A DNA stretch of 33,553 nt from Synergistota bacterium (GTDB lineage: Bacteria > Synergistota > Synergistia > Synergistales > Aminobacteriaceae). The notes beneath the pieces were generated by a model. That model saw nothing but the letters and a program-made list of their open reading frames with translations, made no database searches and was not told where the DNA came from. Position 1 is the stretch's first letter, and each line of letters opens with the position of its first letter. Positions 1-33,553 of the stretch are shown piece after piece. The stretch is taken from contig JAKJGK010000001.1 in NCBI GenBank assembly GCA_022704435.1, positions 1 to 33,553 of the forward strand, given 5' to 3'. The position numbers were made by a program, and so were the translations under genes.

Positions 1-129
1 CCGCCGATTCCGTCCATGGCGGGCGAGCGCGGAGTGTACGTGATGGGAGTGGAGGCGGGGGGCACCGTCATTCTGGACGGAGAGCGGATTCTCAGCGATG
101 AATCGCTGGTGGTGGACGATAGAGTGTAG
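1..129 (+). CDS. cheW: CheW-like chemotaxis coupling protein, C-terminal end only
   Basis: Frame 1 is open from the window edge to TAG at 127-129, giving the last 42 residues of a protein whose start lies outside the window. The piece reads GVYVMGVEAGGTVILDGERILS near its middle, which resembles the last strands and closing helix of CheW domains (usual form ILDxxRIL). CheW links chemoreceptors to the CheA kinase in the cytoplasm. The MCP gene begins 22 bases downstream on the same strand, with CheA and CheB after it, so the context supports the call. Whether the full protein is a plain CheW or a fusion such as CheR-CheW cannot be seen. Confidence 0.7.
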   Translation, partial: PPIPSMAGERGVYVMGVEAGGTVILDGERILSDESLVVDDRV

Positions 130-151
130 ACGGGGGGAAGGGGACGTCGTC

Positions 152-1843
152 ATGGCAAACGAGAATAAAGCAAGCAAGGCGAGCATCGGCGGAAAGCTGG
201 CGATGGGCTTCGGGACGGTGGTGCTGATCGCGCTGATACTGGGGCTTATCGGAGTCGTCGGAATAAACCGCCTGTCGGACACGATGGGGTATGTCGCAGG
301 GGACCGGTTCTCGGACCTTCGCTCGCTCGCCGGGCTGAACTACCAGCGCATGGTCATCACGGCGGATACTCTGGATGCCCTTCGGGCGGAGGGGCGCCCG
401 AACCGCGACGAGGCCATTCGGAGGATTCTGGCGAGGCGCAGGGACGCCTGGGGGAGCATAGACGAACATTGGAGCGCGCTGCTCTCGTACCCCAGGCAAT
501 CCGAGGAGGGGAGGCAACTCCTCGGGATACTCGAGGTCCAGTACAAGTCGTGGCGTCAGGTCAACGCAGAGATGGACAGGCTCCTGGACGAGATAACCAA
601 GGCCGTCACGGAGGAGCGCAAGGCGGCGCTCTTCCAGGAGTACAGCGTGCTGGCCGAGAGGGTCATGACGGTCTCCGACGCAATGGGGAGCACCTTCGTG
701 AGGCTGACCGGCAACAACGACAAGAACACTGCGCTCGTCGTCGAGGGGGCGCGCAGGGAGGCCGAGAGGGCCGGGATGCTCTCATACATGACCATGTTCC
801 TGGGGGTCTTTGCAGCCATCGCCATCACCGCCGGGATATCCAGGGGCATAGTCAGGCCGCTGTCGCAAACCGTCTCGTTTCTGTCCCGTCTCACGGAGGG
901 CGACCTGCGCGCCGACATCCCGGTGGATCTGCTGGCCAGGCCGGACGAGCTGGGAACGCTGGCGAAGGCGGTCCAGGAGCTTACCTCGAGCCTGCGCGAT
1001 CAGATCTCCTCCATGAAGGATATGGCCACCGCGCTCGCAGGCGCGACCTACAGGATATCGGAGTCCGTGTCGTCCGTAACGGCGGCGGCGGAGGAGTCCG
1101 GGGCGGCGGTAGTCGAGACCTCCGCCGCTATGGAGGAGGTGCGCACCACCGCCGAGATCACCAGCAAGAAGACGAAGGAGGTGGCCGAGAGCGCGCAGCA
1201 GGGCCTCCAGGTGATGAAGCGGGGCAGAGGGGCCGAGGATTCGCTCTTCAGCGGTATGAAACTGGTCAGTGAACGGATGAACTCCATCGCCGAGACCATT
1301 ATGCAGCTGAACGAGCAGAGTCAGGAGGTCGGCGAGATAACAGGCACGGTCGAGGATCTCGCCGAGCAGTCGAATCTGCTGGCCATCAACGCGGCGGTCG
1401 AGGCGGCGAAGGCGGGAGAGCAGGGGCGCGGATTCTCGGTAGTGGCCCGGGAGATAAAGAGCCTCGCCGAACAGTCGAAGCAGTCGGCGAAGGAGGTGCA
1501 GAGGATTCTTCGCGACATAAGAAAGGCCACCAGCGCCTCCGTCATGGTGATAGAGCAGGGTTCGAAGGCCGTGGAGCAGTGGGCGGTGGACGCGGTCCCC
1601 TCGAAGGAATCCATCCAGAACCTGACCGCCAGGTTCGTGCAGTCGGCACAGTCCGCGGCCCAGATAGCGGCCGCCAACAACGAACTGTTGTCGGGAATGG
1701 ATCAGGTGGCGCAGGCTATGGAGAGCATCAGGACAGCGGGCGAACAGAACGTCGCCATGATGAAAGACCTCGAGTCGGCGTCCGTTGACCTGAGGGAGAT
1801 GGGGCGGAACCTCTCCCAGCTCGTCGAGCGATATCGCCTGTGA
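152..1843 (+). CDS. Methyl-accepting chemotaxis protein (transmembrane chemoreceptor)
   Basis: The product is a 563-residue chemoreceptor. Order of parts: short cytoplasmic N-terminus; TM1 at about 16-38; an extracytoplasmic helical region at about 40-207, probably a four-helix-bundle sensor; TM2 at about 208-231; a HAMP linker at about 232-285 (RPLSQTV... EGDLRADIP); then the long signalling hairpin. The hairpin tip carries the conserved AEQSNLLAINAAVEAAKAGEQGRGFSVVA-type stretch, which binds CheW and CheA. No C-terminal NWxxF-type tether for CheR is present. The start chosen is ATG at 152, behind a purine-rich GGGGGAAGGGG. An upstream in-frame ATG at 98 overlaps cheW and has no good ribosome site. 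It is followed by CheA and CheB, so it is probably the dedicated receptor of this system. The ligand is unknown. Confidence 0.93.
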   Translation: MANENKASKASIGGKLAMGFGTVVLIALILGLIGVVGINRLSDTMGYVAGDRFSDLRSLAGLNYQRMVITADTLDALRAEGRPNRDEAIRRILARRRDAWGSIDEHWSALLSYPRQSEEGRQLLGILEVQYKSWRQVNAEMDRLLDEITKAVTEERKAALFQEYSVLAERVMTVSDAMGSTFVRLTGNNDKNTALVVEGARREAERAGMLSYMTMFLGVFAAIAITAGISRGIVRPLSQTVSFLSRLTEGDLRADIPVDLLARPDELGTLAKAVQELTSSLRDQISSMKDMATALAGATYRISESVSSVTAAAEESGAAVVETSAAMEEVRTTAEITSKKTKEVAESAQQGLQVMKRGRGAEDSLFSGMKLVSERMNSIAETIMQLNEQSQEVGEITGTVEDLAEQSNLLAINAAVEAAKAGEQGRGFSVVAREIKSLAEQSKQSAKEVQRILRDIRKATSASVMVIEQGSKAVEQWAVDAVPSKESIQNLTARFVQSAQSAAQIAAANNELLSGMDQVAQAMESIRTAGEQNVAMMKDLESASVDLREMGRNLSQLVERYRL

Positions 1844-1868
1844 AGCGGGAGAACCAGCAGCGAGCCTC

Positions 1869-4094
1869 ATGAGCCTGACGGACAGGGAGTTTCTGGAAGA
1901 ACTTAGACAGGATTTCGTCGAAGAGGCGGGCGAGTACCTGCACACCATGGTGTCGAGCCTGCTCGACCTCGAGAGGAACCGTGGGGATGCGGAGGAGCCT
2001 GTCGAGGAGCTGTTCAGGGCCGCCCACAGCCTCAAGGGAGCGGCCCAGGCCGTGGAACTCCCCGCGATATCCTCCGCTTGCCAGGTGATGGAGAGCGTCT
2101 TCTCGCGCATAAAAAAAGGGTCGCTGAAGCTAGGTGCCGACGGCTACGACCTGCTCCAGCGAGCCACGGACACCCTGGCGGGCATGGTCGACTCGGGGGA
2201 GGGCGAGGACGCGGGCGCCACGGCCCCGCTTGTCCGCGAGATAGAGGGGCTGCTCGTGGGAGCCGCCGACCCGGCAACGTTCGCAAGTCCAGCCCCCGCG
2301 ATCAAGGCCGGCTCGCCGGGCGGAGACCGGGCTCCGAGCGCGGACCTGCGGACGCAGGCGCACGAGACGGTGCGCATCTCCTCCTCGAAGCTCGACTCCC
2401 TTCTTTTGAAGGCCCAGGAGCTGATCGCGATGAACATCGCGCTTGCCGTACGCATAGGCGACGCCCAGGAGCTGCTGAACCTGGAGTCGGAGCTGGAGAG
2501 GGAGTGGGACTCCGCCATCGCCTCCCTGAGGAGGGAGGGGGGAGGAGCGGGGTCGCGGGCCGGGCTCGAGGGGTTCATGCGCTCCGGCAGGAGGGCCCTG
2601 GGCAGGATGCGCGAGAGGCTGCGAAGGCTGGAGAACTCCCTCCGCGCCGATCACCGCATGGCAGTGGGGCTGGCGGACGATCTCATCGAGGACGCAAGGA
2701 CCGCGGCCATGCTGCCGCTTTCATCGCTCCTGTCCGCGTTTCCCAAGATCGTCCGCGATCTCTCCCGCGACTTGGGCAAAGAGGTGGAGGTCGTACTGCT
2801 GGGGGGCGAGACCGAGGTCGACAAGCGTGTGCTGGAGGGGCTGAAGGACCCGCTCGTCCACTTGGTGCGCAACTGCGTCGACCACGGGCTTGAGCGGCCG
2901 GAGGAGCGGCTGGCGGCAGGCAAGGCCCCGTCGGGCAGGCTGACGATATCCGCCTCCCAGGTGGCGGGCGGCAGGATGGAGCTGCTGGTGTCGGACGACG
3001 GACGCGGGATCGACGCCGCGAAACTGCGCAAAAAGGCGGTCGAATCCGGGGCGATGTCTCAGGTTGAGGCGGAGAACCTGGACGATTCGTCCGCCCTCGA
3101 GCTCATATTTCGCTCTGGATTCTCCACCAGCTCGGCCGTGACCGAGATCTCGGGGCGAGGCCTGGGCATGGCCATACTCCGCGAGGGGGTCGAGGGGCTG
3201 GGGGGCAGGTTGAGCATAGAATCGGAGAGTGGCGCGGGGTCGACCTTCCGTCTCAACCTGCCCCTTGCGCTGGCAACCCTTCGAGGGGTCCTCGTGGAGG
3301 AGCGGGGCCGGCTGTTCGTCATCCCGTCAACCAACATAGAGAGGGTGGGCAGGGTGGACAGGTCGGAGGTCAGGCGGACAGGGCGGTCCGAGAGCATCCT
3401 GGTAGACGGGGTGCCTGTGGCGCTCGCAGGCCTTGGCGACGTCCTCGAGATGCCCGCGCGGGATGATGTGGCGGAGGGCGGCAGGCTGCCCTATGTGGTG
3501 GTGGAGGCCGGCGGCCTGGTCTGCGCGTTCCGCGTGGACAGGGTGCTTGACGAGCGGGAGATGCTGATGAAATCCCTCGGCAGCCTGCTGGCGAGGGTGC
3601 GCAACGTGGCCGGGGCGACGGTACTCGGCACGGGCGAGGTGGTGCCGGTCCTGAACTCCGCCGACCTGGTGCGGTCGCTCAGAAGGGGCGATGCCGGGCG
3701 ACCGTCGGGTGCCCTCGACGAGGGCGCGAGGCGTCGAAGGATCCTCGTGGTCGAGGATTCGATAACCTCGCGCACACTCCTCCGAAGCATGCTCACCGCC
3801 GCCGGGTACGACGTCGGGGTGGCGGTCGACGGACAGGAGGCCTGGGAGTTCCTCACCGGCGGCGAGGTGGACGCCGTGGTCGCCGATGTCGAGATGCCCC
3901 GCATGAACGGGCTTGAGCTGACGCGGAGGATACGGTCGGAGCCGGCCACCGCCGCCCTGCCCGTGCTGCTCGTGACGTCGCTGGAGTCCGAGGAGGACAG
4001 GGAGAGAGGGGCGGAGGCCGGTGCGGACGCCTACTTAGTGAAGAGCGGCTTCGACGGGGAGGCCCTGTTGGAGGCGCTGCATCGGCTTTTGTAG
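1869..4094 (+). CDS. cheA: Hybrid chemotaxis histidine kinase CheA with C-terminal receiver domain (WspE-like)
   Basis: This 741-residue cytoplasmic kinase autophosphorylates and passes phosphate to response regulators. Parts in order: Hpt (P1) domain at about 1-110 with His53 in AAHSLKGAAQ; a short Ala/Pro/Gly-rich linker with no obvious P2 docking domain; a dimerisation helix region at about 170-270; a HATPase domain with N-box LVHLVRNCVDHGLE (about 322-336), DDGRGID, FRSGFSTS and SGRGLGMAIL; a CheW-like domain at about 470-610; and a receiver domain at about 620-741 with RILVVEDS and phosphoacceptor Asp673 in VVADVEM. CheA fused to a receiver is typical of WspE and other alternative-function chemosensory systems, though some motility systems also have it. 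The ATG is 25 bases after the MCP stop and its ribosome site is weak, so translation may be coupled. CheB follows. Confidence 0.93.
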   Translation: MSLTDREFLEELRQDFVEEAGEYLHTMVSSLLDLERNRGDAEEPVEELFRAAHSLKGAAQAVELPAISSACQVMESVFSRIKKGSLKLGADGYDLLQRATDTLAGMVDSGEGEDAGATAPLVREIEGLLVGAADPATFASPAPAIKAGSPGGDRAPSADLRTQAHETVRISSSKLDSLLLKAQELIAMNIALAVRIGDAQELLNLESELEREWDSAIASLRREGGGAGSRAGLEGFMRSGRRALGRMRERLRRLENSLRADHRMAVGLADDLIEDARTAAMLPLSSLLSAFPKIVRDLSRDLGKEVEVVLLGGETEVDKRVLEGLKDPLVHLVRNCVDHGLERPEERLAAGKAPSGRLTISASQVAGGRMELLVSDDGRGIDAAKLRKKAVESGAMSQVEAENLDDSSALELIFRSGFSTSSAVTEISGRGLGMAILREGVEGLGGRLSIESESGAGSTFRLNLPLALATLRGVLVEERGRLFVIPSTNIERVGRVDRSEVRRTGRSESILVDGVPVALAGLGDVLEMPARDDVAEGGRLPYVVVEAGGLVCAFRVDRVLDEREMLMKSLGSLLARVRNVAGATVLGTGEVVPVLNSADLVRSLRRGDAGRPSGALDEGARRRRILVVEDSITSRTLLRSMLTAAGYDVGVAVDGQEAWEFLTGGEVDAVVADVEMPRMNGLELTRRIRSEPATAALPVLLVTSLESEEDRERGAEAGADAYLVKSGFDGEALLEALHRLL

Positions 4095-4114
4095 AGGGGA
4101 GGTCGTCCTTCCTC

Positions 4115-5206
4115 GTGATCAACGTGCTTGTCGTCGATGATTCTCCGGTATTGCGCAGGCTACTCTGGCGAATCCTGGAGAGCGACCCCGAACTGCATGT
4201 CGCGGGGAGCGTGGACAGCGGAGAGGCCGCACTGGAGTTCCTGGCCGGGAGGGAGGTGGATGTCGTCACCATGGACATCCACATGACCGGCATGGACGGA
4301 TTCGAGACCACGCGGACGATAATGGAGTCTGACCGTCCCCTTCCAGTGGTCATGGTGAGCTCGTGCTGGGACCCGGTGGAGGTGGAGAAGACGTTCGAGG
4401 CCATGGGTGCGGGAGCGGTGGCGATACTGGGCAAGCCGCCCGGGACGGTCGCAGGGAGCGACGACTACTCCAGGGAGCTGCTGAGGGTGGTCAAAGAGGC
4501 GGCAGCCTCCAGGGTGAACCGCCTCAGGCGCAGAGGGGGGAACGCGACCAGGTCGGGCGAACGAGCGGACTACGTCAACCCGGCAGGGGGGCGCACTCCG
4601 CCTGCAGCCGACGGCGGCCGAATCTCGATCGTCGCGGTGGGGGCGTCTACCGGGGGGCCCCAGGCGCTGGCTGAGTTCCTGGCCCCCCTGCCGGAGCACT
4701 TCCCCCGCCCCATCCTGGTGGTGCAGCACATCGCGAAGGGCTTTACACCGGGCCTGGTCGACTGGCTGGGAAGGGCCGCCCGGCTTCGGGTGGTCATGGC
4801 CCGCGAGGGGGAGAGGCCGGAGGGAGGCCTGGTCTACGTGGCCCCGGAGGGCCTTCACATGGGGCTGGGCACCGGGGGGCTGTTGACCCTTTCGGACGAT
4901 CCTCCGGAGCACCTGGTCCGCCCGTCCGCCTCGTGGCTCTTCAGGAGCGTGGCGGCGGTCCACGGGGGCAGGGCGGCGGCCATCCTGTTCTCGGGCATGG
5001 GCAGCGACGGCGCGGTGGAGCTGGGGCAGCTGCGAGCCCTCGGCGCCGTCACATTCGCCCAGGACCGGGAGAGCTCGGTGGTGTGGGGGATGCCGGGGGA
5101 GGCGGTTCGCCTCGGCGCGGCCGCGCACGTGGGGGATCCGTCCCGGATCGCGTCCATCCTGCTTGACGCGGTCATGCCAAGCGGGAGGAGTGAAAGGCAC
5201 GACTGA
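4115..5206 (+). CDS. cheB: Chemotaxis response regulator protein-glutamate methylesterase CheB
   Basis: The 363-residue protein removes methyl groups from chemoreceptor glutamates (and can deamidate glutamines), resetting receptor sensitivity once phosphorylated by CheA. An N-terminal receiver domain (about 1-120) has the acidic pair Asp8-Asp9 and phosphoacceptor Asp54 in MDIHM. After a charged linker comes the esterase domain (about 168-355), with catalytic Ser178 in GASTGG, His205 in VQHI and Asp298 in GMGSDGA, so it looks fully active. The start is GTG at 4115, behind AGGGGAGG at 4095-4102; no ATG fits. It lies 20 bases after cheA and is probably the last gene of the operon. The partner methyltransferase CheR is not in the window and may be upstream. 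Confidence 0.95.
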   Translation: MINVLVVDDSPVLRRLLWRILESDPELHVAGSVDSGEAALEFLAGREVDVVTMDIHMTGMDGFETTRTIMESDRPLPVVMVSSCWDPVEVEKTFEAMGAGAVAILGKPPGTVAGSDDYSRELLRVVKEAAASRVNRLRRRGGNATRSGERADYVNPAGGRTPPAADGGRISIVAVGASTGGPQALAEFLAPLPEHFPRPILVVQHIAKGFTPGLVDWLGRAARLRVVMAREGERPEGGLVYVAPEGLHMGLGTGGLLTLSDDPPEHLVRPSASWLFRSVAAVHGGRAAAILFSGMGSDGAVELGQLRALGAVTFAQDRESSVVWGMPGEAVRLGAAAHVGDPSRIASILLDAVMPSGRSERHD

Positions 5207-5219
5207 AAAAATCGGGCGG

Positions 5220-5248
5220 TTGACGTTTCAATGCTTACTGGCTATAAT
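5220..5248 (+). promoter_or_regulatory. Near-consensus sigma70-type promoter for the T-box-lysA transcript
   Basis: TTGACG at 5220-5225 is a -35 box with one mismatch to consensus. TATAAT at 5243-5248 is a perfect -10 box, and the spacer is exactly 17 bases. Transcription should begin near 5254-5256, directly ahead of the T-box leader. It starts 13 bases after the cheB stop, so lysA has its own promoter rather than depending on the chemosensory operon. Confidence 0.85.
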
Positions 5249-5254
5249 GCCGCC

Positions 5255-5520
5255 AAATGTGGTTGAGTAAACGCGATGAAGCGGACTGTCCTAGTAATAC
5301 GCTGCCGCCAGAGAAGGGGGTCCGAGGGCTGAGAGGCTCCCCCGGCAGTGACGAAGGGCGCAAAGACCGCGGAGCGGGGGCTGAAACGGCCTGCACGGCC
5401 GGCAGTACGCCCACGGGAGGCTCCCGTCACAGGGCTTGAGCGGGGCGCGGGGGCGCGCCCAAGCAGGGTGGTACCGCGAGACATATGGCTCGTCCCTTCA
5501 GTGGGGCGGGCCATTTTTTT
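5255..5520 (+). promoter_or_regulatory. T-box riboswitch (tRNA-sensing leader) upstream of lysA
   Basis: This untranslated leader fills the 347-base gap between cheB and lysA. The diagnostic T-box AGGGTGGTACCGCG is at 5465-5478. Its TGGT would pair with the uncharged ACCA end of a tRNA with discriminator A. Stem I features are visible: GATGAAG at 5275-5281 (K-turn side), AGTA at 5293-5296, AGAGAA at 5310-5315 (AG-bulge type) and the apical GGCTGAGA at 5328-5335. Stem arms include CTGCC/GGCAG (5302-5306 with 5344-5348) and GCGG/CCGC (5281-5284 with 5367-5370). CAAAGA at 5361-5366 lies opposite the lower 5' strand and contains lysine codons AAA or AAG, which fits lysA. The exact specifier is not certain. 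Uncharged tRNA would stabilise the antiterminator and allow lysA expression when lysine is short. Confidence 0.9.
5486..5520 (+). terminator. Regulated intrinsic terminator of the T-box leader
   Basis: An 11-base arm, TGGCTCGTCCC at 5486-5496, pairs with GGGGCGGGCCA at 5503-5513 using some G-U pairs. The loop has six bases and seven T follow at 5514-5520. It begins eight bases after the T-box motif, the standard position for the terminator that competes with the antiterminator. Confidence 0.9.
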
Positions 5521-5553
5521 ACAGACACAGCGCGAGGGAGAGAGGCGCAGGAT

Positions 5554-6861
5554 ATGGGTGACTGGTTGGCTGTGAACGAGAAAGGTCGTTTGGTCCTCGA
5601 GGGGTGGGACTCGGTCGAACTTGCGGGGCGCTTCGGCACGCCTCTTTATGTCCTCTCCGAGGGCGCGATCAGGCGCAGGTGCGGTGAGCTGAGGGAAACC
5701 TTCATCGACAGGTGGGAGAACGCCTCCGCGGTGTACGCGGGGAAGGCGTTTCTCACCCTGGCGATGTGCAGGATAGTTCAGTCCGAGGGGCTCGGGTTGG
5801 ACCTGGTCTCTGGCGGCGAGCTGTTCACCGCCTCAGCCGCGGGCTTTCCCCTGGACAGGGCCCTGCTGCACGGCAACGGAAAAACCGGCGAGGAGCTGGC
5901 CCTCGCGCTGGCCAGCGGAGTTGGCCGAATCGTGGTGGACAGCCTGTCCGAGCTGGAGACGCTGGAAGAAGTGGCATCCTCGTCGGGAAGGACGGCGTCC
6001 GTGCTGCTGAGGGTCTCCCCCGGGGTGGATCCGCATACCCACAGGTATATTGTCACCGGGCACACGGGGTCGAAGTTTGGCTTTCCGGTGGCGGGCGATT
6101 CCCTTAGGGAAGCCGTCCGCCGCGCGATGGGGTCGTCCCGCGTCCGGCTCAAGGGATTCCACTTTCACATAGGGTCGCAGATTTTCGAGAAGGACTCCCA
6201 CGTGATGTCCGTCGATATTCTGACGGGGGCCATGGCGGAGTTCAGGCGGGACTTGGGGCTGGTGACGGAGGAGCTGAACATGGGGGGCGGCTTCGGGGTC
6301 GACTTCACCCAGGAGGGGCGGACGCCGAGGATCGAGGAGTTCACGGACGCCATGATGGCGCGACTGTCGGACCGGTGCCTCGATCTCGGGATGGAGCGCC
6401 CTCGCGTGGTGATAGAGCCTGGGCGATGGATCGTCTCCGAGGCTGGCGTGACCCTCTACTCGGTGCAGACGGTCAAGAGGCTGGACGGTGGTCTGACCTA
6501 CGTTGCGGTGGACGGAGGCATGAGCGACAATCCCAGGCCGTCCCTCTACGGGGCCAAGTACCGCGCGGTGGCGGCCGGCAGTATGAAAGAGGAGGCTACG
6601 GAGGTCGTGACACTGGCGGGCAAGTGCTGCGAGTCGGGCGATATCCTGGTGGAGGGGATGAGGACCCCGCCGCTGTCGAGGGGAGACATCGTCGCAGTGC
6701 TCAACACGGGCGCCTACACCTTCTCCATGGCGAGCAACTACAACCGGCTGCCGCGACCGGCGGTGGTCCTGGCAAGCGAGGGCCGGGCCGACGTGATAGT
6801 GCCCCGCCAGAGCTACGAGGACCTGGTTCGCGGCGAGGTCATACCGGGACACCTGGAGTAG
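5554..6861 (+). CDS. lysA: Diaminopimelate decarboxylase (last step of lysine synthesis)
   Basis: This PLP enzyme converts meso-diaminopimelate to L-lysine and CO2 in the cytoplasm. The 435-residue protein has the fold-III (alanine-racemase-like barrel) arrangement. The PLP lysine is Lys64 in VYAGKAFLT, followed by FHFHIGSQI, the phosphate-binding GGGFG, EPGRWIV, and the C-terminal active-site segment GKCCESGD with GAYTFSMASNYN. The length is normal. The start chosen is ATG at 5554, behind GAGGGAGAGAGG. An in-frame ATG at 5485 lies inside the T-box terminator and can be excluded. Expression should rise when tRNA-Lys is uncharged, through the leader at 5255-5520. dapF, which makes the substrate, lies about 8 kb downstream in a separate unit. 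Confidence 0.96.
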   Translation: MGDWLAVNEKGRLVLEGWDSVELAGRFGTPLYVLSEGAIRRRCGELRETFIDRWENASAVYAGKAFLTLAMCRIVQSEGLGLDLVSGGELFTASAAGFPLDRALLHGNGKTGEELALALASGVGRIVVDSLSELETLEEVASSSGRTASVLLRVSPGVDPHTHRYIVTGHTGSKFGFPVAGDSLREAVRRAMGSSRVRLKGFHFHIGSQIFEKDSHVMSVDILTGAMAEFRRDLGLVTEELNMGGGFGVDFTQEGRTPRIEEFTDAMMARLSDRCLDLGMERPRVVIEPGRWIVSEAGVTLYSVQTVKRLDGGLTYVAVDGGMSDNPRPSLYGAKYRAVAAGSMKEEATEVVTLAGKCCESGDILVEGMRTPPLSRGDIVAVLNTGAYTFSMASNYNRLPRPAVVLASEGRADVIVPRQSYEDLVRGEVIPGHLE

Positions 6862-6920
6862 CGCGGCCCGGGCGCGCCGGGCCGCGGGAGGCTTCGGCCC
6901 CGTTTTCGGGGGCAAGAAGC
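6862..6920 (+). terminator. Two tandem stem-loops after lysA, possible terminator without a U-tract
   Basis: Immediately after the lysA stop, a perfect 10-base GC stem (6862-6871 with 6877-6886, five-base loop) is followed by a second hairpin at 6891-6920. The second has arms GCTTC/GAAGC and a CCCCG/CGGGG upper stem closed by a TTTT loop. Neither is followed by a T run, so intrinsic termination is uncertain. They may end lysA transcription or protect the 3' end. An eight-A run at 6931-6938 lies just before the next gene's ribosome site. Confidence 0.45.
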
Positions 6921-6954
6921 AAGCGACCATAAAAAAAAGGGGGAAGGAACAGAT

Positions 6955-8112
6955 ATGAGAAGAGTTGTACTGCTGCTTTGCGCGCTGGCGTTGCTCGGCG
7001 CGGCGGGGTCCGCCGCCGGCGAGGAGGTCGTGAGGATAGGTCACTCGGTCTCACTGACCGGAGGCGCCTCTATGTGGGGACAGTCGGAGGCGAGGGCGCT
7101 CGACATGCTCGCGGACAGGATCAACGCCTCGGGCGGGATCCTTGGAAAGCGGGTCGAGTTCGTCCGGTACGACAACCGAAACGACGGGGTGGAGTCGGTC
7201 AACGTGGCCAGGCGCCTGGTGTCCGACGGGGTGGTGGCGGTGATAGGTCCGGCTCAGAGCGGCAACGCGATAGCCTCCGCGCCGGTGTTCGAGAGGGCTG
7301 AAATCCCGATGGTGGTGACCACCGCGACCAACCCGTACGTCACCATAGACCAGCGCACCGACAAGGTCCGTCCGTACGCCTTCCGTCCCTGCTTCATCGA
7401 CCCCTTCCAGGGCACGGTGGCCGCCCGGTTCGCCATAACGGACCTCGGAGCGAAGAAGGGGGCCATCCTCTACGACGTAGGCTCCGACTACGGCCAGTGG
7501 CTCGCGCGCTACTTCGAGGAGGCCTTCGTCGCAAAGGGAGGCGAGGTAGTTGCGAAGGAGGCCTTCAGGACAGAGGAGCTCGACTATCGCGCCCAGCTCG
7601 GCAAGATCAAGGAGCTGGGGCCCGACGTCATATTCATACCCACCAGCCAGAAGGAGGCCGCGATGGCCGCCAAGCAGGCGCGCGACCTCGGCATCGAGGC
7701 CGTCCTGCTGGGCACTGACAACTGGGGCAGCCCCGATCTCATAGAGCTCGGCGGCAGCGCTATCGACGGCGGGTACTTCGTCAACCTGACCGACCTGGCC
7801 GACCCTGACATACAGGAGTTCGTAGCGGAGTACAAGGCGGCCTTCGGAGAGGACCCGGTGCTTCCCAACCCGGTCATGGCCCAGGACGCGCTTCTCATGA
7901 TCGTCGACGCCCTCGACAGGAGCGGCGGCGCGGGCGGCGAGCCCCTGGCCGAGGCCCTTGCGACCATCAAGGACCTCAAGGTGACCAGCGGAGTGCTAAC
8001 GGTGGACCCGGCGGACCACAACCCGCTCGACAAGCCCGCGGTGATCCAGCAGGTGGACGTGGCAAACGCCGCGTTCAAGTTCGTCAAGAAGTACGTATCC
8101 GTCGAGGATTAG
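6955..8112 (+). CDS. Branched-chain amino acid ABC transporter, periplasmic substrate-binding protein (LivK-like)
   Basis: The 385-residue secreted protein captures an amino acid or related ligand and delivers it to the LivHM permease. It has an N-terminal Sec signal peptide (MRRVVLLLCALALLGAAGSAAG, cleavage near 22). A type I periplasmic-binding fold follows: IGHSVSLTGG near the start, then a GGILGKRVEFVRYDNRND segment, VIGPAQSGNAIASAPV and a late DALLMIVDALDR helix, all typical of the Peripla_BP_6/LivK family. There is no lipobox cysteine, so it is probably free in the periplasm. ATG at 6955 has AAGGAAC about 8 bases upstream. It is first in a five-gene LIV operon and separated from livH by a strong hairpin. 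The exact substrate (Leu/Ile/Val or another compound) cannot be read from sequence. Confidence 0.93.
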   Translation: MRRVVLLLCALALLGAAGSAAGEEVVRIGHSVSLTGGASMWGQSEARALDMLADRINASGGILGKRVEFVRYDNRNDGVESVNVARRLVSDGVVAVIGPAQSGNAIASAPVFERAEIPMVVTTATNPYVTIDQRTDKVRPYAFRPCFIDPFQGTVAARFAITDLGAKKGAILYDVGSDYGQWLARYFEEAFVAKGGEVVAKEAFRTEELDYRAQLGKIKELGPDVIFIPTSQKEAAMAAKQARDLGIEAVLLGTDNWGSPDLIELGGSAIDGGYFVNLTDLADPDIQEFVAEYKAAFGEDPVLPNPVMAQDALLMIVDALDRSGGAGGEPLAEALATIKDLKVTSGVLTVDPADHNPLDKPAVIQQVDVANAAFKFVKKYVSVED

Positions 8113-8122
8113 ACAAAACACA

Positions 8123-8150
8123 GGGGGCGGGGCCTGATCTCCCCGCCCCC
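8123..8150 (+). terminator. Strong hairpin between binding-protein and permease genes (attenuator or mRNA stabiliser)
   Basis: A perfect 10-base stem, GGGGGCGGGG at 8123-8132 with CCCCGCCCCC at 8141-8150 and an eight-base loop, starts 10 bases after the binding-protein stop. It is followed by an A-rich stretch rather than T, so a plain intrinsic terminator is unlikely. In ABC operons such structures often stop 3' decay so that more binding protein than permease is made. That role is inferred here. Confidence 0.6.
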
Positions 8151-8172
8151 GAAAAAGAAAGCGTGAGCCGCA

Positions 8173-9045
8173 TTGTTCCTTCAAACCTTGATAACAGGCC
8201 TCTCCATAGGGGGCATCTACTCCCTCATGGCCGTGGGCTACTCGCTCGTCTTCAGCGTGCTTAACTTCAGCAACTTCGCTCACGGCGCGGTGATAATGCT
8301 CGGCGCCTACGTCGGGCTGGCGCTCGCCACGAAGCTCAACCTCGGGCTCGGCCTGGTGCTGGCCGGGAGCGTGGCCGGCGCGGGGATCATAGCCGTGCTG
8401 AACGAGCGCCTGGCCTACTCCAGCCTGAGGAGAAGAAAGGCCCCCTCCCTCTACCTCATGATAAGCGCGATGGGGTGCTCGGTCTTCCTCGAGAATATGG
8501 TCTACGCCACCATCGGCTCGCGCTTCTACGCCTTCCCGGAGTTCTTCGGCAGGCAGGTGATAAGCCTGTGGGGGAGCAGCGTCAGTCTGCTGGACACGGG
8601 CGCGTTCGTCTTCTCGCTGCTGGCCATCTGGGGGCTGCACCTGTTCGTGGGGCGCACCCGCACCGGGATAGCCATACGGGCCGGTGTGTCCGACATGACG
8701 ATGTGCTCCCTGATGGGGGTGGACCTGGACAGGCTCATAGCCGTAGTCTTCCTGCTGGCCGGCGGTTTCGCCGGTGTGGCCGGGGTCTTCCTGGGGATCA
8801 AGTACCTGGTCTACCCGACCATGGGGTGGGTCACCAACAAGGCCTACATAGCCGCGGTCATAGGGGGGCTCGGCAGTCTGCCGGGCGCGCTGGCCGGAGG
8901 GCTGATACTCGGGGTTGTCGAGACCTTCGTCTCTACCTACGTTTCCAGCGTGCTGCGGGATGTCTTCAGCTTCACCCTGCTGGTAGCCTTCCTGGTGATG
9001 CGGCCGGAGGGCCTGTTCGGACGCGGCGGAGAGGAGAAGGTCTGA
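8173..9045 (+). CDS. livH: Branched-chain amino acid ABC transporter permease LivH
   Basis: This 290-residue inner-membrane protein is one of the two channel subunits of the LIV importer. It is very hydrophobic, with about eight predicted membrane segments. It begins FLQTLITGLSIGGIYSLMAVGYSLVFSVLNFSNFAHGAVIMLGAY, the classic LivH opening. It ends with the AYIAAVIGGLGSLPGALAGG coupling region and RPEGLFG. The only sensible start is TTG at 8173, because TGA at 8164-8166 lies in frame just upstream and the homologous N-terminus begins here. The ribosome site is weak (A-rich GAAAAAGAAAG), which would fit lower expression than the binding protein. livM begins two bases after its stop. Confidence 0.94.
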   Translation: MFLQTLITGLSIGGIYSLMAVGYSLVFSVLNFSNFAHGAVIMLGAYVGLALATKLNLGLGLVLAGSVAGAGIIAVLNERLAYSSLRRRKAPSLYLMISAMGCSVFLENMVYATIGSRFYAFPEFFGRQVISLWGSSVSLLDTGAFVFSLLAIWGLHLFVGRTRTGIAIRAGVSDMTMCSLMGVDLDRLIAVVFLLAGGFAGVAGVFLGIKYLVYPTMGWVTNKAYIAAVIGGLGSLPGALAGGLILGVVETFVSTYVSSVLRDVFSFTLLVAFLVMRPEGLFGRGGEEKV

Positions 9046-9047
9046 CG

Positions 9048-9911
9048 ATGGATTATATTCTCTCCATTGTGATACTCGGCGGGATAAACATGGTCGCTGT
9101 GCTGGGTCTGTCCATATTCACCGGGTTCACCGGCCTGTTCTCGCTCGGGCACGCGGCGTTCGTCGCCGTCGGGGCCTACACGTCGGCCATCCTGACCTAC
9201 TACTACTTCGTGAACTACTACCTAGCCCTAGCGGCCGGGGCGGCGGCGGCGGGAGCCGTCAGCCTTATAATTGGCGCGCCCACCCTCAGGGCGAAGCTGC
9301 GCAGCGACTACTTCGCCATAGCGGTGCTCGGCTTCGGCGAGGCCCTGCGCGTGCTGCTGGAGAACCTGGATATCACCAACGGAGCGCGCGGCCTGCCCGG
9401 CATCGACAGCTTCACGACCCTGCCGATCGTGGCGGCCTGCCTCGCGGGGGGGGTATTCGTCGCAAAGAACTTTCTCAGGTCGCGCTGGGGGGTTGCCTGC
9501 ATAGCGATCCGAGAGGACCCGGTAGCGGCCGAGACCGCAGGGGTCAGGCTCTTCCGCACGCGGCTGTTGTCGCTGGTGGTGAGCGCGGTCTACTGCGGCC
9601 TGTCCGGCGGGCTACTGGCCCACTTTCTCTCCTTCATCCAGCCCCAGATGTTCACCCTGGTTCAGTCCACCCAGCTGCTGGCGGCGGTGATCGCAGGCGG
9701 CATGGGCAGCATCTCCGGGCCGCTGGTCGCCTCCTTCGTCTTCATCGCCCTGCCCGAGGCGCTGAGGGTGGCGCAGATGTGGCGCCTGGTGGCCTACGGG
9801 CTGTTGCTGGTGCTGATAATGGTCTTCCGGCCGCAGGGGCTCCTGGGCTACTCCGAGCTGTCGTCCCTGTTCCGGAGAGGGACCGGCGGGAAGGAGGAGA
9901 GGCGCTCATGA
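9048..9911 (+). CDS. livM: Branched-chain amino acid ABC transporter permease LivM
   Basis: This is the second channel subunit, 287 residues, hydrophobic throughout with about eight membrane segments. Family marks include GFTGLFSLGHAAFVAVGAYTSA near the N-terminus, LRSDYFAIAVLGFGEALR, the cytoplasmic ATPase-coupling stretch AIREDPVAAETAGV, the GGMGSISGPLVASF loop and the final FRPQGLLG. The chosen start is ATG at 9048, with GGAGAGGAGAAGG inside the end of livH as its ribosome site. The open frame runs further upstream but only through livH. It overlaps livG by four bases (ATGA), so their translation is probably coupled. A shorter form than E. coli LivM, as in many bacteria. Confidence 0.94.
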   Translation: MDYILSIVILGGINMVAVLGLSIFTGFTGLFSLGHAAFVAVGAYTSAILTYYYFVNYYLALAAGAAAAGAVSLIIGAPTLRAKLRSDYFAIAVLGFGEALRVLLENLDITNGARGLPGIDSFTTLPIVAACLAGGVFVAKNFLRSRWGVACIAIREDPVAAETAGVRLFRTRLLSLVVSAVYCGLSGGLLAHFLSFIQPQMFTLVQSTQLLAAVIAGGMGSISGPLVASFVFIALPEALRVAQMWRLVAYGLLLVLIMVFRPQGLLGYSELSSLFRRGTGGKEERRS

Positions 9912-10690
9912 ACGAAGGACAGCCCCTGCTCTCGGCTCGCGGCCTCACCAGGGACTTCGGCGGCATACGGGCGGTCGACACTCTCTCCTTCGACGTGGCG
10001 GAGGGCTCGATCACCGGCATCATCGGGCCGAACGGTGCCGGCAAGACCACCGTGTTCAACCTGGTCACGGGCCTGTACAGGCCGTCCTCGGGCTCGGTTC
10101 TGTTCAGGGGGGAGGAGATAGGCGGCAGACGGCCCGACGCGATCGTGAGGCTGGGGATCGCCAGGACTTTCCAGAATATCCGCCTGTTCAACCGCCGCAC
10201 ATGTCTGGAGAACGTGCTGACGCCGCTGCTTCAGAGGGTGAAGTGCAGCTTCGTCGGAGCCATGCTGGGTCTCCCCTCCGTGCGGAGGCTTGAGCGGGAG
10301 CTCAAGGAACGGGCGCGCTCGCTGTTGATGACTCTGGGGCTGGAGAGGTACGCTCTAGCAGCGGCCGGGACCCTCCCCTACGGCCTCCAGAGGAAGCTGG
10401 AGATAGCGCGCGCCCTCGCGACCGAGCCGTCGCTGCTGCTGCTGGACGAGCCCGCGGCGGGCATGAACCCGGGGGAGACAAAAATGTTGGCCGACCTGAT
10501 CTCGGAGATCCGCGAGCGGTTCGGCATCACCATGCTACTCATCGAGCACCACATGGACCTGGTGATGAACGTCTGCTCGCCCATCGTGGTGATGAATTTC
10601 GGCTCCCTGCTGGCGTCCGGCACACCGGACCAGGTGAGGGCGAACGGCGAGGTCGTGGCGGCATACCTCGGGGCGGGGAGGAAACGATGA
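9908..10690 (+). CDS. livG: Branched-chain amino acid ABC transporter ATP-binding protein LivG
   Basis: A 260-residue ATPase subunit that powers the LIV importer from the cytoplasmic face. It has Walker A GPNGAGKTT (about 38-46), a Q-loop in ARTFQNIRLF, the signature LPYGLQRKLEIARAL, Walker B LLLLDEP and an H-loop His in LLIEHHMD. The insertion between Q-loop and signature and the C-terminal tail VRANGEVVAAYLG are typical of LivG. ATG at 9908 overlaps the livM stop (ATGA) and has GGAGAGG just upstream. The open frame extends upstream to 9779 but only inside livM. It should pair with LivF as a heterodimer. Confidence 0.95.
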   Translation: MNEGQPLLSARGLTRDFGGIRAVDTLSFDVAEGSITGIIGPNGAGKTTVFNLVTGLYRPSSGSVLFRGEEIGGRRPDAIVRLGIARTFQNIRLFNRRTCLENVLTPLLQRVKCSFVGAMLGLPSVRRLERELKERARSLLMTLGLERYALAAAGTLPYGLQRKLEIARALATEPSLLLLDEPAAGMNPGETKMLADLISEIRERFGITMLLIEHHMDLVMNVCSPIVVMNFGSLLASGTPDQVRANGEVVAAYLGAGRKR

Positions 10691-11394
10691 ACGCACTGGA
10701 CGTCGAGAACCTTAACGTGCACTACGGCGCGGTCCATGCCGTGCAGGGAGTATCGTTCGCGGTGGCGGAGGGGGAGTTGGTCGCCATCGTAGGGTCGAAC
10801 GGCGCGGGCAAATCCACCATCATGTGGGCTCTTTCGGGCGTGAAGGAGCGCTCCGGCGGGGCGGTTCAGCTATTCGGGTCGCCGTTGCCGTCGAGGCCTC
10901 ACGACGTCGTGGCCCGCGGTCTGGCCCTCGTGCCGGAGCGGCGACGCCTGTTCTCCGACCTGTCGGTGGAGGAGAACCTCGTCATGGGGGCGTATCTCAG
11001 AGGGGACGACGAAGGAACGAGACAGGACAGGGAGCGCTGCTTCCAGCTGTTCCCGGTCCTGAAACAGAGACTTTCCCAGCGCTCAGGGACCCTCTCCGGC
11101 GGCGAGCAGCAGATGCTGGCCATCTCCCGCGCCCTGATGAGCAGGCCGAGGCTGCTGCTGCTGGACGAGCCCTCCCTGGGCCTTGCGCCCATACTGGTCG
11201 ACGCCCTGATGGATACGATACTCAGGATCAGGAGCGAGGGCGTGACCGTGCTGCTGGTGGAGCAAAACGCGGCCCGCGCGCTTGAGATCGCGGACCGCGG
11301 GTACATACTGGACGCGGGCAGGTTCGTGAAAAGCGGCCCCGGGCCGGAGCTTGCCGAGGACCCGGAGATCCGCAGGGCCTACCTGGGAGGGTAG
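10687..11394 (+). CDS. livF: Branched-chain amino acid ABC transporter ATP-binding protein LivF
   Basis: This 235-residue protein is the second ATPase of the LIV importer. It shows Walker A GSNGAGKST, the Q-loop region with LALVPERRRLFSDLSVEENL (characteristic of LivF), the signature LSGGEQQMLAISRAL, Walker B LLLLDEPSLGLAP, and an H-loop position carrying Gln-Asn in LLVEQNAARAL, as usual in this family. The ATG overlaps the livG stop by four bases, and GGGGAGG precedes it. It is the last gene of the operon. Only three bases separate its stop from that of metF on the other strand, and no terminator hairpin lies between them. Confidence 0.95.
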   Translation: MNALDVENLNVHYGAVHAVQGVSFAVAEGELVAIVGSNGAGKSTIMWALSGVKERSGGAVQLFGSPLPSRPHDVVARGLALVPERRRLFSDLSVEENLVMGAYLRGDDEGTRQDRERCFQLFPVLKQRLSQRSGTLSGGEQQMLAISRALMSRPRLLLLDEPSLGLAPILVDALMDTILRIRSEGVTVLLVEQNAARALEIADRGYILDAGRFVKSGPGPELAEDPEIRRAYLGG

Positions 11395-11397
11395 GGA

Positions 11398-12285
11398 TCA
11401 GACACCCTCCGACCCGTTCAGCGCCCTGCGGACGGTGGAGAGCCCCTCCATGATGCGCCTGGCCACGTCCGGGCGGTTCATTGTGTAGAGATGGACCCCG
11501 TCGGCCCCCCAGGAGAGCAGGTCGATGATCTGCTCGGTAGCGTAGGCCATCCCCGCCTCGGCTAACGCGTCGGGCGAGTGCTCGTACCGGGACATGATGC
11601 GCGCGAAGCGGGGCGGGATGGAGGCGCCGCACAGTGACACGATCCTGCCGATCTGGCGCGAGTTCAGCACCGGCATGACGCCGGCGAGGACCGGGACTTC
11701 GATCCCTGCCGCCCGCACCGTGTCGACGAAGCGGAAGAAGATTTCGTTGTCGAAGAAGAGCTGGGTGACCAGGAAGTCCGCCCCGGCGTCCACCTTCTCC
11801 TTCAGGTGGACCAGGTCCTCCTCCAGGGAGGGGCACTCGGGGTGACCCTCCGGATAAGAGGCCGCGCCCAGCGAGAAGTCGCTGAAGTGCCCCCTCCTGA
11901 TGTGCCTGATGAGGTCCGAGGCGTGCAGGAAGTGGCTCGCGCCCCCCTCGGGGCGCGGGTCGCCCCTCATCGCCAGGACGTTGCGAACCCCCTCCTGCTC
12001 CAGCTCCTCGAGGATTTCCTCCACCTCCGCCGGGGTGGACCCCATGCACGTGAGGTGGGCCAGCGAGACCAGGCCCCACCTGTTCTGCGCCGCGGATGCA
12101 ATCTCCACCGTGCGCTCCCTGCTGCTGCCGCCGGCACCGTAGGTGACGCTGATGAAGTCCGGGGCGAGGGGCTTCAGCTCCGCGATAGTCGTGTATATGG
12201 TCTCGATCGGATACTCCGGCTTGGGCGGGAATATCTCGAAGGAGATGGACGGTCTTCTTTGACGCAGGATCTCGTGTATGTGCAC
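11398..12285 (-). CDS. metF: 5,10-methylenetetrahydrofolate reductase
   Basis: The 295-residue FAD enzyme reduces methylene-tetrahydrofolate to methyl-tetrahydrofolate, the methyl donor for MetH. Visible marks are SFEIFPPKPE near the N-terminus (the conserved active-site Glu of SFExFPP), FISVTYGAGGSSRERT, LAHLTCMGST, VLAMRGDPRPEGG, DFLVTQLFFDNE and VPVLAGVMPV. Length matches the bacterial family. The start is GTG at 12285, with GGGGGAGG seven bases upstream. The longer open frame reaching 12882 is only the shadow of metH. It lies 14 bases after the metH stop on the same strand, so the two are one operon. The N-terminal zinc-type electron-transfer partner MetV seen in some anaerobes is not present here. 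Confidence 0.95.
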   Translation of the reverse strand: MHIHEILRQRRPSISFEIFPPKPEYPIETIYTTIAELKPLAPDFISVTYGAGGSSRERTVEIASAAQNRWGLVSLAHLTCMGSTPAEVEEILEELEQEGVRNVLAMRGDPRPEGGASHFLHASDLIRHIRRGHFSDFSLGAASYPEGHPECPSLEEDLVHLKEKVDAGADFLVTQLFFDNEIFFRFVDTVRAAGIEVPVLAGVMPVLNSRQIGRIVSLCGASIPPRFARIMSRYEHSPDALAEAGMAYATEQIIDLLSWGADGVHLYTMNRPDVARRIMEGLSTVRRALNGSEGV

Positions 12286-12299
12286 GGGCGGACCTCCCC

Positions 12300-14756
12300 C
12301 TAATCTCTCCCCCTGCCCGACAGCAGGGATTCCACCAGCCTGACCGCGCTCACCGCGTCCGGCGCGTAGCCGTGGGCGCCTATCGAGCGGGCGAACGACT
12401 CGCTGACGGAGGCCCCTCCGACGATGACGAGGACCTTGGGAAGGCGGCGCGCCAGCTCGGCGGTGGCCTCGCCCATCCTGTTCATCGTGGAGGTCATCAG
12501 GGCGGACAAGCCCACTATGTCGAACCCGCCCCTCTCCGCCTCCTCGACTATCCTGGAGGAGGGCACGTCCTTGCCGAGGTCCGCCACCGTAAAGCCGTGG
12601 CTCCTGAGCACTGTCCCGACCACGTTTTTTCCCAGGTCGTGAAGGTCGCCCTCCACCGTCGCAAGGAGGATCCTGCCCCTGGACGCCGCGCCCCCCGCGC
12701 TCTCCACCAGCTCCATCGCCAGGTCGCAGGCCCGCTGCGCCGACGCGGCCGAGGCCATCAGCTGGGGAAGGAAGAAGTCCCCCCTGTCGTAGCGCCTCCC
12801 GACCTCCTCCAGCGCCGGGATCACGCCCCTGTTCACCATGTCTATGGGTGCGGTCCCCGCGTCGAGCATGGCCCTGGCGCACCCCTCCGCCTGCTGTTCG
12901 TCCCCGCGCAGTATCGACAGGGCCAGTGGCTCGAAACTCGGCTCGACCTGGAGATCGTCCTCCGCGGCGGGTATCTTCGCGCCCGCACTCTCCCTCCCGG
13001 CCTCGGCAGGGGGAGAGGCGAACGAGGCGAACGAGGCGGAGGAAGCGATGAACCTGCGCCCCTCTCTGTCTCGCCCCGCCAGGAGCTCGGAGGCGGCGAC
13101 CGTCTCCATCATCGAGGTGTCGAGCGGATTCAGTATGGCTACGTCCAGGCCCGCGGAGATGGCCATGGCGGTGAACGTCCTGTTGAGAAGGGAGCGTGCA
13201 GGCATGCCGTGCGAGACGTTGCTGACCCCCAGCACGGACGTCACCCCCTCGTCGGCCAGGTAGGACAGTGCGGAGAGGGTGACGCGCGGCGCGCCCTGGT
13301 CGGCGCCCGCCGCCAGCGCCAGCCCGTCCACCAGCAGGCCCTCGCGGGGGAAGCCGACGGAGTCGGCGGTCCGCAGGATCTTTCGTATGACCGACCTCCG
13401 AGCCTTGAAGCTCTCGGGCAGGCCGTACTCGTCTATGGGCAGCACTATGACGGAGGCTCCGTGTCTGGCGGCCAGGGCCAGCCCCGGCAGCAGGACTTCC
13501 TCTCTGGCCGTGAACGAGTTGAGCAGGGGGATGCCGGTCGCCACTGAAAGCCCGGCCTCCAACACGGAAGGGCTGTCGCTGTCTATCGACAGCGGAAGCC
13601 GGGTCGACTGACCGGCAGCCGCCACCGCCGCCCTCATCGCAGCCTGCTGGTCCAGCCCGGGCAGGCCGACGTTCACGTCTATCACGTGAGCCCCCGCCTC
13701 GGACTGGAGGCGGGCCTCCTCCCTAAGGGTCGTCCAGACCGATCGCCCCACCTCGTCCCTCAGGGGCGACTTTCGCGACACGTTGATCCTCTCGCCTATT
13801 ATGCAGAAGGGGTGACCTCTGCCCGCGAGGACGAGATGGCTCCGGCTCGCCAGAGGGGTGCCTCCGGAGCGCGAGGGCCCTCTGCGCCCGACCCCGCGCA
13901 AAGCGGTGACCAGGGCCGAGACGTGCTCCGGGGTGGAGCCGCAGCAGCCTCCCACGACCGAGGCGCCAGCCTCGGCCAGCTTTCTCCCCCACTCCGCGAA
14001 GGCCGTCGGTGAGCAGTACTCGCCCTCTCCCGGCAGCCCGGCGTTCGCGTACACGAAGACAGGGATGTCGGCATGCTCGCTCAGGACTCGCGCGACCGGC
14101 ACGTAGGCTTCAGGACCCACTCCGCAATTGGCACCGACCCCCGCCGCTCCGACCATCGCGGCCCAGCGCGCCGCCACCTCCGGCGGAGTGCCGGTCACGG
14201 TGCGCCCCTTCTGGTCGAAGGTGAAGCTGACGACGAACGCCACTCCCGGGCAGACGTCCCTGGCCGCCATCACGGCGGCCTTCGCCTCCCTCAGGTCCAT
14301 CATCGTCTCGATCAGCAGCAGATCGACCCCTCCCGCGACGAGCCCCTCCATCTGCTCCCTGAACGCCAGGTACGCCTGGTCGAAGGAGAGGGGGCCGAAA
14401 GGCTCCAGGAGCTCCCCAAGCGGCCCCACCGAGCCTGCCGCGAGGGCGCCGTCGCGGCAGGCCCCGCGAGCCAGGCGGGCGGCCCGTTCGTTTATCTCTC
14501 GCGCCCTTCCGGCGAGCCCGCGGTGGGCCATCTTGACCGGTGTCCCGCCGAAGGTGTTGGTCTCGATTATCCGCGCCCCGGCGTCCAGGTAGGCCTCGTG
14601 AATCGAGGTGACTACATCGGGTCGGTCCAGGTTCATCTCCTCGGGGAGAGCCGGGGGTTGCCACCCTCTGTCGGCCAGGAGCGTCCCCATGCCTCCATCG
14701 AGCGGCACCACGCCGTCATGCCCCTCTATCCAGCGGATGAATTCCTCTTTTTTCAA
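12300..14756 (-). CDS. metH: Cobalamin-dependent methionine synthase lacking the AdoMet reactivation domain
   Basis: This 818-residue enzyme transfers a methyl group from methyl-tetrahydrofolate through B12 to homocysteine. Domains: homocysteine S-methyltransferase (about 1-300) with zinc ligands Cys211 (GANCGVG), Cys271 and Cys272 (GGCCGSTPEH); pterin-binding barrel (about 320-590) with IIGERINVSR and HVIDVNVGLPG; a low-complexity Ser/Ala/Phe linker; then the B12 cap and Rossmann domains (about 620-818) with EGDLHDLGKNVV (lower ligand His706), GLSALMTST and VGGASVS. It stops there. The C-terminal AdoMet-binding reactivation domain of E. coli MetH is absent, as in Thermotoga MetH, whose zinc cysteines have almost the same numbers. 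Start TTG at 14756 has GGAGGGG six bases upstream. An in-frame ATG at 14840 lacks a ribosome site. Confidence 0.93.
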   Translation of the reverse strand: MKKEEFIRWIEGHDGVVPLDGGMGTLLADRGWQPPALPEEMNLDRPDVVTSIHEAYLDAGARIIETNTFGGTPVKMAHRGLAGRAREINERAARLARGACRDGALAAGSVGPLGELLEPFGPLSFDQAYLAFREQMEGLVAGGVDLLLIETMMDLREAKAAVMAARDVCPGVAFVVSFTFDQKGRTVTGTPPEVAARWAAMVGAAGVGANCGVGPEAYVPVARVLSEHADIPVFVYANAGLPGEGEYCSPTAFAEWGRKLAEAGASVVGGCCGSTPEHVSALVTALRGVGRRGPSRSGGTPLASRSHLVLAGRGHPFCIIGERINVSRKSPLRDEVGRSVWTTLREEARLQSEAGAHVIDVNVGLPGLDQQAAMRAAVAAAGQSTRLPLSIDSDSPSVLEAGLSVATGIPLLNSFTAREEVLLPGLALAARHGASVIVLPIDEYGLPESFKARRSVIRKILRTADSVGFPREGLLVDGLALAAGADQGAPRVTLSALSYLADEGVTSVLGVSNVSHGMPARSLLNRTFTAMAISAGLDVAILNPLDTSMMETVAASELLAGRDREGRRFIASSASFASFASPPAEAGRESAGAKIPAAEDDLQVEPSFEPLALSILRGDEQQAEGCARAMLDAGTAPIDMVNRGVIPALEEVGRRYDRGDFFLPQLMASAASAQRACDLAMELVESAGGAASRGRILLATVEGDLHDLGKNVVGTVLRSHGFTVADLGKDVPSSRIVEEAERGGFDIVGLSALMTSTMNRMGEATAELARRLPKVLVIVGGASVSESFARSIGAHGYAPDAVSAVRLVESLLSGRGRD

Positions 14757-14857
14757 CCAAGTCCCCTCCAGTCGCCAAGTATCGCTTCCGACGATGATAG
14801 CAAAAAGCGGTGAATAAGTGTAGAGTAGACTGGTGACCACACAAGGAGGCGGGCGAG

Positions 14858-15685
14858 ATGATACCCTTCGTGAAGATGCAGGGCAACGGCAACGACTTCA
14901 TAGTCCTTGACAACAGGGACGGGCGGTTCGGGGAGGGCGAGCTCCCGGAGATGGCTCGACGCTTCTGCCCCAGACGATCCTCCCTCGGGGCGGACGGCAT
15001 CCTGGTGCTCGAGCGGGCGGATGGTGCGGACTACGCCATGAGGCTGTTCAACGCTGACGGCAGCGAGGGCGAGATGTGCGGCAACGGCGCCCGCTGCATC
15101 GCCAGGTACGCTCACGAGAAGGGCATAGCCGGTGCCTCGCATGCCTTTTCGACCCTGGCGGGCATCATGAGGGCCGAGGTCGAACCCCCCTTCGTCGACC
15201 TCGACATGGGCAGGATATCCCTCGACGGCTCGTGGTTCAACAGGGAGGTGACCGCCCTCGGCAGGACCTTCCCGGCCTCTTTCCTGGTGGTCGGAGTTCC
15301 CCACCTGGTGCTGTTCGAGGGCGCAGCGCCCCTGACGCGCTATGAGATGGTCGAGGCGGGGCGCGAGCTTAGGCACGACACCGCCCTCTTCCCCTGCGGG
15401 ACGAACGTGAACTTCGTCTCGGGGAGGCCGGGTGAACGAAGGATACGCTCTGTAACCTACGAGAGGGGTGTGGAGGACCTGACCGACTCCTGCGGCACCG
15501 GCTCCACCGCCTCCGCGATAGCCTGGGTCGTGAGAGGCGGCCAAGCTCCTGACCGGGAGTCCGTCGAGGTGGAAAACCCAGGGGGCCTCAACTGCGTGAC
15601 CCTGCGCTTCGATCTCCCTGACGGAGGCATATCGGCATCCCTGAAGGGCAGGACGGTCATGGTAGCGGAGGGAGTGCTGTTCTAG
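14858..15685 (+). CDS. dapF: Diaminopimelate epimerase
   Basis: The 275-residue cytoplasmic enzyme interconverts LL- and meso-diaminopimelate without a cofactor, feeding both peptidoglycan and lysine synthesis. It opens with FVKMQGNGNDFIVLDN. It has both active-site cysteines, Cys74 in EMCGNGARC and Cys212 in DSCGTGSTA, as well as GTNVNFV. The length is normal. ATG at 14858 follows AAGGAGGCGGG. It is divergent from metH across about 100 bases in which I see no riboswitch and no clear promoter. Together with lysA it shows that the organism uses the DAP pathway. The two genes are not adjacent and only lysA has a T-box, which makes sense because dapF is also needed for cell wall synthesis. Confidence 0.96.
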   Translation: MIPFVKMQGNGNDFIVLDNRDGRFGEGELPEMARRFCPRRSSLGADGILVLERADGADYAMRLFNADGSEGEMCGNGARCIARYAHEKGIAGASHAFSTLAGIMRAEVEPPFVDLDMGRISLDGSWFNREVTALGRTFPASFLVVGVPHLVLFEGAAPLTRYEMVEAGRELRHDTALFPCGTNVNFVSGRPGERRIRSVTYERGVEDLTDSCGTGSTASAIAWVVRGGQAPDRESVEVENPGGLNCVTLRFDLPDGGISASLKGRTVMVAEGVLF

Positions 15686-15725
15686 GTCCCTGGATTTCCT
15701 GCCGCGCACGCGCCGGTCGGTCGTC

Positions 15726-15745
15726 CCGTCCCCGGAGGGGTGCGG
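15726..15745 (+). terminator. Short GC hairpin after dapF, weak terminator candidate
   Basis: CCGTCCCC at 15726-15733 can pair with GGGG plus GCGG at 15737-15745, with one bulged T and a three-base loop, about 40 bases after the dapF stop. No T run follows, so I rate it only as a possible 3' structure. The remainder of the 151-base gap to the next gene shows a TAAAAT at 15770-15775 but no convincing -35 partner. Confidence 0.25.
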
Positions 15746-15836
15746 ACATGCGAAGAGAGATCGTGATGGTAAAATTGTCTGAGTTGACGAGGAAGTCATT
15801 ATGCGCCTCGAGTACTGGAGAAGGAGGTAGGCAAGG

Positions 15837-18800
15837 ATGAAGAAAGTGCTGATAGCGTTGGTCGCGCTCGTGGCGATCGCCGCGGGGGCCGCGTGGACCC
15901 TGAACTTCGCGGGCGACCTGGTGGTCAGGGAAGCGGGCTCGGCGGTCAAGGAGCTCATGGGCGCTGATCTCAGGGTTGCGGAGATCAGCGGGAACCCGAT
16001 AAGAGGCTTCTCCATGAGGGATGTGTCTCTTTCCAGGGATGGGGCGCAGCTCTTCAGCGCGCGGAATATCGACGTCTCCCTGAACCTGATGTCCCTGCTG
16101 TCGAAATCCCCTAAACTGAGCATGCTCACGGTAGGCGGAGTGGAGCTCGACGCGGACGAACTCGCCGCGCAGGTCGCCCAGCTCAAGTTCGAGGGAGGGG
16201 GAGGCGAGATGCCCATCGAGACCGTTCGTGTGGTCGACAGCACGATCAAATCGAAATGGGGCAGGGTGGGCATCAGCAGGACCGACCTGTCGGCCAGGGG
16301 GCCCGATATCGAGGCCGACATCGACCTTGCGGTCAACAGCGTGCCGCTTAAGGGATCCATCACCGCTCGAGTCGAGGGGAGCGACGCCGAGATTCGCTCC
16401 ATGTCCCTGAAGATCGGAGGGGGTGAGGTGAACGCTTCCGGCAGGTTGCTTCCATCGCTGGCGGTCTCCGGCTCCGTCAAGGACCTCGACCTGGCGCAGC
16501 TCGCGTCGTTCTGGCCCGCGCTGTCGCCCGAGGGATTCGACGGTGCAGTGTCGCTATCCTTCAGCGGAGAGGGGGAGTGGAATGCCCCGATCCTGAAGGG
16601 GGATCTGGATTACTCCGGCAGGTCGGTGCTGGGGTATCCGGTGGACAGCGTGAGCGCGAGGTGGTCGCTCGAAGCGGACAGGCTGTCGGTTGAGGGTCTG
16701 GACGCCCGGGTGCTGGGCATGCCTCTCGCCGGGGGAATGTCGCTCTCGTTCGGCGCGGGGAAGCCGCCGGTGGTAGACCTGGCGCTCTCCGGCTCCGGAA
16801 TAGACCTGTCCGAGCTCAAGAAGGTCTACCCCGACCTGGGGGAGGTCTCCGGCCAGGTCGACAAGTTCAGCGTCAAGCTGGCAGGCACGGCGGACACCCT
16901 GTCCGGAGTGGTGGAGTTCAGCGCCCCGAAGCTGGGAGTGATGGGCTACACGGTCACGGAGTCGCGAGCCCAGGTCAAACTGACGCCCGCCGCGGCCAGC
17001 CTGAGCGCGAAGTCCCAGTTCGAGGGCGCGGCCATCACGGCGCAGGGCACGATCGGCGACTACATGACCGCGCCGAAACTGGACCTTACTGCGAACATAC
17101 GGAATATTAACCTCGCAAAGGCCGCTGCGTCCTTTCCGCATCTCAAGGACCTCGCCCTGCAGGGGGGCGCGCATGCCGACGTGTCGGTCAAGGGGACTTC
17201 CGCGGCCCCCGACGTGTCGGTCAAGGCTTGGAGCGAGAAGATATCCGTCATGAAGGAGCTGCTCGAGTCTCCGTCCGCGACGATCTCGGTCAAGGGGGAT
17301 AGCGTCACAGTCTCCAAGGCCGAGGCGAAGTGGCGCGGGGCGGCGATAAGTTTGTCGGGCACCGTTGGCGGAGGGGATAAACTCAACATCACCGCTGTGA
17401 TGGACAACCTTCAACCGGCGGCCCTTGCGCCATTCTATCCCGATATCGCGCAGTACGGGATCAAAGGGGCCGTGACCGCTAAGGCGGTGGTAACCGGTAG
17501 CGCGAAGGCACCGCGAATAGACCTTGCTCTCTCCTCGGCGAACCTGGGCATCAAGGACGCGACGTTAAAGGGGCTCAAGGCCTCGACCTCTCTGGCGGGC
17601 GATCTTAAGGCCCTCGACAAGGCCGATCTCGACCTCGACGTATCCGCGGCCTCGGCCTCGGCCGCCGGACTGGGGTTCTCCGACATCTCCGTGAAGCTGA
17701 AAAAGGCCGGGAACAAGATCAACGTTCAGTCCGCCTCCGCACGGAGCGGGGCAGGCTCGCTCTCCGCATCAGGCTCGATCGCCCTCCCGGCCAAGGCGGG
17801 GGACAAGGGGGGGCTGGACCTCTCGGTCTCGATTTCCAAGGCGGACCTCGCCGCAGTCTCGACAGCCGGGGGCCTGGGAGTCCAGCTCGCCGGGGTGCTG
17901 GACGGCAGCGTCACGCTGAAGGGAGCGCTGGACTCGCCGTCGATAGCGGTGAAGGCGACCTCCCCCAAGGTGTCGGTCGCCGGCATGACCGCCACCGATC
18001 TGACCGCGTCCCTCTCCGGGAGCACGGACAGGATGGTCATTGACGAGCTTAGGGCGGCCTTCGGAGGCGGGTCGCTGGCTGCCAAGGGGAGCGTGGGACT
18101 CGGGGCCGCTCCGGACGCGACCCTCGACCTGTCCGGCAAGGACCTCGACCTGGCCGCGCTGGCGTCCGGTCTGCCCGACGCGAAGGAGCTGGGCATAGGA
18201 GGCCGGATCGACGTGACCTTCAACGGGAAGTTCGCAGGATCGACCGGCAAGGGGCAGGGCTCGATCTCGTCGCCCTCCTTCACCGTCATGGGGCTGAAGG
18301 GGGCGAACCTGTCCTACCCGGTGGCACTGGAGGGGAACACCCTGTCCTCCAAGGGCGCGTCCCTGTCCTTCTACGGAGGGACCGTCAAGGGCGGCGGATC
18401 TCTGGACATCAACACGATGAAGTTCTCCCACTCTCTAGAGATCGACGGCGTCGACGTGAACGGGGTCGCGCAGGACTTCACCGGAGGCATGGGAGGCAAG
18501 ATCGGCGGCCTGGCCAAGGGATCCGCGACGATTTCGGGCGGCATCTCCCCGAAGCTCTCCTACTCCGGGAAGGGTTCCCTGACCATCGGGGAGGGATCGA
18601 TAACCGGGTTCGCGGGCGTGCAGGTCCTCACCGCCATCTACAAGTCGGGTGTGCGCTACAGCAACGTGACGGTCCCGTTCCGACTCGAGACCGGGAAGTT
18701 GATACTGGAGAAGGGGACGAGGGCGAACGCGCCTCAGAACGACCCTCTGTACAGGTATCTGACCGCCGAGGGGCCGATAGGACCGAACAAAACAATGGCC

Positions 18801-19247
18801 CTGCAGTGCGCGGGCAACGTAAACCTGCAGGTGTTGAACGCCCTTACCGGCGGTGCGATCGGCGGGCTTACCGCCGCGTCGCTTCAGGACGCGCTCAAGG
18901 GAGTGCTGGGAGGGCTGCAGGGGGGGATGGAGAAGGCCGACTTCAGGGACATATCCTTCACCCTGGGAGGGACCACGGAGAAGCCGGGGTTCTCCAATCT
19001 GAAGATAGCGCAGGCGCCGGGCGGAAACATGCCCCTGCAGCCGGCGCCCGTCGAGCAGCCTGCCGCCCCGGTGGAGGAGCCAAAGAAACTTGAGCAGGTC
19101 CTGCTTGAGCAGATCGTCAAGCCTGTCCCCAAGCCCGACCAGCCGCCTGCACCGGAACAGCCCGAATCGCCGGCCCCCGCGCCCGAGCCGGAGAAGAACC
19201 CTGAGGAGATTATCAAAAAAAAGATCCTGGATTCGATCTTCAAATGA
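15837..19247 (+). CDS. Large AsmA-like envelope protein
   Basis: This 1136-residue protein looks like an AsmA/TamB-type factor anchored in the inner membrane and spanning the periplasm. An N-terminal membrane segment (about 3-24) is followed by AVKELMGADLRVAEISGNPIRGFSMRDVSLS, then roughly 900 residues of repeated short beta-strand units rich in Gly, Ser, Ala, Lys and Asp. An AsmA-like C-terminal region (about 910-1060) includes GEGSITGFAGVQVLTAIYKSG and DFRDISFTLGGT. It ends in a Pro/Glu-rich tail (about 1065-1125) and a short Lys/Ile-rich helix. Family members are thought to move phospholipid or affect outer-membrane assembly; the function here is not proven. ATG at 15837 has AAGGAGG upstream. 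Its presence supports a diderm envelope. Confidence 0.8.
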   Translation: MKKVLIALVALVAIAAGAAWTLNFAGDLVVREAGSAVKELMGADLRVAEISGNPIRGFSMRDVSLSRDGAQLFSARNIDVSLNLMSLLSKSPKLSMLTVGGVELDADELAAQVAQLKFEGGGGEMPIETVRVVDSTIKSKWGRVGISRTDLSARGPDIEADIDLAVNSVPLKGSITARVEGSDAEIRSMSLKIGGGEVNASGRLLPSLAVSGSVKDLDLAQLASFWPALSPEGFDGAVSLSFSGEGEWNAPILKGDLDYSGRSVLGYPVDSVSARWSLEADRLSVEGLDARVLGMPLAGGMSLSFGAGKPPVVDLALSGSGIDLSELKKVYPDLGEVSGQVDKFSVKLAGTADTLSGVVEFSAPKLGVMGYTVTESRAQVKLTPAAASLSAKSQFEGAAITAQGTIGDYMTAPKLDLTANIRNINLAKAAASFPHLKDLALQGGAHADVSVKGTSAAPDVSVKAWSEKISVMKELLESPSATISVKGDSVTVSKAEAKWRGAAISLSGTVGGGDKLNITAVMDNLQPAALAPFYPDIAQYGIKGAVTAKAVVTGSAKAPRIDLALSSANLGIKDATLKGLKASTSLAGDLKALDKADLDLDVSAASASAAGLGFSDISVKLKKAGNKINVQSASARSGAGSLSASGSIALPAKAGDKGGLDLSVSISKADLAAVSTAGGLGVQLAGVLDGSVTLKGALDSPSIAVKATSPKVSVAGMTATDLTASLSGSTDRMVIDELRAAFGGGSLAAKGSVGLGAAPDATLDLSGKDLDLAALASGLPDAKELGIGGRIDVTFNGKFAGSTGKGQGSISSPSFTVMGLKGANLSYPVALEGNTLSSKGASLSFYGGTVKGGGSLDINTMKFSHSLEIDGVDVNGVAQDFTGGMGGKIGGLAKGSATISGGISPKLSYSGKGSLTIGEGSITGFAGVQVLTAIYKSGVRYSNVTVPFRLETGKLILEKGTRANAPQNDPLYRYLTAEGPIGPNKTMALQCAGNVNLQVLNALTGGAIGGLTAASLQDALKGVLGGLQGGMEKADFRDISFTLGGTTEKPGFSNLKIAQAPGGNMPLQPAPVEQPAAPVEEPKKLEQVLLEQIVKPVPKPDQPPAPEQPESPAPAPEPEKNPEEIIKKKILDSIFK
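17176..17226 (+). repeat. 18-base direct repeat with 33-base period inside the AsmA-like gene
   Basis: CCGACGTGTCGGTCAAGG occurs at 17176-17193 and again at 17209-17226. The 33-base (11-codon) spacing keeps the frame, and each copy encodes a DVSVK strand. It probably records a recent internal duplication of one beta-strand unit. Confidence 0.8.
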
Positions 19248-19274
19248 TCCGGCATTGAAGATTGCTTGAACGAA

Positions 19275-19304
19275 GGAGGGGAGGCGAGGCCTCCCCTCCA
19301 ATTT
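19275..19304 (+). terminator. Intrinsic terminator between the convergent AsmA-like gene and glgC
   Basis: GGAGGGGAGGC at 19275-19285 pairs perfectly with GCCTCCCCTCC at 19289-19299 around a three-base loop. On the + strand it is followed by AATTT. It starts 28 bases after the AsmA-like stop. The glgC stop codon lies 16 bases to the right on the other strand, so it may serve both directions, though the T-tract is short on + and absent on -. Confidence 0.7.
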
Positions 19305-19315
19305 CTCTCAGCCGC

Positions 19316-20623
19316 TCAACTAAGGTTGGTCCAGTAGAAGGGGCCCTTTGGCTGATCCGTTGCTTTTCTCAGCTGCATCTTGGGCATCCCGACTATGACT
19401 ATGCCCGAGCCCGGATCGACTGTGTAGGCCTCGGCGTCGCGCTCGGGGTCGAAGCCGATCTCGGTGTTCGGCGGGATGATGTTGTGGCTGTCCACGATGA
19501 CCTTTCTCAGCCTGCAGTTCTCGCCTATCACAACCCCTTCGCCTATGATCGACTGCTCGACCTCCGCTCCGGGCAGCACGACGCTGTTCCTGGACATGAC
19601 GGAGAGCTCGACCTTGGCGCCCAGCACCCGGCTTCCCTCCGCGGCGAGGGTGCTCTGCACGTGGCAGGAACGCCCTTCCACCGGGCAGATGTACGACGGG
19701 GGGTCCGCGTAGGAGACTGTTCTCATAGGCCACTGCGGGTTGTAGAAGGTCATCTCGGAGTTGTACTCAAGGAGGTCCATGTGAGCCTCCCAGTAGGTCT
19801 TTATCGTGCCCACGTCGCGCCAGTAAGGTTTGTCCTCCCTCCAGGAGAATCCCTGCCTTCCTGGCAGCACGTTGGTGGAGAAGTCGTAGGCGAACACCCT
19901 GGCCCCCGGCACCAGCTTCGGAATGATGTCGCGCCCGAAGTCGTGGCTCGTGGGCAGGTGAGCGTCCTCTATCAGCGACTCCTCGAGTATCTCCCTCTCG
20001 AAGATGTAGTTGCCCATGGACACGTAAGAGAAGCCGGGCCTGCCGGGGATCTCCGGCGGCTGTTCCGGTTTCTCGACGAAGCCGGTGATGCGCCCCGTGG
20101 CGTCCGCCTCTATGCAGCCGAAGGCGGAGGCCTCGGAGGACGGGACAACGTTCGCCGCTACGGTGACGTCCGCCTGTTTGTCCAGGTGGTACTCGATCAT
20201 CTGGCCGACGTCCATCTTGTACACATGGTCCGCCGCGAAGATACAGACCCTGTCCGCGTCGAAGAGGGTCACAAGGTGCAGGTTCTGGTAGATGGCGTCC
20301 GCCGTCCCTTGGAACCAGTGCTCCCCGCGCCACATCTGCGCCGGCACGAGGGTGATGAAGTAGTCCCTGCCCCTGAGGGCCCCGCCGAACTGCCATCCTC
20401 GTTCAATATGCTCGTTGAGGGATTGGCTCTTGAACTGTACCATCACGTAGATCGCGAAGACGCCGCTGTTGACCAGGTTGGAAAGAGCGAAATCGACTAT
20501 CCGATACTTCGCTGCGAAGTGCACGGCGGGCTTGGCCCTGTACTTCGTGAGCGGCATCAGGCGCTCTCCTTTGCCGCCGGCGAGCACCATTCCCATTATT
20601 CGGCCGTACTTTCCGGATTGCAT
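19316..20623 (-). CDS. glgC: Glucose-1-phosphate adenylyltransferase (ADP-glucose pyrophosphorylase)
   Basis: The 435-residue cytoplasmic enzyme makes ADP-glucose from glucose-1-phosphate and ATP, the committed step of glycogen synthesis. The nucleotide-binding start MVLAGGKGERLMPLTKYRAKPAV is near-canonical, followed by KYRIVDFALSNLVNSG. FAADHVYKMD carries the catalytic aspartate, and FVEKPEQPPEIPG lies in the sugar-phosphate site. The C-terminal third is a left-handed beta-helix (VLPGAEVEQSIIGEGVVIGENC). The presence of the catalytic Asp argues for an active GlgC rather than a GlgD-type subunit. ATG at 20623 has AGGAGGAGA just upstream. It is the last of four glycogen genes on this strand, 77 bases after glgA. 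Confidence 0.95.
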   Translation of the reverse strand: MQSGKYGRIMGMVLAGGKGERLMPLTKYRAKPAVHFAAKYRIVDFALSNLVNSGVFAIYVMVQFKSQSLNEHIERGWQFGGALRGRDYFITLVPAQMWRGEHWFQGTADAIYQNLHLVTLFDADRVCIFAADHVYKMDVGQMIEYHLDKQADVTVAANVVPSSEASAFGCIEADATGRITGFVEKPEQPPEIPGRPGFSYVSMGNYIFEREILEESLIEDAHLPTSHDFGRDIIPKLVPGARVFAYDFSTNVLPGRQGFSWREDKPYWRDVGTIKTYWEAHMDLLEYNSEMTFYNPQWPMRTVSYADPPSYICPVEGRSCHVQSTLAAEGSRVLGAKVELSVMSRNSVVLPGAEVEQSIIGEGVVIGENCRLRKVIVDSHNIIPPNTEIGFDPERDAEAYTVDPGSGIVIVGMPKMQLRKATDQPKGPFYWTNLS

Positions 20624-20700
20624 GGTTCTCTCCTCCTCTGCTTGACGATGTCTTCATCCATGATTCGCGCCGTTCCTCGTCGGCTGTGTTCGGCCCGCGC

Positions 20701-22167
20701 TCAGGGCGAGAGCGATTGGTAGAGCTCGCGGTAAATCGGCGCGGAGCGATTCCACGAGAAGTCCGAGTTCATCCCCTCCCTCTGCAGGGCGCGGTAGCCC
20801 CCGCGGTCGTCGCGGAAGAGGGCGCGCGCCCTCCCGACCGCTTCAAGCAGGGCGTCCGCACTGTAGTCGAAAAAGAGAAAACCGTTGCCACCGCTGGTTC
20901 CGTGTTCGAAGACGGTGTCCGCCAGGCCCCCCACCGATCGTGCCACCGGCGGTGCGCCGTACAGCAGGGCGATCAGCTGAGACAGGCCGCACGGCTCGAA
21001 CTTGGACGGCATGAGGAAAAAATCGGCGGCGGCGTAGGCCAGGTGGGCCATCCGCTCGTCGTACCTGATGAACGCCGCGACCGAGTCCGGGCGGCGCCCG
21101 ATAACTTCAAGCAGTGCGTCCTCGTACTCCTTCTGCCCGTTCCCGACGAAGAACAGGCGGCATCCAAGGTCCAACACCCTGTCTATCGCCGGCAGAAGTA
21201 TGTCGAAGCCCTTCTGGTCGACCATCCTGCTCACCGATGAAAACAGGGGGCGCCCGTCGTCCCTCCAGCCGAAGGTCTCGAACAGCGTGTCCCTGCACTT
21301 TTTCTTCCCTCTCAGGTTGGTGCTGGAGTAGTTGGACGGCAACAGAGGGTCCGCCGCCGGGTCCCAGTACCGGGTGTCCAGTCCGTTCAGGATTCCCCGA
21401 ACCTTGTGGCCCTGGCTTCTGAGAAGACCTCCGAGCCCTGCGCCACCCTCGTCGGTCTGTATCTCGCGCGCGTAGGTAGGGCTCACTGTGGTCACCGCCG
21501 ACGCCCCGATGATCGCGCCCTTCATCAGGTTCGCCACGCCGAAGTATTCGAGTCCGTCGACCGTGAAGGCATCGTCCTCTATGCCCCACTCGCGCAGGGA
21601 GTGGAGGGGGAGGAGCCCTTGGTGGGCCAGGTTGTGTATCGTAAAGGCCGTGCCGCGACCTTGCTGCCTGTGACGGTAGTGCCTGTGCCACGCGAGGGCT
21701 ATCACGAGAGGTGCGGTCCCCCAGTCGTGGCAGTGGATGACGTCCGGTCTCCAATCTACGGCGTTCTCGAGCTCGAGCGCGGCATAGGACAGAAAGACAA
21801 AGGGCAGGACGGAGTCAGAGTCCAGCTGGTCCGGGTATATCTTTCTGCCGCGGAAGAGGGGGGATTCGAGAAAGTAGACGGTCATTTCCCCTTGGGCGGC
21901 GCGCCAGACGGTTCCTTCGTGGACGCGCCAGTCCATCGCCGCGCAGACGACTCGAGGAAGGCGCTCCAGCTCCAGCCCCTCCTCCCGCGCTGTGTCCAGG
22001 ACCCCGTCCCACGCAGGCAACAGCAACCTGCAGTCGGCGCCTCCCCTGCTCAGGAAGAGGGGAAGCGAGCCGGCCACGTCCGCCAGCCCGCCGACCTTGC
22101 AGAACGGGACCGCCTCGGGGGCTACATGCAGTATCTTCTTATCCTGCGCATCGGACGCGGCGGCCAC
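20701..22167 (-). CDS. glgA: Glycogen synthase (ADP-glucose dependent)
   Basis: This 488-residue GT5 enzyme extends alpha-1,4-glucan from ADP-glucose. It has the ADP-glucose-binding FCKVGGLADVAGSLPLFL near the N-terminus, HCHDWGTAPLV, FTIHNLAHQG and the C-domain SRMVDQKGFDILLPAI. The catalytic glutamate lies in MPSKFEPCGLSQLIALLYGAPPVA, and the acceptor-side GGLADTV follows. The best start is GTG at 22167, only six bases after the glgP stop, so translation is probably coupled. The purine-rich AGGGGGATG before it is somewhat distant. An N-terminal tail of about ten residues (AAASDAQDKK) precedes the usual ILHVAPEAVP start. Between glgP and glgC it forms a synthesis-breakdown gene pair. Confidence 0.95.
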   Translation of the reverse strand: MAAASDAQDKKILHVAPEAVPFCKVGGLADVAGSLPLFLSRGGADCRLLLPAWDGVLDTAREEGLELERLPRVVCAAMDWRVHEGTVWRAAQGEMTVYFLESPLFRGRKIYPDQLDSDSVLPFVFLSYAALELENAVDWRPDVIHCHDWGTAPLVIALAWHRHYRHRQQGRGTAFTIHNLAHQGLLPLHSLREWGIEDDAFTVDGLEYFGVANLMKGAIIGASAVTTVSPTYAREIQTDEGGAGLGGLLRSQGHKVRGILNGLDTRYWDPAADPLLPSNYSSTNLRGKKKCRDTLFETFGWRDDGRPLFSSVSRMVDQKGFDILLPAIDRVLDLGCRLFFVGNGQKEYEDALLEVIGRRPDSVAAFIRYDERMAHLAYAAADFFLMPSKFEPCGLSQLIALLYGAPPVARSVGGLADTVFEHGTSGGNGFLFFDYSADALLEAVGRARALFRDDRGGYRALQREGMNSDFSWNRSAPIYRELYQSLSP

Positions 22168-22173
22168 TTGGGA

Positions 22174-23913
22174 TCACATCCCCCTGAAGCTAACGTTGTA
22201 AGCCTTCTCGCAGTACTCGCGGACGACCCTCTGGGTGTTGAAGTAGCTCCCGTTGAACGCGATGTTCCTCTGCATCATCCACACCCACTTCTCCCTGTTG
22301 TTGTAGTAGGTAGGGATTATCTTTCTCTCGAGCTTGTCGTACAGGTCGTTGGCGTCGAGCGACTCGTCGTAGTGGATCATCTCCGATTCCGTGGGGTCGG
22401 GCCCTATCGACCACCCGGTGACGTCCTCGAGCCACCCCTCGATCCACCATCCGTCCAGCACGGAGAAGTTCATCACGCCGTTTATCGCGCACTTCATCCC
22501 GCTGGTGCCCGAGGCCTCGCGCGGCCGCAGGGGAGTGTTCAGCCACAGGTCCACCCCCTGGGTGATCATCGCTCCCTTGTCCATGTCGTAGTTCTCGAGG
22601 AAGACGATCGGGATCATGTCCCCCACCTTCTGGGAGACGCTGAGGAGGCGCTGCAGAACGGCTTTGCCCCCGTCGTCGCGCGGGTGCGATTTCCCCGCGA
22701 ATACGAGCTGTATCTTGCCCGCCCCCACCTCCAGCAGCCGCTTCATGTTCGAGAAGAGCAGATCCGCGCGCTTGTAGGTCGCCGCCCTCCTCGCGAAGCC
22801 TATGGTGAGCACGTTGAGGTCGAACTGCTGCTTGGTCTGCTCCATGATCAGGGCCAGCAGCCGCAGTTTGGACGCCTGGTGCGCGGTCCAGATATCGTCG
22901 GAGGGGATCTTCACCGCCTGGACGAGCCTGCCGGGGTTGTTCTCCCAGCCCGGTATGTGGGCGCTGAAGAGCCTGCGCATCCCCGGGCTTACCCAAGTCC
23001 CCGGGTGTATGCCGTTGGTGATCCAGTCTATCTCGGGCATGGAGAACATGTTGCGGCTGACCTCCGCATGCTTCTTGGACACCGCGTTGACGTAGCGGCT
23101 GAACCTTATGCCCAGCTCTGTCATCGACACGCCGTCGGAGTTCGGCAGCATCCTCTTGAGGTCGGACAGGGCCTCCGGCGAGATCACCTTGTCGACCAGG
23201 TCGAAGCGGAAGAAGTCGTGTCCGGCCGGTACAGGCGTGTGGGTCGTGAATATGACCTGCTCCCGTATCTTGTCGATGTCGAAGTACCCCTGCTCCCTCA
23301 TGAGCTCGAGCGTCAGGAATCCGGCGTGCCCCTCGTTCATGTGGAACGTCTCGATGTTCTTGTACCCCAGGTCGCGCAGCATTCGAAGCCCGCCCACGCC
23401 CAGCACCATCTCCTGGCACAGCCTGTATATCTGGTCGCCGCCGTACAGGTGCCAGGTAAGCTTGCGGTCGTCGGGGTGGTTGTTGTCGAAGTCCGTGTCC
23501 AGAAAGAAGACCGGGACCGGGTGGCCGGTGTTGCCCAGTATCTCGTACTGCCAGGCCCTGACGTGGACCTCCCTGTTCTGCAGGGTCAGCGATACCTGGT
23601 TCGGCAGCAGGGTTAGCTCCTGCACCGGCTGCCACAGCACCGGTTTCTCCGTCTGCCATCCGTCGGAGTTGAACCCCTGGTTGAAGTAACCCTTGCGATA
23701 GAGGAGCGTAAGCCCCACCACCGGGACGCCCAGGTCGGCGGCGCTCTTTAGTATGTCGCCCGCCAGTATCCCGAGGCCTCCCGAGTACGTGGGAATGGAC
23801 TCTTTTATACCTATCTCCATCGACAGGTAGGCCACCGGTCGAAACGCCGGGTCAGTCTCCATAAGCCTGCGTATCGAGCTTCCCAGTTCTCTTTGATGAT
23901 GCGGAGTTATCAT
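22174..23913 (-). CDS. glgP: Alpha-glucan (glycogen/maltodextrin) phosphorylase, short form
   Basis: The PLP enzyme releases glucose-1-phosphate from the ends of alpha-1,4-glucans. At 579 residues it belongs to the short phosphorylase type rather than the roughly 800-residue E. coli/muscle type. Marks are VAYLSMEIGIKESIPTYSGGLGILAGD near the N-terminus, FHMNEGHAGFLTLEL, TTHTPVPAGHD, WITNGIHPGTW, IGFARRAATYKRADLL, and PLRPREASGTSGMKCAINGV carrying the PLP lysine, about Lys474. ATG at 23913 has AGAGGTGAG nine bases upstream. It lies 102 bases downstream of malQ and directly before glgA. The short form often acts on maltodextrins as well as glycogen, which fits a malQ neighbour. Confidence 0.94.
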   Translation of the reverse strand: MITPHHQRELGSSIRRLMETDPAFRPVAYLSMEIGIKESIPTYSGGLGILAGDILKSAADLGVPVVGLTLLYRKGYFNQGFNSDGWQTEKPVLWQPVQELTLLPNQVSLTLQNREVHVRAWQYEILGNTGHPVPVFFLDTDFDNNHPDDRKLTWHLYGGDQIYRLCQEMVLGVGGLRMLRDLGYKNIETFHMNEGHAGFLTLELMREQGYFDIDKIREQVIFTTHTPVPAGHDFFRFDLVDKVISPEALSDLKRMLPNSDGVSMTELGIRFSRYVNAVSKKHAEVSRNMFSMPEIDWITNGIHPGTWVSPGMRRLFSAHIPGWENNPGRLVQAVKIPSDDIWTAHQASKLRLLALIMEQTKQQFDLNVLTIGFARRAATYKRADLLFSNMKRLLEVGAGKIQLVFAGKSHPRDDGGKAVLQRLLSVSQKVGDMIPIVFLENYDMDKGAMITQGVDLWLNTPLRPREASGTSGMKCAINGVMNFSVLDGWWIEGWLEDVTGWSIGPDPTESEMIHYDESLDANDLYDKLERKIIPTYYNNREKWVWMMQRNIAFNGSYFNTQRVVREYCEKAYNVSFRGM

Positions 23914-24015
23914 TGGCTTGGTCTCACCTCTTCCACAGTGCTCTGCCGCGCAGGCGCCCGAAAGGTCGCCTCACATAGAATACTACCAGAAATGGACGCC
24001 GATTGCAGGCCCTCA

Positions 24016-25500
24016 TCAATTTCTTCCGTATATTTCCGCGAGTCTCTTTATCCTCTGCGCCAGCTCCTCGCTGAAGTGTCCCTCCCGAGCCCTCCACTCC
24101 CAGTTCCCGGAGGGGGTGGAGGGCATGTTGATCCTCGCCTCGCTCCCGAGTCCCAGGTGATCCTGCAGGGGGATGACGGCCCGCTCCGCGACGGACGAGA
24201 GCACCAGCCTGACCATTATCTCCGGGACTTCTTCCTCCGCCGGAGTCCGTCCCGTGTACTCGGCGAGGGCGAGCCTCTCGGCCGCGGTGGCGTCCTCGCG
24301 ATACCACCCCAGCGCTGTGTTGTTGTCGTGGGTGCCGCTGTACGCGGCCAGGTTCGCCCCGTAGTTGTGGGGCGCATGCGGGTTGTCCCTCGCGTCCCCG
24401 CTGAAGCCGAACTGCAGCACCGCCATCCCCGGGAAGTCCATCCGCTCCATCGTCTCGGTGACGTCCGGGGTGATGACCCCCAGGTTCTCGGCCAGGAAGG
24501 ATATCCCTGGCAAACTTCTGCGCAGCTCGCCGAAGAATGTCTCCGGGCGCGCGCTCCGCCACTCGCCCCTCTCGGCCGTCCTGTCCCCGTAGGGGACCGC
24601 CCAGTAGCCCAGCAGACCGCGGAAGTGGTCGACCCTCACCAGGTGGAACAACGAGAGCGAGTGCTTGAGCCGCCTGATCCACCACGAGAAATTGTCCCTC
24701 TCGAGTTCCTCCCAGTCGTACAGAGGGTTGCCCCAGAGCTGCCCCGTCTTGCTGAAGTAGTCCGGCGGGACGCCCGCGACGCGGGTGGGGACCAGGTCTT
24801 GGTCGAGCTGGAAAAACTCCTGGTGCGCCCAGACGTCGGCGCTGTCGTAGTTGACGTAGATGGGCAGGTCCCCGAGCAGCTCCACCCCCTTCTCGTCGCA
24901 CTCGCGCCTAAGCCGCTTCATGCTCTCGAAGAACATGAACTGCTCGAAGAGGGCGCGGTCGATCTCCTCTGTCAGAAAGAAGCGGGCTCGTGCCATCTCA
25001 CGGATCTCCCTCTTTTTCAGGTCGTCAGGCCAGCTCTCCCAGGAGCTGCCTTCCGTGCGCGTCTTCATCGCAGCGAAGAGGGCGTAGTCGAAGACCCAGT
25101 ATGACTGAGCCTCCAGAAACTCCTCGTAATCCCGCGTCGGGGAGAACCTGGAGAAGGCCCTCTCCAGCAGTCGTTTCCTGTGTCTGCGCACCGCCCTGTA
25201 GTCCACCCTGTCGGAGGGGAAGGCCGGGGCGGCCCCGATCTCCTCGGCGGTCAGCAGCCCCCGCTCGACCAGGTCGTCCGGGGATATGTAAAGACGGCTG
25301 CCTGCGAAGGCTGAGGACGAGCTGTACGGAGAGTTGCCCATGGCCCCGTCCGTCTCGGACAGCGGGAGCATCTGCCAGATCCTCTGCCCTGAACGGGAGA
25401 GAAAATCGACGAATCGCCGCGACTCCGGCCCGAGGTCGCCGATCCCCCATCCTCCTGGAAGCGACGAGAGCGGAAGTAAAATTCCGCAGGTCCTGCCCAG
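24016..25500 (-). CDS. malQ: 4-alpha-glucanotransferase (amylomaltase, GH77), probable CTG start
   Basis: This cytoplasmic GH77 enzyme transfers alpha-1,4-glucan pieces between chains (disproportionation). It opens with GRTCGILLPLSSLPGGWGIGDLG. From the start at 25500 its catalytic residues are Asp291 (VRVDHFRG), Glu338 (LAENLG) and Asp392 (GTHDNNT), almost the numbers of Thermus amylomaltase. The length is 494 residues, as expected for the family. AAGGAGGTGATC at 25504-25515 is a long anti-16S match. The codon at the right distance from it is CTG (25500-25498). In-frame GTG codons exist at 25509, inside the Shine-Dalgarno itself, and at 25536, which has no ribosome site. The chosen start is therefore an inference. 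It is first of the glycogen genes on this strand. Confidence 0.92.
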   Translation of the reverse strand: MGRTCGILLPLSSLPGGWGIGDLGPESRRFVDFLSRSGQRIWQMLPLSETDGAMGNSPYSSSSAFAGSRLYISPDDLVERGLLTAEEIGAAPAFPSDRVDYRAVRRHRKRLLERAFSRFSPTRDYEEFLEAQSYWVFDYALFAAMKTRTEGSSWESWPDDLKKREIREMARARFFLTEEIDRALFEQFMFFESMKRLRRECDEKGVELLGDLPIYVNYDSADVWAHQEFFQLDQDLVPTRVAGVPPDYFSKTGQLWGNPLYDWEELERDNFSWWIRRLKHSLSLFHLVRVDHFRGLLGYWAVPYGDRTAERGEWRSARPETFFGELRRSLPGISFLAENLGVITPDVTETMERMDFPGMAVLQFGFSGDARDNPHAPHNYGANLAAYSGTHDNNTALGWYREDATAAERLALAEYTGRTPAEEEVPEIMVRLVLSSVAERAVIPLQDHLGLGSEARINMPSTPSGNWEWRAREGHFSEELAQRIKRLAEIYGRN

Positions 25501-25503
25501 AGA

Positions 25504-25515
25504 GATCACCTCCTT
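25504..25515 (-). promoter_or_regulatory. Unusually long Shine-Dalgarno sequence of malQ
   Basis: Read on the - strand it is AAGGAGGTGATC, a 12-base complement of the usual 16S rRNA 3' tail; with the preceding T it is 13. Its GGAGG core ends eight bases before CTG at 25500. A TACAAT about 20 bases upstream on the same strand could be a -10 box but lacks a good -35. Confidence 0.8.
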
Positions 25516-25601
25516 ATTATTTCCATAATTGTACACCAGGAAACGAAATAAAGGTTATACTATGGTCACAGAACCGAGAATGGGAGGGGAGGAGAGGAGT
25601 C

Positions 25602-28037
25602 TTGACCCGTTACATCTGCCTGCACGGCCATTTTTACCAGCCCCCGAGGGAGAACCCCTGGCTTGGAGAGATCGAGATCCAGGAGTCGGCTGCCCCTTGG
25701 CACGACTGGAACGAGCGTATCTCCGAGGAGTGCTACGGGCCGAACTCCGCCGCCAGGTTGTACGACGACCAGGGGTGGATAAGGCGAATAGTGAACAACT
25801 ACTCCCGGATAAGCTTTAACTTCGGCCCGACACTGCTCTCCTGGATGGAGAGGAAGCGCCCGCTCCACTACTACTCGGTCCTGGAGGCAGACCGATTGGG
25901 GGCCAGGCGCTTCTCCGGTCACGGCCCGGCCATCGCGCAGGCATACAATCATATCATCATGCCTCTCGCCAACCACAGGGACAAGGTCACGCAGGTGGAG
26001 TGGGGGATGGAGGACTTTCGCCGCCGTTTTCAGCGCGACCCGGAGGGCATGTGGCTCCCGGAGACGGCGGTGGACTCAGAGACGCTGGATATAATGGCCG
26101 AGCGGGGCATCCGCTTCGTGATTCTGGCCCCCCGCCAGGCTGCGTCGGTGCGCGAGGGCGGCGACGCCGTTTGGACCGATGCGACCGGCGAGAGGGTCGA
26201 CACCGGGCAGCCGTACTTCTGCTCCCTCCGGTCGGGGCGCACGATCGCCGTCTTCTTCTACCACGGGGCGCTGGCACAGAAGGTGGCCTTCGGAGATGCG
26301 CTCAACAACGGCGGTGACTTCGCGAGGATCCTGATGGAGGCGCTCCCCGGGGGCGCGGCTCTGTCCAACTTCGTCTCGGTGGCCACCGACGGGGAGACCT
26401 TCGGGCATCACCATAAGTACGGGGACATGGCGCTCGCCTACTGCCTCGACACCCTTGAGAGATCGAGAGACGCCTCCCTGACCATATTTGGGGAGTACCT
26501 TGAGTTCTCCCCGCCGATGGACGAGGTTCGACTGGTCGAGGACTCCTCCTGGAGCTGCGTTCACGGTGTCGGAAGGTGGCGCGAGGACTGCGGCTGCTCC
26601 GCTCATTCGCGTCCCGGCTGGAACCAGAAGTGGCGGGCCCCGCTTCGACGCGCGATGGACGGCCTCAGGGATTCCGCCGACATACTGTTCGAGAGGGAGG
26701 CCAGGGGGCTGTTCGCCGATCCGTGGGGGGCCAGGAACAGGTACATAGAGGTCTTCTTCGACAGGTCGAGGGCATCGCCGGCGGCCTTCATGGAGAGGGA
26801 GGCGGGCAGGGGGCTGTCGCCGGAGGAGATGGTGAAGGGGCTTAGGCTGATGGAGCTGCAGCTCAACCTTTTGATGATGTACACGAGCTGCGGCTGGTTC
26901 TTCGACGAGATATCCGGGATAGAGACCATCCAGGTCATGTCCTACGCGGCCCGGGCGCTTGAGCTGTGTGGACGGCTGTTCCAGGGAGAGGACCTGAGGA
27001 CGCCTTTTCTAGAGCTCCTGGAGGGCGCCCCCAGCAACATAGCGGAGTTCCGCAACGGCAGGCGGGTTTTCGACATCTTCGTCGCCCCGGCGGCGTCCGA
27101 TCTCATGCGCGCGGGAGCCAACCACGCCCTGTCGACCCTGTTCGACCGGGAGGAGAGCGGTGCAGGTGGCCAGGCCGAGACTCTGTATTCGTACAAAATC
27201 CTCTCCTGCTCGCTGAGGCGAGGAAGCAGCGGCCCCCACAGGTACGTGACCGGGTATGTCCGCATACGTTCAGAGCAGACCCTGGAGGAGAAGGAGCTGT
27301 TCTCGGCCGCGCTGTACAGCGGAGGCCGGAGCGCCATCTGCGGCGTGATGGAGAAGCCGGAGCCGGAGGGGGAGAACGGAGTCCGATCAAGGATAGAGGA
27401 GGCGCTGCAACATGGCGACGACAAGGCCCTGGTCTCTTTCTTCGGCCACAACACCTACTCCCTGAGGCACCTCTTCAAGGACGAGCAGCGCCGGATAATG
27501 AACATGATTATTGCCGAGGATATGGACGCTGTAGTCTCATCCCTGAGGCAGACCGTATCGGACTACTCGGAGCTGCTGTCACTGCTGTCGGACCTGTCTA
27601 TGCCCGTGCCGGAGACTCTCAAGAGAGCCGCCGAGGTGGTGCTGAACGACGAGATCAGGCGAGCCTTCGAGAGGGATTCCCCGGACATCGCCCACATTGG
27701 GGAGAAGATGTCCGAGGGAGTTAGACTGAGGGTGGACGTGGACGCCGCGTACGTGAAGCACGCGGGGGTGCAACTTCTAGGCCGGCTGGCCTCCCTGCTC
27801 GAACAGTCGCCGCTCGACGAGCACGTGCTGGGCGACATCATAGCACTTCTTAACTTGTTCAATGGAAGGGGGTGGGACCTGGACCTGTGGAGGGCGCAGA
27901 ATATCTTTGCCCGCATTGTAGCCTCGGACGTCGACCTGTCGCCGTGCGAGAGGCAGTACGATGCCCTGAGCGGGCTGCTCAGGATCCGGCGCGCGGGCGT
28001 CAAGCCCGACTTTGCCCACAGAGCAATTAGGACTTGA
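25602..28037 (+). CDS. Glycoside hydrolase family 57 protein with DUF3536 domain
   Basis: An 811-residue protein with no signal peptide. The N-terminal half is a GH57 barrel: RYICLHGHFYQPPRENPW at the start, the likely nucleophile Glu154 in MWLPETAVD, GIRFVILAP, and the likely acid Asp263 in ATDGETFGHHHKYGD. The C-terminal half (about 330-811) is helical and matches my memory of the DUF3536 region found in this subfamily, with MYTSCGWFFDEISGIETIQVMSYAARAL. GH57 enzymes include amylases, 4-alpha-glucanotransferases and branching enzymes; the activity of this subfamily is not settled. TTG at 25602 follows GGGGAGGAGAGGAG. The long open frame upstream to 24990 is only antisense to malQ. Divergent placement from the glycogen cluster suggests a glucan-remodelling role. 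Confidence 0.88.
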   Translation: MTRYICLHGHFYQPPRENPWLGEIEIQESAAPWHDWNERISEECYGPNSAARLYDDQGWIRRIVNNYSRISFNFGPTLLSWMERKRPLHYYSVLEADRLGARRFSGHGPAIAQAYNHIIMPLANHRDKVTQVEWGMEDFRRRFQRDPEGMWLPETAVDSETLDIMAERGIRFVILAPRQAASVREGGDAVWTDATGERVDTGQPYFCSLRSGRTIAVFFYHGALAQKVAFGDALNNGGDFARILMEALPGGAALSNFVSVATDGETFGHHHKYGDMALAYCLDTLERSRDASLTIFGEYLEFSPPMDEVRLVEDSSWSCVHGVGRWREDCGCSAHSRPGWNQKWRAPLRRAMDGLRDSADILFEREARGLFADPWGARNRYIEVFFDRSRASPAAFMEREAGRGLSPEEMVKGLRLMELQLNLLMMYTSCGWFFDEISGIETIQVMSYAARALELCGRLFQGEDLRTPFLELLEGAPSNIAEFRNGRRVFDIFVAPAASDLMRAGANHALSTLFDREESGAGGQAETLYSYKILSCSLRRGSSGPHRYVTGYVRIRSEQTLEEKELFSAALYSGGRSAICGVMEKPEPEGENGVRSRIEEALQHGDDKALVSFFGHNTYSLRHLFKDEQRRIMNMIIAEDMDAVVSSLRQTVSDYSELLSLLSDLSMPVPETLKRAAEVVLNDEIRRAFERDSPDIAHIGEKMSEGVRLRVDVDAAYVKHAGVQLLGRLASLLEQSPLDEHVLGDIIALLNLFNGRGWDLDLWRAQNIFARIVASDVDLSPCERQYDALSGLLRIRRAGVKPDFAHRAIRT

Positions 28038-28075
28038 GTCCCGCACGTGAAGGGTGTTTTATGGTCTAATAGTAC

Positions 28076-28111
28076 CCGAGGTTCCGCGGCCATGGATACC
28101 GCGGGGTTCGG
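28076..28111 (+). promoter_or_regulatory. Imperfect stem-loop in the leader before the TRAP operon
   Basis: CCGAGGTTCCGCGG at 28076-28089 pairs with CCGCGGGGTTCGG at 28099-28111 with one bulge and a few G-U pairs; the nine-base loop contains CCATGG. No T run follows. A possible promoter lies just ahead (TTGAGT at 28034-28039, TTTTAT at 28057-28062, 17-base spacer), so the stem could be a leader structure or an operator for a repressor. The rest of the 165-base gap shows nothing else clear. Confidence 0.35.
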
Positions 28112-28202
28112 TCGAGGAGGGTCGCGCGGGAGATTTCAACGTGATGTGAGTTGATCGGTCCGGCATAAGCATCCTCGAATATCAGAAAGGATGGTGAGCT
28201 CC

Positions 28203-29246
28203 ATGAAGTATGTCAGGATGGTCTCAGTCATAGCGGTCCTGGCGCTGTGCGCGGTCATGGTCCCCGCCTGTTCCTGGGCGGCGGTGGAGGTAAGGATGTC
28301 CTACAACGGCCCGGCCGACGAGGAGAACAACGCGGTGCACCTGTTCGCGGCGAACTTCAAGAGGCTGGTCGAGGAGGGGACGAAGGGCGAGGTGATCATC
28401 GGCCTGTTCCCCGACAGCCAGCTCGGGAACGAGGAGGAGCGGATGGAGCTCCTGGTCAAGCAGGGCATGAACCTGCCGGTCGTGAACGTCGCCTCCTTCG
28501 CGGGGGTGGCGCCGGTGTTCCCGGAGATATACGCCACGGCCATCCCCTTCATGTTCGACAGCTTCGAGGCAGCGCACTTCTTCTTCGACGAGAGCCGCTT
28601 CTGGAACAGGGCCAAGGAGGAGTTCCACGCGCGCACCGGGGCCTACCTGCTCGAGGCGGTGGAGGAGGGCGGCTTCCTCGCCTTCACCAACAACGTGAGG
28701 GAGATACGCAGCGCCAAGGACTTCGAGGGACTTAAGTTCCGCGGGATGGACGAGGGGCAGGTGATCCTGTACAAGTCGTTCGGCGCGAGCGGCACCCCCG
28801 TGCCCTGGACCGAGCTCTACCTGGCGCTCAAGACCGGGGTGGTAGACGGTCAGATGAACCCCGCGATGTACATCAAAATGGGCAGCCTGCAGGAGGTGCA
28901 GAAGTACCTGACCCTGGCCAACATCCAGTACTCGGACCAGTTCCTGGTGATAAACGGCGACTTCATGGACTCCCTGTCGGAGGAGAACAGGAAGGTGGTC
29001 CTGGAGGCGGCCAGGAAGGCGAACGAGATCAATCGCAACGCAATGGCCGAGCAGGACAAGAAGGACATTGATTTCCTGGTGGAGAAGGGCATGGTCGCAT
29101 ACTCGCCCAACGACGAGGAGATGGAGACGTTCCGCAGCGCGGGTCAGCCTGCCTACGTCGAGTGGTTGAAGGAGAAGGCAGGGCAGGACTGGCTGGACCT
29201 TGCGCTTGAATGCGCCAGGAACGCCAACGAGAAGACGAGGAAGTAG
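28203..29246 (+). CDS. dctP: TRAP transporter periplasmic substrate-binding protein (DctP family)
   Basis: The 347-residue binding protein delivers an organic acid-type ligand to the DctQM permease. A Sec signal peptide (MKYVRMVSVIAVLALCAVMVPACSWA) ends near residue 26. The cysteine in it does not sit in a good lipobox. The DctP core is visible as RMSYNGPADEENNAVHLFAANFKRLVEE, LFPDSQLGNEEERMELL, the ligand-carboxylate arginine in LKFRGMDEG, and VPWTELYLALKTGVVDGQMNP. ATG at 28203 is preferred because GGTGAG is six bases upstream. ATG at 28191 lies too close to its AAAGG. It is followed by dctQ and dctM on the same strand. The ligand cannot be read from sequence. Confidence 0.94.
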   Translation: MKYVRMVSVIAVLALCAVMVPACSWAAVEVRMSYNGPADEENNAVHLFAANFKRLVEEGTKGEVIIGLFPDSQLGNEEERMELLVKQGMNLPVVNVASFAGVAPVFPEIYATAIPFMFDSFEAAHFFFDESRFWNRAKEEFHARTGAYLLEAVEEGGFLAFTNNVREIRSAKDFEGLKFRGMDEGQVILYKSFGASGTPVPWTELYLALKTGVVDGQMNPAMYIKMGSLQEVQKYLTLANIQYSDQFLVINGDFMDSLSEENRKVVLEAARKANEINRNAMAEQDKKDIDFLVEKGMVAYSPNDEEMETFRSAGQPAYVEWLKEKAGQDWLDLALECARNANEKTRK

Positions 29247-29255
29247 CAGGCGGTT

Positions 29256-29768
29256 ATGTTGACGACCATGCCATCCGGTTTGAATACCGGCGAGGGCGGT
29301 GCCGCCTTGGACCTCTGGATCCGCAGGCTCGAGCGGATAAGCGCCTGGGGAGCGTGCATACTGCTTATAATCAACGTGGGGGACATCATCCTTGGCGTAT
29401 TCTGCCGCTACGTGCTCAAGAGCTCGTTGATCTGGACCGAGGAGGCCGCCCGCTTCTCGCTGGTGTGGATGGTCATGGTCGGTGCGCTGGGGGCGGCGGT
29501 GAGAGGCGACCACATGGCGATCGACTTCGTCGTCCCGCACCTTCCCGCCGCCCTGCGCCGCCTGGTCGAGTGGGGGAGATTCCTCCTGGCCCTGCTGATC
29601 CTGTCGCTAATGATATATGTAGGCACGATCAACGCCATGCAGATGCGGGGCATGAGGACCATCGCCCTCAACATACCAAAGACGATTCCGTTGCTCTCCG
29701 TCCCGGTGGGGTTTCTCCTGCTGCTGGCGGGGACGATACTGGCTTGGTTCAATCGGGGGGAGGAGTAG
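29256..29768 (+). CDS. dctQ: TRAP transporter small permease subunit (DctQ family)
   Basis: A 170-residue membrane protein with four hydrophobic segments (about 33-53, 68-86, 108-128 and 143-163), as usual for DctQ. The family motif region is WTEEAARFSLVWMVMVGALGAAVRGDHMAIDFV, with the conserved glutamates and basic residue. It forms the membrane complex with the large subunit DctM, which begins four bases after its stop. The start is ATG at 29256, with a poor ribosome site (AGGCGG very close). ATG at 29268 is an alternative with no better site. The gap from dctP is nine bases, so translational coupling is likely. Confidence 0.92.
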   Translation: MLTTMPSGLNTGEGGAALDLWIRRLERISAWGACILLIINVGDIILGVFCRYVLKSSLIWTEEAARFSLVWMVMVGALGAAVRGDHMAIDFVVPHLPAALRRLVEWGRFLLALLILSLMIYVGTINAMQMRGMRTIALNIPKTIPLLSVPVGFLLLLAGTILAWFNRGEE

Positions 29769-29772
29769 ACCC

Positions 29773-31062
29773 GTGGGCCTCTCAATGCTGATAGTCTTCC
29801 TGGCGCTCATGGTCCTCGGGACCCCGCTGTATCTGTCCCTCCTGTCGACTTCGCTGCTCGGGGTGATCATGCTCGGCGACCTCTCCCTGCTGAGGGTGAT
29901 GAGCCAGCAGTTCTTCGGGGGCATGGATGTGTTCTCCCTGATGGCCATCCCGTTTTTCATCCTTGCCGGCATACTGATGAACAGGGGGGGGCTGACGGAC
30001 AGGCTGCTCGACTTCAGCCGCCTGCTGGTGGGCTCGGTCAGGGGCGGGCTCGGCTATGTCAACGTGGTCGGAAGCATCATCCTGGCCGGGGTGAACGGCT
30101 CCGCCGCCGCCGACGCATCCGCACTCGGGTCGATCCTCATACCCGCCATGATAAAGGACGGCTTCTCCCCCGCCTACTCCGCCGGCATCACCGCGGGCAG
30201 CTCCCTGATAGGCCCGATAATACCGCCCAGCATCTTCATGATCATCTACGCCTCCATGACCAATACGTCCATCGGGGGTCTGTTCGCCGCCGGAATCCTG
30301 CCCGGTCTGCTGCTGGGCGCGGCGTTCATGGTGATGAACTACGTCTACTCCCATCGCTACCATGTGCCGGTGGCCGACTTCGGGGAGATACGCAAAAAGA
30401 AGAGGGAGATACTCTCCAGGTCGGTGGTGGCCCTGCTGGCCCCGTTGATAATCATAGGGGGGATAGTGAGCGGCGTCGTGACGCCTACCGAGTCCGGCGC
30501 GCTGGCGGTGGCCTACTGCTTCGTAGCCGGGGTCCTGTACACAAGGCAGTTGACGCTCAGAGTGATCGGCGAGTCGCTGTACGAGGCCGCCAGGCTGACG
30601 AGCTCCATATTCCTGATAATGGGCGCCGCGATGGTGATAGGCTGGCTCCTGAAGTGGGAGAGGGTCCCGCAGCGCTTCGCCTCGTTCATACTGGAGTCCG
30701 GCTTCCATGAGAGCCCGTGGGTGCTTATGATGGTGCTGAGCGCGATCATCTTCCCGGTCGGGATGTTCATGGAGGAGGTCTCCACCCTCGCCCTGCTGAC
30801 GCCGATCTTCACCCCAATAGCGCTCAAGGCCGGGATCGATCCTATCCATTTTGGAGTTGTGATGACCCTGAACGTCACCATAGCCCTTATAACCCCCCCT
30901 ATGGGCGCATGCAACTACATCGTGGCGGCCGTGGGAAAGGTGAAGCTGTCCGACGTGTTCATACACATCTGGCCCTTCATCGGCGTCGCGATGGCGGTCC
31001 TGGTCGCGGTCATTTCGTTCCCGGCGCTGACCACGTTTATCCCGCGGCTGCTGAACCTCTAG
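29773..31062 (+). CDS. dctM: TRAP transporter large permease subunit (DctM family)
   Basis: The 429-residue inner-membrane protein is the sodium- or proton-coupled transport subunit of the TRAP system. It has about 11-12 hydrophobic segments. Family marks are MAIPFFILAGILMNRGG, the conserved GSIILAGVNGSAAADASALGSILIPAMIKDGF, SSLIGPIIPPSIFMIIYA, TPTESGALAVAY and the late VVMTLNVTIALITPPMG. These helical-hairpin loops form the sodium and substrate sites in known DctM proteins. The GTG start at 29773 has GGGGAGGAG eight bases upstream. It closes the three-gene importer, and the dipeptidase gene starts 25 bases later. Confidence 0.95.
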   Translation: MGLSMLIVFLALMVLGTPLYLSLLSTSLLGVIMLGDLSLLRVMSQQFFGGMDVFSLMAIPFFILAGILMNRGGLTDRLLDFSRLLVGSVRGGLGYVNVVGSIILAGVNGSAAADASALGSILIPAMIKDGFSPAYSAGITAGSSLIGPIIPPSIFMIIYASMTNTSIGGLFAAGILPGLLLGAAFMVMNYVYSHRYHVPVADFGEIRKKKREILSRSVVALLAPLIIIGGIVSGVVTPTESGALAVAYCFVAGVLYTRQLTLRVIGESLYEAARLTSSIFLIMGAAMVIGWLLKWERVPQRFASFILESGFHESPWVLMMVLSAIIFPVGMFMEEVSTLALLTPIFTPIALKAGIDPIHFGVVMTLNVTIALITPPMGACNYIVAAVGKVKLSDVFIHIWPFIGVAMAVLVAVISFPALTTFIPRLLNL

Positions 31063-31087
31063 CGCGGATCATGAAAGGAGATCCAGG

Positions 31088-31837
31088 ATGAACCACCCGT
31101 TCATGGACATACCGATACCGACACCTCCCCCCTTCTCGTGGGATGCCGTCAGGGCAGTCCCCATCGAAGAGGGCGGAGAGGAGACCGTTCCCGCCAGCCT
31201 CGTGCCGGAGAAGATACTGGTGCGTCCGCAGTACTACCACCAGATGCTCGAGAGATCGGTGCCGGAGTGCTACGTGAGGCGCTCCGTCCTGGCGCGTCTG
31301 CTGGAGGCCGCCGACATGCTGCCCAAGGGGTGCCGCCTGGTGCTGCTGGACTCCTGGCGGCCGCGGAGCATCCAGACCACCCTGTTCCAGAAGTTCCGCT
31401 CCGAGCTGAGGGAGAAGATGCCGCTGCTGAGCGATGCGGAGATCACCACCCTTGCGTCCCAGTACGTGGCGCCCCCCTCGCTGCATCCTCAGCACCCGTC
31501 GCCTCACGTGACGGGGGGCGCGGTCGACCTCACGATAGTCGACGGTACCGGGATCTGTCTGCCGATGGGCTCGGAGTTCGACGAGACATCGGAGAGGTCG
31601 TCCACGGTGTGGTTCGAGAGGAGGCTGGCGGCGGGCGAGGCTCTGTCGCCCGAGGAGACCGAGGCCATGTACAACAGGAGGCTCCTGTTCTACGTTATGC
31701 AGAAGGCCGGCTTTTGCAACTACCCTGACGAGTGGTGGCACTTCGACTACGGCGACCAGATATGGGCCCTGCTCAGCGGCAAAAGTTGCGCGATCTACGG
31801 AGTGACCGAGCCGCCCTTCAGGTGGCGTCAGTACTAG
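31088..31837 (+). CDS. D-alanyl-D-alanine dipeptidase (VanX/DdpX-like, M15D)
   Basis: The 249-residue zinc peptidase would cut D-Ala-D-Ala to D-alanine. The M15D site is complete: His140 and Asp147 in SPHVTGGAVDLT, catalytic Glu215 and third ligand His218 in EWWHFDYG, plus the conserved arginine in DSWRPRS. There is no signal peptide, so it should act in the cytoplasm. ATG at 31088 has AAAGGAG eight bases upstream. It follows dctM by 25 bases and is probably in its operon. No vanH- or vanA-type ligase is nearby, so a nutritional role (as for DdpX beside its dipeptide importer in E. coli) or wall recycling is more likely than glycopeptide resistance. Other M15D activities remain possible. Confidence 0.92.
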   Translation: MNHPFMDIPIPTPPPFSWDAVRAVPIEEGGEETVPASLVPEKILVRPQYYHQMLERSVPECYVRRSVLARLLEAADMLPKGCRLVLLDSWRPRSIQTTLFQKFRSELREKMPLLSDAEITTLASQYVAPPSLHPQHPSPHVTGGAVDLTIVDGTGICLPMGSEFDETSERSSTVWFERRLAAGEALSPEETEAMYNRRLLFYVMQKAGFCNYPDEWWHFDYGDQIWALLSGKSCAIYGVTEPPFRWRQY

Positions 31838-31838
31838 G

Positions 31839-32543
31839 TTAGGCGAACAGGGTGGCCAGCGCGACGACTATCAGCAGGGCCGGAAGCATGTTGACCACCC
31901 TTACGCTCTTTATCTCGAGGATCCCCAGCCCTATCCCAAGCATCATGAGCCCCCCCACCGCGCTTACCTCGTTTATCACCTGCGGGCTCATGATCCGCCG
32001 CGCAGCCTCCGCCAGCAGAGTCAGCCCGCCCTGGTAGAGCAGGACCGGCACGGCCGAGAAGACCACGCCTATGCCTAGCGACGCCCCCATCGCCGCCGAC
32101 GCCATCAGGTCCATAAGAGACTTCGTGATGAACAGCCGCGGATAGTTGCCGGTCCCCTCCTCGATGGCCCCCAGTATGGCCATGGATCCCACGCAGAACA
32201 GGAGGGAGGCCGCCACGAAGCCCTCGGTGAATCGCTCGTTGTCAGAGTGTATCCTGCTCCTGGTCCAGTCGGCGACTCTGTTCAGACGCCTGTCGAGATC
32301 CATCCATTCTCCCAGGAGGGAGCCGATCACTATGCTGAACACCATGATCAGGACGCTTTGGGTCATGAACGCCATCTGCATCCCGAGCACCAGCGTGAAG
32401 AGTCCCAGCCCCTGGAAGGTGATCGCTATGTACCTCTCGGAGAGGCGAGACCGGAAGGCGACCCCGGCCATCCCCCCAAGGAGGATCGCGCCGGCGTTGA
32501 GTATGCTGCCCGAGACGGGGATGTGCTGAAAAAAGAGATCCAT
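31839..32543 (-). CDS. DUF554 family membrane protein
   Basis: A 234-residue membrane protein with about seven hydrophobic segments. It matches the DUF554 (YqgA/YdfK) family, with SILNAGAILLGGMAGVAF near the N-terminus, FSIVIGSLLGEWMDLDRRLN, FVAASLLFCVGSMAILGAIEEG, a KSLMDLMASAAMGASLGIGVVFSAVPVLLYQG stretch and NEVSAVGGLMMLGIGLGILEIK. The family's function is unknown; a transport role is often guessed. ATG at 32543 has AGGAGGT upstream. It converges on the dipeptidase gene, with one base between the two stop codons. It is separated from the ABC permease gene upstream by a terminator, so it probably has its own promoter in the short gap, which I cannot place. Confidence 0.88.
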   Translation of the reverse strand: MDLFFQHIPVSGSILNAGAILLGGMAGVAFRSRLSERYIAITFQGLGLFTLVLGMQMAFMTQSVLIMVFSIVIGSLLGEWMDLDRRLNRVADWTRSRIHSDNERFTEGFVAASLLFCVGSMAILGAIEEGTGNYPRLFITKSLMDLMASAAMGASLGIGVVFSAVPVLLYQGGLTLLAEAARRIMSPQVINEVSAVGGLMMLGIGLGILEIKSVRVVNMLPALLIVVALATLFA

Positions 32544-32579
32544 TGAAAATTACCTCCTGAACGATTTGGGGGGGCCTTG

Positions 32580-32619
32580 AAAAACAGTCCCGGCGGCCTC
32601 CCTGGCCGAGGCCGCCGGG
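32580..32619 (-). terminator. Intrinsic terminator of the ABC permease operon
   Basis: On the - strand a perfect 12-base stem (32619-32608 with 32600-32589, seven-base loop) is followed four bases later by five T (32584-32580). It starts 30 bases after the permease stop codon and precedes DUF554, so it closes the transcript entering from the right. Confidence 0.88.
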
Positions 32620-32649
32620 AACGAGAACAACACATCGGGAGCGGCTCTC

Positions 32650-33553
32650 TCAGTCCCGCTCCTCCCGGAAGAACGGAAGCCCCAGGGCCGCCGGGGCCCC
32701 GAAGATAATGCCCTTTCCCTTCCTTATCGAGATGAAGAGCAGCACCGCTATGGTCATCAGGTAGGGAAGCATCATAAGAATCGGGGCCGGTATGGTGGTC
32801 CCGGCGGCCTGGAGCCTGAGCTGGAATGCCTCCACGCCGCCGAACAGGTACGCCCCGAAGGCCGCGCGCGCCGGGTGCCAAATCGCGAAGATGACCAGCG
32901 CGACGGCGATCCAGCCTCGCCCGGCGGTCATGTGCTCGGCCCACATCTTTGTGTACGCCACGGACATGTGAGCCCCTCCCACCGCGACAATGCCGGCCCC
33001 TATCATGGTGTAGAAGTAGCGGGTCCTGGCCACCGAGATACCCATCGCGTCCGCCGCCCTGGGGTTGTCTCCGGTGGCGCGCAGGTAGAGACCCTGCCTG
33101 GTTGATGTGAAGAACCAGCACAGGAAGACGACGAGGCCGTAGGAGCAGTATATGAGCGCGTCATGCCTGAAGAAGGCCGGCCCGACCACAGGGATGTCCG
33201 ACAGCAGCGGAATCGGGAATCTGTGAAGCCCCTCGATCGTGACCCCCACGTAGTCCCGGCCCAGGATGGAGGAGGCTCCCGTGCCGAACATGGTCATGGC
33301 AAGCCCGCTGACCACCTGGTTGCCCTTGAGGGTGACGCAGATGAAGGAGTGGACCAGCCCTAGGATCATCCCGACGCAGAAGGCTCCGGCCACCCCAAGC
33401 CACGGGTTGCCGGTCGAGTATGAGACGGCGAACCCGGCGTATGCGCCGAGCAGCATTATCCCCTCGAGCCCCAGGTTCAGTATGCCGCCCTTCTCAGTGA
33501 CGATCTCGCCGAGCGTGGCGTACAGGATCGGGGTCCCGCTGCGCACCGCCGCA
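32650..33553 (-). CDS. ABC transporter permease, BMP/nucleoside type (YufQ/NupQ-like), N-terminus outside the window
   Basis: The visible 300 residues are a hydrophobic permease with about eight to ten membrane segments. The segment GTPILYATLGEIVTEKGGILNLGLEGIMLLGAYAGF is typical of the second permease of BMP-type importers, which take up nucleosides or related compounds. The coupling stretch GLYLRATGDNPRAADAMGISVARTRYFYTMIGAG is also typical. A GTG at 33546 could start it, but the frame stays open to the edge with residues (AAVRSGTP) that fit the family's interior. The true start is therefore probably beyond the window, by ten to twenty residues. Partner ATPase, first permease and lipoprotein genes would be expected to the right. 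Substrate is unknown. Confidence 0.88.
   Translation of the reverse strand, partial: AAVRSGTPILYATLGEIVTEKGGILNLGLEGIMLLGAYAGFAVSYSTGNPWLGVAGAFCVGMILGLVHSFICVTLKGNQVVSGLAMTMFGTGASSILGRDYVGVTIEGLHRFPIPLLSDIPVVGPAFFRHDALIYCSYGLVVFLCWFFTSTRQGLYLRATGDNPRAADAMGISVARTRYFYTMIGAGIVAVGGAHMSVAYTKMWAEHMTAGRGWIAVALVIFAIWHPARAAFGAYLFGGVEAFQLRLQAAGTTIPAPILMMLPYLMTIAVLLFISIRKGKGIIFGAPAALGLPFFREERD

Follow-up and report, generated by a model that had tools for sequence, protein, structure and literature searches.

In many bacteria, the L-box controls lysine genes via premature termination. This lysine riboswitch (RF00168) senses lysine itself, unlike a T-box placed on lysA, such as the one that we describe here. 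The closest described systems are the class I T-boxes of RF00230, such as that of Bacillus subtilis tyrS. Most T-boxes, though not all, have an S-turn of opposing 5′-AGUA and 5′-GAA in the specifier loop (PMC4695836), and this stem I S-turn, which lies above the specifier, turns the helix aside from modified base 37 of the tRNA and avoids a clash with tRNA modifications (PMC7583486). Surveys of T-box users from 2008 (PMC2494555) and 2013 (PMC3766115) do not list Synergistota, and a 2025 survey found riboswitch enrichment in Synergistota generally (PMC12452182).

The lysA leader

We analyzed a stretch of 33,553 nucleotides (the window) from a Synergistota genome (2.44 Mb, 236 contigs). An initial annotation had claimed a near-perfect promoter and a T-box leader with stem I landmarks, an exact T-box and a terminator, with lysA as the downstream gene. 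All of these are in the sequence, with coordinates that agree within a few bases, and positions 5267–5520 are, judging from sequence, very probably a class I (stem II-containing) T-box leader of lysA, specific for lysine and acting by transcription termination. The elements are as follows:

5220–5248, plus strand: sigma-70-type promoter, read directly (–35 TTGACG at 5220–5225, 17-nt spacer, –10 TATAAT at 5243–5248)
5273–5375, plus strand: stem I, from the GA/K-turn strand GCGATGA through GGAGC (R1 covariance match and RF00230 alignment)
5378–5412, plus strand: stem II with the S-turn GAAA 5383–5386 / AGUA 5404–5407 (sequence reading, inside the RF00230 match)
5413–5432, plus strand: stem IIA/B (pseudoknot-forming) element ACGGGAGGCUCCCGUCACAG, aligned to the RF00230 consensus ACGG...CCGUUA
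5438–5462, plus strand: stem III and flanking purines, GAGCG...AA (RF00230 alignment)
5465–5480, plus strand: T-box AGGGTGGTACCGCGAG, with the bulge UGGU at 5469–5472 complementary to the ACCA end of tRNA-Lys
5465–5497, plus strand: antiterminator, AGGG/CCCU and CGAG/CTCG (–8.6 kcal/mol)
5485–5520, plus strand: intrinsic terminator, a 12-bp hairpin and T run (–23.2 kcal/mol)
5554–6861, plus strand: lysA, diaminopimelate decarboxylase, the regulated gene (TIGR01048 equivalog, 446 bits against a cut-off of 298; PF02784 and PF00278)
14858–15685 of the window: dapF, diaminopimelate epimerase (TIGR00652), without a T-box match

A search with the Rfam T-box covariance model, which the initial annotation had proposed as a check, matched RF00230 over its full length (cmscan of the window: 5267–5500, plus strand, model positions 1–219, 53.5 bits, E = 4.4e-11; E = 6.3e-11 when the whole genome was searched). 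The score lies under the gathering score of 93 bits, which is a curators' threshold and not a biological feature, so a default Rfam search of the window is silent and reports no T-box; default searching thus overlooks this leader. A score under the gathering threshold would also suit a degenerate or non-functional T-box remnant, but conservation across three families, with compensatory changes, extends to the promoter, stem I, T-box, antiterminator and terminator, and we regard a remnant as scarcely credible. A promoter of the same type is kept before nearly all homologous lysA leaders, 20–31 nt upstream of stem I where recognised. The same antiterminator fold was found in 18/18 homologous leaders tested, and likewise the terminator hairpin (18/18); in the lysA leader the two are mutually exclusive, and the terminator is the stronger fold. 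Folding energy was tried as a line of evidence and set aside as uninformative for this GC-rich leader: as expected of GC-rich RNA, the minimum energy was no better than that of dinucleotide shuffles for the whole leader (z = –0.22) or for stem I (z = 0.03).

The features by which a T-box is recognised are present, namely a UGGN bulge matching the NCCA of the tRNA, stem I landmarks with a matching specifier, and exclusive antiterminator and terminator, as is the class I arrangement of a long stem I and stem II with S-turn and stem IIA/B before stem III. The part of stem IIA/B inside the RF00230 alignment is ACGGGAGGCUCCCGU at 5413–5427, the T-box core is AGGGTGGTACCGCG at 5465–5478, and the purines round stem III fit the RRRNG–stem III–AA motif (PMC7778990). 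The lysA leader has in common with RF00230 and the class I T-boxes of the Bacillus subtilis tyrS type a stem I with GA motif, specifier and AG bulge, the stem II S-turn, stem IIA/B, stem III, the UGGU bulge and a competing terminator. It differs from them in lacking two RF00230-type features, the 93-bit gathering score and the AGUA/GAA S-turn of the specifier loop, and in having a helix directly above the codon. This kind of T-box is already known, and the lysA leader is a variant of it.

The specifier loop of stem I

Stem I of the lysA leader scored 97.2 bits against the R1 covariance model, in which the window sequence is itself included. For the specifier we used an alignment (A2) that combines 19 lysA leaders with the leader of dapA from the source genome. 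The parts of stem I are:

5281–5284 with 5367–5370, plus strand: lower helix, GCGG with CCGC (97.5% of cells paired, compensatory changes in 2/4 pairs)
5285–5287, plus strand: 5′ strand of the specifier loop, ACU, without AGUA
5288–5291 with 5356–5359, plus strand: helix directly above the specifier loop, GUCC with GGGC (both-sided changes in 3/4 pairs)
5293–5296, plus strand: AGUA, in a mid-stem internal loop opposite UGACGAA 5349–5355; the loop E of the initial annotation
5309–5314, plus strand: AG bulge CAGAGA, at the distal end of stem I, where the tRNA elbow binds, nearly invariant in alignment A2 (RF00230 alignment)
5362–5364, plus strand: specifier AAA (Lys), followed by the purine G5365; AAR in every member of alignment A2

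The lysA leader has the layout GCGG-ACU-[GUCC]...[GGGC]-GC-AAA-GA-CCGC, where brackets mark the covarying helix. The argG leader, from this genome as well, has a canonical S-turn and reads GGGG-AGG-AGUA-[CUCC]...[GGAG]-GAA-U-AGA-G-CCCC. RNAalifold recovered the GUCC/GGGC helix unaided, and optional extra pairs (U5287–G5360 and U5292–A5355) flank it. The consensus structure had 89.3% of cells paired in the alignment, compared with 67.7% in shuffles, and 0/500 shuffles reached 89.3%. Across 71 distinct lysine stems, which were collected largely with a model built on lysA leaders and whose ascertainment is not independent, each 5′ strand paired with its own 3′ strand over a mean run of 5.27 pairs versus 3.83 when strands were swapped, and 0/20,000 permutations came up to 5.27. 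AGUA stood beside the lower helix in 0/71 of these Synergistota stems, and GARN preceded the codon in 0/71. These stems stand before lysA, dapA, asd or lysW-lysX, and the form is the same whichever of these genes follows. The 5′ strand of the Synergistota lysine specifier loop is only 2–3 nt long, and the covarying helix sits 1–2 nt above the AAR codon, with a spacer that is mostly CC in the wider lysine stem set.

GUCC/GGGC had initially been described as an additional helix that separates an AGTA/GAA loop-E candidate from the lysine codon in a stem I longer than usual. The helix is real and covaries, but it corresponds to the helix that normally stands above the specifier loop, and is not an addition. 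A genuine S-turn formed by AGUA 5293–5296 and GAA 5353–5355, with an extra helix inserted before the codon, is improbable: the two motifs do face each other in an internal loop of the window sequence, but AGUA occurs there in 4/28 lysA leaders, three of them near-identical, and the 3′ GAA is lost in some leaders. Stem I is also barely longer than usual, with 37.6 nt versus 35.0 nt between its start and the AG bulge; its 5′ side has just 2–3 nt more, so little has been inserted. A near-constant distance of this sort would be expected if the spacing of the codon and elbow contacts must be kept. On the comparative sequence evidence, GUCC/GGGC is an ordinary helix above the specifier loop, and the AGUA/GAA S-turn is missing, not displaced. 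The earlier suggestion of a variant stem I was borne out in this form, with the S-turn absent from the specifier loop of 71/71 distinct Synergistota lysine stems. Two observations count against our best explanation: the minimum-energy fold predicted for stem I contains an additional CU/AG pair, and this would occlude the base 3′ of the codon; and in the leaders of one genus (g3 of family f1; L046–L048) the helix above the specifier is just 2–3 bp.

Lysine specificity and the regulated genes

The initial annotation had also claimed a lysine specifier and proposed an alignment of homologues to fix it. Every member of the alignment has AA[A/G] and a purine on the 3′ strand of the specifier loop, and no non-lysine codon is placed there. 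The codon is AAA in 48 and AAG in 23 of the 71 distinct lysine stems, and the next base is A or G in 71/71. Reading the loop in the canonical register, as GAA-G-GGC-G, would instead make GGC (Gly) the specifier. The window does have GAA followed by GGGC, and the related leaders L036 and L038 read GAAAGGC, but the register is unconserved: other families have UAAGGC-AU, UUGGG-AU or GCGG-C before AAR, and it is AAR with its purine that stays constant. The GGGC is moreover paired, by covariation, and lysA and the genes of the other such leaders belong to the lysine pathway, leaving a glycine specifier with next to no credence.

Genes for tRNA-Lys(UUU) and tRNA-Lys(CUU) are present in the genome; each ends in ACCA, which complements the T-box bulge UGGU. 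We infer the steps of a lysine-specific response from established T-box biochemistry. Under lysine shortage, the anticodon of uncharged tRNA-Lys would bind the specifier, and the tRNA elbow would stack on the distal end of stem I. Its ACCA end would then pair with the UGGU bulge and stabilise the antiterminator, and lysA would be transcribed. Charged tRNA-Lys would not form the ACCA/UGGU pairing, and the stronger terminator would form. The elements themselves, the covariation of stem I, the Lys codon, the matching tRNA-Lys and the exclusive antiterminator and terminator are established from the sequence.

Leaders with a Lys specifier, found by the stem I model search, precede lysA, dapA, asd or lysW-lysX, all of them lysine-pathway genes (downstream genes were read from reading frames, with NCBIfam confirmation on representatives). 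Use of DAP, as initially described, agrees with the presence of dapA, dapB and dapF in the genome. The description of lysA as a lone gene does not hold, as the window also holds dapF, and dapA-dapB, at another locus of the genome, is preceded by a separate lysine T-box (L004). The diderm nature of the host, also put forward initially, follows from its kinship with Synergistota, and the LysA relatives of highest identity are from Synergistaceae genomes. The window further encodes, at 15837–19247, a 1136-aa protein with AsmA/DUF748/YhdP-type matches, which fits a diderm envelope.

Lysine T-boxes stand before lysW-lysX at L225, L226, L230, L237, L239, L243–L246, L250, L251, L253, L256, L265 and L267. 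The LysW encoded behind lysine T-boxes ends in EDWGE, and the pathway is the alpha-aminoadipate/LysW one; no LysA match at E 1e-60 was found in the genomes whose lysine T-box sits on lysW-lysX. Before asd, one locus (L228, G121 contig C10, 70836 and 71115) has a pair of stem I matches separated by about 280 nt, which look like complete lysine T-boxes in tandem. The lysA leaders of the Dethiosulfovibrio-like family f6 have a second T-box/terminator within about 93–116 nt, without a second stem I, in 13/13 of those having a T-box (L050, L062–L064, L147, L148, L151, L164, L170, L171 and L174–L176). Repeated T-boxes are reportedly found in the B. subtilis thrZ leader.

Distribution in Synergistota and beyond

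RF00230 matches occur in 135/188 Synergistota genomes and 57/63 genera of the phylum, scoring above 93 bits in just 49/188 genomes, and T-box motifs lie upstream of lysA in 28/70 upstream regions examined. The initial view that a T-box here would be less common and probably lineage-specific was therefore not upheld: we reject a lineage- or lysA-specific oddity, T-boxes being common across Synergistota. Its view that the L-box is not in use agrees with our searches, in which RF00168 had no match in the source genome; matches over the cut-off occur in 7/188 Synergistota genomes.

Non-lysine Synergistota T-boxes kept AGUA in 55/61 sampled. A canonical Lys T-box pattern, strict on spacing, gave 8 matches in the 188 Synergistota genomes, none of them T-box-like by the matched sequence alone, and 4 in the reversed control. 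Since 71/71 Synergistota lysine stems are without the S-turn and the canonical Lys pattern gave no T-box-like match, loss of the S-turn appears, within our sampling, to be fixed in the lysine specificity of the phylum, with sporadic cases elsewhere.

When the lysine stem I model was run against 300 Bacillota genomes, the highest score was 56.8 bits, compared with 65–100 for the leading Synergistota lysine leaders. Of the best 30 Bacillota matches, nearly all have AGUA/GAA, and the few without it have other codons. Bacillota also yielded three lysine T-boxes of canonical form, GAA-N-AAA-G (L335, L337 and L348); they have the Lys specifier AAA in stem I, as in the lysA leader, and keep AGUA/GAA by the codon, whereas the Synergistota lysine T-boxes are without it. 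S-turn loss as a general trait of lysine specifiers is rejected on this ground. No lysA T-box was seen by motif near the fetched Bacillota and Spirochaetota lysA loci.

Like the lysA leader, several T-boxes with other specifiers have no AGUA/GAA in the specifier loop. In Synergistota these include the thrC leaders L255 and L257 (family f4), which also have a helix flush above the specifier, as in the lysA leader, and the Leu-like L009, L349, L356, L361 and L379 (family f8); in Bacillota they are L326, L331 and L332. Further Synergistota T-boxes without AGUA at the specifier are L385 and, on argG, L272 and L274. Several independent losses of the S-turn among Synergistota T-boxes seem likely, and we reject a loss unique to Synergistota or to lysine. 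The non-lysine cases are scattered, whereas the lysine form is fixed in one specificity phylum-wide. Because other S-turn-less T-boxes exist, the lysine form counts as a variant of this lineage rather than as a new class.

We cautiously favour the view that the Synergistota lysine T-boxes are one old lineage in which a plain covarying helix replaced the S-turn flanking the specifier, with a decoding site that serves both the DAP and the LysW/alpha-aminoadipate pathways and whose geometry, unlike that of solved T-boxes, would have to accommodate the presumably bulky modified base 37 of tRNA-Lys. These T-boxes suggest that codon reading by stem I tolerates two geometries, and their occurrence phylum-wide offers a natural test of what the S-turn motif is needed for. 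They also document a diderm phylum in which lysine synthesis is commonly under T-box control, over both the DAP and LysW pathways. We found no description of an S-turn-less lysine T-box in the literature examined; the comparative work of Vitreschak 2008 and Gutierrez-Preciado 2009 lay outside its scope, and an earlier description is possible.

The source genome has a further T-box (L002, G000 contig C72:6174–6399, minus strand) before a threonyl-tRNA-synthetase-like reading frame, beside which lie pnp-like and dut-like reading frames named from their translations only.
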